From positions 1,674,001-1,738,000 of the forward strand of contig NZ_CP027062.1 in NCBI RefSeq assembly GCF_002966125.1: a stretch of 64,000 nt of DNA, written 5' to 3'. Below are positions 1 to 64,000 of the stretch, piece by piece (positions within the stretch are counted from its first letter, which is position 1; every line of letters begins with the position of its first letter). The DNA comes from Pukyongia salina (GTDB taxonomy: Bacteria > Bacteroidota > Bacteroidia > Flavobacteriales > Flavobacteriaceae). The notes under the pieces were generated by a model, which was not told the origin of the DNA, made no database searches, and was given only the letters and a program-made list of their open reading frames with translations. The position numbers and the translations under genes were made by a program.

Positions 1-28
1 CATTGCCAATAATAACGATGTGTTCCAT
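1..28 (-). CDS. Start of a probable FAD/NAD(P)-dependent oxidoreductase (partial)
   Basis: Only the first nine codons are inside the window. They read MEHIVIIGN on the minus strand, which looks like the first beta strand and the beginning of the glycine-rich dinucleotide-binding loop of a Rossmann-fold oxidoreductase. Flavobacterial NAD(P)/FAD-dependent oxidoreductases commonly start this way. A perfect Bacteroidota -7 box lies about 50 bp upstream on the same strand. The identity is an inference from very little sequence; the existence of a start codon here is better supported than the product name. Confidence 0.45.
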
Positions 29-76
29 AAATTGGGATTGCTTAGTACTGTGTCGTATTTAAAGTTACAAACATTA

Positions 77-84
77 CAAACATA
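77..84 (-). promoter_or_regulatory. -7 promoter element TATGTTTG
   Basis: TATGTTTG on the minus strand matches the Bacteroidota -7 consensus TAnnTTTG exactly. It sits about 50 nt before the start codon of the partial oxidoreductase gene at the left edge. The -33 position has TTTT rather than TTTG. Confidence 0.4.
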
Positions 85-193
85 TTCACTTACACGTTGC
101 ATAAAACAATTTTCGAGGATGGGTAAAACTTTAAGGGTTTGCCTGTAAGCACAGTATGGGGGCGTCCGACTTATGCCGTATCAATTTCACTAG

Positions 194-910
194 ATGTACA
201 GAATATTTCTTTTTTTTATCCTTACGTTTAGCCTGGGAACTACACCATTATCCGGGCAGGAAACCAAAACTTTCTTCCAACAAACTAACGAGTTTTTATC
301 GCAGAATGTGAAAGGAGGCAAGGTTGATTACAAAGGCGTTCACAGTGATCCTACACACTTGAACGAGCTTATGGCGCTTATGTCCACAATGAATGTTTCC
401 TCTGTTACTAAGAAAGAATACCAGGCATTTTGGATCAACGCATATAATATAAGTGTGATAAAAGGCATCATAGATAATTATCCCTTAAACTCCCCTCTTG
501 ACGTGAATGGCTTTTTCGATAAGACACGCTACTCTATTGCCGGGATGAATATTACTCTTAATGAGATCGAAAATGACATATTGCGCAAAAAATTCAAAGA
601 TGCAAGATTTCATTTTGTACTGGTTTGTGGAGCCAGAGGTTGCCCACCTATTATCGCTCGTGCATACACCGCGGAAAATCTGGAGCAATTACTGGAAAAA
701 CAAACAATAAAAGCATTAAACAATAGTTCTTTCATTAAGGTGTCTGGAAACGATGTGGCACTGTCTGAGATCTTCAAATGGTATAAGGAAGATTTTGTTG
801 ATAACGAGACAAGCGAGATCGACTTCATTAATAAATACCGTAATGAAAAAGTATCTGTGGGAGCCAATATATCGTACTATCCATACGATTGGCGCCTGAA
901 TTCTCAATAA
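194..910 (+). CDS. Exported DUF547 domain protein
   Basis: A 238-residue protein with an N-terminal signal peptide (hydrophobic residues 4-18, cleavage probably after the SGQ near residue 22). The remainder is a DUF547 domain. The family hallmark is visible as a His-Phe followed four residues later by Cys, then CP, in the segment HFVLVCGARGCP around residues 138-149. The biochemical role of DUF547 is not established. A paralogue with the same motif lies at 3182-3979 in the arsenosugar cluster on the other strand. This copy is alone on the plus strand, so it may or may not share that job. The ATG at 194 is the only start that leaves an intact signal peptide. Confidence 0.85.
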   Translation: MYRIFLFFILTFSLGTTPLSGQETKTFFQQTNEFLSQNVKGGKVDYKGVHSDPTHLNELMALMSTMNVSSVTKKEYQAFWINAYNISVIKGIIDNYPLNSPLDVNGFFDKTRYSIAGMNITLNEIENDILRKKFKDARFHFVLVCGARGCPPIIARAYTAENLEQLLEKQTIKALNNSSFIKVSGNDVALSEIFKWYKEDFVDNETSEIDFINKYRNEKVSVGANISYYPYDWRLNSQ

Positions 911-926
911 GTAAATTAGTCTTCCC

Positions 927-959
927 GCTTGTCAAAACATTCTCCGAGTTTTGGCAAGC
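927..959 (+). other. Intergenic hairpin after the DUF547 gene
   Basis: Twelve base pairs (927-938 with 948-959, one G-U pair) surround a 9-nt loop, 17 bp after the DUF547 stop codon. There is no T-run directly behind it, so it is at best a weak terminator; the nearest T-run is about 30 nt further on. Confidence 0.4.
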
Positions 960-1033
960 AGCGGAAGCACCAACTTTCCGGCATCATTTTTTTTAAGTTT
1001 TAGCTCGAATTAAATTAGTATTTTGAGCAGTGT

Positions 1034-2047
1034 ATGAACACATCATTTCTGAAACTAATTACGTTACTGTTTTTTTGTTTCCTGGTACATTCATGTACCT
1101 CTCAAAGCTCCAGGATCAATGGAGTTAGTTTTGTTGCATCCCGAAATCCTGTTGATCAGCAACATATAGACCCCGTAATAAAACATCAGGCAAATCATGC
1201 TGCAGTTATGCCTTTCGGTTTTATTAGAAGTCTCAATAATCCAGAGATCATATACAACACAGAACGGCAATGGTACGGGGAGACCAGGGACGGGGCTCTT
1301 CAGTATATCGAAATGCTACACAAAAATAATATTAGGGTAATGCTAAAACCTCAGATCTGGATTTGGCGGGGTGAGTTTACAGGTTATTTAAAGATGGAAT
1401 CTGAGGAAAAATGGGTAGAACTGGAAGAATCCTATTCAAAATTTATCCTCGAATATGCCGCGCTTGCCCAAACTGCTGAAGTGGAAATTTTCTGTATTGG
1501 GACCGAGTTGGAACAGTTTATTGTTCACAGACCCGAATACTGGAGAGAACTTATTAGTAAAATAAAAAAGGTCTATAAAGGAAAATTAACCTATGCGGCA
1601 AATTGGGATGAATATAAACGTGTTCCGTTTTGGGATCAATTGGATTTTATTGGTGTGGATGCTTATTTCCCTATCTCAGAAAGTATAACCCCTACTATTG
1701 CTGAAGCACGGGAGGGTTGGCATCGATGGAAGAAGGAATTGAAAGCTGTTTCCGATAGTAATAAAAGGAAGATCCTTTTTACCGAATATGGCTACCGTAG
1801 TGTAGATCATTCTGGGAAAGAACCATGGCAAACGAGTAGAGAAGAAAAAAAAGTTAATCTCGATGCTCAGGCCAATTTACTCACTGCACTTTACGAAGAA
1901 ATATGGAGTGAAAGTTGGTTCGCCGGAGGTTATATCTGGAAATGGTTTATAGATCATGACAGAGCAGGGGGAGAGGACAACAACCGTTTTACTCCACAAA
2001 ACAAACCAGCCGGGTTGGTAATTCAATATTATTATTCAACAGATTGA
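1034..2047 (+). CDS. GH113-like glycoside hydrolase, lipoprotein
   Basis: A 337-residue exported TIM-barrel glycosidase. The N-terminus is a lipoprotein signal with a lipobox ending at Cys21 (LVHSC). The two catalytic glutamates of clan GH-A enzymes related to GH113 beta-mannanases are readable. The acid/base is E158 in GTELE after strand beta4, and the nucleophile is E251 in FTEYGYRS at beta7. Characterised GH113 members hydrolyse beta-mannan or manno-oligosaccharides; substrate here is inferred from family only. The gene stands alone and ends in a strong terminator, with no other mannan enzyme nearby, so its pathway cannot be read from context. Confidence 0.8.
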   Translation: MNTSFLKLITLLFFCFLVHSCTSQSSRINGVSFVASRNPVDQQHIDPVIKHQANHAAVMPFGFIRSLNNPEIIYNTERQWYGETRDGALQYIEMLHKNNIRVMLKPQIWIWRGEFTGYLKMESEEKWVELEESYSKFILEYAALAQTAEVEIFCIGTELEQFIVHRPEYWRELISKIKKVYKGKLTYAANWDEYKRVPFWDQLDFIGVDAYFPISESITPTIAEAREGWHRWKKELKAVSDSNKRKILFTEYGYRSVDHSGKEPWQTSREEKKVNLDAQANLLTALYEEIWSESWFAGGYIWKWFIDHDRAGGEDNNRFTPQNKPAGLVIQYYYSTD

Positions 2048-2055
2048 TAAAATAT

Positions 2056-2090
2056 AAAAAGCTGTCTCACGCCTGGCGAAACAGCTTTTT
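2056..2090 (+). terminator. Rho-independent terminator after the GH113 gene
   Basis: The stem AAAAAGCTGT (2056-2065) pairs perfectly with ACAGCTTTTT (2081-2090) around a 15-nt loop, and the right arm supplies the T-run. It starts 9 bp after the GH113 stop. Confidence 0.85.
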
Positions 2091-2091
2091 C

Positions 2092-2451
2092 CCAAAAAAC
2101 AACAACACTAATGATTCCCTGACATTACCTAAAACAGGGTCGTGTTCTGCTCTTTCAATGGGATTATATCATATTATTATAAATCGTATGCGATGTTTCG
2201 TATTAACTGAATTGTTCCTTATACGTAAAATCCTACAAGACAAACATAAGACAAACCAATGCTGCCTTACAAATAATTCGTACGTAAAACGATGAAACAC
2301 AATATATAATAGATAAAGTGTAAAAAATTGAAGACAAAATGTGTTTTCTGAAGAAGTTTTAATTAGAAAATTGTAGGAAAAACTATAGATAAATCGATAA
2401 AACTAATTTTTATTAATACCGATATAGGAACTTTTAACCGAACTGAAACAA
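2092..2451. other. Gene-free interval between convergent genes
   Basis: About 360 bp, very A+T-rich, between the GH113 terminator and the 3' end of the minus-strand glycosyltransferase gene. An 83-codon frame crosses the terminator and part of this stretch but lacks any recognisable protein signature. I see no RNA gene, repeat or hairpin of note. Confidence 0.6.
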
Positions 2452-3159
2452 TTAAGTCTGAATATGTTTCTTGTAATATCTGGACAATGCGGCGGCATCT
2501 GCACCTAGCCATTTCCTGATATGTATCATTGTAAAATGATATTGCAGTTTCATAGTGCCGTTTCTGGCATATTTTCTAGCCGAGGTAATCACATAGTCAT
2601 TGATCACCGTAAATTTATACTGATCGTAGATTTTTCCTATAAAATCACAGTCTTCATATATTTCGAACTCTTCATCGAAACCATTTAATGAATCGAAGAT
2701 TCTACGCTCAACAAAAAGAGATTGATCTCCACCACGACAGGCTTTGAAGTTGAATCGGGTGAAGTATTGGGAAAAGATAAGTACAGGATGTTTGGAGTCG
2801 AATTTCATACGGAAACATCCGGCGTTATTTCCTTTTTGAACCTGTTTGAGTATAGCATCATCAAATCCCGCGGGAGGGAACGTATCTGCATGTAGAAAGT
2901 ATAATACGTTGCCCCTGGCTAAATTGGCGCCAGCGTTCATTTGTCGCGCCCTGCCTTTTTCAGATTCACAAATTACTAGTGGAAGACCGCTGCCATTTTC
3001 ACTAAATGACCTCGCTAACGGGATTGTCTCATCTGTGCTTCCGCCGTCTACGATAATTACTTCAGTTATCTTGCCCGACTTACTGTGTGTGTCCAGATGA
3101 TGCAGAAGACCGCTAATTGATGCCGCTTCATTGTATACCGGGATAATAACGCTAATCAT
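2452..3159 (-). CDS. Family 2 glycosyltransferase, rSAM-associated type (TIGR04283-like)
   Basis: A 235-residue soluble GT-A glycosyltransferase. The N-terminus has the family 2 pattern VSVIIPVYNE-type (residues 2-11), followed by VDGGSTDET (nucleotide-sugar binding) and a HADTFPP segment in place of the DxD metal site. Short, membrane-free GT2 proteins of this kind repeatedly co-occur with the radical SAM/Cys-rich protein now called ArsS. That protein is encoded five kilobases upstream on the same strand. The gene is last in the minus-strand cluster, 22 bp after the DUF547 lipoprotein gene. An arsenosugar-assembly role is inferred from neighbours; the acceptor is unknown. Confidence 0.8.
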   Translation of the reverse strand: MISVIIPVYNEAASISGLLHHLDTHSKSGKITEVIIVDGGSTDETIPLARSFSENGSGLPLVICESEKGRARQMNAGANLARGNVLYFLHADTFPPAGFDDAILKQVQKGNNAGCFRMKFDSKHPVLIFSQYFTRFNFKACRGGDQSLFVERRIFDSLNGFDEEFEIYEDCDFIGKIYDQYKFTVINDYVITSARKYARNGTMKLQYHFTMIHIRKWLGADAAALSRYYKKHIQT

Positions 3160-3181
3160 GTTTTAAAGATAGTAAAACTGC

Positions 3182-3979
3182 CTACTGTTCGTTTAAATTC
3201 CAGTTGTAGTTTTTATAGGTGATAGACGCTGTTTTATCAATCTTTTTGGTTGTATACTTATTAATGTAGGCAATTACATCCACTTCTCCGTCCACGGTAA
3301 AATCCTTTCGGTACCAGTCGAAGATGGATGACAATTTTGGATTCGATTTATTCAGATCATTTTTATCACTGTTGATAAATTCCCTGGTAGCTTTGTCCAG
3401 TTGCGCTTCTATCCTTGAGGCAGTAAAGGCTTCATTAAGTAGCTTTGGACAAGATATCGATGCACAATTAATAGCGAAATGTATCCTGGGTTCGTTCATT
3501 TTCCGAAGTATTCCATTTTCAATTCCACCCAAAGAAAGGGTCTTATCGCCAATGGGTACAATAGCACTTGTCCAGGGACCACTAATGTCCTTAATACTTT
3601 TCACCGGGTAATTATCCAGGATCAGCTTAACTGTATAAGCGTTATAGGTATTTATATAATAGGCAAGTAACTCCTCAACACTCCAACTTTCCAGGGGCTG
3701 GGTTTTAGACAACATGGTGAGATACTCTATGAGAGTTTTTTCATCCTTTTGGAATCCTTTATAATTCACCATCCCGTTGGCATCAACATGCTTTTTCAAT
3801 AATTTATCCCAAGTGCTGTGATCTACAATTTCTTCGGAAGCGGATATCGTATTTAGGGTGCCACTTACTTCTTTGGTAGGCTGTCCCTGGCTGGTAAGTC
3901 CGGCAGCAGAGAAAAGGGAACACTGATGAAAGAATAATGAAAGTATTCCAATTGAAATAAATTTTAAGGTTTTGTGCAT
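3182..3979 (-). CDS. DUF547 lipoprotein in the arsenosugar cluster
   Basis: A 265-residue protein with a lipoprotein signal (FFHQC, Cys20) and a DUF547 domain from about residue 55. It carries the same His-Phe-x3-Cys-x5-Cys-Pro motif (HFAINCASISCP) as the plus-strand paralogue at 194-910, and a similar C-terminal end. Its envelope location contrasts with the cytoplasmic enzymes of the cluster. It follows the PiT permease by about 100 bp and precedes the glycosyltransferase by 22 bp. Function is unknown; co-transcription with arsenic genes is suggested only by orientation and spacing. Confidence 0.85.
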   Translation of the reverse strand: MHKTLKFISIGILSLFFHQCSLFSAAGLTSQGQPTKEVSGTLNTISASEEIVDHSTWDKLLKKHVDANGMVNYKGFQKDEKTLIEYLTMLSKTQPLESWSVEELLAYYINTYNAYTVKLILDNYPVKSIKDISGPWTSAIVPIGDKTLSLGGIENGILRKMNEPRIHFAINCASISCPKLLNEAFTASRIEAQLDKATREFINSDKNDLNKSNPKLSSIFDWYRKDFTVDGEVDVIAYINKYTTKKIDKTASITYKNYNWNLNEQ

Positions 3980-4082
3980 AACTGACTATTTTTTCTATTT
4001 ACGTAAAAATTTGCGCAATGGATTTCATTTAGATTGGAAAGTCCAATAAGAGGTCGAATAAAACGGTTTATGCTTACACTGC

Positions 4083-5186
4083 TTATTTGAGAATATAAAA
4101 GACCATAGCACTAAATAGGGCGGCTACAGGTAAGGTAAGCACCCAAGACATTAATATCTTTTTGATCATCGTATGATTGGATTTTTTTGTGATAGTTCCA
4201 ATACCAAAAATAGACCCCACCGAAACATGAGTTGTGGACACCGGCAGACCATGAACACTGGCCGTGGTAACCAATAAGCCCGTAACAAGATTAGATGTAA
4301 CCCCCTGGCCGCTGTTCATAGGAGTAATTTTCTTGCTAATATTGATACCTACTTTTCTGGCGTTGAGCATGCCTCCAATCGCCATGGTAATGGCAACTGC
4401 AATCATGCCCCATTTTATCTCCAAAGCGTTAATGATCAACAGTAAACCCACTATTTTTGGCGTGTCGTTCAGCCCTCTTGCGAAACTCACTACCCCGGCA
4501 CTAATAAAATGAAGTGTATTAACAGCTTTTTCAGCCGATATACCAACTATTCTGCCGTTGTAAGACTCATCACATTTCTTCTTACACTTAGATAATTGTA
4601 TTGATCTATGAGATTCTATGGGTACATTAGTTTGTGTTTCCTTTAGAATGACAGTAGCCTCTTCCAAACATATACAGCTGTTTCTTGTGATCCCTAATTT
4701 TTTTCTAAAGTTTCGGAAAATGAGATAAGCAAGATAGCTCAGAAGCCCTGCGATTAACGGACTTACGATTAGCGGTATTAAAAAAGCCTTACTAAGTTTT
4801 CCGAAGTTAAAATCTGCCCCAATAGCCATTATGCCGGTTCCCACTAAGGCACCCACAAGGCTGTGCGTTGTAGAAATTGGCATTCCTATTTTGGTGGCGA
4901 GAAAGACCGTTATGGCAGCTCCTAATGCAATTGAAGTAGCAAAAATTGGGTTTTGAATAAGATCATTGGGAACTAACCCCTTTCCCGAGAAGTTTTTAAC
5001 AAGAGTTTCTGCCAGAAAAATGGCTGCTACTGCACCGACGAAGGTTGTTAAAGTCGCCCAGTTGATAGCAGTTCTAAATGCCGTAGTTCCACTACCATAC
5101 AAAGTAGCGACCCCCTTAAAATTATCGTTCGCACCGTTGCTGAATGATAGAAAACAGGCTGCAAGAAAAAGTAGGATATAGATCAT
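4083..5186 (-). CDS. PiT-family inorganic phosphate (arsenate) permease
   Basis: A 367-residue polytopic membrane protein with the duplicated PiT architecture. The signature GANDNFKG appears in the first half (residues 18-25) and its counterpart ARGLNDTPK in the second, separated by a hydrophilic loop near residues 165-215. PiT proteins move divalent-metal-phosphate by proton or sodium symport and also admit arsenate. The gene lies 19 bp behind arsM. This makes phosphate supply for the phosphorylase, or arsenate entry for methylation, reasonable inferences, but the sequence does not decide between them. Confidence 0.9.
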   Translation of the reverse strand: MIYILLFLAACFLSFSNGANDNFKGVATLYGSGTTAFRTAINWATLTTFVGAVAAIFLAETLVKNFSGKGLVPNDLIQNPIFATSIALGAAITVFLATKIGMPISTTHSLVGALVGTGIMAIGADFNFGKLSKAFLIPLIVSPLIAGLLSYLAYLIFRNFRKKLGITRNSCICLEEATVILKETQTNVPIESHRSIQLSKCKKKCDESYNGRIVGISAEKAVNTLHFISAGVVSFARGLNDTPKIVGLLLIINALEIKWGMIAVAITMAIGGMLNARKVGINISKKITPMNSGQGVTSNLVTGLLVTTASVHGLPVSTTHVSVGSIFGIGTITKKSNHTMIKKILMSWVLTLPVAALFSAMVFYILK

Positions 5187-5205
5187 TCAAAAAAGAGATA
5201 TATAC

Positions 5206-6174
5206 TTAGCAACAACCTCCACCATCGTAATGAAAGGTAGAGTCGCTGATAAAAATATCTTCTCTCTCAAGGTCGGCCAGATTGCCTGCCGTTTTATCAC
5301 AAACCGCTATGGGTTGGTTCTTCAGAAGGATATGTCCCTTGCCATCATCCAGATATTCATCTTCCCCATAGTAGATCGCTGCTTTCCCGGTAAATACACA
5401 GGGGCCGTCTTCAGGCATGGGATCTTTGATCGCTGCCACCTCAATAGATTCTATATAAATGAGTTCATCTGTGGGGTAATTTTTTGGGTCCAGTATACGA
5501 TAAGGTTTACGGGCCCTGATCTCAATGGTGCCGAAGCCCACATCGGTAAGCGCTTTCACATAATCCTTTATTGGAAGACTACCGCTTAGACATAGTGCTC
5601 TTAGTCGCGCATCGTTGCGAAGCGTTTCATTCATGGATTGTTCGCAAGTTGGATCGCTCATCACCAATCTACCATGCGGTTTTAAAACCCGGTACATTTC
5701 TTCGATCGCCTTTTTAAGATCTTCCTCCTTAAAAATATTGAACAAGCAGTTTTGAGCAGCAACATCTATACTGTTGTCCGGGACAGGAAGATTCATGGCA
5801 TCTCCCTTGCGCAATTCGACGAATTCACTCTTAAACCACGGATTTTGCTCTTCGGCTTCAATAAAATTCTTTTTGGAAGCTTCCAGCATCTCATCTACCA
5901 CATCCACGCCAATCACGCCTCCTTTTTGCCTTGAGAAATAGGAAAACTGCAGTAACTCCATACCGCCGCCAACGCCTACGTAAAGTATCTTAGGATTGTT
6001 AACGAGGTCTCTGGCATGTACAGTACTTCCGCAACCGTAATTCATTTCCTGCATGATCTTAGGGATCTTAAGCCCAGGTAATTCCCAAATTGGGTTGGTA
6101 GTACAACAGAGTCCTACATCTGGTGTTAGTGCTGCATCTTTATAAAGATCATGGGTGGTCTCTAAATAACTCAT
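5206..6174 (-). CDS. arsM: Arsenite S-adenosylmethionine methyltransferase (arsenosugar type)
   Basis: A 322-residue class I SAM methyltransferase. The SAM-binding motif I (LYVGVGGG) is at about residues 64-71, and motif-like segments at GVDVVDEML and GDAMNLPVPDNSID follow. Cysteines at 48, 143 and 195 have roughly the spacing of the three arsenite-binding cysteines of characterised ArsM enzymes. Extra pairs occur at C23-C24 and at the C-terminus (GGGCC). ArsM methylates As(III) to dimethylated species, the precursor used by ArsS. It sits between the PNP gene (22 bp upstream) and the PiT gene (19 bp downstream). The terminal Cys pair is typical of the arsenosugar-associated branch. Confidence 0.88.
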   Translation of the reverse strand: MSYLETTHDLYKDAALTPDVGLCCTTNPIWELPGLKIPKIMQEMNYGCGSTVHARDLVNNPKILYVGVGGGMELLQFSYFSRQKGGVIGVDVVDEMLEASKKNFIEAEEQNPWFKSEFVELRKGDAMNLPVPDNSIDVAAQNCLFNIFKEEDLKKAIEEMYRVLKPHGRLVMSDPTCEQSMNETLRNDARLRALCLSGSLPIKDYVKALTDVGFGTIEIRARKPYRILDPKNYPTDELIYIESIEVAAIKDPMPEDGPCVFTGKAAIYYGEDEYLDDGKGHILLKNQPIAVCDKTAGNLADLEREDIFISDSTFHYDGGGCC

Positions 6175-6196
6175 GAGTGAAATTTTTAAAATTTAA

Positions 6197-7009
6197 TTAA
6201 AGGGATCTAATTAGCTCGGTAAATAATGTAATCATATCGGGTTCTGCTTTTGCAGCCATTGCGAGTATGTCTACGATTTCTACCGGTTCGAGATGATCCG
6301 GATCACATTCGTCGGTTAATACCGATAAAGCTGACACCGGAATCCCTAAATGATTAGCGACGATTACCTCCGGTACTGTACTCATACCAACAGCATCTGC
6401 GCCAATGATCTTAAGATATCTGTATTCGGCACGTGTTTCCAGTTGAGGTCCCACTACACTGGCATACACTCCCTTGTGTAATTTTATGTCGTAATTTATG
6501 GCTATTTCTTCTATGAGTTGATTCATCTCCTTGTCGTAAGGAGCACTCATATCTACAAATCTTTCTCCCAACTTTTCTACCCCTCTAAAAGCCAAAGGTG
6601 AACTTCCCTGTAAATTGATATGATCATCTATAAGCATGATCTCTCCTTTGTTGAAGTTTAAATTTATGGCACCGGAAGCATTGCTCACCAGTAATCTTTT
6701 TATTCCCAGCCGGTGCATAACTCGTACCGGAAAGGTTACATCCTGAAGTGAATATCCTTCATAAATATGAAATCTTCCCTGCATTAGGATGACTTTTTTA
6801 CCACCCAATTCCCCGTAAATTAACTTTCCTGTATGAAATTCGACCGTGGCAGTGGGGAAATTAGGGATATGATTGTAGCTCATTTCAGCTTCTACATCGA
6901 CATATTCCAAAATCTTTCCTAGGCCCGTACCCAGGATGATCCCGATTTCGGGAACGCCAAAACCACGTTCTTCTAAAAATGTAACGGCTTCTTCAATTTG
7001 TCTGGTCAT
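6197..7009 (-). CDS. Purine nucleoside phosphorylase
   Basis: A 270-residue trimeric-type PNP (PNP/MTAP family). Visible are the phosphate-binding GTGLG near residue 27, HTGKL, the GRFHIYEG segment (family motif GRxHxYEG), VSNASGAIN, and the base-binding region ending TDECDPDHLEP. The Asp in TDECD replaces the Asn of mammalian enzymes, as is common in Bacteroidota. The start codon overlaps the preceding glycosyltransferase stop by 4 bp, which ties it to the operon. Besides ordinary purine salvage, it could phosphorolyse the adenine from the ArsS product 5'-deoxy-5'-dimethylarsinoyl-adenosine; that is inference. Confidence 0.9.
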   Translation of the reverse strand: MTRQIEEAVTFLEERGFGVPEIGIILGTGLGKILEYVDVEAEMSYNHIPNFPTATVEFHTGKLIYGELGGKKVILMQGRFHIYEGYSLQDVTFPVRVMHRLGIKRLLVSNASGAINLNFNKGEIMLIDDHINLQGSSPLAFRGVEKLGERFVDMSAPYDKEMNQLIEEIAINYDIKLHKGVYASVVGPQLETRAEYRYLKIIGADAVGMSTVPEVIVANHLGIPVSALSVLTDECDPDHLEPVEIVDILAMAAKAEPDMITLFTELIRSL

Positions 7010-7632
7010 ATAGGTTTCGCTTCATTAATATGCGTTAAAAAGTGTTTAAAGGCTGGGACATCTTTTATATCGTCATAGGTGTCCACATCGTTCTTTACGG
7101 TTAACAACCTGGTAGGTTTGTCATATAATTGGGCAAGTGTGTCCTTTAGGACAGAGTCACTACCCCATTCTTTATTTTCAAATAATTCGGGAATAAGTGT
7201 TCTCATCCCAAGCAGATAATATCCACCATCTGCTGCAGGACCTATTACCACTTCATTATGGTCCAATGCAGAGAAGGCATCTTCAATATCGGCGGTATCC
7301 AGCTCGTAGATATCACTCCCTATGATAATGACCTTTTCGTATCCTTCTTTCAGCCCCATTTGAAAAGCATGCTTCATGCGGTCACCCAGGTCTTCACCCT
7401 GCTGTAAACGTTTATCGAAAAGCGAATTATCCCAGGCATCCTTGGTGTGAATTTCTTCCGAATAATATAAATGACGAGAAACGTCTAATTCCATCGAGAT
7501 CTGCCGGGTGTGCTCCAATAGGAATTTATAAATATTAAGCGCGATCTTGTTACCAACCGTAGCAGCCAACCGGGTTTTTACTTTACCCAGCTCAGGATTT
7601 CTCGTGAAAATTATCAAGAGTTCTTTATTCAT
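7006..7632 (-). CDS. DUF2064/TIGR04282-type glycosyltransferase-like protein
   Basis: About 208 residues from the ATG at 7632. I chose it because IIFTRNPELGKVKTRLA immediately follows and matches the N-terminus of the family; the open frame extends further upstream without support. The fold is a nucleotidyl/glycosyl-transferase A type related to CofC, with a GSDIYEL segment for metal/nucleotide binding and GPAADGGYYLLG, the family hallmark. Members co-occur with the radical SAM/selenodomain protein (ArsS) and the short GT2 found at the end of this cluster. The start overlaps the rhodanese stop (ATGAATAA), indicating translational coupling. Confidence 0.85.
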   Translation of the reverse strand: MNKELLIIFTRNPELGKVKTRLAATVGNKIALNIYKFLLEHTRQISMELDVSRHLYYSEEIHTKDAWDNSLFDKRLQQGEDLGDRMKHAFQMGLKEGYEKVIIIGSDIYELDTADIEDAFSALDHNEVVIGPAADGGYYLLGMRTLIPELFENKEWGSDSVLKDTLAQLYDKPTRLLTVKNDVDTYDDIKDVPAFKHFLTHINEAKPI

Positions 7633-8128
7633 AGACCTTTTCTCCGTTGGTGAGCCATTTACTCCAGGCTTTTGAGAATGAATGCACTTTTTCTGTTTCA
7701 TTTCCTTCGGAATCTACTATCGGGTATCCATTGTTTTTCCATTCGAATATACCTCCGTATAGATTCCTGATATTTGAGTAGCCTGCTTTCCTGAGTTTTT
7801 CACCTATCTCTTCAGAACGTATTCCCAGCGAGCAATACACAACGATAGTTCGATCACTGTCAGGAATTTTTTCTGTGATCATTTCCGAAGAAAAATCTGA
7901 AAAACCTATAAATAAACCTCCAGGTATCCTGCTTACTTCATATTCTTCAAATTCGCGTGCATCCAGGATGTAAACCTCATCATTCAACTGAAGCATTCTC
8001 AATTCTTCAACCGAAATATAAGGAATGGACCGGGTGTTATAGGTATTGAGTAACTGCTGCAGTGATTCCTGCGCAGAGCTTTGAAGGCCCAATAGAAATA
8101 ATATAATATAAACTAATCTCAACTTCAT
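7625..8128 (-). CDS. Exported rhodanese-like protein
   Basis: About 167 residues from the ATG at 8128; the frame extends to a TTG at 8143 but the ATG gives a clean signal peptide (MKLRLVYIILFLLG, cut near SSAQ). A single rhodanese domain follows, with LDAREFEEYEVSRIPG and the active-site loop CSLGIRSEE, which retains the catalytic Cys. Such domains carry persulfide sulfur or bind oxyanions. Its place between arsS and the glycosyltransferase gene, overlapping the latter by 8 bp, implies a role in the same pathway. Thiolation or envelope redox handling of arsenicals is conceivable but unproven. Confidence 0.85.
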   Translation of the reverse strand: MKLRLVYIILFLLGLQSSAQESLQQLLNTYNTRSIPYISVEELRMLQLNDEVYILDAREFEEYEVSRIPGGLFIGFSDFSSEMITEKIPDSDRTIVVYCSLGIRSEEIGEKLRKAGYSNIRNLYGGIFEWKNNGYPIVDSEGNETEKVHSFSKAWSKWLTNGEKVYE

Positions 8129-8149
8129 GACTAATAATCTCAACAGGCG

Positions 8150-9214
8150 TTATGCAACACTCCCCTGGCAACTGCTTCCGGCTCCGGCGGTACAACCAAA
8201 ACAATGCTGGGAAATAATGATATTCCTGTCGTTCAGCACTGCTTCGTTATAATCCTTTATATGTTGCACTTTACTGGCCACTTTTAATTCGAGCATCTGG
8301 TTAAAGTCGCAGTCGTACAGATATCCATCCCAACTCACCGAAATTGTATTAGTACACATTACATTAGCGACGGCCTCAGGATTGTAGGCATCTACCAATT
8401 GATACATATAATCCTCGTAATTTTCGGAAGCTATCAAATAATCAAGAAAGCGAGATATAGGAAGATTTGTAATAGCAAACAGATTGTGAAACTGTATCCC
8501 GAAATCATCTAGCAGGGCCTTTTTAAAATCTTTTTCCATACTAGCCTGATCCCCTGGTAAGAAGGCACCACTTGGGTTGTAAACGAGGTCTAGCCTTAGA
8601 TCACTGCCTGGCATTCCATACCCAACATCGTTCAGCATTTTCAGGGCTTCGATAGAAGCATCGAAAACACCATCCCCGCGTTGCTTGTCGGTTTTACCAC
8701 GTGTCCAATGTGGCATGGAACTTACCACGTGTACATTGTGATCCTTAAAAAACTGAGGCAGATCGTAATATTTTTTATTCGCACGTATGATAGTGAGGTT
8801 ACTCCTAACTATAAAATCCTTTATTCCCGCTTTACTTGCCTCATCTACAAAACGCCTGAAATTTGGATTCATTTCCGGGGCGCCTCCTGTTAGATCGAGG
8901 GTGTGGGCACCGGTGTTTCTAATTACATCCAGACAAAGTTCCATGGTTTCCCATGTCATGATCTCTTTTCTGTCGGGCCCTGCATCTACATGGCAGTGGT
9001 CACAAACCTGGTTGCACATGTAGCCCACATTGATCTGTAATACTTCCAGTTTATTGGGTCGCAAAGGGAATTGTCCGCTTTCCTTGATCTTCTGGGCGAA
9101 TGTAGGAAGTTCGCCATCACGAAATATCCCATTAGAGAGAATCTCAAGTTGTCTGTTCGACTTCGCGAGGTCGCTGTTTCTTTTGTGAAGTGATTGGGTT
9201 TTTAATTTCGTCAT
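8150..9214 (-). CDS. arsS: Radical SAM enzyme of arsenosugar biosynthesis
   Basis: A 354-residue radical SAM protein. The [4Fe-4S]-SAM cluster motif Cx3Cx2C is at C67, C71 and C74 (MCNQVCDHC). The middle has DLTGGAPEMNP as the SAM-contacting GGE-like segment. The C-terminus is a small Cys-rich domain (CFGCTAGAGSSCQG, cysteines 338, 341 and 349), the position that carries selenocysteine in some relatives and is plain Cys (TGC) here. Enzymes of this family join dimethylarsenite to the 5'-deoxyadenosyl group of SAM. The gene follows the peroxidase-like gene by 14 bp and precedes the rhodanese by 21 bp. Confidence 0.9.
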   Translation of the reverse strand: MTKLKTQSLHKRNSDLAKSNRQLEILSNGIFRDGELPTFAQKIKESGQFPLRPNKLEVLQINVGYMCNQVCDHCHVDAGPDRKEIMTWETMELCLDVIRNTGAHTLDLTGGAPEMNPNFRRFVDEASKAGIKDFIVRSNLTIIRANKKYYDLPQFFKDHNVHVVSSMPHWTRGKTDKQRGDGVFDASIEALKMLNDVGYGMPGSDLRLDLVYNPSGAFLPGDQASMEKDFKKALLDDFGIQFHNLFAITNLPISRFLDYLIASENYEDYMYQLVDAYNPEAVANVMCTNTISVSWDGYLYDCDFNQMLELKVASKVQHIKDYNEAVLNDRNIIISQHCFGCTAGAGSSCQGSVA

Positions 9215-9228
9215 AAGTGGTTTTTACC

Positions 9229-9558
9229 TTATCCGTCTAGTTTGTTCACTTTGTTCATCATCATTACTCCATGCACTAGCGTGGCACCACTTCTGATAGC
9301 TGCACCTACATGTATAGCTTCCATCATTTCCTCTTTGGTGACACCCCGTTGCAGGGAATCCTTGGTATATGCATCTATACAATATGGACATTGTTCGGTA
9401 TGAGAAACAGCAAGGGCAATGAGTGACTTTTCCCTGGCTGTTAAAGCCCCTTCTTCAAATACTTTTCCGTAGTAATCGAAGAATTTAGTGCCAAGTTCTT
9501 CACTCCACTGAGTGATATCTCCAAACTTACGCAGGTCTTTAGGATCGTAATAAGACAT
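9229..9558 (-). CDS. Arsenosugar-associated AhpD/CMD-like peroxidase
   Basis: A 109-residue carboxymuconolactone decarboxylase/AhpD-fold protein with the redox motif CPYC at about residues 57-60 inside HTEQCPYCIDAY. The length and motif match the small peroxidase-like proteins that recur beside ArsS. AhpD-type proteins use the CxxC pair to reduce peroxides or disulfides. It is the first gene of the minus-strand cluster, just behind the probable promoter, and precedes arsS by 14 bp. A role in keeping arsenic trivalent or protecting the radical SAM cluster is inference. Confidence 0.88.
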   Translation of the reverse strand: MSYYDPKDLRKFGDITQWSEELGTKFFDYYGKVFEEGALTAREKSLIALAVSHTEQCPYCIDAYTKDSLQRGVTKEEMMEAIHVGAAIRSGATLVHGVMMMNKVNKLDG

Positions 9559-9608
9559 AAGTGATTTTTAATAGTTACGAAATCGAAGAATTATCGGTTT
9601 TCCTTCAT

Positions 9609-9627
9609 CTTCGTAAATATAGCGAAG
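9609..9627 (-). promoter_or_regulatory. Probable promoter and operator of the arsenosugar cluster
   Basis: On the minus strand TATATTTA (9614-9621) is one mismatch from the Bacteroidota -7 box TAnnTTTG, about 55 nt before the first gene. It is bracketed by an interrupted palindrome, CTTCG (9609-9613) and CGAAG (9623-9627), so a bound protein would cover the -7 box. The arms are only 5 bp, so chance cannot be excluded. No regulator gene is adjacent. Confidence 0.35.
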
Positions 9628-9706
9628 TAGTCTAAAAAATAGGGAAAAGCTTACGAAAGAATTTAGATAACACTATAACAGTAACTTATATTAAAAATTA
9701 AATTTA

Positions 9707-10459
9707 CTAATCGAAACTGTAAGTAATTCCCGTACTGAAATCGTATTGCGAATTTGGGATTCCTATAGCCGGGAAGGCGTCATAAGTGAACGTATAGGAT
9801 GTTTTCAGCGCGAAATTTTTAAACAGGTCTACCACTAAGGAACTCATACTCGAGATTCGATAGTCATGAAACTTGTCGATTCGCGGCTGATAATAGGTTG
9901 TACTAATAATCGTAACATGGTCTGAAGGGTATAGACTGAAGGATAAATAGGTGCTTGCCCTGAAATCCTTTTGGGTGGGTGTGACCCCGTCAATTACGTT
10001 TTCATGTTCGTACATGGCGAGTAATCCTAAATAGAATTTGTACTTCTCGGAAGTAGTTAATTTTATACGCGGACCTGTACCTACTAGCCCTCTGAAATCG
10101 ATTAGATTCACTTTATTATATTGCCCCTGTAAAAATATCTCCCAGGCCATTCTGGGATGGAAACGGTAATTATACCGAATATGTGAAATAAGGCTGTTGT
10201 CGAAATTTTCACCTTCTATCTTCTGAAATGCCACATCGTTCTTAAAGAGTATAAGGTGGTCTTTCATTTTATACTGAATATGGATATCACTACCAATGGT
10301 AAGGAAATCGTTTACATTGCGCTTAACAGCAAACGAAGCGCTCATCGATCCCGAAAACCCCGAAGTATCCGTCACTTTGCGAAGTGATTCGGCATTTAAT
10401 ATTTGACATTCTGCGGATATTGAAATAAGAAGAAAAAACAGGAAGGCGAAGTATCGCAT
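9707..10459 (-). CDS. DUF481-like outer-membrane beta-barrel protein
   Basis: About 250 residues from the ATG at 10459, chosen because it begins a standard signal peptide (MRYFAFLFFLLISIS); the open frame runs 18 codons further upstream without support. The mature part is a succession of short amphipathic beta strands with alternating aromatic residues, ending in aromatic-rich TGITYSFD, as in outer-membrane barrels. The overall pattern resembles DUF481 proteins. Function unknown. It stands alone behind a terminator and about 150 bp before the arsenosugar promoter. Confidence 0.65.
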   Translation of the reverse strand: MRYFAFLFFLLISISAECQILNAESLRKVTDTSGFSGSMSASFAVKRNVNDFLTIGSDIHIQYKMKDHLILFKNDVAFQKIEGENFDNSLISHIRYNYRFHPRMAWEIFLQGQYNKVNLIDFRGLVGTGPRIKLTTSEKYKFYLGLLAMYEHENVIDGVTPTQKDFRASTYLSFSLYPSDHVTIISTTYYQPRIDKFHDYRISSMSSLVVDLFKNFALKTSYTFTYDAFPAIGIPNSQYDFSTGITYSFD

Positions 10460-10502
10460 AGCTATTACAAGATGGTTAGTTTGATTAAAATTAAAAATAA
10501 AA

Positions 10503-10535
10503 CAAGATCCCACAAAAAAGTTTTGCGGGATCTTG
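10503..10535 (-). terminator. Terminator of the sugar-transport operon
   Basis: Perfect 9-bp arms CAAGATCCC (10503-10511) and GGGATCTTG (10527-10535). On the minus strand the hairpin is followed by a T-rich run, 27 bp after the stop of the SSS symporter gene. It separates that operon from the barrel gene. Confidence 0.85.
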
Positions 10536-10561
10536 AGGACCGGTCTTCAATCTTCTATTTT

Positions 10562-12142
10562 TTACTGAAAATAAATGTAGGTAAATACTACGATCAACAC
10601 TATGGCAAGACCCACAGGTTTAACGTATTTCCAACCCGTAATATCAACTTGTTTCGTATGTAATTGAACATAATCTGTTGTGCGCGGATAGAACTTCCCT
10701 ATCACGAGCATGACCAGGATATTGAATACAAATAAGATCGCCATCACATGTAGGAAATGAGGATAGCTATCGCCATACATGGGCGCCAGTACAAACTGAC
10801 TTATAGTATAAAGAATTACACCAGACAAGATCGCGACCTTGGCAGCGATTGCCGGAACGCGCTTAGTTAAATACCCAACTACTATTATGGTTAGTATAGG
10901 TATACTGTAACAGCCGTTTACTTCCTGAAGGTAACCAAACAATCCGGCCGGAGCATTTGCGATAAAAGGGGCGATCAACATGGAAGCAACTGCCAGTACT
11001 ATCCCAAAGAGCTTCCCTTTTTTTACAATGGTTTTTTCGGTGGCTTCCTTATTGATATATTCCTTGTAAATATCTACACCAAATAAGGTGACCGAACTGT
11101 TCAAAGCAGAATTAAACGAACTCAAAATAGCCCCAAATAAAACGGCAGCAAAGAATCCAACAAGAGAGGCGGGCAGCACCTCACGCACTAGAGTGGGGTA
11201 AGCCTGATCTGCATTGGTGATCTCACTTTCATACAAATAGAATGCAATTATCCCAGGGAGAACAACAATGAGCGGCCCCAGGATCTTTATAAATGCGGCA
11301 AGCATTAGACCCTTTTGTCCTTCCTTCAGATTTTTAGCCGCCAGGGCTCTCTGTATGATAGCCTGGTTAGTTCCCCAGTAGAATAATTGTACTAACATCA
11401 TACCTGTGAAAATAGTACCAAACGGGATAGACGATTCGCTATCTCCGGCAGCCACGAACTTTTCGGGTAGGGTTGTCATTAATTCATTGATCCCGGCACT
11501 TACACTTCCATTACCAACTTCCCAAAGTCCGAAAACAGGGATCATCAATCCTCCAATGAGCAAGCCAACAGCATTTACCGTATCAGAGACTGCAACTGCT
11601 TTCAGCCCTCCGAAAATCGCATAGATCGAGCCTACAATACCTATACCCCAAACACAGACCCATAAAGCCGCGGTATCGGAAATACCAAACGCTTCAGAAA
11701 CATTGAACATAGTGCTAATTGCCAGTCCGCCGGAGTAAAGAACTATGGGCAAAAGCACGATCATATAACCAGACAGGAACAGGCCCGAAGTAATAGCCTT
11801 GGTGCCTTTATCGTATCGTCGTTCCAGGAATTGAGGGACGGTTGTAATACCACCCTTCAGGTATCTGGGCAGTAAAAATATAGCTGTTACAACAATGGCA
11901 ATAGCGGCCAAAGTTTCCCAGGCCATTACTAAGATTCCTTCCGTATACGACTGCCCGTTGAGACCAACAATTTGTTCGGTAGATAAATTGGTGAGGAGTA
12001 ATGATCCGGCGATCACAACAGCGGTTAGACTTCTACCACCAAGGAAGTAACCGTCTGAACTTTGTTCATCGGTCTTACGTGTAGCGTAATACGAAATAAC
12101 TCCAACGAGAATGGTAAAAGCCAAAAAAGTAATAATGGTCAT
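10562..12142 (-). CDS. Sodium:solute symporter (SSS/SLC5 family), probably sugar
   Basis: A 526-residue protein with about 14 membrane-spanning segments and no signal peptide. The SSS pattern is seen in the N-terminal YFLGGRSLTAVVIAGSLLLTNLSTEQ and the IFGGLKAVAVSDTVNAVG segment of the fifth/sixth helices, typical of SGLT-like members. Family members couple sodium to uptake of sugars, inositol or related solutes. It ends the operon that runs trehalase, PfkB kinase, symporter, 19 bp behind the kinase gene. The sugar carried is not determined by sequence; neighbours suggest a mono- or disaccharide. Confidence 0.88.
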   Translation of the reverse strand: MTIITFLAFTILVGVISYYATRKTDEQSSDGYFLGGRSLTAVVIAGSLLLTNLSTEQIVGLNGQSYTEGILVMAWETLAAIAIVVTAIFLLPRYLKGGITTVPQFLERRYDKGTKAITSGLFLSGYMIVLLPIVLYSGGLAISTMFNVSEAFGISDTAALWVCVWGIGIVGSIYAIFGGLKAVAVSDTVNAVGLLIGGLMIPVFGLWEVGNGSVSAGINELMTTLPEKFVAAGDSESSIPFGTIFTGMMLVQLFYWGTNQAIIQRALAAKNLKEGQKGLMLAAFIKILGPLIVVLPGIIAFYLYESEITNADQAYPTLVREVLPASLVGFFAAVLFGAILSSFNSALNSSVTLFGVDIYKEYINKEATEKTIVKKGKLFGIVLAVASMLIAPFIANAPAGLFGYLQEVNGCYSIPILTIIVVGYLTKRVPAIAAKVAILSGVILYTISQFVLAPMYGDSYPHFLHVMAILFVFNILVMLVIGKFYPRTTDYVQLHTKQVDITGWKYVKPVGLAIVLIVVFTYIYFQ

Positions 12143-12161
12143 AAGTTCTATATGTTAGCTA

Positions 12162-13100
12162 TTAGATTTTTAAAACATCAGAGATCACATCGGCGAAATC
12201 GGGTATTCGTCCCACATTCTGTAATTTAATGGCAGCCATTTGCAGGGCCGCTTCCATACATTTTTGTTTAGGTTTTCCTTTTAGCCACGCGAATAAAAAC
12301 CCAGACCAAAACGCATCTCCGGCTCCCGTAGCATCCATGATCTTTTCAACTTTCAGTGCCGATAGTTCCAGGACAGGATGATTTCGTTCACTTAGCTTTG
12401 CACCATCTTTTCCAAGGGTTAGGCACACCAGATCCACACCAAGATCATGAAGATAGTTAAATATTTGTTCGTGACTCATTCCTTCCCCAAACAACCTGTC
12501 TACGTCATCCTGACTCACCTTAACTATGGGATTAAAACCACAAAACCTCGTTATGGCCAACTTCGCCTCCCGGGTATCGGGCCAAATCTGTTCAGAATAA
12601 TTTATATCGATACTTAACTGGCATCCCAGGTTGGCAGCTCTTTCGGCTGCATCGAGTATGGTATTTCGTGCTGGCTGACGGCTTAGAGCAAAGCAAGATG
12701 TATGAAATATTTTAGCTTGTTTAAGCTTTTCATCAGTGATCTGGAGCGGTAAAATTTCGGCATCTGCCCCTCTAAGGGCAACAAATTCAGGCGTTGCCAC
12801 TGTTCTCGAAACGAAAATCACTGTAGTGGGTTCAGAATCCGAAATTCTAATTCCATCGTGTTTAACTTCATTTTCACCAAGTCGGTCACGAATATATTTC
12901 CCAAACCCATCATTTCCAACCGCGGAGATCATTTCCACGTTCAGTCCGAGTCTGGCCATATTCATCGCCACATTGGTAGGGGACCCACCGAGATACCGGT
13001 GATAATCTTTTATTTGATGTATTGGATGCTCGGGCTGTGTGCCAATAAAATCAATTAGAGATTCACCAATACAAATAATATCAATAAGTCTGTTCTTCAT
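12162..13100 (-). CDS. PfkB-family sugar kinase (fructokinase-like)
   Basis: A 312-residue ribokinase-like kinase. PfkB signature 1 is represented by LGGSPTNVAMNMARLG near residues 37-52, and signature 2 by DATGAGDAFWSGF, which holds the catalytic Asp and the anion hole. Cytoplasmic. In a locus with a GH32 fructosidase, phosphorylation of released fructose is the most economical role, but 2-keto-3-deoxygluconate or other kinases share the same motifs. It lies 10 bp after the trehalase and 19 bp before the SSS symporter. Confidence 0.85.
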   Translation of the reverse strand: MKNRLIDIICIGESLIDFIGTQPEHPIHQIKDYHRYLGGSPTNVAMNMARLGLNVEMISAVGNDGFGKYIRDRLGENEVKHDGIRISDSEPTTVIFVSRTVATPEFVALRGADAEILPLQITDEKLKQAKIFHTSCFALSRQPARNTILDAAERAANLGCQLSIDINYSEQIWPDTREAKLAITRFCGFNPIVKVSQDDVDRLFGEGMSHEQIFNYLHDLGVDLVCLTLGKDGAKLSERNHPVLELSALKVEKIMDATGAGDAFWSGFLFAWLKGKPKQKCMEAALQMAAIKLQNVGRIPDFADVISDVLKI

Positions 13101-13109
13101 TTTAACAAA

Positions 13110-14978
13110 TTAAAAGAGTTGATCCGGGGGAACCAGATCATTTAAATTTTTAATCAATCCTTCGTCTAAGAGTGATACGCCATATTGAAATGAGGCATTC
13201 ATCCACCCAAAGCCTTCTTTGGTAATATATTGAAATTCGGTCCCCACATTCCCATATTCGGCAAATACCTTATGGGTGGCAATTACCACATCGTATTTCT
13301 CCGGGATGGTCCCATTGTAATCTACCGCATTTCTCGTGATCATATAGAGCCAGCGATAGACTAGCTCTTGCAATTCCTTTTCAAATCCATATTGTTTCAA
13401 ACCTTTCCATATCATCATTTGATGGGGTGCCCATCCGTTGGGGTAGTCCCACTGTTTCTGTGGCCGATGTTCGCTAATAGCCCCCCGGCTGGCTTCATCA
13501 CAAGATGCAATGCCTCCTTTTTCTTTCAGAAGTGCAATTCCATTTTTTACCGAAGAAGCCGCTTGTTCTGCATCACAGATCCCTGCCCAGAGTGGAGTAA
13601 ATAGTGTAGCCGACACAAACTTGGTTTGCGCTCCTGTAGCGATATTGAAATCGAAATACATACCTTCAGTATCATTCCAGAGCAAGGAGTCCATCAGTTC
13701 TTTTCTTTCCGAAGCCTTATGCTCCCAATATTCGGAGGTGTAGTTTTTACCGTTGTAGTTGAAGCTATTGTTAAATTCACCTTGGATCAATTTGGCAAAA
13801 TCTGTTTCGTATTTATAAAGAAAGGCATTCAATTCTACGGGGATAATATCGGCACAAATTCCTTCCAGGCGATATGAAGTATCATGCCCAGACTCCCTAA
13901 CACTTCTGTCATGGACAAAATACTTGTCAAGAGCCGGGTTTTTTATGTCCCCTTTCGAATAAGCCTCCTCGTATTCTAGAATACTCATACCTGCTTCCTT
14001 GGCATAACCGGCAAATACATGGTTAAAGTGTCCTGCCTCTGCCTCGGGGGGTTTACCCAGACCTTCCGCCAGATATCGGTTGAGTTTAAAACCTGTAAGT
14101 CGTTTTCCCGGCACCATCCATACGGTTTCGTATTCGCGAATGGCAGTTTTTAAATGACTCTCCAACCACGATTTGTCTTGAGTCTTTATATAGACTTCAG
14201 AAATTAAACTAGAGTAGAAGGGAGGTTGAGTTCGGGTTAAATAGTACGATCGATTGGCATTTAATATCTTTCCGTAATGCTCGATCTCGTACTGAAAGTT
14301 ATCGGCCATTGCCCTGGCCAGGTCAATTCGATCATCCAGGATAAGCCCGATCGATTCGAAATAACTATCCCATCCGTACATCTCGTTGAATCGTCCGCCG
14401 GGAACAACAAAAGGCACCCCTTTTATTTCGCCATTTACCAGTTCGAGTTTTAGAGACAGTATCCCTGGTTTGTCGTTCAGGCCTCTCACATACTCCGGGC
14501 TGATAATTTCCGGTAGGCGAACTACTTCCAGGGGTAATTTTTTTTGTAATTCTGAATAATAGGAATAGGCTTGCTCGTCGTGGTAAGGTACATATACGAT
14601 CAGAACAGCGATCTCGTCCAGGGTTTCATTCTTAGAATCCTTTAGCAGTGATTCGATCCCGGAAGCATCCATGGTGCGAGTGAGACCGTTCCAGTAGTAT
14701 TCCCGTATCATCCTGGAAATTCTCTTAACAGGTGGTTCTTCGAGATGATCCAGGCTAATAAAAGCGACGGTATCACCATTTTCCTTGGCCAGAATGAGTT
14801 CCTGCAAGAGATTGGAGAGATGATAGGTTCCGCTTAATGTATGTTGGTGTCCTTCTTCAGAAGTGATCGTAAAAGATTTAGGACCCTGGTCTTCAACGGT
14901 TATTTTTTTGTCATTATCGGTATCCTCCTGAGCCAGGAGTTTTTTCAGAGTGGCTTCTATGTCTAGTTTGAAGGTCAT
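13110..14978 (-). CDS. GH37 trehalase of the fungal neutral type, with Ca-binding motif
   Basis: A 622-residue cytoplasmic (alpha/alpha)6-barrel trehalase, hydrolysing trehalose to two glucose. Signature 1 PGGRFNEMYGWDSYF starts at residue 193 and signature 2 QWDYPNGWAP is in the C-terminal third. The catalytic Asp lies in RESGHDTSYR and the catalytic Glu region in KEGFGW. The N-terminus has an EF-hand-like loop DTDNDKKITVED (residues 19-30) followed by QGPK, as in the calcium-binding domain of fungal neutral trehalases (Nth1 type). It has no signal peptide, unlike the periplasmic TreA of enterobacteria. The start overlaps the MFS stop by 4 bp. Confidence 0.92.
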   Translation of the reverse strand: MTFKLDIEATLKKLLAQEDTDNDKKITVEDQGPKSFTITSEEGHQHTLSGTYHLSNLLQELILAKENGDTVAFISLDHLEEPPVKRISRMIREYYWNGLTRTMDASGIESLLKDSKNETLDEIAVLIVYVPYHDEQAYSYYSELQKKLPLEVVRLPEIISPEYVRGLNDKPGILSLKLELVNGEIKGVPFVVPGGRFNEMYGWDSYFESIGLILDDRIDLARAMADNFQYEIEHYGKILNANRSYYLTRTQPPFYSSLISEVYIKTQDKSWLESHLKTAIREYETVWMVPGKRLTGFKLNRYLAEGLGKPPEAEAGHFNHVFAGYAKEAGMSILEYEEAYSKGDIKNPALDKYFVHDRSVRESGHDTSYRLEGICADIIPVELNAFLYKYETDFAKLIQGEFNNSFNYNGKNYTSEYWEHKASERKELMDSLLWNDTEGMYFDFNIATGAQTKFVSATLFTPLWAGICDAEQAASSVKNGIALLKEKGGIASCDEASRGAISEHRPQKQWDYPNGWAPHQMMIWKGLKQYGFEKELQELVYRWLYMITRNAVDYNGTIPEKYDVVIATHKVFAEYGNVGTEFQYITKEGFGWMNASFQYGVSLLDEGLIKNLNDLVPPDQLF

Positions 14979-16189
14979 GAGCTCTTTCCAACAATTCTAT
15001 TCAGAATGAACAAAGCAACCAATATAATAGACATCGGGATCAGGGAAAGATAGAATACTTTATTTCCACCCAGAAGATCAAATAAATTTCCAATGATTAC
15101 CGAGCCTAAAGTTCCTCCCAGAGCTGAAACGAAGGTAAGTATACCCGCTAATGCACTGTGGTCTGTTTTTTTTGTAGCCGACAAAACTGTAGAACTTATC
15201 AAGGGATACAATGGAGCCAGAAAAAGACCTATCATTGGGAAGAGAAACGAAACCAGGGGCAGATCACCCAGCTTACTTGCCTGCATCTCGGGCACATTAC
15301 TAGCCATAGGCAATACCACGAGTACCAGAACTGCCGCCCCCAACAATCCAAACAAGGCTATATAGATCCATTTGATCTTTTTCACAAGCATTCCCGTAAT
15401 AAACCGTCCAATAGCAAACGAAGCCATAAGGATAACGGCCATTTGGGTAGCCAGTTTAGCATCCATATGAAGCGTTTCCTTATTAAAGGTTGGAAGCCAG
15501 GTCATGATACCCTGCTCTGTCATTACATAGAAGAAGGCAAAAATAGCAAATACATAGATCACGGGATTGAGAAATAATCTGAGCATAGCTCTAATATCCT
15601 CGCGTATACTGGTATTTTTTTGTGCAACCTCGATATTGAACTTTGAGAATAAAATTATAGTAAATGCCACCGCGATTATAGCTGCCATGAGTAAATATCC
15701 TCGTAGCCATCCATTGGGGTCGTCATTATAGAATAGTGGAAATACCACATACATAAAAATGATCCCTATCATAAAAACAGTCTCAATAAAACTCATGAGC
15801 CTTCGATGGTCATCTTTCCCATCGGTTACAAAGCCAATAAGAGCGTAAACTGCTACTTTAACTATGGCAAAGCCAATACCGGTTACGGCAAACAAGATCT
15901 TAACAGACCAGAATGAATTTCCGTAGTACATCCCAATGCATCCAAAGAACACCAAGGCAAGGCTAATGAGCATACCTCGCTTGTAACCCAGTTTGGGTAG
16001 AAATGTCCCAATCACAAAGGAAACCACGGCTATAGACAGATCTTTGAAAAGTTCCAGGAAGGCTGCATCACCTTTGGCTACTTCATATACTTCCTGGGAT
16101 CGTTCTACCAGTATTCCAACACTATTAAGCAAAGCTGCGAATACAAAGTAGATTAGAAATAACGATATTTTGATCCCTAGATTTTTCAT
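14975..16189 (-). CDS. MFS transporter
   Basis: A 404-residue major facilitator with about 12 transmembrane helices. The loop after helix 2 has GYKRGM in place of the usual GRR-type motif. Both ends of the gene overlap their neighbours by 4 bp: the SLC45-type permease upstream and the trehalase downstream. It is therefore translationally coupled to both. A role in disaccharide import is inferred from that context alone. No subfamily could be assigned by eye. Confidence 0.8.
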   Translation of the reverse strand: MKNLGIKISLFLIYFVFAALLNSVGILVERSQEVYEVAKGDAAFLELFKDLSIAVVSFVIGTFLPKLGYKRGMLISLALVFFGCIGMYYGNSFWSVKILFAVTGIGFAIVKVAVYALIGFVTDGKDDHRRLMSFIETVFMIGIIFMYVVFPLFYNDDPNGWLRGYLLMAAIIAVAFTIILFSKFNIEVAQKNTSIREDIRAMLRLFLNPVIYVFAIFAFFYVMTEQGIMTWLPTFNKETLHMDAKLATQMAVILMASFAIGRFITGMLVKKIKWIYIALFGLLGAAVLVLVVLPMASNVPEMQASKLGDLPLVSFLFPMIGLFLAPLYPLISSTVLSATKKTDHSALAGILTFVSALGGTLGSVIIGNLFDLLGGNKVFYLSLIPMSIILVALFILNRIVGKSS

Positions 16190-17499
16190 ACCATTTTAGC
16201 TTTTTTCACATTGAGTCGCAGAGCCAGAAAAGCGGCGATAGCAAAGAATGCACCGGCAAATAACATAGCGTTTATTGCATTGTTTCCTAGTAAATATTTA
16301 TAAATAGAACCAAAGCTTAAGGTTTGAATGAACATTGGGATTACGATCATCATATTGAGAATTCCCATGTAAACACCCCGTCTTTCCTGAGGAACTACCT
16401 TAGATACCATGGTATAGGGTATTCCCATCATAGCAGCCCAACCAATACCAAATAATATCATGGGTACCAATACCATATAAGGATCGGAGATATAAGGAAT
16501 GGTAAATAAGGCCAGTGCGGTACCTAGTAAGCTAATTGCATAGATCTTTTTCCCTCCAAAACGCAATGTTAATGGCACGAGGGCCAGGGCCACCAGAAGG
16601 GTAACCGTATTGTAGGTGAGACTCATTTTAGCCGCCTGGGAAGCTGCCTCGGAGGTGTTATACCCCATTGTTTTCATAAAAAGTGGCGTTGTAAACTGCC
16701 AGTATATAAACAAAGCATACCACTGGAAAAGATATACAGCGCCAATTTTCCACATAAACTTCGGCATTTCCTTTATGGCATCAACAATTTCCACAAATGG
16801 TTTCGCAATCCGTTTTCCTAGGGATAATCCCTTAAGCTGATTTATCTCCTCCATTTCCTCTTCAGATGGAGGGATCTCGGGTGTTTTAAGTACAGAATAT
16901 AAAATGGTGGTTAAAGACAGAAATGCCCCTATATAAAAAGAATAGTATAACCATTGCGGAATTGTACCCGCTTCTTCTACAGATGTTCCTCCAAAGAGAT
17001 ACTGAAATAACACGATAGAACCATTGGCAAGTAATATTCCGGCGCCTACAAAAAGGCTTTGCATCTGATATCCCAGGCTCAATTGTCTTTCGGGTAGTTT
17101 ATCTCCAACAAAAGCCCTGTACGGCTCCATCGCCATATTATTCCCTACATCGAGTATCCACAGCAAACCAACCGCAAACCATAATACCGGACTATGAGGA
17201 AACGCAAATAGACACAAACTTCCCATAAGGGCTCCGATCAAAAAATAAGGTTTTCGTCTTCCCCAGCGTGCCGACCAGGTTTTATCGCTCATAGCACCAA
17301 TGATTGGCTGCACGATCAAACCCGTTACCGGGCCTGCAATATTTAAAATAGGTAGCATATCTTCTGAAGCTCCCAGGTAAAGAAAGATGGGATTGATCGC
17401 TGTTTGTTGTAAGCCAAAACTATACTGAATTCCGAGGAATCCAACGTTCATATTTAGAATTTGCCAGAATGAAAGCCTCGGCTTGAATACAGTACCCAT
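16186..17499 (-). CDS. SLC45/GPH-type disaccharide:cation symporter
   Basis: A 437-residue 12-helix permease of the SLC45/sucrose-proton symporter type. Diagnostic features are the first helix with GIQYSFGLQQTAINPIFLYLGA and the cytoplasmic loop SDKTWSARWGRRKPYF after helix 2-3 (family RxGRRxP). An LDVGNNMAMEPYRAFVGD segment also matches. Relatives take up sucrose, maltose or maltodextrins. First gene of the lower minus-strand operon, preceded by 145 bp that contain a 14-bp palindrome. Together with the GH32, GH97 and trehalase genes it indicates cytoplasmic import of intact disaccharides. Confidence 0.87.
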   Translation of the reverse strand: MGTVFKPRLSFWQILNMNVGFLGIQYSFGLQQTAINPIFLYLGASEDMLPILNIAGPVTGLIVQPIIGAMSDKTWSARWGRRKPYFLIGALMGSLCLFAFPHSPVLWFAVGLLWILDVGNNMAMEPYRAFVGDKLPERQLSLGYQMQSLFVGAGILLANGSIVLFQYLFGGTSVEEAGTIPQWLYYSFYIGAFLSLTTILYSVLKTPEIPPSEEEMEEINQLKGLSLGKRIAKPFVEIVDAIKEMPKFMWKIGAVYLFQWYALFIYWQFTTPLFMKTMGYNTSEAASQAAKMSLTYNTVTLLVALALVPLTLRFGGKKIYAISLLGTALALFTIPYISDPYMVLVPMILFGIGWAAMMGIPYTMVSKVVPQERRGVYMGILNMMIVIPMFIQTLSFGSIYKYLLGNNAINAMLFAGAFFAIAAFLALRLNVKKAKMV

Positions 17500-17644
17500 A
17501 AATGAAGTATTAGCGTTTTAAACTGAAATGCTAAATTGATTATTTAGCCACTGTAATATCTGCAAATTTTAGCAAATTGCAGAACAACCTGTTAAATAAT
17601 TACCGAATCTGTAACGAAATCGTTATCGATATCAAGAGTACGGG
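17500..17644. promoter_or_regulatory. Intergenic region with 14-bp palindrome TAACGAAATCGTTA
   Basis: The 145-bp gap splits two same-strand gene sets and is the natural place for a promoter of the SLC45-MFS-trehalase-kinase-symporter operon. At 17612-17625 lies TAACGA-AA-TCGTTA, a perfect 6-bp inverted repeat with 2-bp centre, 113-126 bp before the permease start. Its half-site differs from the palindrome near the LacI gene, so a second regulator or a variant site is possible. No clear -7 box was found. Confidence 0.45.
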
Positions 17645-18844
17645 TTACAGCTGTAGGCTTAGCGCAAATTCGGGGTTGTTTAAAGCCGAATTCATGAACA
17701 CAATTCCCGAAGCTGTATAGCCCATTTCTGTTTTACCACCGGTATTGAAATCAACCGCATTGAAATACTCCTGGAAGTTCCAGTTTTCGGAAGCTGAAAC
17801 CATTTTTTCGAATTCCGAACAAATTTGGTCAACCTCCTCCTTTAATCCAATTTTACTTAATCCCAGACAGTAAAGTCCCATCCATACCGGCCAGATGCCT
17901 CCGTTGTGGAAATAGCCCGGATGATTTTTAAATTCGAACGAATAGTTACCAGCCAGTAAATTCCAGTCACTACTCTTACTAGTGATCATCGGCCAGAAAG
18001 CCGGGACAGCATGCCTTCCAACTTCACTGCTTAGTTGTGATAAAAAAGTTTTAGTTGTTTCTTTCTTATTCGGCTCGGACTCGAAGATTAGATGGGCCAG
18101 GGCATTACCGGCTGCATCAAATCTGAAGTCGTAAATACCCGGCAAAATAAAGGCTGAATAATGCATTATTTTATTTTCCAGCGCCTGGTTAAAGGCAGTA
18201 GTGTGGTACACAGTTCGAGGATCGGTATTATGGGTAGGCCAGAAATTCAAGCGGGTTTTTTCTACTAATTCGTCGTATTCGGTAAATGGTTCTCCGGTTA
18301 TCTTAATCCATAGTTTTTCTCCCCAAAGGCGGAGACAATTGTCATAAAGGGTATATCCGTGCACCGGGTACTCATCGGCCCAGTTACCACTTAAAGGAGT
18401 ATAGGTCCAGCCTCTGTCGTTAAACTCCACCGTGTTTAAAAAGATCCTGCATTTTTGAACAGCCGGTTGAAGTTCTATCCAGGTTTCATTGTCTTCAGTA
18501 GTTAAGAAATAAAGGCAACTACCTATGATAAACCAGGTATTGGCATCTATCCTTCCGGCCAGGCTTCCGAAGGAAATATCTTTAGAATCTCCGGGAAGAA
18601 CATTCGAGGGGATCATTCCCAGTTTGTGCTGCCCTCGGGATAGCGTGAGCAGTGAATTCTTTAACCCATTCAGAATTACCGGATCGTTCAATAATATGCC
18701 CGCGAGTCCACATACTATACTGTCGCGAGCCCAGATCCTTTTGTAGTTATCGGCTTCTATTGTGCTGGCCAGAATACCGTCATTAGTACAGAGCCGGTGG
18801 AGGAGGTTGACAGCATCATTATGTATGGCTGAATTATTTTTCAT
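17645..18844 (-). CDS. Cytoplasmic (alpha/alpha)6-barrel glycoside hydrolase, GH100/debranching-like
   Basis: A 399-residue protein without signal peptide. Motifs IWARDS (about residues 37-42), GRIDANTWF (98-106), and GNWADEYPVHGYTLYDN (from residue 153, acidic pair D156-E157) recall the catalytic barrel of neutral invertases (GH100) and of the GDE_C domain of glycogen debranching enzymes. I cannot decide between them. GH100 members split sucrose, which would suit an operon with disaccharide permeases. The coding region abuts the GH97 gene directly and its own start follows immediately after the GH97 stop. Confidence 0.65.
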   Translation of the reverse strand: MKNNSAIHNDAVNLLHRLCTNDGILASTIEADNYKRIWARDSIVCGLAGILLNDPVILNGLKNSLLTLSRGQHKLGMIPSNVLPGDSKDISFGSLAGRIDANTWFIIGSCLYFLTTEDNETWIELQPAVQKCRIFLNTVEFNDRGWTYTPLSGNWADEYPVHGYTLYDNCLRLWGEKLWIKITGEPFTEYDELVEKTRLNFWPTHNTDPRTVYHTTAFNQALENKIMHYSAFILPGIYDFRFDAAGNALAHLIFESEPNKKETTKTFLSQLSSEVGRHAVPAFWPMITSKSSDWNLLAGNYSFEFKNHPGYFHNGGIWPVWMGLYCLGLSKIGLKEEVDQICSEFEKMVSASENWNFQEYFNAVDFNTGGKTEMGYTASGIVFMNSALNNPEFALSLQL

Positions 18845-20980
18845 CTATTTTTTAATCAGGCTGATTGCGAATCCGCCACCGGGCGCAAGGTCGATGTCCA
18901 GTTTTTCTCCTTTTCTCACGTCCATTTTCTCGATTTTATAAGCTTCGGGATTGGTGTTATAGTGTGCCTCTGCTGCATCCTTATAAACGGTAGCTTCATA
19001 GACCGTGTCGTTATCCAGAAAATCGAAATTCACACTAAGTGTTCGATTGTTTTCATCGGTGACTCCTCCTACAAACCAATTCGCACTGCCTTTTTCTTTT
19101 CTTGCAATCACTACATAATCCCCTATTTCCCCATCGAGCACCTTAGAGGTTTCCCAATCTACACCTACATCGGTGATAAACTGAAAGGCAGGATGAATCT
19201 TCCCGTCGATCATATAATGTTCGGGTAGGTCGCAGGCCATTTGTATAGGGCTGTAAATCACCACGTAAAGGGCAAGTTGATGTGCGAGGGTAGTATTTAC
19301 CTGGTTGCTCTTTTTGTACTCGTCGAATTTAATATTAAACACGCCGGGGGTGAAATCGATAGGGCCGGAGAGCATGCGGGTAAAGGCTACCGTTGCGATA
19401 TGATCGGGTGGATTACCACCATCTGTGGCCCAGGCGTTGAATTCCTGACCTCTTAATCCTTCCCTTGATATTGCATTGGGGTATGTTCTTCGTTTACCTG
19501 TATCTTTTATTGGTTCGTGAGCATTGATGGCTATTTTCTTCGCGGCAGCTTCTTCCAGTACTTTTTGGTAGTGGTTCACCATCCATTGTCCATGGTGATA
19601 TTCTCCTTTTGGAATGATCTTTCCTACGTAGCCCGTCTTCACCGAATTCATACCATTTTCCTTCATGAAATTATACGCTACCTCCATTTGCTTTTCGTAG
19701 GTACGCGGGGCCGCTGAGGTTTCGTGATGCATGATCACTTCTACGCCTTTTTCCTTTGCATAGGCCATTACTTCGGCAAAGTTATAATCGGGGTAAGGGG
19801 TCATAAAATCGAACACGCCTTCTCTGTCTTCGGTATTGATCCATTGATCCCAACCGGTGTTCCAGCCTTCAACCAACAGGCCTTTAATACCATTGGCTGC
19901 AGCAAAATCAATATATTTCTTTGCATTTTCGGTAGTTGCTCCATGCCGGCTCGAGCCACGTTTTCCTTCTGTATACGTATTCATATCCTGAGTCCCTTCG
20001 AGATCCCAGGTAGATTTACCTATATGCATTTCCCACCAGATCCCCACATATTTCATAGGGGTGAAATAGCTCACATCTCCAATGGCATTTGGATCATTGA
20101 GGTTTAAAAGTAGGTTGGATTCTAATAGATCTCCTACACGCTCCGCGATCTGAATGGTACGCCAGGGCGTGTTAAAAGGAAGGCTAACTTTTGCCTTACC
20201 ACCCAATCTTTCCGAACCAACCAATTCACTTTGCATTTTCAAATTGTTGGGATCTACCTTCAAGGTCATTCCTGCATAATTGGTGAGATCGGCTTCGTGA
20301 AAACTAAGATATAGTCCTGTGTTACTTTTCATGGTCACGGGCGTATTTACTGCATTTTCGGGAATATAGGTCGCGTTGAGATTAGGGTGATCTCTTTTCG
20401 AAATGGCGTCAATTTCAGAAAATGAAGTCTCGTTGTATAAATGTTCGTAGATATCCCAGTCGCCTGGTATCCACCATACTTTATGATCGCCGGTTAGGTT
20501 GAATTCTGTGTTTTCGTCTGTAATAAGTATTTCAGTTACACCTTCCATTGTGGGGATCTCATACCGAAATCCTAAACCGTCGTTATAAACCCTGAAACAG
20601 ATATTGAGGTTACGCCCCAACTCACCTTTCTCTTTGAGATTAAATGTTAGTTCATTGTAATTGTCCTTTACAATGGTTTGCTCCCCCCAAGGCATTTCCC
20701 AGCTAGTATCTATGGTTCGCATACTGGAAGAGAGTAGTTCGAAGTCGTCTTTGAGCGAAGGGATATCTTTAAAATCGAAACTCATAAACGAAGTGTCTAT
20801 CACCTTTTCGTTTTTGTGAGTTACTATATATGCCGGTAGTCCGCTTTCAGATAAAATAAAATTAACTTCTATATTTCCGTTAGGTGAAGTTACCGAGGTA
20901 GTCATTTGATCTGACGAGCAACTAAAGAAAACAGCCGATAGAGCGATCGAACATATTAACGTGAAAAAAGTTCTTTTCAT
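18845..20980 (-). CDS. GH97 inverting alpha-glucosidase, SusB type, lipoprotein
   Basis: A 711-residue exported enzyme with lipobox FFSC (Cys21). The catalytic set of Bacteroides SusB is reproduced at constant offset. E420 in MHHET, E489 in INAHEP and E513 in LRGQEF lie 19 positions before SusB E439, E508 and E532, the inverting-type glutamates that also bind calcium. This separates it from the retaining alpha-galactosidase branch, which uses Asp. It would release glucose from alpha-glucosides at the cell envelope. It lies 10 bp after the GyrI-like gene and directly abuts the next hydrolase gene. Confidence 0.93.
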   Translation of the reverse strand: MKRTFFTLICSIALSAVFFSCSSDQMTTSVTSPNGNIEVNFILSESGLPAYIVTHKNEKVIDTSFMSFDFKDIPSLKDDFELLSSSMRTIDTSWEMPWGEQTIVKDNYNELTFNLKEKGELGRNLNICFRVYNDGLGFRYEIPTMEGVTEILITDENTEFNLTGDHKVWWIPGDWDIYEHLYNETSFSEIDAISKRDHPNLNATYIPENAVNTPVTMKSNTGLYLSFHEADLTNYAGMTLKVDPNNLKMQSELVGSERLGGKAKVSLPFNTPWRTIQIAERVGDLLESNLLLNLNDPNAIGDVSYFTPMKYVGIWWEMHIGKSTWDLEGTQDMNTYTEGKRGSSRHGATTENAKKYIDFAAANGIKGLLVEGWNTGWDQWINTEDREGVFDFMTPYPDYNFAEVMAYAKEKGVEVIMHHETSAAPRTYEKQMEVAYNFMKENGMNSVKTGYVGKIIPKGEYHHGQWMVNHYQKVLEEAAAKKIAINAHEPIKDTGKRRTYPNAISREGLRGQEFNAWATDGGNPPDHIATVAFTRMLSGPIDFTPGVFNIKFDEYKKSNQVNTTLAHQLALYVVIYSPIQMACDLPEHYMIDGKIHPAFQFITDVGVDWETSKVLDGEIGDYVVIARKEKGSANWFVGGVTDENNRTLSVNFDFLDNDTVYEATVYKDAAEAHYNTNPEAYKIEKMDVRKGEKLDIDLAPGGGFAISLIKK

Positions 20981-20990
20981 AACAATAGGG

Positions 20991-21893
20991 TTAATCTTTT
21001 AAAGGTAAGAAAACCTGTGCTTTCCAGGTAAGAGGATCGCCCCCGGCGTGGGGGTCGTTTTGGTAAATTTCAAGCGGTTTTGGCTTCACATCGATACTAT
21101 TTTCATTGGCGTGATCCAGGAGATAGTACCAGGCAACCTCCGAATCGCGATAATTTCCGTTGAATTCGGCTTTGATTCCTTCAACCGTTTCGGTAGTTTT
21201 AAGAAGAACTGAGGGATGCGGTGGTATCGAATCCATCGGTTTGATAGGAAAACAAAAATCGAAACTTATCATTTCCTGTTCTTCATCCCATTCGGTTACC
21301 TGAAGAAAGGGGTCGCCGGTCAATTCGATCTCATTTCCTTTTATGTATTCCATGATCAGGGCGATACCTTGTAACATGGCAGGAGCTTTATCGTTTATTG
21401 AAGAACGCAGGGGTAGATAGGCGCAATATTTTTGCTGAATTGTGGTATCGGAGATACTGTGAACCCTGTAAGTTGAGGCTATTAATTTTTGCGCCTCGGC
21501 CACATCCTTTACGTTTTTTATACTCCTTTGAACAAAATCGTTGGCACCAAAAGGTACGCTTAGCTGCTGCATGAATTTGTTTCTGGTGTCACTAATAAAG
21601 GCGGTAATTTTGGTGCCACCATCCGGGTTTCTTTTCAATTTCCATTTATAAACGAAGGAAGAATCTCCGTAGTTCAGGCTTTGTACTATTTCCGAATATT
21701 TTTGCTTTTCGATCAACGATATCTCTTCGTTGTCACGCTTGTACGAATCCCAATCCAGGATATGTTCGAACATAACCGCCGGGGGTTCATTTGTGTTAAA
21801 CGAAACCTGATATTGATAATCCTTCAGAAGAAAATACCAAATCCCAATACCTATAATACCAATTCCCAGGAACCACTTTAGCCAGCGATTCAT
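20991..21893 (-). CDS. Membrane-anchored SRPBCC/GyrI-like domain protein
   Basis: A 300-residue protein with one N-terminal transmembrane anchor (about residues 5-24). A polar region to about residue 150 follows, resembling the ligand-binding SRPBCC fold. The C-terminal half resembles GyrI/AraC-effector-binding domains, including the closing motif WKAQVFLPLK. It has no DNA-binding domain. GyrI-like domains bind small hydrophobic or toxic molecules. It is 1 bp from the haloperoxidase-like gene and 10 bp from GH97, so it is part of that transcript. Its ligand and role are unknown. Confidence 0.65.
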   Translation of the reverse strand: MNRWLKWFLGIGIIGIGIWYFLLKDYQYQVSFNTNEPPAVMFEHILDWDSYKRDNEEISLIEKQKYSEIVQSLNYGDSSFVYKWKLKRNPDGGTKITAFISDTRNKFMQQLSVPFGANDFVQRSIKNVKDVAEAQKLIASTYRVHSISDTTIQQKYCAYLPLRSSINDKAPAMLQGIALIMEYIKGNEIELTGDPFLQVTEWDEEQEMISFDFCFPIKPMDSIPPHPSVLLKTTETVEGIKAEFNGNYRDSEVAWYYLLDHANENSIDVKPKPLEIYQNDPHAGGDPLTWKAQVFLPLKD

Positions 21894-21894
21894 A

Positions 21895-23265
21895 CTATTG
21901 TTTCATTTGAAGGTTGTCGATCACCCATTGTCCAACCTGCCGGCCCTGGGTTAATCCTTCGTCGATTGCTGCGCGATAATGAATACCTCCGTACAATCGA
22001 CTTACTGCGGCTTCTTCCGCAGCCTTATTAAAGGAATCGAAACCGCGAACAGGGAGTCCGAATGGTAATTCGGTGTCGTCCATAAAACTAAAATTATCCC
22101 CAAAGATATCGGTTAAAACAGTTGAAGCTGCTCCAGAAACAACCGAATGGCCGCTTACATATTCGGGAAAGGGAGGTGTTTGTAATATGGGTTTCCAGTT
22201 TTCGTCTATATGTTGGTTGATCAACGTTTCGGGTCTGATTAGATTGGATCTGTATTTTTCATCCCAACAACTAATAAACGCGTCGAACATCGCTATCGAA
22301 CTCTTCGTATAGGCATAGACGGTCTCGTTGAAATTAGCTTCTGTATCCTTACATGCGATCTCTGTGATACCCATCCAGTGTGCTCCCGGGGTTATCTTTT
22401 TAGTGGCGAACATCAGGTGGCCACGGGTAACAGATACATAGGGATTGCAGTCCCAGAATTGTGCGATCTCCACTTCTTCAGATTCGTCACCTTTTTTGGT
22501 AATATCTTCGCTTACATCGTAAACTTCCTTTAACTCCTTAAAGAAGTCGCTGTTCTTTTCCAGGGAGAATGGTGGTGGAGGCTCTGGTTTAAATTGTGAA
22601 GCAGAGTCCAGCACCAATGGCCTGATCTTATTCCAGTGAGGTTCGATTCCGTCCATATAGGCAGGTGGTGTGGGCTGCCATCTTGCCGGATCATCGATGT
22701 CTACCGTAAATTTAGACATGGTACGGGTTTGCTTATAGTTGTCTTTTCCTATCCATTCCTTCATATGCTCTACAACTTCCATAGCATAATTCATGGAGGC
22801 ATCGAACTGAGGTTTGTTCTTCTCACTCCACATATCATATAAACTGTCGCTGTAGGCAGTCATCTTCTCTTCCGAGAACACCAGGCTTTTGCTAAGATCC
22901 ATATGGGCTATCATCGCTGCCATGGAGTAATTAACCAACGAATCTGCTGCTGTTGGGATCTCGGTAAGATCGGTAACTTGTCCTGCAAGACTTTTATAAG
23001 TTGGATCGTTTTGAGCAATGATCTCAAAAGCGGCAATATTAGGATAGGCATATATCCTGCTCGCTTGAGGTGGTGAAAAAATGTCATGGATCATGATCTC
23101 GGTTACACGATCAACTGCGTTTTGGAAGTCTTTAGCGCTAATTTCAACATGCTGAAGATCGGCCGTACTAACTTTCGAAGGGTCTTGTTTGCAGGAATTC
23201 AGAAAAAATAAGACCAGAAGGAAGGCAAATACTCGAATAGGGATTATTTTATCGTTTAATTTCAT
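21895..23265 (-). CDS. Vanadium-dependent haloperoxidase / PAP2-type lipoprotein
   Basis: About 456 residues from the ATG at 23265, preferred over ATG 23283 because it begins a compact lipoprotein signal ending FFLNSC. The complete vanadate/phosphate-binding signature of the haloperoxidase-acid phosphatase superfamily is present (numbering from this start). It consists of K337-x6-R344-P, then SGH 371-373, then SR423-x5-H429. Family members oxidise halides with peroxide, or dephosphorylate; the halide, if any, cannot be told from sequence. The 5' end overlaps the last FG-GAP gene by 17 bp and the 3' end is 1 bp from the GyrI-like gene. Confidence 0.85.
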   Translation of the reverse strand: MKLNDKIIPIRVFAFLLVLFFLNSCKQDPSKVSTADLQHVEISAKDFQNAVDRVTEIMIHDIFSPPQASRIYAYPNIAAFEIIAQNDPTYKSLAGQVTDLTEIPTAADSLVNYSMAAMIAHMDLSKSLVFSEEKMTAYSDSLYDMWSEKNKPQFDASMNYAMEVVEHMKEWIGKDNYKQTRTMSKFTVDIDDPARWQPTPPAYMDGIEPHWNKIRPLVLDSASQFKPEPPPPFSLEKNSDFFKELKEVYDVSEDITKKGDESEEVEIAQFWDCNPYVSVTRGHLMFATKKITPGAHWMGITEIACKDTEANFNETVYAYTKSSIAMFDAFISCWDEKYRSNLIRPETLINQHIDENWKPILQTPPFPEYVSGHSVVSGAASTVLTDIFGDNFSFMDDTELPFGLPVRGFDSFNKAAEEAAVSRLYGGIHYRAAIDEGLTQGRQVGQWVIDNLQMKQ

Positions 23266-26200
23266 AGAGAACAGCATTGTCATTATTGTTTAATACCAGT
23301 AAATAAGGTTTGTCGTTATGTTGTATCACTTTCAGATGTCGCACCGAACGCATCGACATGTCCAGTCCGAGGGAATTTGAGAGTGAAATATTTTGTTCAG
23401 ATCGTATCAACGCCCCGGGAAAACCATCATAACGTCCGTGAAACGGAATTACGCCAAAATAGTTTCCTCCTGCCAGTACACTTTCATTACCGTCTCCATA
23501 AAAATCGAAACTTTCGAAGGCGGTGATCGGTGCTGTTTGTAACATTTCCGGAAACGCAGTAAAAGTAAAGCTATTGTTGTTATTTCGCAAGAATCCAGAG
23601 GCTAGTGTACTTACTTCAAACCTTTTAGCTTTCGATAATGCTTCTTCCCCAAAGATCTCTGTCATAGTCTTCCCTGCAAATGATCTGAAGGTGGTAAATT
23701 TTTTCCGAAGAAAATTCATTTGAGCAGATAATTCGTTTAAACCCATTAAGGGATAATAGTCTCCATTCTTGTAGGTTGCTAACACGGTTTCGGTAGTTCC
23801 ATTATCATCAAAATCATCGTAGTACATGACCATAGGAAACTCCCCAGACGCGGTGAACTTTGAGTTCAGTCCCCAATTTCCAAGAAGATAATCTGTGTCC
23901 CCATCCTTATCAATATCGTAAGGAATAATAGCCTGCCACAAGCCCTTGGGTAATTCTTTTGGCAGGTCGACTTCCTCGAGTTTATTTCCTGAGTTCTTAA
24001 AAAATCTGGGTGCCATCCATTCTCCAACCACAATGAGATCGGTTTTTCCATCCTTATTAAAATCGTCCCAGACAGCACTTGTCACCATTCCTAAAGCGCC
24101 AAGCGCCTGTTCGGTTCCGTTAGGAAATATCACCCTGGAATCTGGGATGTTTCCAAAATCATACCTGGTTGTATAGCCCCCAATAAATTTTAATACTTCG
24201 CCGGTGGAAGTAAAACCGTCGATATAGCGCATGCTGTTATTTCGATTAGTAGTGCGATCCGGCCGGACAGCAACACTATCTGGTAGCACTGTTTTACTGA
24301 AACCGTCTTCATTTTGCAGGAACCCAATGGCGTTATTTTGAGACGTAGCCCGTATGATTATATCTGTTAATGAGTCCTTGTTTAAATCGGTCATTTCCAT
24401 ATACGGACCTCTGTCTGAAACCTGGTAGGGAATTAGTTTCTGGTAATCGAAATCGGTTTGTCTACCTCCGTCATGTTTATAATCTATGCCTAGATTTCCT
24501 TCCAGTTTACTAAACAATCGATCCTTTTCCGGATTTAGATATTGATAGGCAGTGGTATTTGTAGGTGTGATTGTGAGGGTCTTATTGGTTTCTACTGCTG
24601 AAATGAGCTGATAGGTTTTATCGGGCCAGATGATCTTTAAAGAATCGATAGTGGTTTCATTTCCAAAGCCAAAGTGGATCATCGGTTCGCTGGAAGCCTG
24701 CCATCCCTTACAAGGGAAGAGCTCTTTGTACCGAACGACCCCCTTGTTCCAGGCTTCGACCTTAGTGCCTATTCCGAAGGGATTACCTCCCGTATACTTA
24801 AACCTGACCTTAAGAAAGCTTGCTTTATCGTTAGTGTTGTTTATATAGATTCCCGCAGCTTCATTAATGTTATTGGTGACAATATCCAGGTCGCCATCTC
24901 CATCCAGATCACCAATAGCGGTGGCACCCGAAACAGTTGGATTTCGAGGGATCCATTCTTCACTCATATCGGTGAAACCAAGTGCTGCGTCCCCTTTGAA
25001 AATGTAATTGGGTACTGCACCGGAGGGCATCATATCTAAGGCTTTCTGGTCCATTAGTTTTGTCTCGACCATACTCTTTTTTATCTCCTCACTGGAAACA
25101 AAACGAATAAAGTCCAGGTCGTTGGGGCGTTTCGGGATACCATTCGAAATAAAAAGATCATCTTCTCCATCCTGGTCATAATCGCCAAAAAGTGCGCTCC
25201 AACTCCAATCGGTTGCCGCTATCCCGCTTAATAGAGCTGTTTCTGTGAAGGGGCCGGCACCCTGGTTTATATAGAGCATATTACGGGTATACTGATAATG
25301 GTATCCAAATTGTTTGGTTCGCATTTCCAGCGTTTGGTAGGTATCATCGCCCTCCGAGGTCTTTAAAACTATCTCGTCTTCTGGAGACATATCCAGGGAG
25401 ATGAGATCCGGCCGCCCATCGTGATTAATATCTGCAACATCATTTCCCATCGAAAATCGGGAGGTATGTCCAAAATAAGTTCGTAAACTCTCGGTAAAGG
25501 AACCATCACCATTATTGAGATAGAAATAGTCGTCTTCGTGAAAATCGTTGCCCACGTAGATATCGGGATACCCATCTTTATTAAAGTCGGCTATGGCCAC
25601 CCCCAGGCCATAGGCATTGATACCACCATAGATACCAGCTTCTTCGCTAACATCTGTAAAGATGTCGCCGTCGTTTCGCATAAGCCGGTCGCCCGTCATT
25701 GCGTTGCGCTTATAACGAAGTTGCACCCGTCCAAAGGACTCCTCGGTGTGCACGGCATGGTTTAAAAGATATACATCCAGGTCGCCGTCCAGGTCGTAAT
25801 CGAAGAAGGCGGCAGTAGTGCCGTATGATGCCAGGTCGAGACCGTAACTGGCAGCGCTTTCTGTGAAAGTATTATCTCCGTTATTGATAAACAGCTCATT
25901 ACGGCCTTTAAAACCGTTTATATCTACTACGGTGGTTACATAGATATCCAGCCATCCGTCTCCGTTTACATCGGCCATGACTGCACCGGTATTCCAGGTA
26001 CTATTTCCTTCTACACCAGCAGAAGTTGTAATGTCTTCAAATTTCAGATTTCCTTTGTTGAGGTAAAGTTTGTTCTTTTTCTGATTTGCTGAAAAGTAAA
26101 GATCCGGTAGACCGTCGTTGTTTATATCACCCATCGCCAGGCCGCCGCCATTGTAAAAATAGAGGTAGTCCAGGATGTTAAGTGAGTCATTTTCGGTTAT

Positions 26201-26347
26201 TGTATTTTCAAAATCAACGCCCGATCGGGTAGAAGAGAGAAGCTTAAAAAGCTGTTCGTCCTCACTACAGCTCCAAAGGAGGGTAAGGGATAAAAATGGG
26301 AGAAGATATTTATTGACCGATCGCAAAAACTCTGGGTTTTTCATCAT
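23249..26347 (-). CDS. FG-GAP/VCBS-ASPIC-UnbV lipoprotein, copy 3
   Basis: A 1,032-residue surface-type lipoprotein (lipobox LLWSC). At least seven calcium-binding FG-GAP repeats of the form D-x-N/D-x-D-G-x-x-D-hydrophobic cover about residues 65-500 and predict a beta-propeller. An ASPIC/UnbV domain follows with the IWPD motif and a GF/WQ-S-x-E segment, about 510-590. A second, more divergent set of repeats covers about 640-960. The TDWSWS motif is shared with both upstream paralogues. CRTAC1-like proteins of this architecture have no established enzymatic role. The start overlaps the preceding paralogue by 38 bp. Confidence 0.9.
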   Translation of the reverse strand: MMKNPEFLRSVNKYLLPFLSLTLLWSCSEDEQLFKLLSSTRSGVDFENTITENDSLNILDYLYFYNGGGLAMGDINNDGLPDLYFSANQKKNKLYLNKGNLKFEDITTSAGVEGNSTWNTGAVMADVNGDGWLDIYVTTVVDINGFKGRNELFINNGDNTFTESAASYGLDLASYGTTAAFFDYDLDGDLDVYLLNHAVHTEESFGRVQLRYKRNAMTGDRLMRNDGDIFTDVSEEAGIYGGINAYGLGVAIADFNKDGYPDIYVGNDFHEDDYFYLNNGDGSFTESLRTYFGHTSRFSMGNDVADINHDGRPDLISLDMSPEDEIVLKTSEGDDTYQTLEMRTKQFGYHYQYTRNMLYINQGAGPFTETALLSGIAATDWSWSALFGDYDQDGEDDLFISNGIPKRPNDLDFIRFVSSEEIKKSMVETKLMDQKALDMMPSGAVPNYIFKGDAALGFTDMSEEWIPRNPTVSGATAIGDLDGDGDLDIVTNNINEAAGIYINNTNDKASFLKVRFKYTGGNPFGIGTKVEAWNKGVVRYKELFPCKGWQASSEPMIHFGFGNETTIDSLKIIWPDKTYQLISAVETNKTLTITPTNTTAYQYLNPEKDRLFSKLEGNLGIDYKHDGGRQTDFDYQKLIPYQVSDRGPYMEMTDLNKDSLTDIIIRATSQNNAIGFLQNEDGFSKTVLPDSVAVRPDRTTNRNNSMRYIDGFTSTGEVLKFIGGYTTRYDFGNIPDSRVIFPNGTEQALGALGMVTSAVWDDFNKDGKTDLIVVGEWMAPRFFKNSGNKLEEVDLPKELPKGLWQAIIPYDIDKDGDTDYLLGNWGLNSKFTASGEFPMVMYYDDFDDNGTTETVLATYKNGDYYPLMGLNELSAQMNFLRKKFTTFRSFAGKTMTEIFGEEALSKAKRFEVSTLASGFLRNNNNSFTFTAFPEMLQTAPITAFESFDFYGDGNESVLAGGNYFGVIPFHGRYDGFPGALIRSEQNISLSNSLGLDMSMRSVRHLKVIQHNDKPYLLVLNNNDNAVLYEIKR

Positions 26348-29300
26348 TTATTGCCACAATGATATAGGCATTTCCTGCTGCATCATGAAACTGACGGATG
26401 TGTTTTATTTCTTCTTTAACCATGAAACCACTCTCATTATAGTTCTGCCAGTCGAAATTAAGGTTCCCATCGTTCAATAGAACCGAACCATAATTGGCAT
26501 CCAGGCGCGAAAACTGTGGTTTGAACTCGAAATCGTTTCCACCCATTATAATGTCCAGGGAACCATCGTTATTCACATCGGCGCAGGTTATTCCGCATAC
26601 GCAGGACAGTTGTGTCTGGGCAGGCAATTCGATGGTTGAAAAGCTTCCATTACCATTATTTACGGCGATAATCGTAGCCGAGGTGTTTACCTCCCTAACC
26701 AGGGAATTGTTTATTATATTTTCTGAAAAAAGTTCCTGTATAGATCGGGTAGCGTATTCGGATGCTTTCAAATTTTGTTTTTTAAGGGAAACGAGTTGGG
26801 TTACGATCTCTTTCTTCTGATGCATAGGCATATCTCTGCCTTCGAGCCTCTGGGTGATTATTTGCTCGATAGTACCGTTGTTGTCGAAATCGTTTACCCA
26901 CATTTTAATGCGTTGCTCTTCCGAAGGCTTATAATGAAGGTTCTTCCCTTCGTTTCCAATAATAAAATCGAGGTCGCCATCTTTATCTATGTCTACCGGA
27001 AGGATGGTATTCCACCAGCCATTCAATGCTTGTAGATCCGTTTGCCAGATCTCGAGCTTGTTGTCCTTGAACTTATAGATATTAGGTGAGCCCCAATCCG
27101 ATACGGTAACGAGTTCTTTGATAGAATCCCCATCTATATCTGCCCAGGTAGCATCTGTGATCATCCCGCTTGCCGTTACAGCGGTAATTGCTTCTTTTTT
27201 ACTTCTGAAATTTCCATCACCCACATTTTCAAGGTATGTATGCGTAGGGTTCACACCATAAATTCCTATAATACTTCTTGCACCAACAAATACATCCATA
27301 TCGCCGTCTCCATCCATATCGTGTGGTGCAATTACTGCAATATTCATAGTATTTGGTGGTAGATCCAGTATTTTTTTGCTGAAGCGTCCTTTGCCATCAT
27401 TTATATAGAGCCTGAGGCCTTCGTTATTTATTTCATTTACCTGGTTTCCACCCGAACCTACGATCAGGTCGAGATCGCCGTCTCCATCTGCATCTAAGAA
27501 TGCGGCTGCTGTATCTTCGTTAAATTTGTCCTGAGAGAATACGTCATTCTTCATTTCACTTAAAACCCCTTTACCTTTGTGAATATATAGGGTTGCTGCC
27601 TGGTTCTTTGCACCTCCAATAAAAGTGTCTTCGTGTCCGTCTCCGTTAACATCGCCCACAGCGATCGCCGGCCCTTCCTGAGACAGCATACGGGCAATTA
27701 AGCCTTCATGGTCAAAATCTGAATAAGAATTCTCATCGTGCTTCTTCAGGCCTGCATTGTCTACTTCGGTAAGCAGTGGTTTAATATCGGCGGGTTTTGG
27801 AGGGATATATTTCCCGCTAGCCTCTTCCTGTTTTAATACCAAGGTCTGATTTGCGGCAATATTTTCGAGCTTTGTCGTGCGATCATCCGGCCAGATCACC
27901 CTGATGGAATCTATTTTATCTTCTTTTCCCAAACCAATGGTCATTGGATATTCCATAGACGACTGAAAACCGCGAGATGGAATCAATTCCTGTAAAACGA
28001 TATTGTCTTTATAGTACAATCTTACAGTTGTACCCACCGCGAATTTGTTCTTGTCTGTACCTTCGAATTTAAGTTTGATATAGTTGTTGTTTCCAGTTTC
28101 CCTGGCGTTGTTCTTATACACAAAGGCCTCCATGTTCACATTATTCACAACCAGGTCGAGGTCGCCGTCATTGTCAAGATCTCCATAAGCTGCTCCGTTG
28201 GATAGACTTGGGACGCCGAGGCCCCATTTTTCGGCTTCATTGCTAAAGGTAAGATCGCCGTTGTTCTTATAGGCGTAATTAGGTACAGGTACAACCGGCA
28301 TTTTATTGATGATAGAATCGATGGCTTCCTTTTTACCTGTCATAGCCATTTTCTGGATAATTTCATTGGCAAGGAAGTCTACGAAGTCGAGATCGGTGAG
28401 ATCGTGATTGATACCGTTGGTAACAAAAATATCGCGCAGGCCGTCGTTGTCCATGTCGAAAATTAGTCCCGACCAACTCCAGTCTGTTGCAGATACACCA
28501 CTGTAATAGGCTATTTCGGAGAACGTTCCATTTCCGTTGTTCAGTTGTAGGGTGTTCTGTATGTATTGTTGATAAAAGTCCTTGCTTTGCTTCAGCTTAA
28601 AAACATTATATCCTTCAAATTCCATGACCGATTTAACACGCTGGTCGCCATCAGGGAGCATATCGGTTATAAAGATATCGGCATTCCCATCATTATTGAT
28701 ATCGGCCATATCGATACCCATAGCCGAGAGACAGAGGTGCGACATCCAGTTCTTAATATCTTCGGTAAAAGTGCCATCCTGGTTATTGATATAGAGGTAA
28801 TCGCGTTCGTAGAAATCGTTAGAAACGTAGATGTCCGGGTAGAGGTCACCATTGATATCACTTATCATAACCCCCAGACCAAAGCCTATTAAACTGCCAT
28901 AGATACCTGCTTCTTCGCTTACTTCCACAAAAGTTCCATTGTCATTACGAAGTAACATATCGCCAACCCCACGAAATAATTTTGGCACATCCCAATCCTG
29001 AGCCCTAACATCCCGTTGATGCGCAAAACCGAGGCTACTAACCGGGATATTACTATTGTTCAAGATATAGGCATCCAGGTCACCATCCTTATCATAATCG
29101 AAGAAAGTAGCGTGGGTGGTAAAACCACTGGTGGCTAGATTGAATTCTTTTGCCTTTTCGGAGAATGTTAGGTCGCCATTGTTTATGTAAAGGTCGTTGT
29201 CGTGATTGTCGCCTTCCATGTTTCCGGCATTGCTCACATAAATATCCAGGAGACCATCGTTGTTTACATCTACCATGGTCACCCCGGTAGACCAGGGTTT

Positions 29301-29648
29301 ATGACCTTCAACCCCGGCAGATTGGGATATGTCCTTAAATTTAAAATCGCCCTGATTGAGAAATAGTTTGTTCTTCCCCATGTTCGCCGTCATATAGATA
29401 TCGGCCAGACCATCGTTATTGATATCTCCAATGGCAACACCACCACCGTTATAGAAATTTCTGTATTTAAAGATGTTGAATTCCTTTTGGTTTTCCACCA
29501 CATTATTAAAACGAATGTTCGTTTGTTCCTGCGACATCAATGTGAATAATGGGCTGGTTTCACCTGTTTCTTCTTCTTTCTCGTTCGAGTTACAGGCAAG
29601 GAGAAGAGTACTTAATACTAAAACAAAACTATATTTTGAAAGATTCAT
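26310..29648 (-). CDS. FG-GAP/VCBS-ASPIC-UnbV lipoprotein, copy 2
   Basis: A 1,112-residue paralogue with lipobox LLLAC at Cys19. The N-terminal propeller has repeats such as DINNDGLADIYMT, DVNNDGLLDIYVS and DYDKDGDLDAYIL. The UnbV domain has IWPDDR and a SRGFQSS segment, and a second propeller spans about residues 650-1080 with DVNGDGHEDTF, DADGDGDLDLIVG and DIDKDGDLDFIIG. The repeats supply many Ca2+ sites. It lies 12 bp after copy 1 and overlaps copy 3 by 38 bp, so all three should be one transcript. Divergence between copies is high, implying old duplication with retained function. Confidence 0.9.
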   Translation of the reverse strand: MNLSKYSFVLVLSTLLLACNSNEKEEETGETSPLFTLMSQEQTNIRFNNVVENQKEFNIFKYRNFYNGGGVAIGDINNDGLADIYMTANMGKNKLFLNQGDFKFKDISQSAGVEGHKPWSTGVTMVDVNNDGLLDIYVSNAGNMEGDNHDNDLYINNGDLTFSEKAKEFNLATSGFTTHATFFDYDKDGDLDAYILNNSNIPVSSLGFAHQRDVRAQDWDVPKLFRGVGDMLLRNDNGTFVEVSEEAGIYGSLIGFGLGVMISDINGDLYPDIYVSNDFYERDYLYINNQDGTFTEDIKNWMSHLCLSAMGIDMADINNDGNADIFITDMLPDGDQRVKSVMEFEGYNVFKLKQSKDFYQQYIQNTLQLNNGNGTFSEIAYYSGVSATDWSWSGLIFDMDNDGLRDIFVTNGINHDLTDLDFVDFLANEIIQKMAMTGKKEAIDSIINKMPVVPVPNYAYKNNGDLTFSNEAEKWGLGVPSLSNGAAYGDLDNDGDLDLVVNNVNMEAFVYKNNARETGNNNYIKLKFEGTDKNKFAVGTTVRLYYKDNIVLQELIPSRGFQSSMEYPMTIGLGKEDKIDSIRVIWPDDRTTKLENIAANQTLVLKQEEASGKYIPPKPADIKPLLTEVDNAGLKKHDENSYSDFDHEGLIARMLSQEGPAIAVGDVNGDGHEDTFIGGAKNQAATLYIHKGKGVLSEMKNDVFSQDKFNEDTAAAFLDADGDGDLDLIVGSGGNQVNEINNEGLRLYINDGKGRFSKKILDLPPNTMNIAVIAPHDMDGDGDMDVFVGARSIIGIYGVNPTHTYLENVGDGNFRSKKEAITAVTASGMITDATWADIDGDSIKELVTVSDWGSPNIYKFKDNKLEIWQTDLQALNGWWNTILPVDIDKDGDLDFIIGNEGKNLHYKPSEEQRIKMWVNDFDNNGTIEQIITQRLEGRDMPMHQKKEIVTQLVSLKKQNLKASEYATRSIQELFSENIINNSLVREVNTSATIIAVNNGNGSFSTIELPAQTQLSCVCGITCADVNNDGSLDIIMGGNDFEFKPQFSRLDANYGSVLLNDGNLNFDWQNYNESGFMVKEEIKHIRQFHDAAGNAYIIVAINDEKPRVFAIGQ

Positions 29649-29660
29649 GTAATCTATCTT

Positions 29661-32600
29661 TTATTTATTGATCTTTAAAAAAACGGGTTGGTCGTTATTA
29701 CGGGTAATTACAAGATATTTTTCGTCCTGGTAATTTAAAAATTCGATGCTCCGGCAGGCTCCGGCAATATCAAAGAACCTATTGCTAGATGCCTTAAAAT
29801 TCCCGTTTGAATCGTTTAGTAAAAGTAACCCGTGCGAGGCGTCTAATCTACTTAATTGGGTGCTAATTTCAAAATTGTTACCCACCAAAAGAAGGTCCTT
29901 TTTGCCATCATTATTAAAGTCGTAAACAGCGATGTCGTTCACCGATGAAACCTGAGCTTTAAATGGTAAACTATGCCTTCGGAAGGTATTATCTCCTAAA
30001 TTTTCGAAATACGAGCTTTCCAGAGTATAGACTTCTCTCTTGAAGGCCGAGTGGAGCTTGTCCTTCGGGAAGATCATATCGATTTTTGCATTAGCAAAAT
30101 CTGCATAGGACAGGTACTTTTTATTAATACCGGGGAGTTGTTTCACTAATTCGTCTTTGGAGGCGAGTGTTGTCTCCTCACCCTGGTAGTAATACGTCAC
30201 AATCGTTTCGATATTGTGGTTGTCGTCTGCATCCATACGGTATAGACGAATTGGTTCCTGTGGCGATGCTTTTAGCCTTGTATTGATCCCCCAATTTCCT
30301 GCGATCAGGTCCAGATCTCCGTCATTATCCATATCAGCGGCTTTCACAACGTTCCAAAAACCATGGGTATCGTCTAGTCCATTGTTCTTCTGAAGTTCGA
30401 GTTGTTCTCCCGTATTTATAAAAATGGTTATCGGCATCCAATCCCCACTAACAATGAGATCAGGTAGGGAGTCGCCGTTAAGATCGGTCCAGGTTTGGGA
30501 ATTGCAGTTTCCTATTTCTGAAAATTGTGGGGCGAATGAGTTGGTTATTTCTTCAAAAGATCCGCTACCGTCGTTTCGGAAAATATACTGTTTCGGGGTC
30601 TCACCAAATTGTTGAGGTACGGCTCCGGAGGTGATAACGATGTCCTTGTCCTTATCGTTATCAATATCGACTGCCGCCACCGAAGAAGCGTTTACAGGAA
30701 TATTGAAATTCACGCTGTCTTTTTTAAGAACACCACTATCATTAAAGTAGAGCCTTGGAAAAATTGGAACCCCTTTTCTAAATTCGCTCCCTCCGCTCAC
30801 TACGAGCAGGTCATTATCTCCATCACCATCGGCATCGAAAAATATATGATCCACATCTTCACTAATCTTATCCAGATCAAAGAGATCTTCCTGCTGTGAG
30901 CTAAAGCCACCGCTTTTATCTTGTACAAACAAACGGGAAGGTTGGTTTTTTGCGCCTCCTATAAAAATATCATCCAATCCATCATTGTTGATGTCGGCCA
31001 CGGAAATAGCCGGACCTTCGTTTGCAGTTCCATAGGGAATAAGTGGGTCCCGGTTAAATTCGAGTGCATTGTTCTCCTGGTGCTTAAAGTGGAAAAGTGG
31101 TGGAGTATTAGTAAGCCAGAATATCTTCTTTTCTTTTAAATCTGAATAATAATCTCCCGAAGCCCGCTCCTGTACTATTTTGTGGGAGGTATTCACTGCA
31201 AGGTCCTTTAAAAGCTGATAGGATCTATCGGGCCATATAACAAGTAACGAGTCTACCGTTGTTCGCTTGCCTACGCCCAAATGGATGCCAGGCCTTACTG
31301 CCGAGAGGTAACCTCTGCTAGTATAGTGTTCTCTTAGTAGTTGTAAGGTGTCGGCATATAGAATAACTTTCGCACCTATACCGGAATTATTTCCTTTTTT
31401 CCCTACAAGTTTTATATCGATGTAATTAGAATTTTCCCTCCCTGCGCTTCTATTTTCCATCACTATAGCTGGTTGATTGGTGTTATTTATTACCAGGTCG
31501 AGATCCCCGTCATTGTCCAGATCACAATAAGTGGCGCCATTGCTATACGTGGGTTCCGTAGATCCCCATTGGGCGGAAACATCTTCGAATTGTTGTCCAC
31601 CAGTATTTCTGAAAAAGTAATTTACGGTCTTCTTTTCAGGAATTTTTTTGATGAATTCCATATCCTTTTCATCCATTCCTTGCCCTAAAGTTTTCTGAAT
31701 CTCCTCATTGGCAATGAAGTTAATGAAGTCCATATCATTGGTTGCTCCTACTATTCCGTTGGTAATGAAGATATCGTTGAGGCCGTCATTGTCGAGATCT
31801 GCCACCAGTGGGCTCCAGGACCAATCGGTGGCTGCTATACCACTTAGAAATGCTGTTTCACTGAAGGTATTGTTACCATTATTAAACTGAAGGGTATTGT
31901 GCATGTACTGATGCGCATAGCCGTTCTTGATATAATTTTGATAGATCTGATAATTGAATTCTGTACCGGAAGTTTTATAAGTTTCGATATCCTCAGGGAG
32001 CATATCTACCGATACAATATCGGTTAACCCGTCGTTGTTAAGATCTGCTATATCATTTCCCATGGAAAAATGAGTGGTATGTCCAACGGCATTATTTCCT
32101 TTATGTATGATCTCCTCGAAGGTTTTATCTCCCAAGTTGATATACAGATAATCATTCTCGTAAAAGTCGTTACCCACATAGATATCCGGATAACCATCGT
32201 TGTTGAGATCACTTACAGATACTCCAAGTCCATAGCCGATCTTACTTTGAATGATCCCTGCTTTCTCTGAAACATCCACATAAGATCCCGAAACATTCTC
32301 AAAGAGTTTGTCGCCCGATTTTCCATCGGGAAGATGGCGTTTATTTCCACTGCCATAGTTTTGATTGGGATTCACCGAATGATTGAGAAGATATACATCC
32401 AGATCACCGTCCAGGTCGTAATCGAAAAAGGTTGCATGGGTTGAAAAACCTTTAAAGTCGAGACCATATTCTGAAGCTCGTTCGGTAAAGGAAGGGACAT
32501 TATTCTTGTCCGGACCATTATTAACGAAAAGCAGATTTTTCCCCTGGACATTATTAAAGTCACCTAGTCTGCATACATAAATATCGAGAAAACCATCCTG

Positions 32601-32981
32601 GTTTATATCGACTGTGGTCACTCCCGTTGTCCAGTTGGACTGATTAGAAATGCCGGCTGCCTTGGTGATATCCTGAAATTTGAGATCGCCTTTATTGAGA
32701 TAAAGTTTATCGGCTGCCTGGTTAGCAGTAAAATACAGATCGATATACCCATCGTTGTTAAAATCTCCAGATGCCACACCCGCACCGTTATAGTAATAGA
32801 TATAGTTTAGAATATTAAGTTCGGGAGTAGGTGTGAGCTTATTTTCGAAAGTAATGCCGGTTTCGTTTGCGGATCTTGTTATGAAGAGTGTATTACTGTT
32901 TGTTTCTGAACATGAATGTAGTAGAATAAGGAAGAACACAGTTGTTCCCCAAAGAATTATCCTATGCTGAGAATGGATCAT
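29661..32981 (-). CDS. FG-GAP/VCBS-ASPIC-UnbV lipoprotein, copy 1
   Basis: About 1,106 residues from the ATG at 32981, which starts a normal lipoprotein signal ending LLHSC. Upstream in-frame ATGs at 33002 and 33023 are possible, but the latter would lie only a few nucleotides behind the predicted transcription start. Architecture matches the two following genes: N-terminal FG-GAP propeller, TDWSWS motif, UnbV domain with IWPDRS and SRGYLS, and a second FG-GAP propeller. It is the first gene after the susD terminator and has its own -7 box, suggesting separate control from susCD. Confidence 0.88.
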   Translation of the reverse strand: MIHSQHRIILWGTTVFFLILLHSCSETNSNTLFITRSANETGITFENKLTPTPELNILNYIYYYNGAGVASGDFNNDGYIDLYFTANQAADKLYLNKGDLKFQDITKAAGISNQSNWTTGVTTVDINQDGFLDIYVCRLGDFNNVQGKNLLFVNNGPDKNNVPSFTERASEYGLDFKGFSTHATFFDYDLDGDLDVYLLNHSVNPNQNYGSGNKRHLPDGKSGDKLFENVSGSYVDVSEKAGIIQSKIGYGLGVSVSDLNNDGYPDIYVGNDFYENDYLYINLGDKTFEEIIHKGNNAVGHTTHFSMGNDIADLNNDGLTDIVSVDMLPEDIETYKTSGTEFNYQIYQNYIKNGYAHQYMHNTLQFNNGNNTFSETAFLSGIAATDWSWSPLVADLDNDGLNDIFITNGIVGATNDMDFINFIANEEIQKTLGQGMDEKDMEFIKKIPEKKTVNYFFRNTGGQQFEDVSAQWGSTEPTYSNGATYCDLDNDGDLDLVINNTNQPAIVMENRSAGRENSNYIDIKLVGKKGNNSGIGAKVILYADTLQLLREHYTSRGYLSAVRPGIHLGVGKRTTVDSLLVIWPDRSYQLLKDLAVNTSHKIVQERASGDYYSDLKEKKIFWLTNTPPLFHFKHQENNALEFNRDPLIPYGTANEGPAISVADINNDGLDDIFIGGAKNQPSRLFVQDKSGGFSSQQEDLFDLDKISEDVDHIFFDADGDGDNDLLVVSGGSEFRKGVPIFPRLYFNDSGVLKKDSVNFNIPVNASSVAAVDIDNDKDKDIVITSGAVPQQFGETPKQYIFRNDGSGSFEEITNSFAPQFSEIGNCNSQTWTDLNGDSLPDLIVSGDWMPITIFINTGEQLELQKNNGLDDTHGFWNVVKAADMDNDGDLDLIAGNWGINTRLKASPQEPIRLYRMDADDNHNIETIVTYYYQGEETTLASKDELVKQLPGINKKYLSYADFANAKIDMIFPKDKLHSAFKREVYTLESSYFENLGDNTFRRHSLPFKAQVSSVNDIAVYDFNNDGKKDLLLVGNNFEISTQLSRLDASHGLLLLNDSNGNFKASSNRFFDIAGACRSIEFLNYQDEKYLVITRNNDQPVFLKINK

Positions 32982-33036
32982 TTTAAAGAATTTCGATACC
33001 ATATTTTGTGGAAGGACTGACATATAAATATGGATA

Positions 33037-33044
33037 CAAAAGTA
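33037..33044 (-). promoter_or_regulatory. -7 element TACTTTTG for the FG-GAP operon
   Basis: A perfect TAnnTTTG match on the minus strand between the susD terminator and the first FG-GAP gene. No TTTG is seen at the -33 position. If active, it would start transcription near 33030, favouring ATG 33002 or 32981 as the translation start. Confidence 0.5.
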
Positions 33045-33079
33045 ATCTAAGCGATTGATATTTTACTTATTAATATAAA

Positions 33080-33110
33080 GAAAGACCGCCTTACATTAAG
33101 ACGGTCTTTC
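33080..33110 (-). terminator. Terminator or attenuator after susD
   Basis: Perfect arms GAAAGACCG (33080-33088) and CGGTCTTTC (33102-33110), followed on the minus strand by a T-rich stretch, 28 bp after the susD stop. It lies between susCD and the FG-GAP genes. Confidence 0.85.
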
Positions 33111-33137
33111 CTATTATTCATAAACTAGATCTCGGGT

Positions 33138-34685
33138 TTAGTAACCTTCGTTCTGAACTAAATTAGGGTTCGATAGTAGCGCATTAATTGGAATAGGATA
33201 CAGGTTTCTGTAATCTTGTCCAACAGATTCTGCGTTCTTGAATTCCCAGTCTCTGGTGAATTGACCAAATCTAAGCAGGTCATTTCTTCTCCAGAATTCT
33301 ACGTATAATTCACGTCCTCTTTCAGCCAGAAGATCAGCTTCCGATACATTTCCGAGGGTAGAAGCACCACGAAGTGCTCTAAGCTCGTTCACCATTGCCG
33401 TAGCGTTTCCGCCACCAGAACGTAACATTGCTTCAGCTTTCATAAGATGTGCATCTGCGTATCTGAAAACGATCTCGTGTCCGGTGAACGCACCATTAAC
33501 AGGGTGATACTTAATAATACGAATACCAGTTTCTTCGGTATTTCCAGAAAGACCTGGAAGGTCTCTGGTAAACACCAATGGAGCACCAGAACGGTTTGTA
33601 AGCGGAGATCCGTCTTCGTTGTACTGCTGTCCAATTAAGAATCCGTAACCAATTCCAAGGTTGTCCGGACCAGCGTTACTTGCATCAGGAACCCAACCTC
33701 TTCTTTCATCAGCTGCGTCACCAACATAGTTGGAGTTAGGATTTCCTTCGAAAGAATCGTAAAATTCGGCAAGGGTTGTAAATCCGTTCCAACCACCACC
33801 TTCGTTATCAGGTGAGTTTTGGTTGTAGTGCAGACCATTCCATATTCTGTTACCTACAGATGCAGGTACGAACCAGATTGTTTCATTGTCTACATCTTCC
33901 TTGAAAATATCAAAATATCCTGTTTCAAGTGCATAACCATCTGCTGCAATTGCATCCACAGCCGTGATTACACCCTGATAGTTAGGATTACCATTGTATC
34001 GCTGAGCGTTTAGGTAAAGTTTCGCCAACATGAAGTTAGCAGCAGCTCTACTCGCACGATTATTATCTGCACTTGGTCCGCGAACCGGAAGATTATCGCG
34101 TGCTTCGGTAAGGTCCTGAAGGATAAAATCGTAAGCTTCGGCAGCTGATAATACACGAGGATCAACATCGGATCCTTCATCTACTTCACGGAAAGGAGCT
34201 ACGCCCCACATATCAAGTACGAAATACATACTGAAAGCGCGCAGGAACTGAGCTTCTGCTTTTTGCTCTGCAGTAGGTCCACTACGTTGATCGATGATCT
34301 GAGTTGCACGGAAAACGTTTTGGTTAAGGTTATTCCATGTGCTCAGGATGTACTGGTGTGTTGGGCTCCAGGTGTGCGCGTGTAGCGTTCTCCAGATACC
34401 GTTATCACCCCAGTCTGTACCTCTTGTTGGAACAAGAGTTTCATCTGTAGATACTTCGTTAAGGGCAAAGAAATTACCCTGGTCTTCTAACTGTCCCCTT
34501 ACATCATTGTATAATTGGTCCAGTGCGGCTCCAACGTCGGCTACTCCAGCAAATCCTTCATCTGTATCTTCCAGGAAGATCGAATCAGATTCGTCGAGCT
34601 CTAAATTGGTACAAGCTGCCACAACAGTCGATAGCAACGCGATCGCGAAGATCGACTTCAAGTACGTCATAAAAGTTTTTTTCAT
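33138..34685 (-). CDS. SusD/RagB nutrient-binding outer-membrane lipoprotein
   Basis: About 515 residues from ATG 34685 (in-frame ATGs also at 34691 and 34709; the most upstream would overlap susC). The lipoprotein signal ends VVAAC. The body shows the SusD pattern: alpha-helical TPR-like segments (QKAEAQFLRAFSMYFVLDMWG), the ASRAAANFMLAKLYLN helix, and the C-terminal RYADAHLMKAEAML and LLAERGRELYVEFWRRNDLLRFG signatures. It forms the lid on the SusC pore and binds oligosaccharide at the surface. It follows susC by 10 bp and is closed by a terminator. Confidence 0.95.
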   Translation of the reverse strand: MKKTFMTYLKSIFAIALLSTVVAACTNLELDESDSIFLEDTDEGFAGVADVGAALDQLYNDVRGQLEDQGNFFALNEVSTDETLVPTRGTDWGDNGIWRTLHAHTWSPTHQYILSTWNNLNQNVFRATQIIDQRSGPTAEQKAEAQFLRAFSMYFVLDMWGVAPFREVDEGSDVDPRVLSAAEAYDFILQDLTEARDNLPVRGPSADNNRASRAAANFMLAKLYLNAQRYNGNPNYQGVITAVDAIAADGYALETGYFDIFKEDVDNETIWFVPASVGNRIWNGLHYNQNSPDNEGGGWNGFTTLAEFYDSFEGNPNSNYVGDAADERRGWVPDASNAGPDNLGIGYGFLIGQQYNEDGSPLTNRSGAPLVFTRDLPGLSGNTEETGIRIIKYHPVNGAFTGHEIVFRYADAHLMKAEAMLRSGGGNATAMVNELRALRGASTLGNVSEADLLAERGRELYVEFWRRNDLLRFGQFTRDWEFKNAESVGQDYRNLYPIPINALLSNPNLVQNEGY

Positions 34686-34695
34686 AATCATTTTT

Positions 34696-37600
34696 TTAAA
34701 ATTTTGCATTAAGTCCTAACGTAAAAGTTCTCGGTCTAGGGAATGAGGTATAGTCAATTCCGAAGATTGGTAATCCATTCAGAAGATCACCTCCACCTGG
34801 AGTAACACTCACTTCAGGATCAAGACCAGAATAATCCGTTATAACAAATAGGTTTTGTCCGGTAAGTGAAAGAGCAAGTGCATCGAAAAGAGAGTCTTCT
34901 TTCAATGGCCAGTCAAAACCAACAGTTAGGTTCTGCATTCTTACAAAGTCACCTTTTTCAAGGAAACGAGTAGAAACTTCAGCAGCAGCGGTAAGAGCTT
35001 CACCATTTGTAAGGGTAGAAGCTAGTACGTTTCTAGCACTGTTGAATGATCCAGCAGTAAAGAATGCGTTTTCGGTGTTATTGTAGATGTAGTGTCCAAA
35101 TTGTCCGGCTAGGAAAGTAGACAATGACCAGTTCTTGTAACGGGCGTTCAAGGAGAACCCTCCGGTAAAGTCTGGTAAAGCACTTTTCCCAACGAATTTC
35201 TGTACGTCTTCCTGGATAGGTTGACCTTCTGCATCGAAGCCTTCGAACTCACGTAGGAAGAATGAGAATAACGGCTGTCCTTCCTGAAGCTTTTGAGCAA
35301 AGGCGTTAGACAGACCCTGACCTCTAATAGTACCGGCGTTAAATTCACCTTGAAGTTGGTCGATCACGTTATCGTTATAAGCAACGTTCACACTAGCTCC
35401 GATATAGAAATCGTCTTGATCTACAAAATCATAGCTAAGCGCAACTTCAAGACCTTCGTTAATTACCTTCGAATCTGGTAAGTTTAAGAAGATGAACGGT
35501 TGTACAGCTGGTTGAGCAGATAGTACTCTAAAGAGAAGGTCTGTTGTTTCTTTACGATACACATCAACACTTCCTGTAAATCTGTCGTCTCCAAATCCGA
35601 AATCAAGTCCTACAGCATACTGTAGAGTTTCTTCCCACTTAAGAGAAGGCTCGGCGAAGGCAACATCGGCTATACCCGGGATATTGATATCACCACCATC
35701 TGTGATAACATCACCTCCTGTATAACGTTGTCTTCTAATAAAGTTTCCATATCCAACTCCATCCTGGTTACCGGTAATACCAACACCAACACGTAATTTT
35801 AAAGTTGAAACGGCGTCTCCTACGAAATCTTCGTTATGAATCTTCCATGCGATAGCACCGGAAGGGAACACACCATACTGGTTATCCTCACCAAAACGAG
35901 AAGAACCATCCGCTCTAACGGTACCTGTAAACAGATACTTGTCGTTCAAACTAAAGTTCACACGACCAAAGAAGGATTGTAGCTCATCTGTAGTATCGTA
36001 AGTGTCTGCAAATAACGACTTAACTCGTAATCCGTTAAAGATTGGAAGCATATCTGTGGTTGGCGAAGGGAATAAACGGTTGATAAATACACCGTTGGTA
36101 TTTCCTGCGTAACCATATTGCTGATAGCTACCTTCAATTCTTGATTCAAGAAGGTTGGCAGTTATTTCCAGGTCGTCGACCATCTTATTCATATCCTCTG
36201 TAAAGAATCCCCATCCACTGATATCTCTACCTTGTCTGCGGAAATCCTGGAAGGAGTAACCTGCAACGATATCTAATTGAGAATTTCCAAAATCCTTGTC
36301 GTATCGAAGTGTAGCTTCAAGAAGCTTACTTTCGGTATCAAGGTCGCTAATTGCTCCGGTACCATTTCCAAAAGCACCCTGGTCGAAGTTTCTCGCATTA
36401 GGAGAAGCAACCGCACTACGGGTAGACTGAGAGTCGTCAATACCTAAATTAACTTTGGCAGAAAATTCATCTGTGAAATTGTATTCGGCAGAGAAGTTTG
36501 CCAGAATTCTATCTGTATGACTTAGATTTTCGGTATATGCCAGAATTGTTGCCGGGCTTAACTGTCCACCTGTATCGAAATTAGGGTTTGTAGGCCAGGT
36601 TGGATTTGCAGAGTATGCAGCACCCAAGAGGTCACCTCTAAAACCTGCACTACCACTAAGCGGTGCAGTTTCATCGTTCACTCTTGAAATTGTAGCCTGT
36701 AGGCCTAATTTCAGTTTATCATTCAATAATCTGTGATTTATATTCAATCGACCTGTAATTCTTTCAAGCGAAGAGTTCTTGATCACACCAAATTGTTTTC
36801 CGTAGCCAAAAGTAGCGCGAACGTTACCTCCATTGTAGCTATGAGAATAAGACAGGTTGTTATTAGTTGACATAGAAGTTCTAAAAACTTCATCCTGCCA
36901 GTCTGTACTGCTTCTAAAGTTTCTTTCAGCAACAGGGAATCCTAGTCTTTCACTTTCCGAAAGGAATTCGGAAGCTGTAAGTACATCGAAGGTAGAACGA
37001 ACACTGGACATACTCACGCTAGAGCTCCAGTCCCAGCTTCCTCCGGTAGCTCCTCTACCAGATTTGGTGGTGATGATAACTACCCCGTTTGCACCACGAG
37101 AACCATAAATGGCTGTTGCAGATGCATCTTTCAAGATACTGATACTTTCAATATCGTTAGGGTTAAGGAAAGCCAATGGGTTTTTGGCACCTGAAGTACC
37201 AAGACCAACGTTAGCTCCTTCAGCAGTAGTACTTTCTCCGGAAAGAGGCACACCATCGATCACGAATAACGGGTTGTTATTAGATCGAACAGAGTTGGCA
37301 CCACGAATACGAATATCGATTCCTGCACCTGGTTCACCACTACTTTGTGAGATTTGTACCCCTGCAGTTTTACCTTGAATTAATTGTTCTGGGGATGAGA
37401 TAACACCTTGGTTAAAGTCTTCCGCAGTTACGGCAGTTACCGCACCTGTTGCATCTTTTACCGTAGTAGTACCATATCCAATTACAACAACCTCGCTTAA
37501 GGCTTCAATATCTTCCTGCATGGTTACGTTAACAGTTGACTGGCCATTTACGCCAACCTCCTGTGTCACATAACCAATATAGCTAAATACCAGTGTTGCA

Positions 37601-37806
37601 TTAGAGTCTACATTATCTATGGAATAGTTTCCGTCGAAATCAGACTGTGCTCCATTGGAGGTGCCCTTCACAATAATATTTACCCCGGGAACAGGACCAT
37701 TCATGTCGGACACTGTTCCACTAACGGTATTTTGTGCGTAGGCCGATCCACCTATAAGTAAGAGAATCGGGAGCAACAAGAGTTTAGTTAGTAGTTTGTT
37801 TTTCAT
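34696..37806 (-). CDS. SusC/RagA TonB-dependent outer-membrane transporter
   Basis: A 1,036-residue protein. The signal peptide ends GGSAYAQ. A carboxypeptidase-regulatory-like domain follows (VSGTVSDMNGPVPGVNIIVKG, about residues 28-110), then the SusC-specific VVIGYGT segment. The plug domain has RIRGANS and ILKDASATAIYGSRGANGVV, and the rest is a 22-strand barrel ending in aromatic-rich TFTLGLNAKF. It imports oligosaccharides with SusD using TonB energy. No sensor/regulator of the HTCS or anti-sigma type is adjacent; instead a LacI-type regulator is divergent. The leader upstream is long (see 37825-38682). Confidence 0.95.
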   Translation of the reverse strand: MKNKLLTKLLLLPILLLIGGSAYAQNTVSGTVSDMNGPVPGVNIIVKGTSNGAQSDFDGNYSIDNVDSNATLVFSYIGYVTQEVGVNGQSTVNVTMQEDIEALSEVVVIGYGTTTVKDATGAVTAVTAEDFNQGVISSPEQLIQGKTAGVQISQSSGEPGAGIDIRIRGANSVRSNNNPLFVIDGVPLSGESTTAEGANVGLGTSGAKNPLAFLNPNDIESISILKDASATAIYGSRGANGVVIITTKSGRGATGGSWDWSSSVSMSSVRSTFDVLTASEFLSESERLGFPVAERNFRSSTDWQDEVFRTSMSTNNNLSYSHSYNGGNVRATFGYGKQFGVIKNSSLERITGRLNINHRLLNDKLKLGLQATISRVNDETAPLSGSAGFRGDLLGAAYSANPTWPTNPNFDTGGQLSPATILAYTENLSHTDRILANFSAEYNFTDEFSAKVNLGIDDSQSTRSAVASPNARNFDQGAFGNGTGAISDLDTESKLLEATLRYDKDFGNSQLDIVAGYSFQDFRRQGRDISGWGFFTEDMNKMVDDLEITANLLESRIEGSYQQYGYAGNTNGVFINRLFPSPTTDMLPIFNGLRVKSLFADTYDTTDELQSFFGRVNFSLNDKYLFTGTVRADGSSRFGEDNQYGVFPSGAIAWKIHNEDFVGDAVSTLKLRVGVGITGNQDGVGYGNFIRRQRYTGGDVITDGGDINIPGIADVAFAEPSLKWEETLQYAVGLDFGFGDDRFTGSVDVYRKETTDLLFRVLSAQPAVQPFIFLNLPDSKVINEGLEVALSYDFVDQDDFYIGASVNVAYNDNVIDQLQGEFNAGTIRGQGLSNAFAQKLQEGQPLFSFFLREFEGFDAEGQPIQEDVQKFVGKSALPDFTGGFSLNARYKNWSLSTFLAGQFGHYIYNNTENAFFTAGSFNSARNVLASTLTNGEALTAAAEVSTRFLEKGDFVRMQNLTVGFDWPLKEDSLFDALALSLTGQNLFVITDYSGLDPEVSVTPGGGDLLNGLPIFGIDYTSFPRPRTFTLGLNAKF

Positions 37807-37824
37807 ATAGTTCCTAGTTTAAAG

Positions 37825-38340
37825 TTAATTTTCAATTAATAATTCTTGTGTATGCAAAAGCTTATATTCTCCAATAGGCCGGAGAACATAATTTATTCTT
37901 AAATAATTGTTATAAAAATGTAAACTTCTGCATGGAAGGTACAATATTTTAGGCAAAATATTAAGTTTTTTATTTGAGATCGAAATATCTAATATTCTGC
38001 TTGTAATCATATTAAATTTACCAGTGAAATTTACTATGACAGGGTTGTGTTTCAAATGAAAATCAATCCCCTGAGCAATACGGCTAATTCCCTGAATTCC
38101 TTTTAAAAGCATATCATGGGTAATCTCAAAGTCTAAGCTCTGAAATCTTTCTTTTACTCGTAAAGAGGATTGATTTGCAATTCTTCCCGAACGGCCCTTG
38201 ACGGTGGCCATTAGGATGCTCTTAAGAGTTTCGGGAAAAATAACCCTATTGTCATAGGATCGGTCTTCTGTATACCGAACCGTGGAGATAGGAGAGATAA
38301 GACCCGACAGGTTCTTAGTCAAAATTTTAATAAATTTCAT
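37825..38340 (-). CDS. Orphan ORF in the susC leader, unknown
   Basis: An open frame of 171 codons from ATG 38340 (183 from an upstream GTG at 38376), ending 18 bp before susC. Such a length is unlikely by chance in A+T-rich sequence, and there is no competing frame on the other strand. Codon choice looks ordinary. I recognise no domain; the sequence is basic, Ile/Leu-rich, without signal peptide or clear membrane segment. It could be a real small protein, a decayed gene, or a susC leader that is open by accident. Confidence 0.4.
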   Translation of the reverse strand: MKFIKILTKNLSGLISPISTVRYTEDRSYDNRVIFPETLKSILMATVKGRSGRIANQSSLRVKERFQSLDFEITHDMLLKGIQGISRIAQGIDFHLKHNPVIVNFTGKFNMITSRILDISISNKKLNILPKILYLPCRSLHFYNNYLRINYVLRPIGEYKLLHTQELLIEN

Positions 38341-38495
38341 TCCAGCCAAATTGTAATTGCTTAGAAATGCTAACACTTAAAGTAAACAACTATCTTAATT
38401 TGTTAAAAAATTAACATATGAGCATTAAGCTACGAATTTCTATTATTTTTTTCAATTTTGTAATAAAACCACACCAAAATAACGAAATTAGTAGC

Positions 38496-38509
38496 CGAAA
38501 ACGTTTTCG
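38496..38509. promoter_or_regulatory. LacI-type operator CGAAAACGTTTTCG
   Basis: A perfect 14-bp palindrome with central CG, the form typical of LacI/GalR-family operators. It lies 174-187 bp before the start of the adjacent LacI-family gene and inside the divergent region, so it is the best candidate site for that regulator to control susC and/or itself. Confidence 0.65.
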
Positions 38510-38609
38510 TTTATTAATTTGAAAATTAGCGTACTGTTGAAAAAATCGTTGTATTTTAGGCAAGGAAATTTTAATACTATAACATAATAATCATAGTTAC
38601 TTCCTAAGT

Positions 38610-38617
38610 TAGTTTTG
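38610..38617 (+). promoter_or_regulatory. -7 element TAGTTTTG of the LacI-GH32 operon
   Basis: A perfect TAnnTTTG match 66 bp before the LacI-family start codon. No TTTG is present at the expected -33 position. Confidence 0.4.
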
Positions 38618-38682
38618 AATTTCCCCGCTTACCCAACGAATCATTATATTAAATTTATACAGGGGTAAATATTTCAGAAATT

Positions 38683-39699
38683 ATGAAAGAGGTTACATTA
38701 AAACAGATCGCTGAAAACCTCGGAATATCGATCACTACGGTTTCGAAAGCATTAAAGGATTATCCGGATGTAAGTAAGAAGACCAAGACTTTGGTTAAAC
38801 AAGAAGCTAAGAAACTTCGTTATAAGCCCAATGTATTTGCCGTAAATCTACGTACCAGAGAATCTAAAACAGTGGGCCTGATTATCCCGGAAGTAGTGCA
38901 TCATTTCTTCTCCAGTGTTATTAATGGTATCATTGAACAAGCCGAAAAAAAAGGTTACCTGGTTATTATACTTCAATCCAACGAATCTTATAAGCTGGAA
39001 AAAAAGCAGGTAGACCTCCTAATAAGCAAGCGAGTTGATGGTATTATGATATCGCTGGCCAACAAGACGGTGGATATCTCTCACCTTAAAAGGGTTAAAG
39101 AGTTGGAAGTCCCGCTTGTTATGTTCGATAAGATATCAAAGCTAATGGATTGTTCGAAGATCATTATCAACGACCGGGAAGCGGCCTATACCGCCACCAA
39201 GCATCTTATCGATTCCGGTTGTAAGCGAATTGCACATTTTAGAGGGGCCTTACTGCCACAAAATTCTATCGATCGTTTCCTGGGGTATAAAAAGGCGTTG
39301 GAGGACCATGGTATCACCTACGATTCGTCCTTAGTATATATATGTGAGAATGTAGATTATGAAGACGGGATCAATGCAGCCAAAAAATTATTAGAAGATC
39401 ACGACGATGTGGATGGAATATTTGCCATTACCGATCTGGCAGCGATAGGTGCTATTTCCGTATTTAATGAAAGAGGTATCCGCGTGCCGGACGATATCTC
39501 TATTATGGGATTTAGTAACTGGTTTGTTTCTTCGGCGATCACACCATCCCTAAGTACGGTGGACCAACCGGGGTACGAAATGGGTGTGAAAACGTTTAAG
39601 CTTTTGTATAAGGAAATGAAAGCGAGACGAAAAAATAAGGAGTTCGAACCAAAGACTGTCGAACTTGAGACCCGGCTGATAAAACGAAATTCCACTTAA
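38683..39699 (+). CDS. LacI/GalR-family transcriptional regulator
   Basis: A 338-residue regulator. The N-terminal helix-turn-helix and hinge (TLKQIAENLGISITTVSKAL, residues 4-23, then YKPNVFAVNLR) is the LacI DNA-binding type. It is followed by a periplasmic-binding-protein-like effector domain beginning TVGLIIPEVVHHFF. It probably senses a sugar or sugar phosphate from the locus. A perfect LacI-type palindrome lies upstream. GH32 follows 11 bp after its stop, so regulator and fructosidase are co-transcribed, divergently from susC. The effector is unknown; fructose, sucrose or a phosphorylated product would fit. Confidence 0.93.
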   Translation: MKEVTLKQIAENLGISITTVSKALKDYPDVSKKTKTLVKQEAKKLRYKPNVFAVNLRTRESKTVGLIIPEVVHHFFSSVINGIIEQAEKKGYLVIILQSNESYKLEKKQVDLLISKRVDGIMISLANKTVDISHLKRVKELEVPLVMFDKISKLMDCSKIIINDREAAYTATKHLIDSGCKRIAHFRGALLPQNSIDRFLGYKKALEDHGITYDSSLVYICENVDYEDGINAAKKLLEDHDDVDGIFAITDLAAIGAISVFNERGIRVPDDISIMGFSNWFVSSAITPSLSTVDQPGYEMGVKTFKLLYKEMKARRKNKEFEPKTVELETRLIKRNST

Positions 39700-39710
39700 A
39701 TTCTATCTTT

Positions 39711-41273
39711 ATGTTTCTATCCAGGATATCCCTTTTACTTTTATTATTAGTTCTATTTACCCAATGTAAGGAAAATAACCAAGCTGTAGATGAAGAGAAA
39801 ATATCTACAAATGAGTTGGCTTATAGCGAACCTTTTCGGCCACAATTTCATTATTCCCCTCCCGAAAAATGGATGAACGATCCCAATGGCCTGGTATATC
39901 ATGATGGTACCTATCATCTATTTTACCAGTATTATCCAGAGGACATAGTTTGGGGCCCCATGCACTGGGGACATGCCACAAGTAGTGATATGATCCATTG
40001 GGAAAATAAACCCATAGCCCTTTATCCGGATGAGCTCGGACTCATATTTTCGGGGAGTGCTGTAATAGATACTAAAAATACCTCGGGCTTTGGAACCGAA
40101 GACAATCCTCCCATGGTGGCTATCTATACCTATCATTTAATGGAAGGTGAAAAAGCAGGACGTAAAGATTTTCAAACCCAGGGAATAGCATATAGTCTTG
40201 ATAATGGTAACACCTGGTCTAAATATGAAGGTAACCCTGTAATAGGGAATGAGGGTATAAAAGATTTTAGAGACCCCAAGGTTTTCTGGCATGAGGAGTC
40301 TTCAAAATGGATACTTGTGCTTGTAGCCGGTGATCATGCGAAATTTTACAATTCAGACGACCTTAAAGAATGGACATTACTAAGCGAGTTTGGTAAGGAT
40401 ATAGGAGCTCACGGAGGTGTGTGGGAATGTCCGGATCTGTTCAAATTAAAAATTGATGAAACCGGGGAAGAAAAATGGGTTCTACTTATAAGTATCAATC
40501 CGGGAGCTCCTAATGGAGGCTCGGGCACACAGTATTTTGTGGGTGAATTCGACGGAAAGAATTTTGTTACAAAGCAGGCCGGCACGAAATGGCTCGATTA
40601 CGGAATGGATAATTACGCAGGAGTTACCTATAATAATGTACCGTCGGGAGAAAGGATATTCATTGGTTGGATGAGCAATTGGAATTATGCACGCAACACC
40701 CCAACAGAAGTTTGGCGAAGCTCCATGACCCTACCCAGAAATATAAGCTTGCATAAAAATAAGGAAGGTTATTTCATTAAGAATTATCCTTTGAAAGCGT
40801 TCGGTAAAATAGGAGAAACTGCCTTTGAGAGCGTGGAAAGTATTTCTCTAGAAAAACCTTTTGAAAAAGAATTGGATCAATACAATGATACTGATATTAG
40901 TTTCATGGTGGATAGTTCGAAGAACTACGCTATTACCTATTCAAACAGTATCGGAGAACAGGTTTGCCTTCAGTTATTAGGAGAAAGCAAGGAATTATTG
41001 TTCGACCGAACCCGATCCGGTATAGTAGATTTCGAAGAGAGCTTTGGAAAGGCAATTCAGAAACAAAAATATACTACCGAAAATAAAAAGGTAGAAGTGC
41101 GTATCATAATAGACGCCTCCTCTGTGGAAGTATTTATCGACGGCGGAAAACACGTATTTACCAACCAGGTTTTTCCGAAGCACCCTTATACTAGATTAGA
41201 GATTGCCGGCCCGGCCAACGGGACTGTGGATAACCTGAGGCTTAACAAACTGGCGTCTATATGGCGGCCATAA
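39711..41273 (+). CDS. GH32 beta-fructosidase lipoprotein
   Basis: A 520-residue exported enzyme with lipobox LFTQC (Cys19). The five-bladed GH32 propeller motifs are intact: WMNDPNG with nucleophile D57, FRDP with transition-state stabiliser D188, and WECPDL with acid/base E239. A C-terminal beta-sandwich follows from about residue 360. It releases fructose from sucrose or fructans (invertase, levanase or inulinase activity cannot be told apart by eye). Its location in the envelope complements the SusCD importer and the PfkB kinase. Confidence 0.93.
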   Translation: MFLSRISLLLLLLVLFTQCKENNQAVDEEKISTNELAYSEPFRPQFHYSPPEKWMNDPNGLVYHDGTYHLFYQYYPEDIVWGPMHWGHATSSDMIHWENKPIALYPDELGLIFSGSAVIDTKNTSGFGTEDNPPMVAIYTYHLMEGEKAGRKDFQTQGIAYSLDNGNTWSKYEGNPVIGNEGIKDFRDPKVFWHEESSKWILVLVAGDHAKFYNSDDLKEWTLLSEFGKDIGAHGGVWECPDLFKLKIDETGEEKWVLLISINPGAPNGGSGTQYFVGEFDGKNFVTKQAGTKWLDYGMDNYAGVTYNNVPSGERIFIGWMSNWNYARNTPTEVWRSSMTLPRNISLHKNKEGYFIKNYPLKAFGKIGETAFESVESISLEKPFEKELDQYNDTDISFMVDSSKNYAITYSNSIGEQVCLQLLGESKELLFDRTRSGIVDFEESFGKAIQKQKYTTENKKVEVRIIIDASSVEVFIDGGKHVFTNQVFPKHPYTRLEIAGPANGTVDNLRLNKLASIWRP

Positions 41274-41434
41274 ATCTTACTCATACAGCTATAAGAAAGC
41301 TATATTCAATTTTGTGAAATTTACCACACTTTTTTACGACTTTTAGGATGTTAAATATTTGTTTATGCTTATGGACTAATAACCGTTAGTTTGTAAGTTT
41401 ACCGCAAAAGTTGAACTAATTCTACGTAAACCTC

Positions 41435-41668
41435 ATGGAAACAGACCTGATAAACGAAGCGTTGCAATTTGAGCAACAGAAGACGACCTTCAAGACAACG
41501 AGTGATCGTATAATTGCTTCCAGGAAAGCCAAGGATCTTATTTTAAGTTTGAATGAGATCTATAAGCAAAACAAGGATGCCGCGATCATGGATCTTATGA
41601 AAAGGCTTACTGAAATCAAACGTAAGATTGAAAAACGATTGAAAGGCAGAAGAGACCTTACTGTATAA
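41435..41668 (+). CDS. Small conserved helical protein, unknown
   Basis: A 77-residue, highly charged, probably all-helical protein with a basic C-terminus (Lys/Arg-rich last 20 residues). No signal peptide or cysteines. It is followed within 5 bp by a strong terminator, which supports it as a real monocistronic gene. Short proteins of this look are common in flavobacteria, but I do not recognise a function. The 160 bp before it hold no gene. Confidence 0.7.
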   Translation: METDLINEALQFEQQKTTFKTTSDRIIASRKAKDLILSLNEIYKQNKDAAIMDLMKRLTEIKRKIEKRLKGRRDLTV

Positions 41669-41672
41669 ATTG

Positions 41673-41698
41673 AAACCCGGAGCTAAAGCTTCGGGTTT
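41673..41698 (+). terminator. Terminator after the small helical protein gene
   Basis: The arm AAACCCGGAGC (41673-41683) pairs with GCTTCGGGTTT (41688-41698), with one G-U pair and a 4-nt loop, followed by TTTTT-ATTT. Confidence 0.88.
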
Positions 41699-41736
41699 TT
41701 TATTTCCAATATAATGTCTTGGCGTCGCCCATTTTG

Positions 41737-42222
41737 CCTTTGTTCCCAAAAGTCAAAATACAATCCACGCTCCTTTGAGCTTCTGTCTTCAGTCTTCCTA
41801 CTTCGATCCACTTCGCGATACAATAAATAATAGAAATAATCAATATCAAATAATTCCTCCAGGATTCAATTTGTTTTCACAAATTGTTCCTTTGTTCCCA
41901 AAAGTCAAAATACAAACCACACTCCTTTGTGCTTCGGCCTTCGGTCTTCCTATTTCGATCCACTTTGCGATACAATAAATAATAGAAATAATCAATTACA
42001 AATAATTCCTCCAGGATTCAATTTGTTTTCACAAATTGTTCCTTTGTTCCCAAAAGTCAAAATACAAACCACGCTCCTTTGAGCTTCTGTCTTCAGTCTT
42101 CCTACTTCGATCCACTTCGCGATAAAATAAATAATAGAAATAATCAATTACAAATAATTCCTCCAGGATTCAATTTGTTTTCACAAATTGTTCCTTTGTG
42201 CCCAAAAGTCAAAATACAAACC
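41737..42222. repeat. 152-bp tandem repeat, three full copies and a fragment
   Basis: Units begin with CCTTTGTTCCCAAAAGTC at 41737, 41889 and 42041, and a truncated fourth unit begins at 42193 (30 bp conserved with one change, then divergence). The period is exactly 152 bp. Copies 1 and 3 share variants in the first half, while copies 2 and 3 share variants in the second, a mosaic typical of unequal crossing-over or gene conversion. Each full unit ends in a perfect 8-bp stem CAATTTGT-TTTC-ACAAATTG. Open frames over the repeats simply mirror the period and are not credited as genes. Confidence 0.92.
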
Positions 42223-42248
42223 ACACAGCCTTCGGCTGCTGGTTTTTT
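42219..42248 (+). terminator. Possible hairpin-T-run at the end of the repeat array
   Basis: CAGCC (42226-42230) pairs with GGCTG (42234-42238), and outer AACC pairs with GGTT across small bulges, followed by TTTTTT on the plus strand. No plus-strand gene ends here, so its role is unclear. Confidence 0.35.
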
Positions 42249-42296
42249 GTTCTCAAAAATTTCTGAAAGTACACTTTCATCATTTTCTCAAACAAA

Positions 42297-42322
42297 AAAC
42301 CCACTCATCTCTGAGTGGGTTT
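42297..42322 (-). terminator. Terminator of tRNA-Phe
   Basis: Perfect 11-bp arms AAACCCACTCA (42297-42307) and TGAGTGGGTTT (42312-42322) with a 4-nt loop. On the minus strand it follows the tRNA by 10 nt and continues into TTTTTTG. Confidence 0.9.
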
Positions 42323-42332
42323 GTATTTATTG

Positions 42333-42405
<73 letters not shown>

Positions 42406-42469
42406 TTCCAGATCGTTAATGATCATTATCTCCTTTGGTTATGCCCTACAGGCATAGCATAGGAGGGTG

Positions 42470-42499
42470 CAAATATAACCGATATTTACACTTTCCAAA
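42470..42499 (-). promoter_or_regulatory. Promoter of tRNA-Phe
   Basis: On the minus strand TTTG (42496-42499), an 18-bp spacer, then TATATTTG (42470-42477). Both elements match the Bacteroidota consensus exactly. The start of transcription would be near 42463, giving a leader of roughly 58 nt that contains a small ATGCC/GGCAT hairpin. Confidence 0.8.
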
Positions 42500-42596
42500 A
42501 CATAAATTTAAAAAAACTTCGATTGATTTCAATTTAATAGCCCCTTAACAACTCCTAAAGGATACATGTTGTATTTTTAGCCCTTTGGAAGCTGCA

Positions 42597-43325
42597 ATGA
42601 ACCTCATAATAGATGTTGGAAATACGCGTATTAAACTCGCGGTCTTTAATGAAGGACAGCTGCTTCACAACTTTGTATGCGATGCAGAAGATTTTACCAA
42701 TACCCTAAACTTGATTCATCGCGAATATCCTGGCATCACGCATTGTATCCTGGCCAGTGTAGGCAAATTTTCTGAAGCAAATATCTCCTTACTTCAACAA
42801 CACTACACCGTAATTAAACTGGATCATAAAACAAAGGTGCCCTTTAAAAACAACTACGGAACGGCATCTACACTCGGGGTAGACCGTATTGCGTTAGTGA
42901 GTGCGGCTGCCGTAGAATTTCCGAAAAAAAATGTTCTCGTGATCGATGCAGGTAGTTGTATCACTTACGATCTTATAACAGCCAACAACACCTATTTAGG
43001 TGGTGCGATATCACCAGGGATCCTAATGCGTTATAAAGCGATACATACGTTTACGGCCAATCTTCCGTTATTGGAACCAAAACTACCTATCATCCAAACC
43101 GGAAATAGTACCGAATCGTCTATTCATAGCGGAATATTACAGGCCGTGGTTTTCGAAATAGAGGGCTTTGTACGAACGTATAAGGAAAAATATCCCGATT
43201 TAACAGTTATTTTAACAGGTGGAGATGCTCATTTTTTGCGAGATAGTCTAAAAAGTGACATCTTTGCGAACTCAAATTTCCTACTGGAAGGTTTGAATTT
43301 CATCTTAGAACATAATAAACATTGA
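42597..43325 (+). CDS. coaX: Type III pantothenate kinase
   Basis: A 242-residue kinase of the ASKHA fold, first step of coenzyme A synthesis. The start is taken as ATG 42597; the frame extends to a TTG at 42585 without need. Motifs are LIIDVGNTRIK (phosphate 1 loop), GVDRI (pantothenate binding), VIDAGSCITYD (phosphate 2) and GGAISPG. CoaX enzymes need a monovalent cation and are not feedback-inhibited by CoA. The stop overlaps the next gene's ATG by 1 bp (TGATG), so the downstream outer-membrane gene is translationally coupled. Confidence 0.95.
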   Translation: MNLIIDVGNTRIKLAVFNEGQLLHNFVCDAEDFTNTLNLIHREYPGITHCILASVGKFSEANISLLQQHYTVIKLDHKTKVPFKNNYGTASTLGVDRIALVSAAAVEFPKKNVLVIDAGSCITYDLITANNTYLGGAISPGILMRYKAIHTFTANLPLLEPKLPIIQTGNSTESSIHSGILQAVVFEIEGFVRTYKEKYPDLTVILTGGDAHFLRDSLKSDIFANSNFLLEGLNFILEHNKH

Positions 43326-44566
43326 TGTTAAAACGAATTACAGTTTTTGTATTTCTGCTTGTGGCAGGACTGTCTCAGGCACAGGAAGGTACAGTTTCAC
43401 CATATTCTTTTTATGGGATAGGAACATTAAAATTTAAAGGTACCGCAGAGAACAGGGCGATGGGAGGTATCAGTGTTTATTCAGATAGTATACATCTTAG
43501 TATTCAAAACCCGGCGGGAGTGGCAGGCCTCCGACTTGTAAACTACACCGCGGGAATAAGCCATAAGTACGAGACCATTAAAACAGCCGAAGAGAGTCAG
43601 AAGGCCAGTACAACCTCTATAGATTATCTGGCTCTGGGAATCCCTTTAGGTAAATTTGGCGCCAGCTTTGGGCTCATCCCCTTCACATCGGTTGGTTATA
43701 ATCTTAGGACTGAAGACGCCGGGATCGAGACAACCTATACGGGATCGGGAGGTCTTAATAAAGCATTCTTCACCCTGGCCTATCAGGTCACGCCTGAATT
43801 AAGCGTAGGAGTGGATGCTAATTATAACTTCGGAAATATCCAGAACAACGCCGAACGCAGAGAGGATGATATACAATACGGTACTTCCGAATTCAACAAA
43901 TCAGACCTGCTCGGATTCAACTTTAACATTGGAGCCATTTACAAAAAGAAGATAAGCGAGACGTTAACTCTGTCTTCATCACTAACTTATACCCCCGAAA
44001 CCGACCTCACCTCGGAAAATACGAGGACTATCTCTTCGTTTTTGGTGCTGCCTTCCGGGTCTACAACCCCTATAGATGAACGGGACATTGACGTAGAGGA
44101 CACCAATTTCACTTTTCCATCGCAGTTTACGATCGGACTCGGTCTTGGGAAGGAAAAAAATTGGTTTGTAGGAGGTGAATATTCGGCTGTAAAAACAAGT
44201 AATTTAACAAATCGTTCTTTTGATATAGATTTTGTTACCTTTACTGATGCCTCCAAATTCAGACTTGGAGGGTTCTATATTCCAAACTATAACGCAATTG
44301 GAAACTACTGGAATCGAGTAGTTTATCGTGCAGGAGTTAGGTTTGAAGAAACAGGAATTAATATAAATGGTGAAGGAATTAATGAGTTTGGCATATCTTT
44401 TGGACTTGGTTTGCCTGTAGGGAGATTATTCTCGAATATTAACGTGGGATTTGAAGTTGGAAGACGAGGAACTACAGATTTTGGGTTGGTTCAGGAGAAT
44501 TTCTTTAATACATTTATAAGTCTGTCACTAAACGACAGATGGTTTGAAAAACGATATTATGATTAA
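43325..44566 (+). CDS. Outer-membrane beta-barrel protein, FadL/OmpP1-like
   Basis: About 413 residues from ATG 43325. The signal peptide ends AGLSQAQ. The mature protein is rich in amphipathic strands and begins YSFYGIG...NRAMGGISVYSDSIHLSIQNPAGVAG-like sequence. That resembles the N-terminal hatch region of FadL-type and PorV-like proteins, where an early NPA motif is characteristic. The ligand is unknown. It forms part of a plus-strand series with coaX, a TPR protein and lptC that recurs in Bacteroidota, suggesting an envelope-assembly context. Confidence 0.8.
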   Translation: MLKRITVFVFLLVAGLSQAQEGTVSPYSFYGIGTLKFKGTAENRAMGGISVYSDSIHLSIQNPAGVAGLRLVNYTAGISHKYETIKTAEESQKASTTSIDYLALGIPLGKFGASFGLIPFTSVGYNLRTEDAGIETTYTGSGGLNKAFFTLAYQVTPELSVGVDANYNFGNIQNNAERREDDIQYGTSEFNKSDLLGFNFNIGAIYKKKISETLTLSSSLTYTPETDLTSENTRTISSFLVLPSGSTTPIDERDIDVEDTNFTFPSQFTIGLGLGKEKNWFVGGEYSAVKTSNLTNRSFDIDFVTFTDASKFRLGGFYIPNYNAIGNYWNRVVYRAGVRFEETGININGEGINEFGISFGLGLPVGRLFSNINVGFEVGRRGTTDFGLVQENFFNTFISLSLNDRWFEKRYYD

Positions 44567-44585
44567 TACAATAAACATTAACACT

Positions 44586-45941
44586 ATGAAGACGAAAGCT
44601 ATTATACTTTCAGCTGTACTTTTTGTGGCTTTTGGAAGCAAATCCCTGGCACAGGAAAAATGTGCAACATTAGGTTCCTTGTTTATAGAACCAGCCAAAG
44701 CAAAAAATTATGAAGGTGCACTGCCTCATTATGCTCAATTAGTTGCTGAATGTCCTACGTACAGTATGGCGACTTACCAGTATGCCGAGAAAATGTTCAA
44801 ACATTTTATCGAGAATGGAGATAAATCCAAGATAGCAGATCTGGACCAGGCATATAAGTACAGAATGCAGTACTATCCATCAAAAACCAAAGAAGGTGAA
44901 TTGATGATGAAAATGGCCCAGGTGAAGTTCGATAATAACATTGGGACAAAACTTGAACAATTTAATGCGTTCGACGCCGCCTTTAAAAAGGACGAAGATG
45001 AGTTCACCAGCCCTAAAAGTCTATATACATACTTTTCATTGGCAGTAGACCTTTTTAATAGTGGCGAAAAACCCATCGATGATGTATTCGACCTTTACGA
45101 TGTGGTAATTCAGAAGATCGAAAAAGAAGAAGGTAAATTGGCTATTGGTCTTACAAAATTGATCGACAAGCAGGAAGCTGGAACCAAACTAAGCTCAAGG
45201 GAAGAACGCAAGGTACATGCGTACGAAAAAAACCTGGCCGCTTACGGTACAGTAAAAGGTAGTGTTGATGGAAAATTGGGACAGTTAGCAGATTGTCCTA
45301 ATCTAATTCCTTTATATGAAAAGGATTTCGACAACAAGAAAAACGATGTAAGTTGGTTGCGTAGAGCCGCCGGTAGGCTGAGTGCCAAAGATTGTGATAC
45401 ACCACTATTCTTTAAATTGGTACAACAGCTACACACCATGGAGCCTTCTGCAAAATCTGCCTACTATTTAGGTAAACTAGCCGATAAGGACGGAAAAAGC
45501 AGTACAGCCCTCGATTACTATAATCAGGCTGCCGAACTGGAAACTAATCCGGCCGATAAGGCTAAAGTATATTACAGTATAGCCGAGAATTTCCGTAAGA
45601 AAGGAAGTTTTGGACAAGCGCGTACTTACTACCTGAAAATGGTAGAAGTAAAGCCTTCAGCAGGTATCGCTTATCTCAAGATAGCCAATATGTATGGTAG
45701 TAGTGCCAATAGTTGTGGAAACACAACTTTCGAGAAACGTGCTATCTACTGGAAGGCAGCCGAGATGGCAGATCGCGCAGCTAGAGTGGATGGGTCTATC
45801 GCCTCCAATGCGCGTAGCACTGCTAGCGCGTTTAGAGGAAGAGCTCCTAGTAAGAGTGATATCTTTTCGGAAGGAATGGCGGGAAAAACCATTACCTTTA
45901 ACTGCTGGGTAGGCGGAAGCGTAAGAGTACCTAGTCTATAA
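44586..45941 (+). CDS. Exported tetratricopeptide-repeat protein
   Basis: About 451 residues from ATG 44586, chosen because MKTKAIILSAVLFVAFG followed by KSLAQ is a good signal peptide; the frame runs 14 codons further upstream over the end of the barrel gene. The mature protein is helical, with TPR-like units most obvious at residues 270-380 (YYLGKLADKDGKSSTALDYY, YYSIAENFRKKGSFGQARTYY, YLKIANMYG). It probably scaffolds an envelope complex. It is 2 bp from lptC. Function is not established. Confidence 0.82.
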   Translation: MKTKAIILSAVLFVAFGSKSLAQEKCATLGSLFIEPAKAKNYEGALPHYAQLVAECPTYSMATYQYAEKMFKHFIENGDKSKIADLDQAYKYRMQYYPSKTKEGELMMKMAQVKFDNNIGTKLEQFNAFDAAFKKDEDEFTSPKSLYTYFSLAVDLFNSGEKPIDDVFDLYDVVIQKIEKEEGKLAIGLTKLIDKQEAGTKLSSREERKVHAYEKNLAAYGTVKGSVDGKLGQLADCPNLIPLYEKDFDNKKNDVSWLRRAAGRLSAKDCDTPLFFKLVQQLHTMEPSAKSAYYLGKLADKDGKSSTALDYYNQAAELETNPADKAKVYYSIAENFRKKGSFGQARTYYLKMVEVKPSAGIAYLKIANMYGSSANSCGNTTFEKRAIYWKAAEMADRAARVDGSIASNARSTASAFRGRAPSKSDIFSEGMAGKTITFNCWVGGSVRVPSL

Positions 45942-45943
45942 GA

Positions 45944-46537
45944 ATGAACATAATAAAACATATGCTGAAGAGCGTGATGACAATATCGATTGTCATCACG
46001 CTTTTTTCATGTGAAAGTAATTATGAGAATATTCAGAAACTGAATCTGAAAGATGGTGCACCTATTGGGGTGGCGAAGAATATAAATGTGAAATACACAG
46101 ATTCGGGCAAGGTAGTTGCTAACCTCATCTCGCCCTTACGCAACGATTATACGAACCTGGAGTTTCCCTATCAGGAATTTCCGGAAGGTGTTGAGGTAAA
46201 ATATTGGAACGAAAATGATGAAGTTAGTACGGTGACCTCAGATTTTGCAATTAGATACGATGAAACAAATATTGTAGACCTTCGGAAGAACGTCGTACTG
46301 GTTACCAGTGATAGCCTGGTGTTACGGGCCGAACAACTATACTGGGACCAGAAGCACCAGTGGGTTTTTACAGACGAACCCTACCGTATCATTTTTAAAG
46401 ACGGCTCATATAATGATGGAGCGGGATTCGACTCGAGCGAGGATTTTACCAATTTCTTATCGCGAACTAATAGCGGAGAGCAATTAATAGATAGAAATAT
46501 AGATAACGAAAATAGAGAAAACACCGATGGGGAATAA
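45944..46537 (+). CDS. lptC: LPS export periplasmic protein LptC
   Basis: A 197-residue LptC-family protein with an N-terminal lipoprotein-type signal (TLFSC near residue 23). The beta-jellyroll strands are typical of the bridge that passes LPS from LptBFG to LptA, including the segment near SDSLVLRAEQLYWD, which resembles LptC/LptA C-terminal strands. The highly acidic, polar tail after residue 170 is not conserved. The 3' end overlaps the following small gene by 11 bp. Confidence 0.85.
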   Translation: MNIIKHMLKSVMTISIVITLFSCESNYENIQKLNLKDGAPIGVAKNINVKYTDSGKVVANLISPLRNDYTNLEFPYQEFPEGVEVKYWNENDEVSTVTSDFAIRYDETNIVDLRKNVVLVTSDSLVLRAEQLYWDQKHQWVFTDEPYRIIFKDGSYNDGAGFDSSEDFTNFLSRTNSGEQLIDRNIDNENRENTDGE

Positions 46538-46727
46538 AATATATCAACTTTTTGAATACGCTTATTTGGCAATGGCAGGTTTTTCGATCTACCTGGTTAT
46601 AAGTAACTGGGCAGACAATAGAAACCGTGCTTATTTATTTGCTTTCTTCACGGTTGTAGCTATCTTTATGTTCTTCTTTAAGCGAAAATTTAGAAAGAAG
46701 ATGGAGGAGCGCAACAAAAACAGATAA
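46527..46727 (+). CDS. Small two-helix membrane protein
   Basis: A 66-residue protein with two predicted transmembrane helices (about residues 8-26 and 36-51) and a basic tail (KRKFRKKMEERNKNR). Overlaps lptC by 11 bp and its TAA shares one base with the ATG of the next gene. The overlaps and conserved position support a genuine gene. Function unknown. Confidence 0.75.
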   Translation: MGNKIYQLFEYAYLAMAGFSIYLVISNWADNRNRAYLFAFFTVVAIFMFFFKRKFRKKMEERNKNR

Positions 46728-47980
46728 TGGAATTTAGTATTCTTATCATTGTTATTATGCTAATCCTGTCCGCATTCTTTTCGGGTATGGAGATAGCCTA
46801 CGTTTCATCTAACAAAGTCCACATAGAGATCGAAAAAAAGCAGACCGGTTTTCTTGCCGGAGTGCTGAACAAGATCACAAAAAGACCGTCTAAGTTTATC
46901 GCTACCATGCTGGTGGGCAACAATATTGCCCTGGTAGTATACGGTTTCTTTATGGGTGATCTGCTTATGCGATACATCCCATTAACAGGCTTTAGCGGTT
47001 TGCTGGTTCAAACGGTGATCTCTACCCTTATCATTCTGCTTACGGCCGAGTTTCTTCCGAAGGTGTTCTTCCAGATATACGCCAATAAACTGGTGAAAGT
47101 ATTTGCTGTACCGGCCTATATGTTCTACCTGTTGTTTTCGGTTATATCCGAATTCGTCATCTGGATCTCCGATATTGTATTAAAAGTGTTCTTTAAGACC
47201 AAAGGAGATCATGTGCAGCTTAGTTTCAGTAAGATCGAACTGGGTAATTATATCAGCGAACAAATGGATACCCTGGAGCGGGACGATGATGTGGATTCGG
47301 AAATACAGATCTTTCAAAACGCCCTGGAATTCTCGGAAGTTAAATCCAGGGAGGTCATGGTGCCGCGTACCGAAGTTATCGCAGTCGATCTTGAAACCGA
47401 AATCCAGGAACTTACAAAAATATTTACAGAGACGGGCCTTTCCAAGATCCTGGTATATAAGGACAACATCGATGATATAGTGGGTTACGTACATTCCTTC
47501 GAACTCTTTAAAAAGCCTACTTCCATAAAGAAAATTCTTATTCCGGTTGTCTTTGTGCCGGGTACCATGCTAGCCAAGGATGTACTCAATATCTTGATCA
47601 GGAAACGCAAAAGTATTGCCGTGGTTATCGATGAATATGGAGGAACCGCAGGAATTATGACCGTAGAAGACATTATCGAAGAACTTTTTGGGGAGATCGA
47701 AGATGAACACGATTCCATCGAACTCATTGAAGAGGAACTGGATAAAGGACATTTTAAATTCTCTGCCCGTTTGGAAGTGGATTATATAAACGAACGCTAT
47801 AAGATCGATCTGCCTGAAAGTGAGAACTACGAAACCCTGGGCGGTATGATCGTAAATTTTACCGAAGAGATCCCCGAAAAGAACGAAACGGTTATCATTG
47901 AAAACTTCATATGTAAGATACTGGAAGTATCGAGCACCAAAATAGAACTTATCGACCTAAGGGTTAATCCCGAAGCATAG
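46727..47980 (+). CDS. CNNM/CBS-pair membrane protein (HlyC/CorC family)
   Basis: A 417-residue protein. A CNNM (DUF21) transmembrane domain occupies residues 1-150, with FFSGMEIAYVSSNKV and MLVGNNIALVVYG motifs. A CBS pair follows, with MVPRTEVIAVD (about residues 205-215) and DEYGGTAGIMTVEDIIEELFGEI (about 302-324). The C-terminal CorC/HlyC domain ends with a Glu-rich linker. Relatives take part in magnesium/cobalt efflux or, in Bacteroidota, gliding motility (GldE). This copy is defined more by its lptC linkage, so no symbol is assigned. Confidence 0.88.
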   Translation: MEFSILIIVIMLILSAFFSGMEIAYVSSNKVHIEIEKKQTGFLAGVLNKITKRPSKFIATMLVGNNIALVVYGFFMGDLLMRYIPLTGFSGLLVQTVISTLIILLTAEFLPKVFFQIYANKLVKVFAVPAYMFYLLFSVISEFVIWISDIVLKVFFKTKGDHVQLSFSKIELGNYISEQMDTLERDDDVDSEIQIFQNALEFSEVKSREVMVPRTEVIAVDLETEIQELTKIFTETGLSKILVYKDNIDDIVGYVHSFELFKKPTSIKKILIPVVFVPGTMLAKDVLNILIRKRKSIAVVIDEYGGTAGIMTVEDIIEELFGEIEDEHDSIELIEEELDKGHFKFSARLEVDYINERYKIDLPESENYETLGGMIVNFTEEIPEKNETVIIENFICKILEVSSTKIELIDLRVNPEA

Positions 47981-48016
47981 ATTTCTGTTATTTACCGTTT
48001 TTTTTATTCCGAACCT

Positions 48017-48046
48017 TTTATAAATGAAGGGAAAATGCTATTTTCG
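48017..48046 (+). promoter_or_regulatory. Probable promoter of the PpiD-like gene
   Basis: TTTA (48017-48020), an 18-bp spacer, then TATTTTCG (48039-48046). Each element has one mismatch to the Bacteroidota consensus and the spacing equals that of the tRNA-Phe promoter. It lies 24 bp before the start codon. Confidence 0.45.
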
Positions 48047-48069
48047 CCCCCTAGAAATTTGACAGACAG

Positions 48070-50190
48070 ATGGCAATATTAAACAGTATTAGAAAAAGAG
48101 GAATATTCCTCATTTTGATTATAGCAATGGCCCTTTTCGCCTTCATCCTTAGTGATGTACTAACCCGAGGGGGTGGTTCGAGCGTAGAAGATACCGTTGC
48201 CACAGTGAACGGCGTGGATATTGATCGTACAGAATTTGCGCAACTTGTTGAGAACACGCAAAAGTCTATGGGTCCCAATGCATCTACTTCTCAGGCAGTA
48301 AACCTGGTTTGGGATCGTGAATTAAGACGCGTACTTATGGAAGAGCAGTACGAAAAACTTGGCTTACGGGTTGAAAGCGAACAGATCAATAACGCTTTGA
48401 GTGTTTACCTTGCAAACGATCCTACTTTTCAGGATGAGAATGGTAACTACAGTGAGCTGAAAATGCTGGAATATGTTGCCGATATAAAAGCGAACGCTAA
48501 GGTGAATCCGGCTCCACTTGAGAACTGGGAGAACTATATCAAGAATGTGAAGCAAACGGTGCTTGAGAATACTTATCTGGGAATGTTAAGAGGGGGACTT
48601 ACCTCCACCATCGCAGAAGGAGAGCAACAGTATCGATTTGAGAATGATAAGATCGATATCGAATTTGTTCATATTCCATATACCTCAATTGACGATGCCA
48701 GCATCACAGTTTCCGACGAAGAAATTGCTGCTTATATAAAAGCAAACCCAAAGAAATTTGAAGTAGAACCTGAGGTAGATTTTCAATATGTACTCATAGA
48801 GGAAACAGCTTCTCAGGAAGATATTGAAGCTGCGGAAGCAGAGATATCTGCTTTGATAGACAACAGACGGGAAATGAATAACCTGTCTAACAAGATAGAT
48901 ACAATCCTGGGATTCAGAGAAACTCAAAATTACCAGGAGTATGTGAATTCGCATTCAGATGTACCTTATACGGATCGCTGGTACACTAAAGAGCAGTTAC
49001 CTGCCGCTATCAAGGACACCATCTTCGATCTTAATGAAGGTGATATCTACGGGCCTTACCAGGTTGATAAAACATTAAACCTAACCAAGGTTATCGAGAA
49101 GCGTCAGTTACCAGACAGTGCGCGGGTTCGACATATCCTTATTCCATTGGGATTAAATCGTACAGATAGCATTACTCGTACCGATGCCCAGGCTAAAAAG
49201 ACAGCCGATAGTTTATTAACTATCCTGAAAGGGAACAAATCTAAATTCGCAACTTTCGTGAAGCAGTTTTCTTCAGACACCGGAAGCATTGAGAACGACG
49301 GAGTGTACGATTGGTTCGAATATACCAAAATGGTGCCTGCCTTCAGGGATTATTCCTTCGAGCAAAAAACCGGAGATATGGGTATCGTAAAGACCAATTT
49401 TGGATACCATATCGTTGAGGTATTGGGACAAAAAGACTTCAAGGATGTAGTGAAGATCGCTACCATTACCAAAGAGATCGAGCCTTCAGAGCCAACGATC
49501 AACGAGATTTTTGCCGAAGCTACCACTTTCGAGATCGAAGCTGCCAAAGGAGATTTCTCCGAACAGGCGAAAGCCCTGGGACTAAGTGTACGTCCGGTGA
49601 ATAAAGTAGGGAAGATGGATTCTCAAATTCAGGGGATAGGGACTAACAGACAGATTGTAAACTGGGCATTTAATGAAGAGACCGAGGTTGGTGATATCAG
49701 CAGGTTTAATGTTAGCCAGGGTTATGTGATCGTGCAATTAACTCGCAAGGATCCAAAAGGATTGAAGAGTATTGCAGAGTCTTCTGCCGAAGTAACTCCT
49801 ATTCTTCGAAATAAAAAGAAAGCCGAGCAGATCATGAACCGTAATAGTGGAAAAACTATGCAGGAGATCGCTACCGGAGAAAATGTAACAGTTCAAACTG
49901 CTTCTGCCATGACGATGTCTGCGCCTACTATTCCGGGAGCCGGAAACGAACCAAAAGTTGTTGGTGTTGCCTTTGGAAAGGACGTTGGAGAAGAAACGGG
50001 TCTTATTGAAGGAAAGACAGGAGTGTTCAAAGTAAAGGTGACTGCCATTAATAAGGCACCGGATCTGGACAACTATGCACCTTATGCCAATGAGTTGAAT
50101 GCTGGTGTTACCCAGGGCTTGAACAGCAACGTATTTAAAGCGCTTAAAGAATCTGCAGATATTGAAGATAATAGAGCTGTATTCTACTAA
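48070..50190 (+). CDS. PpiD/SurA-like membrane-anchored peptidyl-prolyl isomerase
   Basis: A 706-residue periplasmic foldase held by one N-terminal transmembrane helix (about residues 11-30). A SurA-N-like chaperone region follows (EQINNALSVYLANDPTFQDENG-type motif, residues 100-125). A parvulin rotamase domain occupies about residues 345-460 (VRHILIPLG, FAKFVKQFSSDTGS-type segment, GYHIVEV). A C-terminal chaperone portion completes it. It assists folding of outer-membrane proteins. Monocistronic, with its own promoter-like sequence and a strong terminator. Confidence 0.9.
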   Translation: MAILNSIRKRGIFLILIIAMALFAFILSDVLTRGGGSSVEDTVATVNGVDIDRTEFAQLVENTQKSMGPNASTSQAVNLVWDRELRRVLMEEQYEKLGLRVESEQINNALSVYLANDPTFQDENGNYSELKMLEYVADIKANAKVNPAPLENWENYIKNVKQTVLENTYLGMLRGGLTSTIAEGEQQYRFENDKIDIEFVHIPYTSIDDASITVSDEEIAAYIKANPKKFEVEPEVDFQYVLIEETASQEDIEAAEAEISALIDNRREMNNLSNKIDTILGFRETQNYQEYVNSHSDVPYTDRWYTKEQLPAAIKDTIFDLNEGDIYGPYQVDKTLNLTKVIEKRQLPDSARVRHILIPLGLNRTDSITRTDAQAKKTADSLLTILKGNKSKFATFVKQFSSDTGSIENDGVYDWFEYTKMVPAFRDYSFEQKTGDMGIVKTNFGYHIVEVLGQKDFKDVVKIATITKEIEPSEPTINEIFAEATTFEIEAAKGDFSEQAKALGLSVRPVNKVGKMDSQIQGIGTNRQIVNWAFNEETEVGDISRFNVSQGYVIVQLTRKDPKGLKSIAESSAEVTPILRNKKKAEQIMNRNSGKTMQEIATGENVTVQTASAMTMSAPTIPGAGNEPKVVGVAFGKDVGEETGLIEGKTGVFKVKVTAINKAPDLDNYAPYANELNAGVTQGLNSNVFKALKESADIEDNRAVFY

Positions 50191-50213
50191 GAAAAGGCTT
50201 CTAAATAAAAATG

Positions 50214-50247
50214 AAATCCTCCCAGCTGGAAAAGCCCGGGGGGATTT
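50214..50247. terminator. Bidirectional terminator between convergent genes
   Basis: The arms AAATCCTCCC (50214-50223) and GGGGGGATTT (50238-50247) pair with one G-U, flanked by an A-rich run on the left and TTTTTATTTT on the right. It lies between the PpiD-like gene and the GHMP kinase gene, whose stop codon directly adjoins it. Confidence 0.85.
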
Positions 50248-51153
50248 TTATTTTAACATCTCTGCAAAAGGAATAATAGTAGTATAACCTTTATTCTTGA
50301 AATATTCCATGTCATCTTTTCTTCCACTCACCAGTATAAAATCACCACCCCAGGCACCGAGACTCTTTACAAGTCCGTGATAATCGGGAAACAATTCGTC
50401 TTTTATCTTCGGAAGTTGCAGTAAACTGGAAATAATGGTTTCGTGCTGCTCCATAAGGTTACGAAACACCTCCAGGTCGTGTATGGCAGTAATTTGTTCG
50501 GTTATCAGGTCTATCTTGGCCAAGGCTGTCTCTTTGTGTCTTGCAACGTCCTTGTATCTGGAAATGCCTTCCTTGCTATCCTGTTTCTTATTCAGAAAAA
50601 TAAAAAAAAGCCTGTCTGTAAATTCCCAAGGTAAAATTATAGGTCGGATTTGAGGTTTCTTACCTTTATTCGAAAACAGAATAGGGCCATCGTTTTGGGC
50701 AGCTGCTATATCATATCCGCTACCTCCAAAGCTTCTCTCTAGGAGTGTAAACGCATCTACTTTTGCCCATTGTGCAATGTTGTTGATGAGCGTGGAGGAA
50801 GTCCCCAATCCCCAATCCCTGGGAAAACTAAGGGAAGTTTCTACCAGAAATCCGGACTCCTCATCCAGAAATTCGGGATTTAATTTCATAGCCTGATGCA
50901 ATATCTCACACAGGGTAACGGAGGTATCATCTTTTTTTTCCGAAGTGATACCAGCCTCGTTTATTTTAAAACTACCTTCAAACCATAAAGAGGAATCTGC
51001 ATTAAAGCTTTTCCACTGTAATCCTTTTTCTTCGGTACGATGTACGTAAAGTGCCTGGCCGTAAGAAGTGGGGATTGCGAGCCCAAAACCTCCATCCAGC
51101 ACTGTATATTCGCCTGTGAGTAGTAATTTTCCGTTGCTGTGAAAGCGTTGCAT
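50248..51153 (-). CDS. GYDIA-family GHMP kinase (mevalonate pathway)
   Basis: A 301-residue GHMP-superfamily kinase. The N-terminus has GKLLLTGEYTVLDGG (substrate-binding strand). The ATP-loop WGLGTSSTLINNIAQ is the glycine-serine motif 2. SGYDIAAAQ is the diagnostic GYDIA motif, and LGAWGGDFILVSG is motif 3. Bacteroidota carry this kinase beside class II HMG-CoA reductase, as here with a 1-bp gap, so it probably phosphorylates mevalonate or phosphomevalonate in isoprenoid synthesis. Which of the two substrates cannot be read from the sequence. Confidence 0.88.
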   Translation of the reverse strand: MQRFHSNGKLLLTGEYTVLDGGFGLAIPTSYGQALYVHRTEEKGLQWKSFNADSSLWFEGSFKINEAGITSEKKDDTSVTLCEILHQAMKLNPEFLDEESGFLVETSLSFPRDWGLGTSSTLINNIAQWAKVDAFTLLERSFGGSGYDIAAAQNDGPILFSNKGKKPQIRPIILPWEFTDRLFFIFLNKKQDSKEGISRYKDVARHKETALAKIDLITEQITAIHDLEVFRNLMEQHETIISSLLQLPKIKDELFPDYHGLVKSLGAWGGDFILVSGRKDDMEYFKNKGYTTIIPFAEMLK

Positions 51154-51154
51154 C

Positions 51155-52468
51155 CTAAGCTCTTAATTTCTCGATGAATTCCACAGCAGCACTGTGTGAA
51201 ACCGTGTTTTTTACAAAATGGCGTACCGCCTTTTCTTTTTCTTCTGAAGTGGCCTCCAACTGGTTGAGGATGTTCATCAAATGCATTTTCATGTGTCCCT
51301 TCTGTATGCCAGTAGTCACCAGGGATCTGATTGCTGCAAAATTCTGAGCCAGGCCGGCTACGGCCACAATTTTCATCAATTCCTCTGCTGAAGGTTTGTG
51401 CAATAGTTGTAAGGCGAATTTTACCATGGGATGCAGGCTTGTAAGTCCGCCAACTGTGCCCAAAGCCAATGGGATCTCAATACTAAAAGTAAACTCATCG
51501 TTTTCGATAGTGGCGTGAGTTAAACTACGGTATGCACCGTTTTTGGCAGCATAGGCATGTACTCCGGCCTCTACTGCCCTAAAATCGTTACCGGTTGCTA
51601 CCACAACTGCGTCTACACCGTTCATGATGCCCTTGTTGTGCGTTACCGCTCTTCTTACTTCAGCGTTGGCTATATCCACCGCCCTCACAAAATCCTGTGC
51701 AAAAACTTCGGCATTGGTGGCATTTTTCAATAAGGCGCTAACGGGACAGCTTACCCATGCCTTTACAAGGCATTCTGGGACATAATTTGAAAGGATGCTT
51801 AAAACAACCTTCGGAGACTCCGTATTCTTTAAAAATGGCTCAAAACCCAGGCTTTCTTCCTCGAAAGTAGTAGCGATGGCTTCAAGGCAGCTATTAATAA
51901 AATTAGCTCCCATAGCATCCTTGGTATTAAAGCTGCAATGAAGCTGATAATATCCTTTGAGGGAGCCGGAGGAGTCTATTAATTCAATGTCTTTGAGTCC
52001 GCCACCTCGTTTCTTCATGTTCTTTTCAATTTCTGAAACAGCTTCAAAAAGACGCGGTTTAATCGCTTCAAAGAAATCTATCAGTAATTGTTTGTCTCCG
52101 AAGTAATCCAGGTGTACCTGGCCGTTTTTTTCGGTAGATAGTACTTCCGCGTGAAATCCCCCTCTGTTCAGCCAGAATTTTGCAGCATTACTGGCTGCAG
52201 CCACCACCGAACTTTCTTCGATCACCATTGGAAGGGTATAAAGCTTATCGTTGATAAGGAAATTGGGCGCAATTCCGAAGGGTAAATAGTAATTGGAGAC
52301 CGCGTTTTCGGTAAAATCGTCGTGTAATCGCTGTAATTTGGCGTCGCTATTCCAGTACTGCATTAGGATGTTCATAGCTTCGCTATTGTTACTGAAATAG
52401 TTGCGTGCCAACCAGTCGATTTTTTCTTGCTTGGACATTTTCGAAAATCCGGAAACAGGCTTATGCAT
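51155..52468 (-). CDS. Class II HMG-CoA reductase
   Basis: About 437 residues from ATG 52468. The open frame continues 68 codons upstream, but the family length is near 425, MHKPVSGFSKMSK matches the usual N-terminus, and a perfect -7 box lies 21-28 bp upstream of this ATG. Class II motifs include the HNKGIMNGVDAVVVATGND segment (substrate and nucleotide binding) and GGLTSLHPM near the C-terminus. The bacterial class II enzymes convert between HMG-CoA and mevalonate. Here, paired with a GHMP kinase, it should run in the biosynthetic direction. Confidence 0.93.
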   Translation of the reverse strand: MHKPVSGFSKMSKQEKIDWLARNYFSNNSEAMNILMQYWNSDAKLQRLHDDFTENAVSNYYLPFGIAPNFLINDKLYTLPMVIEESSVVAAASNAAKFWLNRGGFHAEVLSTEKNGQVHLDYFGDKQLLIDFFEAIKPRLFEAVSEIEKNMKKRGGGLKDIELIDSSGSLKGYYQLHCSFNTKDAMGANFINSCLEAIATTFEEESLGFEPFLKNTESPKVVLSILSNYVPECLVKAWVSCPVSALLKNATNAEVFAQDFVRAVDIANAEVRRAVTHNKGIMNGVDAVVVATGNDFRAVEAGVHAYAAKNGAYRSLTHATIENDEFTFSIEIPLALGTVGGLTSLHPMVKFALQLLHKPSAEELMKIVAVAGLAQNFAAIRSLVTTGIQKGHMKMHLMNILNQLEATSEEKEKAVRHFVKNTVSHSAAVEFIEKLRA

Positions 52469-52488
52469 GCAGTTTTTAATTTGAAACA

Positions 52489-52496
52489 CAAAGATA
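52489..52496 (-). promoter_or_regulatory. -7 element TATCTTTG of the mevalonate operon
   Basis: A perfect TAnnTTTG on the minus strand, with TTTC 17 bp further upstream as a weak -33. It sits 20 bp before ATG 52468 and inside the longer open frame, so it decides in favour of the shorter reductase. Confidence 0.6.
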
Positions 52497-52613
52497 GTAT
52501 TTCTCACGAAGCTGAAAGCGGCATAGTTACTAACAAAAAGCCTGTATTTAACATAAAAACTACCGGATTTTCGTGAAATTTTAGTAAACTTGACGTAACA
52601 AAAATTTAACGTT

Positions 52614-54830
52614 TTGAATCGAATTTTTTCTATTCCCATCCTAACGCTGTTCCTGGTCGTTAGTTTTTCCACTCAAGCTCAACAAAAACAGATCACATTA
52701 GAAGAAATATGGGGCGGTACCTTTCGCTCCGAACGCATGGATGTATTGCGTTCTCTGGCTAATGGAAAAGAATATGCCGTGCTGGATTACAACAGATCTC
52801 AAAGTGCTTCCACGGTCGATGTGTATGATTATGCCAGCGGCAAGAAAGTGCGAACCCTTGTTAACTCCAACGATCTTGATGGGATTAACTATATCATTTC
52901 TTACGAATTCAGTAATGATGAATCCAAGTTACTTCTCGCTACTCAATTAAAACAGATCTATAGAAGATCCTCCCTGGGGACTTACTATGTGTACGATCTC
53001 ACTACAAAAGAACTTACTCTGGTTTCCGAAAAGCAAATTCAGGAGCCAACCTTTAGCCCGGACGGAAGTAAGATAGCCTATGGTAATAACAATAATCTTT
53101 ATGTAAAGGATCTGATTAGCGGGGTAGAAAAGCAGATCACTACAGACGGAAAGAAGAACAGTATCATTAACGGGATCACAGACTGGGTTTACGAAGAGGA
53201 ATTCGCATTTGTACGTGCTTTCGATTGGAGTAAGGACGGTAAACGGCTTGCTTACATTCGTTTCGATGAGACCAATGTTCCGCGTTTTTCAATGGATGTA
53301 TATGGGGAAGGGCTGTATCCTACACAGCAGGTTTTCAAGTACCCAAAAGCGGGCGATCCAAATGCAGAAGTTTCGCTTCATCTCTACCAATTGGACTCCG
53401 GACAAACGTCGCAAGTAGATCTATCGGGTTATAATAGTTACTACATTCCACGCATTAACTGGACCAACGATCCGGATATCTTAAGTGTTCGATTAACGAA
53501 CCGCCACCAAAACGTGGTGGATCTCGTATTTGTAAACGCTGCTACAAATACTTCAAAATTAATTCTACAGGAGACAGACGACGCCTATGTGGATATCACA
53601 GACGACCTTACCTTCCTAAACGACAACAGCTTTATCTGGACCAGTGAGAAAAGTGGCTGGAATCATATTTATCACTACGATCGCGATGGGAAACTTATTA
53701 ACCAGGTAACCGATGGAGAATGGGAGGTAACCAATTATTATGGCTTCGACCCCAATACCGGTAGGATCTATTATCAGAGTTCGGAGGATGGAAGTATTAA
53801 TCGCGGGGTGTATTCCATCACCCAAACAGGAAAGAATAAAATAAAACTTTCGGATAAAACAGGAAATAACAGCGCTTCTTTTAGTGCAGATTATTCTTAT
53901 TTCATCAACACCTTTTCAGACACAGAAACGCCGCACGTCTTCACCCTTCACCAGGCGAAGAACGGAAAGAAGATACGTGAGATCAAAAATAATAATGCGT
54001 TAAAACAAAAAGTTGAGCAGTATGTTACTTCCCCCAAGGAATTCTCAACTATTCGAATCAACGGTGAAGATCTCAATATGTACATGATCAAGCCTAAGGA
54101 TTTCGATCCGAACAAGAAATACCCCATGTTTATGTACCAGTATTCCGGACCCGGATCCCAGAATGTAGTAAATCGCTGGGGTGGTGCCAACGATTATTGG
54201 CACCAGATGCTGGCGCAACAAGGTTATATCATTGTTTGCGTAGATGGTCGAGGGACGGGCCTCAAAGGACGAGATTTCAAAAAGATGACACAAAAAGAGC
54301 TGGGTAAATACGAGGTTGAAGATCAGGTAGCGGCAGCTCGGAAACTAGGCGAATTACCGTATATAGATGCAGACCGGATCGGGATCTGGGGATGGAGTTA
54401 TGGCGGATTCATGTCTGCCAATTGTTTATTCCAGGCACCGGAGACATTTTCGATGGCGATTGCAGTTGCACCAGTGACCAGCTGGAGGTTCTATGATACT
54501 ATTTATACAGAGCGCTATATGCAGACCCCACAGGAGAATCCTTCCGGTTACGATAACAATTCACCCATTACTCATGTGGACAACCTTCAGGGAGATTTTC
54601 TGCTTGTACACGGAAGTGCAGATGATAATGTGCATGTTCAAAACACCATGCGACTGGTAGAAGCACTTGTTCAGGCCGATAAGAATTTCGAATGGATGAT
54701 TTATCCGGATAAGAATCATGGGATCTATGGTGGAAACACTCGCCTGCATCTCTACAAGAACATGACGCGGTTTATCAATGAATCTCTGGGTAAGCCAAAA
54801 TCTGAAAATCTAATTCAGATAAAAAACTAA
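52614..54830 (+). CDS. Dipeptidyl peptidase IV (S9B)
   Basis: A 738-residue exported prolyl dipeptidase. It starts at a TTG: the following codons give a complete signal peptide (MNRIFSIPILTLFLVVSFS, cut after TQAQ), and the first in-frame ATG would delete it. An eight-bladed beta-propeller contains the VYEEEFAFV segment with the Glu pair that binds the substrate N-terminus, the mark of DPP-IV. The alpha/beta-hydrolase domain carries S595 (GWSYGG), D670 (HGSADDNVH) and H702 (KNHGIYGG). It yields dipeptides with penultimate Pro/Ala, presumably for the two POT permeases that follow. Confidence 0.95.
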   Translation: MNRIFSIPILTLFLVVSFSTQAQQKQITLEEIWGGTFRSERMDVLRSLANGKEYAVLDYNRSQSASTVDVYDYASGKKVRTLVNSNDLDGINYIISYEFSNDESKLLLATQLKQIYRRSSLGTYYVYDLTTKELTLVSEKQIQEPTFSPDGSKIAYGNNNNLYVKDLISGVEKQITTDGKKNSIINGITDWVYEEEFAFVRAFDWSKDGKRLAYIRFDETNVPRFSMDVYGEGLYPTQQVFKYPKAGDPNAEVSLHLYQLDSGQTSQVDLSGYNSYYIPRINWTNDPDILSVRLTNRHQNVVDLVFVNAATNTSKLILQETDDAYVDITDDLTFLNDNSFIWTSEKSGWNHIYHYDRDGKLINQVTDGEWEVTNYYGFDPNTGRIYYQSSEDGSINRGVYSITQTGKNKIKLSDKTGNNSASFSADYSYFINTFSDTETPHVFTLHQAKNGKKIREIKNNNALKQKVEQYVTSPKEFSTIRINGEDLNMYMIKPKDFDPNKKYPMFMYQYSGPGSQNVVNRWGGANDYWHQMLAQQGYIIVCVDGRGTGLKGRDFKKMTQKELGKYEVEDQVAAARKLGELPYIDADRIGIWGWSYGGFMSANCLFQAPETFSMAIAVAPVTSWRFYDTIYTERYMQTPQENPSGYDNNSPITHVDNLQGDFLLVHGSADDNVHVQNTMRLVEALVQADKNFEWMIYPDKNHGIYGGNTRLHLYKNMTRFINESLGKPKSENLIQIKN

Positions 54831-54867
54831 CATAAAAGCAACTAATTTATAACTAACTCTTTCAAAT

Positions 54868-56259
54868 ATGTCAAATAGTATGCAGCATAAACAAAAAGAA
54901 CTATTCGGACACCCGGTAGGTCTGTATGTATTATTCTTTACCGAAATGTGGGAGCGATTCTCATATTACGGGATGCGAGCAATTTTGGTACTTTACCTGG
55001 TTGCGGAAACTGTAGGTGATAATGCGGGTCTGGGATGGTCTAATGCAGAAGCCTTAGCCTTGTACGGATGGTATACCATGCTGGTTTATGTAGCATCTAT
55101 ACCCGGAGGATGGATAGCCGATAAATTTCTGGGACAGAAAAAATCTGTGTTATATGGAGGAATACTACTGGTTGCAGGACATAGTATCCTTGCAGTGGAA
55201 GAGATGTGGGCCTTTTATTCTGGTCTTGGTTTGATCATCGCAGGAGTAGGTATGCTGAAGCCCAATATCTCCACTATGGTGGGAGGATTATATAAGCAGG
55301 GTGATATAAGAAGAGATAAAGGTTTTACCATATTTTATATAGGAATAAATATTGGTGCATTTTTATCGAGTTTAATAGTGGGATATGTAGGGGAAGTTTA
55401 TGGCTGGCATTATGGATTTGGTTTAGCGGGAATTGGAATGGCACTTGGATTAATTCAATATCTGGCAGGTCAGAAACATTTGCGCTATGTAGGGAATTAC
55501 CTGGGGCAATCCAAAGATGAAGAAGAAAAGGCGGCTATGAAACGTCCATTGACCAAGGTAGAAAAAGACAGGATCATTGTACTGTTTATTTCCTTCCTTC
55601 TTGTAATTGTATTCTGGGGAGCCTTTGAACAGGCCGGAGGACTCATGAATATATATGCAAAAGAAAACACCAACAGAATGTTACTTGGATGGGAAATCCC
55701 TGCTTCCTGGTTCCAATCACTAAACGCCATGTTCATTATTTTCCTGGGTACGACTGTTGCGGCTTACTGGGCCCGAAGAAAATTAAAAGGTAAGATCTCT
55801 ACTTCCTTATTTAAAATGATCTTAGGACTGATCATTATGGGAACCGGTTTCTTCTTTATGTCTGCGGCATCGGCACAATTCGAAAGTACAGGTGCTTCGG
55901 CTATGTATTGGCTGGTATTAGCCTATTTATTTCACACGATCGGCGAATTATGTATCTCGCCTGTGGCATTATCTTATATCACAAAACTGGCTCCACTTAA
56001 GTACGCTTCCATTATGATGGGTGTGTATTTTGCTATGACAGGTTTTGGTAACAAATTAGCCGGTTTACTTGGAGAGTCCGCTTCAAACTTTGGGGAGTTT
56101 ACTGTATTTACTGGGATAGCAGTTTTCTGTGTGATCTTTGGGGTCTTGGTGCTGATCTTCAGAAAGAAGTTGGAACATCTTACTCATGGTGCAGAAGACA
56201 ATGAACGAGAAATGAATACAGATGAAACCGAAGGTTTCGAACTAGCAGATCACGATTAA
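54868..56259 (+). CDS. POT-family di/tripeptide:proton symporter, copy 1
   Basis: A 463-residue PTR2/POT transporter with about 12 helices. The family proton-coupling motif is intact (FFTEMWERFSYYGMRAIL, ExxERFxYY). The second signature appears as NIGAFLSSLIVGYVGEVYGW and the third as the FxxFWGAFEQAG segment. It imports di- and tripeptides. It lies 37 bp after DPP-IV and 17 bp before a second POT gene, an obvious peptide-scavenging operon. The C-terminal tail is acidic and hydrophilic. Confidence 0.93.
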   Translation: MSNSMQHKQKELFGHPVGLYVLFFTEMWERFSYYGMRAILVLYLVAETVGDNAGLGWSNAEALALYGWYTMLVYVASIPGGWIADKFLGQKKSVLYGGILLVAGHSILAVEEMWAFYSGLGLIIAGVGMLKPNISTMVGGLYKQGDIRRDKGFTIFYIGINIGAFLSSLIVGYVGEVYGWHYGFGLAGIGMALGLIQYLAGQKHLRYVGNYLGQSKDEEEKAAMKRPLTKVEKDRIIVLFISFLLVIVFWGAFEQAGGLMNIYAKENTNRMLLGWEIPASWFQSLNAMFIIFLGTTVAAYWARRKLKGKISTSLFKMILGLIIMGTGFFFMSAASAQFESTGASAMYWLVLAYLFHTIGELCISPVALSYITKLAPLKYASIMMGVYFAMTGFGNKLAGLLGESASNFGEFTVFTGIAVFCVIFGVLVLIFRKKLEHLTHGAEDNEREMNTDETEGFELADHD

Positions 56260-56276
56260 AAAGAAATAAAGACACT

Positions 56277-58043
56277 ATGAACTCAAATACAGAGAATTTC
56301 TTTAAAGACAAAGTACTGGGACATCCCGCCGGCTTGTTCGTACTCTTTTTTACCGAAATGTGGGAGCGGTTTTCCTACTATGGGATGCGCGCCATCCTGG
56401 TTATCTTCTTAACCGGAGCCATCATTGGAGATAACCCAGGCTGGGCTTGGTCTACCGAAGCTGCACTTTCTTTATTAGGGACTTACGCCATGTTCGTATA
56501 TCTCACCCCAATTCTGGGAGGGTGGTTGGCCGATAATAAGATAGGTTACCGAATGGCTGTTGTTATCGGTGCGTTATTAATGACTATTGGACACGCTTCT
56601 ATGGCGGTTGAAACACCTACTTTTCTCTATATAGGTATTACATTCCTTATCCTTGGTAATGGAATGTTTAAGCCAAATATGACGGCTATTATTTCGAAGA
56701 TGTATGAAGGCCATGACGAAAAGAAAGACGGTGCCTATAATATCTTTTATATGGGTGTTAATGCGGGTGCGTTCATCGGGATCATGCTTTGCGGATGGGT
56801 TGGAGAAAAAGTGGGTTGGAGCTACGGTTTTGGATTGGCTGGTATTTTCATGTTGTTAGGAATGCTTCAGTTTGTTTTTGCACAACGACTTTTTGGATCT
56901 GTGGGAGATGTTCCGAAGAAAAAAACGGGAGAGGTGGTGAAGGAAATAGTTATGGATGGGGATGAAGAGGTTACTGTAAAGCGCAATCCATTTACACTAC
57001 TTGATTTTACCTTGATAGGAATATTCGTCGTTTCAGCTTTGGTTTTTATATTCAATGATCCAATGAGTAAGATTGGGGAGATCAAAACATTGAATTTTGA
57101 TATTCTGGGATTACCCGATTCGTTATTCTTTGCCTTACTGGCTGCGGTTTCGTTCGTGTTACTATTAGTAATACGATTGAGTAGGTATGTAAGGTTAGAA
57201 CGAGATAGGATGATAGCATTTACTATCTTCTGTATCTTTACAATATTCTTTTGGGCCGCCTTTGAACAAGCGGCAGGTTCACTCCCTATTTACACACGCG
57301 ATTTTACCAACCGAATATTGGAAGGTAATGCAGCTATGGGCTTTAAGATCGTAGATTTGATCGTTACAGTAGTTCCACTTTTAATCATCACCTATGTGCT
57401 GCTAAGCCTGTTTAGAAAAACGTTTAATCGCATTGGTTTATCGAACGTGATCCTGGGGATAAGTTTTATTATCGTTTGGGCGATTGTAATTTTTAAATTA
57501 TATACCGAATTCCAATCTACAGAAACCGAAGTACCGGTAACCTGGTTCGCTATACTTAATTCTCTGTTCATTATCATGTTCGCACCTTTATTTACGAAAT
57601 GGTGGGATAGTAAGTATAATCCGCCGGCATCGGTAAAATACTTCCTGGGACTCGCCCTATTAGGCCTTGGTTTTGCCTTTTTGGCTTTTGGTGCAAGACA
57701 CGTACCTGCTGGCGCAGATAGTGCCAGTTTAAGCATGGCATGGCTCGTATTTGCGTATTTGTTCCATACCCTTGGAGAACTCTGTCTATCACCCATGGGA
57801 CTATCTTATCTCAGTAAGTTGATCCCGGCCAGGATGATCGCGTTTATGTTTGGGGTATACTACCTGGCAATCGCCATTGGAAACAAACTTGCTCATTACG
57901 TAGGTGGGGACATTGAGAAGATCGCACAGGAGTACAGTCTGTCAACGTTCTTCCTCATATTCACCTTTATTCCTATTGGGCTCGGGCTTGTATCGCTAAT
58001 GCTGCATCCTTTACTAAAGAGGCTCATGCACGGCGTACATTAA
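56277..58043 (+). CDS. POT-family di/tripeptide:proton symporter, copy 2
   Basis: A 588-residue POT transporter, longer than its neighbour through an insertion with two extra helices between helices 6 and 7 and a charged loop (about residues 210-290). The ExxERFxYY motif (TEMWERFSYYGMRA) is intact, as are NAGAFIGIMLCGWVGE and FFWAAFEQAAGS. The two copies are clearly paralogous at the N-terminus but differ strongly elsewhere, suggesting different peptide preference. Closed by a strong terminator. Confidence 0.93.
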   Translation: MNSNTENFFKDKVLGHPAGLFVLFFTEMWERFSYYGMRAILVIFLTGAIIGDNPGWAWSTEAALSLLGTYAMFVYLTPILGGWLADNKIGYRMAVVIGALLMTIGHASMAVETPTFLYIGITFLILGNGMFKPNMTAIISKMYEGHDEKKDGAYNIFYMGVNAGAFIGIMLCGWVGEKVGWSYGFGLAGIFMLLGMLQFVFAQRLFGSVGDVPKKKTGEVVKEIVMDGDEEVTVKRNPFTLLDFTLIGIFVVSALVFIFNDPMSKIGEIKTLNFDILGLPDSLFFALLAAVSFVLLLVIRLSRYVRLERDRMIAFTIFCIFTIFFWAAFEQAAGSLPIYTRDFTNRILEGNAAMGFKIVDLIVTVVPLLIITYVLLSLFRKTFNRIGLSNVILGISFIIVWAIVIFKLYTEFQSTETEVPVTWFAILNSLFIIMFAPLFTKWWDSKYNPPASVKYFLGLALLGLGFAFLAFGARHVPAGADSASLSMAWLVFAYLFHTLGELCLSPMGLSYLSKLIPARMIAFMFGVYYLAIAIGNKLAHYVGGDIEKIAQEYSLSTFFLIFTFIPIGLGLVSLMLHPLLKRLMHGVH

Positions 58044-58061
58044 TAAACAATACTTTTCACA

Positions 58062-58092
58062 AAAAAACGTTCCATTATTTGGAACGTTTTTT
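58062..58092 (+). terminator. Terminator of the peptide-use operon
   Basis: Perfect 12-bp arms AAAAAACGTTCC (58062-58073) and GGAACGTTTTTT (58081-58092) with a 7-nt loop, 19 bp after the second POT gene. Confidence 0.93.
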
Positions 58093-58124
58093 GTTGCTGT
58101 TAGCTTAGAATTAATTTATTTAGA

Positions 58125-58658
58125 ATGAAACACTTTATACTATTAGTAGCCTTATTGATCGTTGGTACGGTGTCGGCCCAGGAGATCAATTGGATGACCA
58201 TGAACGAAGCCCTGGAGGCGCAGAGCAAGAATCCTAAGAAAATCCTAATGGATGTTTATACCACCTGGTGTGGCCCCTGCAAACTAATGGACAAAAAAAC
58301 CTTTGGCAATAAGAAGGTTATAGACTTTGTGAATAAACACTACTACGCCGTAAAATTTAACGCCGAAGGTACCGAAGAGATCACCTATCAGGATTTTACT
58401 TATACCAATCCTAACTATCAGCCGGAACGCAAAGGGCGAAATGCAACACATTTTTTTGCCGATGCCTTAAGGTTACAAGGGTATCCCAGCATTGTATTCT
58501 TTAAAGCTAACGGAGACCTCATTCAGGCCATTCCCGGGTATAAGACCCCGCAACAGTTCGAGATCTATTTAAAGATGATCGCCAATGATGATTATGCGGA
58601 GATCACTACCATGGAAGCCTGGGAAAACTATCAGAAGAATTTTAAAGGCACGTTCTAG
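58125..58658 (+). CDS. Exported thioredoxin-fold protein
   Basis: A 177-residue periplasmic protein. The signal peptide ends GTVSAQ. A thioredoxin-like domain carries the redox motif WCGPCK (about residues 48-53) in VYTTWCGPCKLMDKKTF, with an internal insertion around residues 90-105 and the cis-Pro equivalent GYPSIVFF. Such DUF255/thioredoxin_7-like proteins reduce or isomerise disulfides in the envelope. It is convergent with the ComEC gene, 25 bp away. The partner is unknown. Confidence 0.85.
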   Translation: MKHFILLVALLIVGTVSAQEINWMTMNEALEAQSKNPKKILMDVYTTWCGPCKLMDKKTFGNKKVIDFVNKHYYAVKFNAEGTEEITYQDFTYTNPNYQPERKGRNATHFFADALRLQGYPSIVFFKANGDLIQAIPGYKTPQQFEIYLKMIANDDYAEITTMEAWENYQKNFKGTF

Positions 58659-58683
58659 GAGTAGCTTTAAGTTAAGTGTTTCA

Positions 58684-60705
58684 CTACTCCAGGATGAAAG
58701 CTCCCCGTTCGCCGGTAAAGTGAAAGGTGAGCTTTCTTTTTTTACAGGTTTCCCGCCATCTGTTTACATTCGTCTTATAATTTGATCCGTCTGCAACCAG
58801 CAGAGAAGGCTGCAGGCTATCGATGATCCGCTCAAGATGAATCCTCGGATTTCCCCTTAGTAATACAATATCAACTTTTCGAGTAAAGGGATACACCGAG
58901 CTGCTATCTACAATAAGCATTATTTTATCTGCATAGGAAATTATATCGGGTATTTTTTCTTCGGAATAGACCTTGCAATCCATCCCAATTCGGTATGCCT
59001 GAATAGGAAAGGAACTTCCATGTCGCGATGAGGTATCCGCTTTCAAAAGTTTCAGTTCTTTTCCCTGCCTTATCCCGATGAGGCTATGCCCGGTTTTATG
59101 AAAAATGGTTAATTGAGATCTGGTTGTCTCCAGCGAATTCAGAAATAAAAGAACCTGAAAAAATAATATACAAATCAAAGCCACTTTTACTCTTCTAAAA
59201 TTGAATGGCTTGCTACACTGAAGAATCCCAATGATAAGTACATATACCCCCACTAACATTATAAACGGAAAGTGAATATCTGTAATTAAAAATGACTCCT
59301 GTGAAGCGATCCAGTTCACAAATTGATTCAGTAATTGGATAAGGTTATTGTACAATCCAGCCATCCATTCTGGCAGTATTTCCAGGCTTAACAGGATGAT
59401 AATTAATATTCCGAAGCAAACCACCACACTTAGAAAAGGAAGAATAACCAGGTTGGAAAGCAGGAACAGGCCGGGAAACTGATTAAAATAATAGATGCTC
59501 AAAGGAGCCACCCCCAGCTGGGCAGCGATGCTGACAGTGAATATTCCCCAGATCAACCTGTCCGGATAAAATCGTGGGGAGTACAGGTTATAGAGTAGCG
59601 GTTGAAGCCATAAAATAAAGAATACAGCTGCATAACTCAACTGAAATCCTACGTGGAATATCCATTTGGGATTCCAGATCAATAAGAAGAAAAGTGAAAG
59701 GAACAGAGTGTTGATCGAATTGGTGGGCCGATTTAGCAATTGTGCCAGTGCGAAAAATGAGAACATGGTTACCGCACGGGTCACAGAAGGAGATAATCCG
59801 GTAAGTAAAGCATAACTCCATAGAAATAGTACCAAGATCACTAATTGCATCTGCTTTCCATGGGATAACCATCGTAAAGGTTTAAGAACATACAGCAGTA
59901 AAAAATAAATGATGCCAACATGAAGACCCGAAACTGCCAGGATATGAATGGCCCCTGCAGCTGCGTAAGACTGGTACAGCTCGGGCTGTATATTATTGCG
60001 CTCGCCTAGGATCAGGGCCTGGATGATACTCTGTTCTTCCTCACCAAAGCCTGGAACATCCAACTTATGGATAAGATGATCTCTAATTTTAGAACTATAT
60101 CGCTTAATGGAAAACCGATCGGTAGCCACTCTTTGAATGAAGTTCGGATCGGGTCGCATTTGGTGGTATACATCCTGAATTTCGAGAAACTTAGCGTAAT
60201 TGAACTGGTAGGGGTTTAAAGGAGGTGGCACAGCCGAGGCTTGTCCATCAACCCAGAGTCGATCCCCAACCGAAAATAATTGAAGGGTATCATCCTTCCG
60301 TACATAGAGAAGAATATTGCCTACCAGGGATCGTTGGCCGTTGGAGACTACTTTTGCTATATATTTTTCTGAAAATGTACTAGGTTTTAAGATCTCCTTT
60401 ACCTCTACTTCGAGTAGTGCAGATTTTTCTTCGGAAATAAAATGTCTGAAATGATCTTTTTGGAAACGCGGGAGTCTAAGCTGATAGTTCGCCAATCCCA
60501 ATCCGAAAAAGCAGAGGTAGGCCGCAATTCCGAAGTAAACTTTCTGAAACAATTGCCTTCGTGCGATCCTCCACACAACGATAAGTACCAATAAAGCTGC
60601 CGGCAGGAAATAGAACCAAAATTGTGATTGAATAAAACGTGCTGTCGTAATCCCCAAGATAAGGAAGAACGAAAACCGAACGATGGGAAAATTTATAAAA
60701 TGCAT
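58684..60705 (-). CDS. comEC: ComEC/Rec2-family DNA-uptake channel
   Basis: A 673-residue polytopic protein. An N-terminal region of two or three helices is followed by a soluble OB-like DUF4131 domain (about residues 40-200). The Competence domain begins GERNNIQPELYQSYAAAGAIHILAVSGLHVG-like sequence near residue 233 and spans about eight helices. ComEC moves single-stranded DNA across the inner membrane. The C-terminal 150 residues resemble the end of the metallo-beta-lactamase domain of ComEC but contain no HxHxDH metal site, so a nuclease function is not supported. Lies 52 bp after the NlpC/P60 gene on the same strand. Confidence 0.9.
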   Translation of the reverse strand: MHFINFPIVRFSFFLILGITTARFIQSQFWFYFLPAALLVLIVVWRIARRQLFQKVYFGIAAYLCFFGLGLANYQLRLPRFQKDHFRHFISEEKSALLEVEVKEILKPSTFSEKYIAKVVSNGQRSLVGNILLYVRKDDTLQLFSVGDRLWVDGQASAVPPPLNPYQFNYAKFLEIQDVYHQMRPDPNFIQRVATDRFSIKRYSSKIRDHLIHKLDVPGFGEEEQSIIQALILGERNNIQPELYQSYAAAGAIHILAVSGLHVGIIYFLLLYVLKPLRWLSHGKQMQLVILVLFLWSYALLTGLSPSVTRAVTMFSFFALAQLLNRPTNSINTLFLSLFFLLIWNPKWIFHVGFQLSYAAVFFILWLQPLLYNLYSPRFYPDRLIWGIFTVSIAAQLGVAPLSIYYFNQFPGLFLLSNLVILPFLSVVVCFGILIIILLSLEILPEWMAGLYNNLIQLLNQFVNWIASQESFLITDIHFPFIMLVGVYVLIIGILQCSKPFNFRRVKVALICILFFQVLLFLNSLETTRSQLTIFHKTGHSLIGIRQGKELKLLKADTSSRHGSSFPIQAYRIGMDCKVYSEEKIPDIISYADKIMLIVDSSSVYPFTRKVDIVLLRGNPRIHLERIIDSLQPSLLVADGSNYKTNVNRWRETCKKRKLTFHFTGERGAFILE

Positions 60706-60757
60706 GCCGATCGACTGTAAAAATCAACCGGGGAGAAAGAGTGAGGTGAACGCTAAG

Positions 60758-61255
60758 TTAAATCACCCGCCGCACTTCTACAAATGCCTCGTTCCAATAA
60801 CCTTCGTCCAGGGAAGAAATAATAACACCTCTCGAGGTGGTAGAATGAATAAATTTTACGCTTCCTCGCTTCGATTCTACCACGAGACCTACATGATTAA
60901 TTACCTTACGGTTCTTATTGGTTCTAAAGAAAACCAGGTCGCCTTCTTCCACCTGATTTAAATTGATACGCATTCCCTTTTTTGCCATTTCACGGGAAAT
61001 TCGAGGTAAGGCTATGTTTTCCTGTTTGAAGGAAACATAAACCAGCCCGGAGCAATCCATTCCCTTTCGTGTTGTACCTCCAAACTTATATCGGGTACCC
61101 ACGAAGCCTTTCGCATGATTAACGATCTTATTTACTTTCTTATTAGAAATAGGGTGTGTGGTTTCGCCTATAACAACGGTATCGGTTGGTTGTCGTGAAG
61201 CACCACAGGATGCCAGGGCTGCCGCTAGCAGACAGAGTAGTAGAACTCTTTTCAT
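60758..61255 (-). CDS. NlpC/P60 (C40) cell-wall peptidase, lipoprotein
   Basis: A 165-residue lipoprotein (lipobox LASC near residue 17). The NlpC/P60 papain-like domain is intact: the nucleophile Cys is in GMDCSGLVYVSF, the base His in NHVGLVVES, and the third polar residue is the His of IHSTTSRGV. It cleaves D-Glu-to-diamino-acid bonds of murein peptides. Short, single-domain members like this resemble Spr/MepS. The gene is 57 bp after lpxB and before comEC on the same strand. Confidence 0.92.
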   Translation of the reverse strand: MKRVLLLCLLAAALASCGASRQPTDTVVIGETTHPISNKKVNKIVNHAKGFVGTRYKFGGTTRKGMDCSGLVYVSFKQENIALPRISREMAKKGMRINLNQVEEGDLVFFRTNKNRKVINHVGLVVESKRGSVKFIHSTTSRGVIISSLDEGYWNEAFVEVRRVI

Positions 61256-61312
61256 GTGAGATTTGGTTTGAATAAAAGTAGAAAAAAAATGCTAAATGCA
61301 AAATATTTCCTT

Positions 61313-62434
61313 TTATCCGGCCTTTTCCAGGGACGATACGATCAATTGGGCCGTTTTATCACTGGCTCCCCGACCGCCTAATTCTTTTTCAAGATCGTAG
61401 TAATCCAGGAACAGGGTAGCGCGTTTATAGGGGTCGAGAATGATGTTGAGCTCGTCATTTAGGTATTCTGAAATAAACTCTCCCTGGATCAGTTCCTTTA
61501 CAACAGGTTTGTCCAGGATGAGGTTTACCAACGAAATATATTTTAATTTAATCACTCGCCTTGCGATCTGGTAGGAGATCCAGCTACCTTTATAACATAC
61601 CACCTGTGGTACTTTGAACAAGGCAGTTTCCAGGGTAGCAGTTCCTGAAGTAACCAGGGCAGCATAGGAAATACTTAACAGATCGTAGGTTTTATTCAAC
61701 AGAAGGTGAACCTGATCGTTATCTATAAATTGCTCATAAAAACTGCCTTCCACACTGGGCGCTCCGGCGATAACAAATTGATAGTCCTTAAAATTTGAGG
61801 TAACAGAAAGCATTACTCGTAGCATCTTGGCAATTTCCTGCTTTCTGCTTCCCGGTAGCAAAGCGATGATGGGTCTGTCGTCAAGTCCGTATTCTTCCCT
61901 GAATTCGCCCGGATCAACCTGGTGACGCTTGTAAATTGCATCGATAAGCGGATGCCCCACAAAATGTACCGGCATCCCGTGTTTCTTCTGGTAGAAGTCC
62001 TTTTCGAAAGGGAGGATCACATACATTTGGTCCACATCGCGTTTTATTTGTTTGATCCTGCCTTCTTTCCAGGCCCAGATCTGTGGAGATATGTAGTAGT
62101 GTACTGCAATTTTTCTATGTTTAGCCCATTTGGCGATACGAAGATTAAAGCCGGGATAATCAATTAAGATAAGAGCGTCCGGTTTATAGCTTTCAATATC
62201 CTTCTTGCAAAAAGCGATATTCCGAAAAATGGTTCGAAGATTAAAAAGTACTTCCACAAAACCCATAAAAGCCAGGTCCCGGTAATGCTTTACCAGGGTA
62301 GCTCCAGCTTCCTCCATTAGATCACCACCCCACACGCGGAATTGGGCGCTTTCGTCTCGTGAACGAATGGCCTTGATCAGGTTTGCCCCGTGCAGGTCTC
62401 CCGATGCTTCTCCGGCTATGATGTAATACTTCAT
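61313..62434 (-). CDS. lpxB: Lipid-A-disaccharide synthase
   Basis: A 373-residue GT19 enzyme that joins 2,3-diacylglucosamine-1-phosphate and UDP-2,3-diacylglucosamine in lipid A synthesis. The N-terminus IIAGEASGDLHGANL, the central LIDYPGFNLRIAKWAK and ISPQIWAWKEGRIKQIK, and LPGSRKQEI are all characteristic. Inner-membrane associated, cytoplasmic. It directly abuts the hypothetical membrane protein gene (0-bp gap) in the surE-lpxB operon. Confidence 0.97.
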   Translation of the reverse strand: MKYYIIAGEASGDLHGANLIKAIRSRDESAQFRVWGGDLMEEAGATLVKHYRDLAFMGFVEVLFNLRTIFRNIAFCKKDIESYKPDALILIDYPGFNLRIAKWAKHRKIAVHYYISPQIWAWKEGRIKQIKRDVDQMYVILPFEKDFYQKKHGMPVHFVGHPLIDAIYKRHQVDPGEFREEYGLDDRPIIALLPGSRKQEIAKMLRVMLSVTSNFKDYQFVIAGAPSVEGSFYEQFIDNDQVHLLLNKTYDLLSISYAALVTSGTATLETALFKVPQVVCYKGSWISYQIARRVIKLKYISLVNLILDKPVVKELIQGEFISEYLNDELNIILDPYKRATLFLDYYDLEKELGGRGASDKTAQLIVSSLEKAG

Positions 62435-62722
62435 TTAATTGAAATATATGATATATGAGATAATTGCCGTCAAAAATGTTGCCAATAATACACCCCGTGC
62501 TCTGTATTCCCTGTTAATACGTAAAAATCCGAAAAATACTGCCAGGTTAGGTAATGCGCCCAGCGTAATGATCATCCAGAGACTGTCTGTGCGTCTGTAA
62601 AATGAAAAGGTCTCTGCAAAACTAAAATCCTTTATAAGAGATATAATAAAAATACATAGAACGATCCCCAACGAATTGGCGATGATTCCGGTAATAAACC
62701 CTATGCCGATCTCTTTTTTCAT
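62435..62722 (-). CDS. Small polytopic membrane protein between surE and lpxB
   Basis: A 95-residue protein with three likely transmembrane helices (about residues 7-29, 45-65, 76-94) and no recognisable motif. The start overlaps the surE stop by 4 bp and the stop adjoins lpxB. This tight packing between two conserved genes argues for a real, co-translated protein. It resembles no family I know. Confidence 0.75.
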   Translation of the reverse strand: MKKEIGIGFITGIIANSLGIVLCIFIISLIKDFSFAETFSFYRRTDSLWMIITLGALPNLAVFFGFLRINREYRARGVLLATFLTAIISYIIYFN

Positions 62723-63498
62723 TTCAGATCCCAGGAATTAATATCTTTAATAGCATGGTGAGCGGTTAGATCGAACTGTACCGGCACAACAGATACATAA
62801 CCATTATCAAGTGCCCATTCGTCTGTGTCTTCTCCCTGGTCCTCGTTCACAAATTCCCCTGTAAGCCAGTAATAGTCCCTTCCCAACGGATTCACTCGCT
62901 TATCGAAATTCTCTACCCAATGTGCGTTTGCCTGCCGGCAAACTTTAATGCCCTTTAATTCATTCTCGGGTAGTTTTGGAAAATTCACGTTAAGAACTAC
63001 ACCTTCAGGGGTTCCATTTTCTAGTGCCTGCATGGCGATTTGCTTCACGTATTTTCGAACCGGATCGAAATTAGCTTCCAGTGAATAATCTAATAACGAA
63101 AATCCTATGGAGGGGATCCCTTGAGTTCCTGCCTCGACGGCCGCACTCATGGTCCCGCTGTAAATTACATTTATGGAAGAATTACTCCCGTGATTGATAC
63201 CACTTACACAAAGGTCGGGTTTGCGTTTTAGTATCTCGTTCACCGCGAGCTTTACACAATCTGCCGGGGTACCGCTGCAGCTATATTCAACTTGTGGGGC
63301 ATCTTTGTCTACCACCACCTTATCTACAAACAAGGTATCGTTTACAGTAATGGCGTGTCCCATCCCACTCTGTGGTGAGTCCGGGGCAACAACACAAACA
63401 TCCCCCAGGGTATTCATAACATCGATAAGGGTTCTTATCCCGGGTGCGGTTATCCCATCGTCATTAGTCACTAAAATAAGGGGCCTTTTATCCTTCAT
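62719..63498 (-). CDS. surE: 5'/3'-nucleotidase SurE
   Basis: About 259 residues from ATG 63498. The frame extends 32 codons further, but MKDKRPLILVTNDDGITAPG is the family N-terminus and a perfect -7 box sits between the two starts. The metal-binding Asp pair (TNDDG), the SGINHGSN loop (Ser and Asn ligands), SGTVSAA-like sequence here reading SGTMSAAVEAG, and PSIGFS match SurE. It dephosphorylates nucleoside monophosphates. First gene of surE-hypothetical-lpxB. Confidence 0.96.
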   Translation of the reverse strand: MKDKRPLILVTNDDGITAPGIRTLIDVMNTLGDVCVVAPDSPQSGMGHAITVNDTLFVDKVVVDKDAPQVEYSCSGTPADCVKLAVNEILKRKPDLCVSGINHGSNSSINVIYSGTMSAAVEAGTQGIPSIGFSLLDYSLEANFDPVRKYVKQIAMQALENGTPEGVVLNVNFPKLPENELKGIKVCRQANAHWVENFDKRVNPLGRDYYWLTGEFVNEDQGEDTDEWALDNGYVSVVPVQFDLTAHHAIKDINSWDLK

Positions 63499-63516
63499 AC
63501 CTTGGGTTTTGCATAG

Positions 63517-63524
63517 CAAAAATA
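63517..63524 (-). promoter_or_regulatory. -7 element TATTTTTG of the surE operon
   Basis: A perfect TAnnTTTG match on the minus strand, 18 bp before the chosen surE ATG and inside the longer frame, supporting the downstream start. No TTTG is seen at -33. Confidence 0.55.
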
Positions 63525-63625
63525 CACATTTTACGCTCCATTCAGTAATTAGTTTGTTTAACAAAAAATTAGTATCATTATAGACCCTTGGCACGGTTTT
63601 TTATATATTTTAGAAGATTGAAAAA

Positions 63626-64000
63626 ATGTTGATAGCTATGAGATTAATGAAAAAGAATTTTAAAGTATTATTCCTTGCAGTATTTGTAGCCGCCGCTTCC
63701 TGCAGTTTTACAACCAAAGAATTTAACGATCCGGATAAAGATAAACTCCTTATAGATCTAATTACCTATGTCCTTCAGAAAGGACATTACGACCCCGCCG
63801 AAATGGACGATACCTTCTCTGAGGCGGTGTATGTTGATTTTATTGACGCCATGGATCCACTTAAACGTTATTTTCTTGCTTCAGATATCGAGGAATTTAG
63901 TGTTTACCGAACCCAGATTGACGATCAGATAAAAGAAAAGGATTTAACCTTTTTTAATTTGGTCTATACCCGCTACAACGAGCGATTGGAAGAAGCCAGA
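63626..64000 (+). CDS. Tail-specific (S41) protease, N-terminal part, runs off the window
   Basis: The first 125 codons of a plus-strand gene. In-frame ATGs are at 63626, 63638 and 63647; the last begins the cleanest lipoprotein signal (MKKNFKVLFLAVFVAAASC). The segment after it (DLITYVLQKGHYDPAEMDD, then DFIDAMDPLKRYFLASD) is the N-terminal domain of carboxy-terminal processing proteases (Prc/Tsp). In those proteins the motif D-x-x-K-x-Y-F is typical. The PDZ and catalytic domains lie beyond the window. Divergent from surE. Confidence 0.8.
   Translation, partial: MLIAMRLMKKNFKVLFLAVFVAAASCSFTTKEFNDPDKDKLLIDLITYVLQKGHYDPAEMDDTFSEAVYVDFIDAMDPLKRYFLASDIEEFSVYRTQIDDQIKEKDLTFFNLVYTRYNERLEEAR

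Follow-up and report, generated by a model that had tools for sequence, protein, structure and literature searches.

We propose, with a probability of roughly 55% and from sequence comparisons, that a nine-gene operon in the window (the whole 64,000-nucleotide stretch of Pukyongia salina DNA analysed here) makes an arsenosugar by way of ArsM, ArsS, a purine nucleoside phosphorylase (PNP), a TIGR04282 protein and a TIGR04283 protein. Much of the organic arsenic in the sea occurs as arsenosugars, and to our knowledge the steps that follow ArsS in their synthesis are undefined. If the proposal is correct, the enzyme acting after ArsS would be a nucleoside phosphorylase, and the sugar would be handed on as a 1-phosphate and then as an NDP-sugar. 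Likely producers would then no longer be limited to cyanobacteria and algae but would include about three quarters of the sampled flavobacterial genera, ArsS being present in 147 of 198. Counting against the proposal, a literature search found no product for any Bacteroidota strain.

ORF reading of the window gave nine open frames at 2452-9558 on the minus strand; they are given here in transcription order, with a hairpin that lies 3' of the last gene:

9229..9558, minus strand: AhpD-like protein (TIGR04169, 190.6 bits, cut-off 120; CPYC motif)
8150..9214, minus strand: ArsS, radical SAM with Cys-rich C-terminus (DUF3641) (TIGR04167, 435.3 bits, cut-off 300; PF12345)
7625..8128, minus strand: rhodanese (NF045521, 200.6 bits, cut-off 145; loop C-x4-R, YCSLGIRS)
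7006..7629, minus strand: TIGR04282 / DUF2064 protein, CofC-like (TIGR04282, 210.6 bits, cut-off 134)
6197..7009, minus strand: PNP (NF006054, 333.6 bits, cut-off 218; TIGR01700, 296.6 bits, cut-off 293.35)
5206..6174, minus strand: ArsM, arsenosugar type (NF038099, 577 bits, cut-off 400; C-terminal GGGCC)
4083..5186, minus strand: PiT-type phosphate transporter (PF01384, 225 bits, cut-off 33.7)
3182..3979, minus strand: DUF547 protein (PF04784, 96.5 bits, cut-off 27)
2452..3159, minus strand: TIGR04283 family GT2 glycosyltransferase (TIGR04283, 227.6 bits, cut-off 182; PF00535, 70.9 bits)
2056..2090, minus strand: terminator-like hairpin (15 pairs, T-rich tail)

The computed intergenic spacings (14, 21, -5, -4, 22, 19, 103 and 22 bases) bear out the original prediction of nine genes on one strand with short gaps, and reduce its "several overlaps" to two. 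The hairpin is weak evidence alone because shuffled sequences lead one to expect 6.8 (sd 2.2) terminator-like sites and nine were observed, and a promoter scan was uninformative (21 sites against 23.6 expected). Seven of the nine proteins passed curated NCBIfam cut-offs, including those of TIGR04167, TIGR04169, TIGR04282, TIGR04283, NF038099 and NF045521. Since five of the seven models are already named for arsenosugar biosynthesis, this cluster type has been catalogued. PNP, PiT and DUF547 have no arsenosugar name in NCBIfam. The description of "several uncharacterised members" understated the catalogued share, five of the nine being so named. The contribution here lies with the uncatalogued members, chiefly PNP as a probable missing pathway step.

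By family, ArsM would convert arsenite to a dimethylated form, to which ArsS would attach the 5'-deoxyadenosyl group of SAM, two steps known from cyanobacteria; the assignment of both to the arsenosugar type was supported by the curated models NF038099 and TIGR04167. ArsS carried CNQVCDHC, which gives C-x3-C-x2-C, and CFGCTAGAGSSCQG, together with the Cys-rich tail, and the GGGCC end of ArsM recurred in 62 of 64 homologues. The AhpD-like protein, whose CPYC motif was common to all 126 homologues, matched NF041537, a model for fused ArsM and AhpD, over its AhpD portion (1.8e-6), and the window ArsM matched this model as well; the AhpD-like protein may act as the thiol reductant for ArsM and ArsS. 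We also asked whether genomes lacking ArsS have a divergent version of it, an idea that was rejected: in 11 of them, radical SAM proteins gave middling scores, and these matches, presumably MoaA from their length, covered the core domain only, with none above the cut-off. According to the available parts of PMC8552651 and PMC12159101, ArsM and ArsS perform the first arsenosugar steps in Synechocystis sp. PCC 6803. The window operon has the same two committed enzymes and, unlike that route, adds PNP, TIGR04282, TIGR04283, AhpD-like, rhodanese, DUF547 and PiT proteins. The available part of PMC8552651 also describes the arsinothricin cluster arsQML, where, as in the window, ArsM adjoins a radical SAM enzyme that makes a C-As bond; its ArsL, however, transfers a 3-amino-3-carboxypropyl group, unlike ArsS, and the window ArsM scored 103.9 of the 500 bits set for the arsinothricin ArsM model.

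For the following step, PNP would convert the arsenonucleoside and phosphate to adenine and 5-deoxy-5-dimethylarsinoyl-ribose 1-phosphate. The window protein belongs to class I (TIGR01700 and NF006054 above cut-off), its best models are 6-oxopurine types, and it did not reach the MTAP model TIGR01694 (89 against 274.85 bits). We looked in the base pocket for a residue that would mark a dedicated PNP and rejected the idea: among sequences readable by pattern (three operon PNPs and one from the genome set were not), Asp occupied the pocket in 66/66 operon PNPs and also in 39/42 PNPs of the genome set, and being general it marks no special substrate.

The neighbours of ArsS recurred across flavobacterial loci, which excludes chance for the gene set. 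Among 64 usable loci of 80 fetched, same-strand neighbours between -2.5 and +9.5 kb were AhpD-like (60), TIGR04282 (54), rhodanese (42), PNP (40), ArsM (39), DUF547 (35), TIGR04283 (27) and PiT (6); 16 loci were dropped for a short flank or an uncalled ArsS. L114 is one of the loci, counting also those of other families given below, in which the gene-calling script missed ArsS. Genes in comparison loci were predicted mechanically by a caller that starts at the first ATG and trims some N-termini, and the label "flavobacterial" rests on named best relatives.

Co-inheritance with ArsS strongly supports the predicted removal of the base by PNP. In one genus (n = 131), ArsS, a matching ArsM and an operon-type PNP were present in the identical eight genomes, where PNP scored at least 404 bits versus at most 338.6 elsewhere and in no case lay more than about 8 kb from ArsS. 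Seven of the eight kept a second, housekeeping-type PNP, and together they comprised two PNP lineages and two cluster layouts; in G429 (L250), AhpD-ArsS-PNP-ArsM formed a four-gene cassette. Family-wide, PNP was found no more than 15 kb from ArsS in at least 110 of 148 ArsS genomes, counted among the PNP places listed, where 12 ArsS genomes had no entry; this set holds nearly one genome per genus, and position alone would give such proximity in about 1%. Co-occurrence with ArsS, on which the original prediction had staked itself, was thus far above chance for PNP, and the same held for TIGR04283, found in 135/156 ArsS genomes versus 66/239 without ArsS in a phylum sample uncorrected for kinship.

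TIGR04282 had been described as a transferase; taking it for one that acts on sugar is doubtful, and the protein resembles a nucleotidyltransferase. It passed the CofC model PF01983 (27.5 bits, cut-off 22), and K18, R20, GSD and DGG were invariant in a 36-sequence alignment, on which our motif claims rest rather than on a simple motif count (GK[VIA]K[TS]R[LM] in 48/121 sequences, some with N-termini trimmed by the caller). DGG and D-I-D...E-D-L were shared with 2i5e at E 0.04, a match with an unrelated chain beside it at E 0.066. The likeness to CofC (2-phospho-L-lactate guanylyltransferase) thus consists of weak homology and common motifs, and the CofC model TIGR03552 was not reached (34.5 of 105 bits). 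The start most likely lies at 7629, inside the rhodanese gene, and the stop overlaps the PNP start by 4 bases; among 71 TIGR04282-PNP pairs, 37 overlapped and 16 had a gap of 0-50 bases. Translationally coupled to PNP in this way, TIGR04282 would convert the sugar 1-phosphate to an NDP-sugar, from which TIGR04283 would make an inverting transfer to glycerol or a glycerolipid, giving a beta-riboside as in known arsenosugars. PNP yields an alpha 1-phosphate, GT2 enzymes invert, and natural arsenosugars are beta-ribosides.

TIGR04282 and TIGR04283 also occurred without ArsS, in 4 of 12 carriers in the 131-genome genus and, for TIGR04283, in 66 of 201 genomes of the phylum sample, and the arsenosugar label on both is too narrow. 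In ArsS-free genomes, rhodanese, TIGR04282, DUF547, TIGR04283 and a fatty-acid-hydroxylase-like gene formed one unit, which, together with the rarity of PiT, argues against one dedicated nine-gene pathway. We consider it unlikely that the operon merely places two unrelated units under one promoter, ArsM/ArsS for arsenic and rhodanese-TIGR04282-DUF547-TIGR04283 for another envelope glycoconjugate. The second unit does stand alone, hydroxylase included, in four ArsS-free genomes (G413, G440, G503 and G154) and is split over two contigs in a fifth (G433), ArsM is also missing genome-wide from G413, G433, G440 and G503, and the TIGR04283 proteins of ArsS-free genomes were scattered on the tree (13 tips, 10 changes). 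However, this scatter is also compatible with repeated loss of ArsS, TIGR04283 is strongly enriched in ArsS genomes, and in other phyla, too, it adjoins ArsS, TIGR04282 or DUF547. In the arsenosugar reading, the operon would instead have two joined parts: AhpD-ArsS-PNP-ArsM as the arsenic cassette, and rhodanese-TIGR04282-DUF547-TIGR04283 as a module for glycosylation, the latter also found alone.

A broader idea, which we consider rather unlikely, is that PNP, TIGR04282 and TIGR04283 serve generally to turn 5'-modified nucleosides into ribosides by phosphorolysis, nucleotidyl transfer and inverting glycosyl transfer, with arsenic involved only where ArsS and ArsM are plugged in. ArsS-free genomes would then glycosylate with other nucleoside-derived ribose, for example from 5'-deoxyadenosine or methylthioadenosine. 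One ArsS-free genome (G182) has rhodanese-TIGR04282-PNP-DUF547-TIGR04283 in one block.

Less probable than two separate units is that PNP is an ordinary purine-salvage gene fixed in the operon while another nucleosidase or hydrolase removes adenine. The operon PNP is the sole PNP of the window genome and can therefore be housekeeping there. Of the 51 genomes of the family that lack ArsS, at least 14 also had an operon-type PNP (counted in the same way), two more (G549 and G669) having operon-level PNP E-values, and no PNP lay near ArsS in the 52 usable loci (of 60; eight dropped for a short flank or an uncalled ArsS) from other families of the phylum. In the 131-genome genus, however, PNP is an extra copy that follows ArsS one-to-one in two lineages, which argues for the role proposed here. 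Also in favour of that role, another phosphorylase of the superfamily, belonging to a different branch, was found in the clusters of three of six plasmid lineages, all proteobacterial (Acinetobacter, Burkholderia glumae and Cupriavidus); against it, PNP was not near ArsS in the three further plasmid lineages.

PiT, as a member of just 6/64 loci, is an occasional one and would supply phosphate. It is very improbable that it imports arsenate which PNP helps to reduce by arsenolysis and thiol attack, feeding arsenite to ArsM: PiT adjoins ArsM in the window, Acinetobacter and Cupriavidus clusters, and human PNP with dithiols reduces arsenate in vitro, but the available part of the source for this (PMC12608789) treats its occurrence in vivo as uncertain, PNP is coupled to TIGR04282 rather than PiT, MTAP-type phosphorylases replace PNP in Proteobacteria, and PiT is rare among the loci. 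PiT was also rejected as a cysteine-rich arsenic binder, its cysteine pairs in the window being unconserved across the 12 sequences compared.

Rhodanese and DUF547 would probably act outside the cytoplasm. Arsenate reductases of the Acr2/Cdc25 type have a seven-residue C-x5-R loop, and rhodanese was rejected as one because its active-site loop is C-x4-R, as in 62/62 homologues. Its start is most likely the ATG at 8128, giving a hydrophobic, signal-like N-terminus that recurred in 59/62 homologues, and the protein is probably exported. For DUF547, a sequence search found no PDB relative; its homologues had a hydrophobic N-terminus in 55 of 58 cases and, by a simple pattern, a lipobox-like motif in 21 of 58, suggesting a probable lipoprotein.

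The arsenosugar-type operon consists of nine genes, listed here in transcription order:

2452–9558, minus strand: AhpD-like, ArsS, rhodanese, TIGR04282, PNP, ArsM, PiT, DUF547, TIGR04283

Successive intergenic gaps measure 14, 21, −5, −4, 22, 19, 103 and 22 bases. Seven of the nine proteins passed curated NCBIfam cut-offs, five of the seven models being named "arsenosugar biosynthesis", and PiT (phosphate transporter) and DUF547 were assigned using Pfam. The operon is one member of a catalogued cluster type, and its complete 3.18-Mb source genome carries a single ArsS over the cut-off and a single purine nucleoside phosphorylase (PNP).

A scan of named genomes yielded 80 flavobacterial ArsS loci (L003–L082), 64 of which had enough flank for counting same-strand neighbours. 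These were AhpD-like (60), TIGR04282 (54), rhodanese (42), PNP (40), ArsM (39), DUF547 (35), TIGR04283 (27), fatty-acid-hydroxylase-like (18) and PiT (6) genes. From other families of the phylum, 60 ArsS loci were fetched and 52 were usable; here the same-strand neighbours were AhpD-like (29), TIGR04282 (25), TIGR04283 (17), ArsM (7) and DUF547 (5) genes and, in contrast to the flavobacterial loci, PNP was found on the ArsS strand in none of the 52. These counts indicate a widespread core of AhpD-like, ArsS and TIGR04282 genes, with PNP linkage to ArsS a trait of the window's own family.

In a family sample of 199 genomes, nearly one per genus, ArsS was present in 148. PNP of the operon type lay within 15 kb of ArsS in at least 110 of these, against a chance expectation by position alone of about 1%; among the matches listed, it lay elsewhere in the genome in 26 and was not found in 12. 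It was also present in at least 14 of the 51 ArsS-free genomes, suggesting that it may serve purine salvage too in much of the family.

We also compared 131 genomes of one genus, that of genome G084. ArsS exceeded the cut-off in eight; arsenosugar-type ArsM occurred in exactly the same eight, and the operon-PNP profile scored at least 404 bits in exactly these genomes, all other matches reaching at most 338.6 bits. The operon-type PNP was within ~8 kb of ArsS in each, and seven of the eight also had a housekeeping-type PNP. The PNP tree separated the eight into two lineages, one of five close to the common operon clade and one of three in a sister group (support 1.0), both set apart from the housekeeping clade. 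The layout differed in the three sister-group genomes, where PNP was on the opposite strand; the cassette of G429 (locus L250) comprised AhpD-ArsS-PNP-ArsM and nothing more. Many of these co-occurrences could stem from a single inheritance, so the eight genomes are not eight independent events.

ArsS was also found on 52 plasmid records, including ones from other phyla, and six of the plasmid clusters, one per organism, were examined. The Acinetobacter portensis row contained ArsS, DUF547, TIGR04283, TIGR04282, a methyltransferase and PiT, with a convergent gene for S-methyl-5'-thioadenosine phosphorylase (MTAP). On the Burkholderia glumae plasmid, MTAP adjoined TIGR04283 ~6 kb from ArsS, which is encoded on the other strand, and the Cupriavidus cluster comprised PiT, an ArsM relative, ArsS, TIGR04282, a PF01048 phosphorylase and DUF547. 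No phosphorylase was found in the ArsS stretch of the Hymenobacter, Pseudanabaena and Thiodictyon plasmids.

Two papers place ArsM and ArsS at the first steps (PMC8552651, PMC12159101), and a third describes PNP as an arsenate reductase in vitro (PMC12608789). The part of the literature that was covered yielded no paper assigning PNP to arsenosugar synthesis, which does not prove the assignment new. As far as we have seen, it is new that a nucleoside phosphorylase is tightly co-inherited with ArsS and ArsM, and this linkage places phosphorolysis first among the candidates for the step after ArsS; the pathway steps beyond ArsS are proposed ones.

The TIGR04282 protein passed the Pfam CofC model (27.5 bits; cut-off 22) and scored 34.5 bits with TIGR03552, below its cut-off of 105. 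An alignment of 36 homologues revealed invariant K18, R20, G104-S105-D106 and D134-G135-G136. The TIGR04282 profile matched 3cgx (putative nucleotide-diphospho-sugar transferase) with an E-value of 9.1e-44; its match to 2i5e, a CofC, reached only 0.04, beside an unrelated chain at 0.066. From sequence, we infer a putative nucleotidyltransferase. Among 71 TIGR04282–PNP pairs, 37 overlapped and 16 had gaps of 0–50 bases, a coupling that fits hand-over of a sugar 1-phosphate.

TIGR04282 and TIGR04283 had identical distributions among the 131 genomes of the G084 genus: both occurred in 12, namely the eight ArsS genomes plus G413, G433, G440 and G503, in which ArsS and arsenosugar ArsM were absent genome-wide. 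A rhodanese-TIGR04282-hydroxylase-DUF547-TIGR04283 unit was intact in G413, G440 and G503, as well as in G154, and split across two contigs in G433; it was separate from ArsS in the ArsS genomes G419 (~16 kb), G429 and G500. Likewise, rhodanese-TIGR04282-PNP-ArsM-DUF547-TIGR04283 stood apart from AhpD-ArsS in G130 and G134 (PiT following ArsM in G134), and ArsS-free G182 had a rhodanese-TIGR04282-PNP-DUF547-TIGR04283 block. All ten ArsS-free loci that were sampled contained TIGR04283, six with TIGR04282 and four without. Phylum-wide, TIGR04283 was present in 135 of 156 ArsS genomes and in 66 of the 239 without ArsS (odds ratio 16.9, with no correction for kinship), and its ArsS-free copies were scattered on a tree of 86 sequences (13 tips, 10 changes by raw count). 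Because TIGR04282/TIGR04283 units stand without or away from ArsS, the window operon most plausibly combines an arsenic cassette with a glycosylation module separable from it. That these glycosylation genes make up a module without a fixed tie to arsenic is also new as far as we have seen.

In 19 of the 80 flavobacterial loci, DUF547 was separated from ArsM or TIGR04282 by a fatty-acid-hydroxylase-like gene (OlsE/sterol-desaturase type). This gene was also present in ArsS-free modules; loci that carry it include L029:15725–16606, L196:6036–6938, L240, L244, L246 and L265. It possibly hints at a lipid acceptor or an arsenolipid link.

Among the other operon members, AhpD is tied to ArsM since both window proteins match the ArsM/AhpD fusion model NF041537; such a fusion is also listed in a table of PMC13188914. 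The C-x4-R loop and signal-like N-terminus of the rhodanese make a role as arsenate reductase unlikely. A sequence search for a PDB relative of DUF547 found none.

Recurrent ArsS neighbours also included a SusC/SusD pair, a sodium:solute symporter-like protein and a calcineurin-like phosphoesterase, often alongside a second, shorter TIGR04282. The 80 flavobacterial loci contained SusC in 17 (some far from ArsS or on the other strand), SusD in 13, the symporter in 14 and the phosphoesterase in 12. These genes, also seen in two other families (L117, L118) and at L175, L183, L189 and L253, look like a substrate uptake block built into arsenosugar clusters. Inside the cluster, 10 of the 80 loci had a protein with a DM13 domain (electron transfer) and a type IX secretion tail (e.g., L028:19903–20628).

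In the window, a DUF481 outer-membrane-like gene (9707–10513, minus strand) precedes the AhpD-like gene by ~150 bases, is co-directional with it and might be an operon member; a few related loci (L003, L005, L006, L008, L069) have such a gene at this place. Further upstream, 10562–14978 (minus strand) encodes a solute symporter and, named by eye, a PfkB-like kinase and a large trehalase-type-glycosidase-like enzyme, with relatives near ArsS of L016. Near the operon on the opposite, plus strand is a second DUF547 gene (194–910), adjoined by a GH113-like gene (1034–2047); GH113 was close to the cluster on the opposite strand in 18 of the 64 flavobacterial loci.
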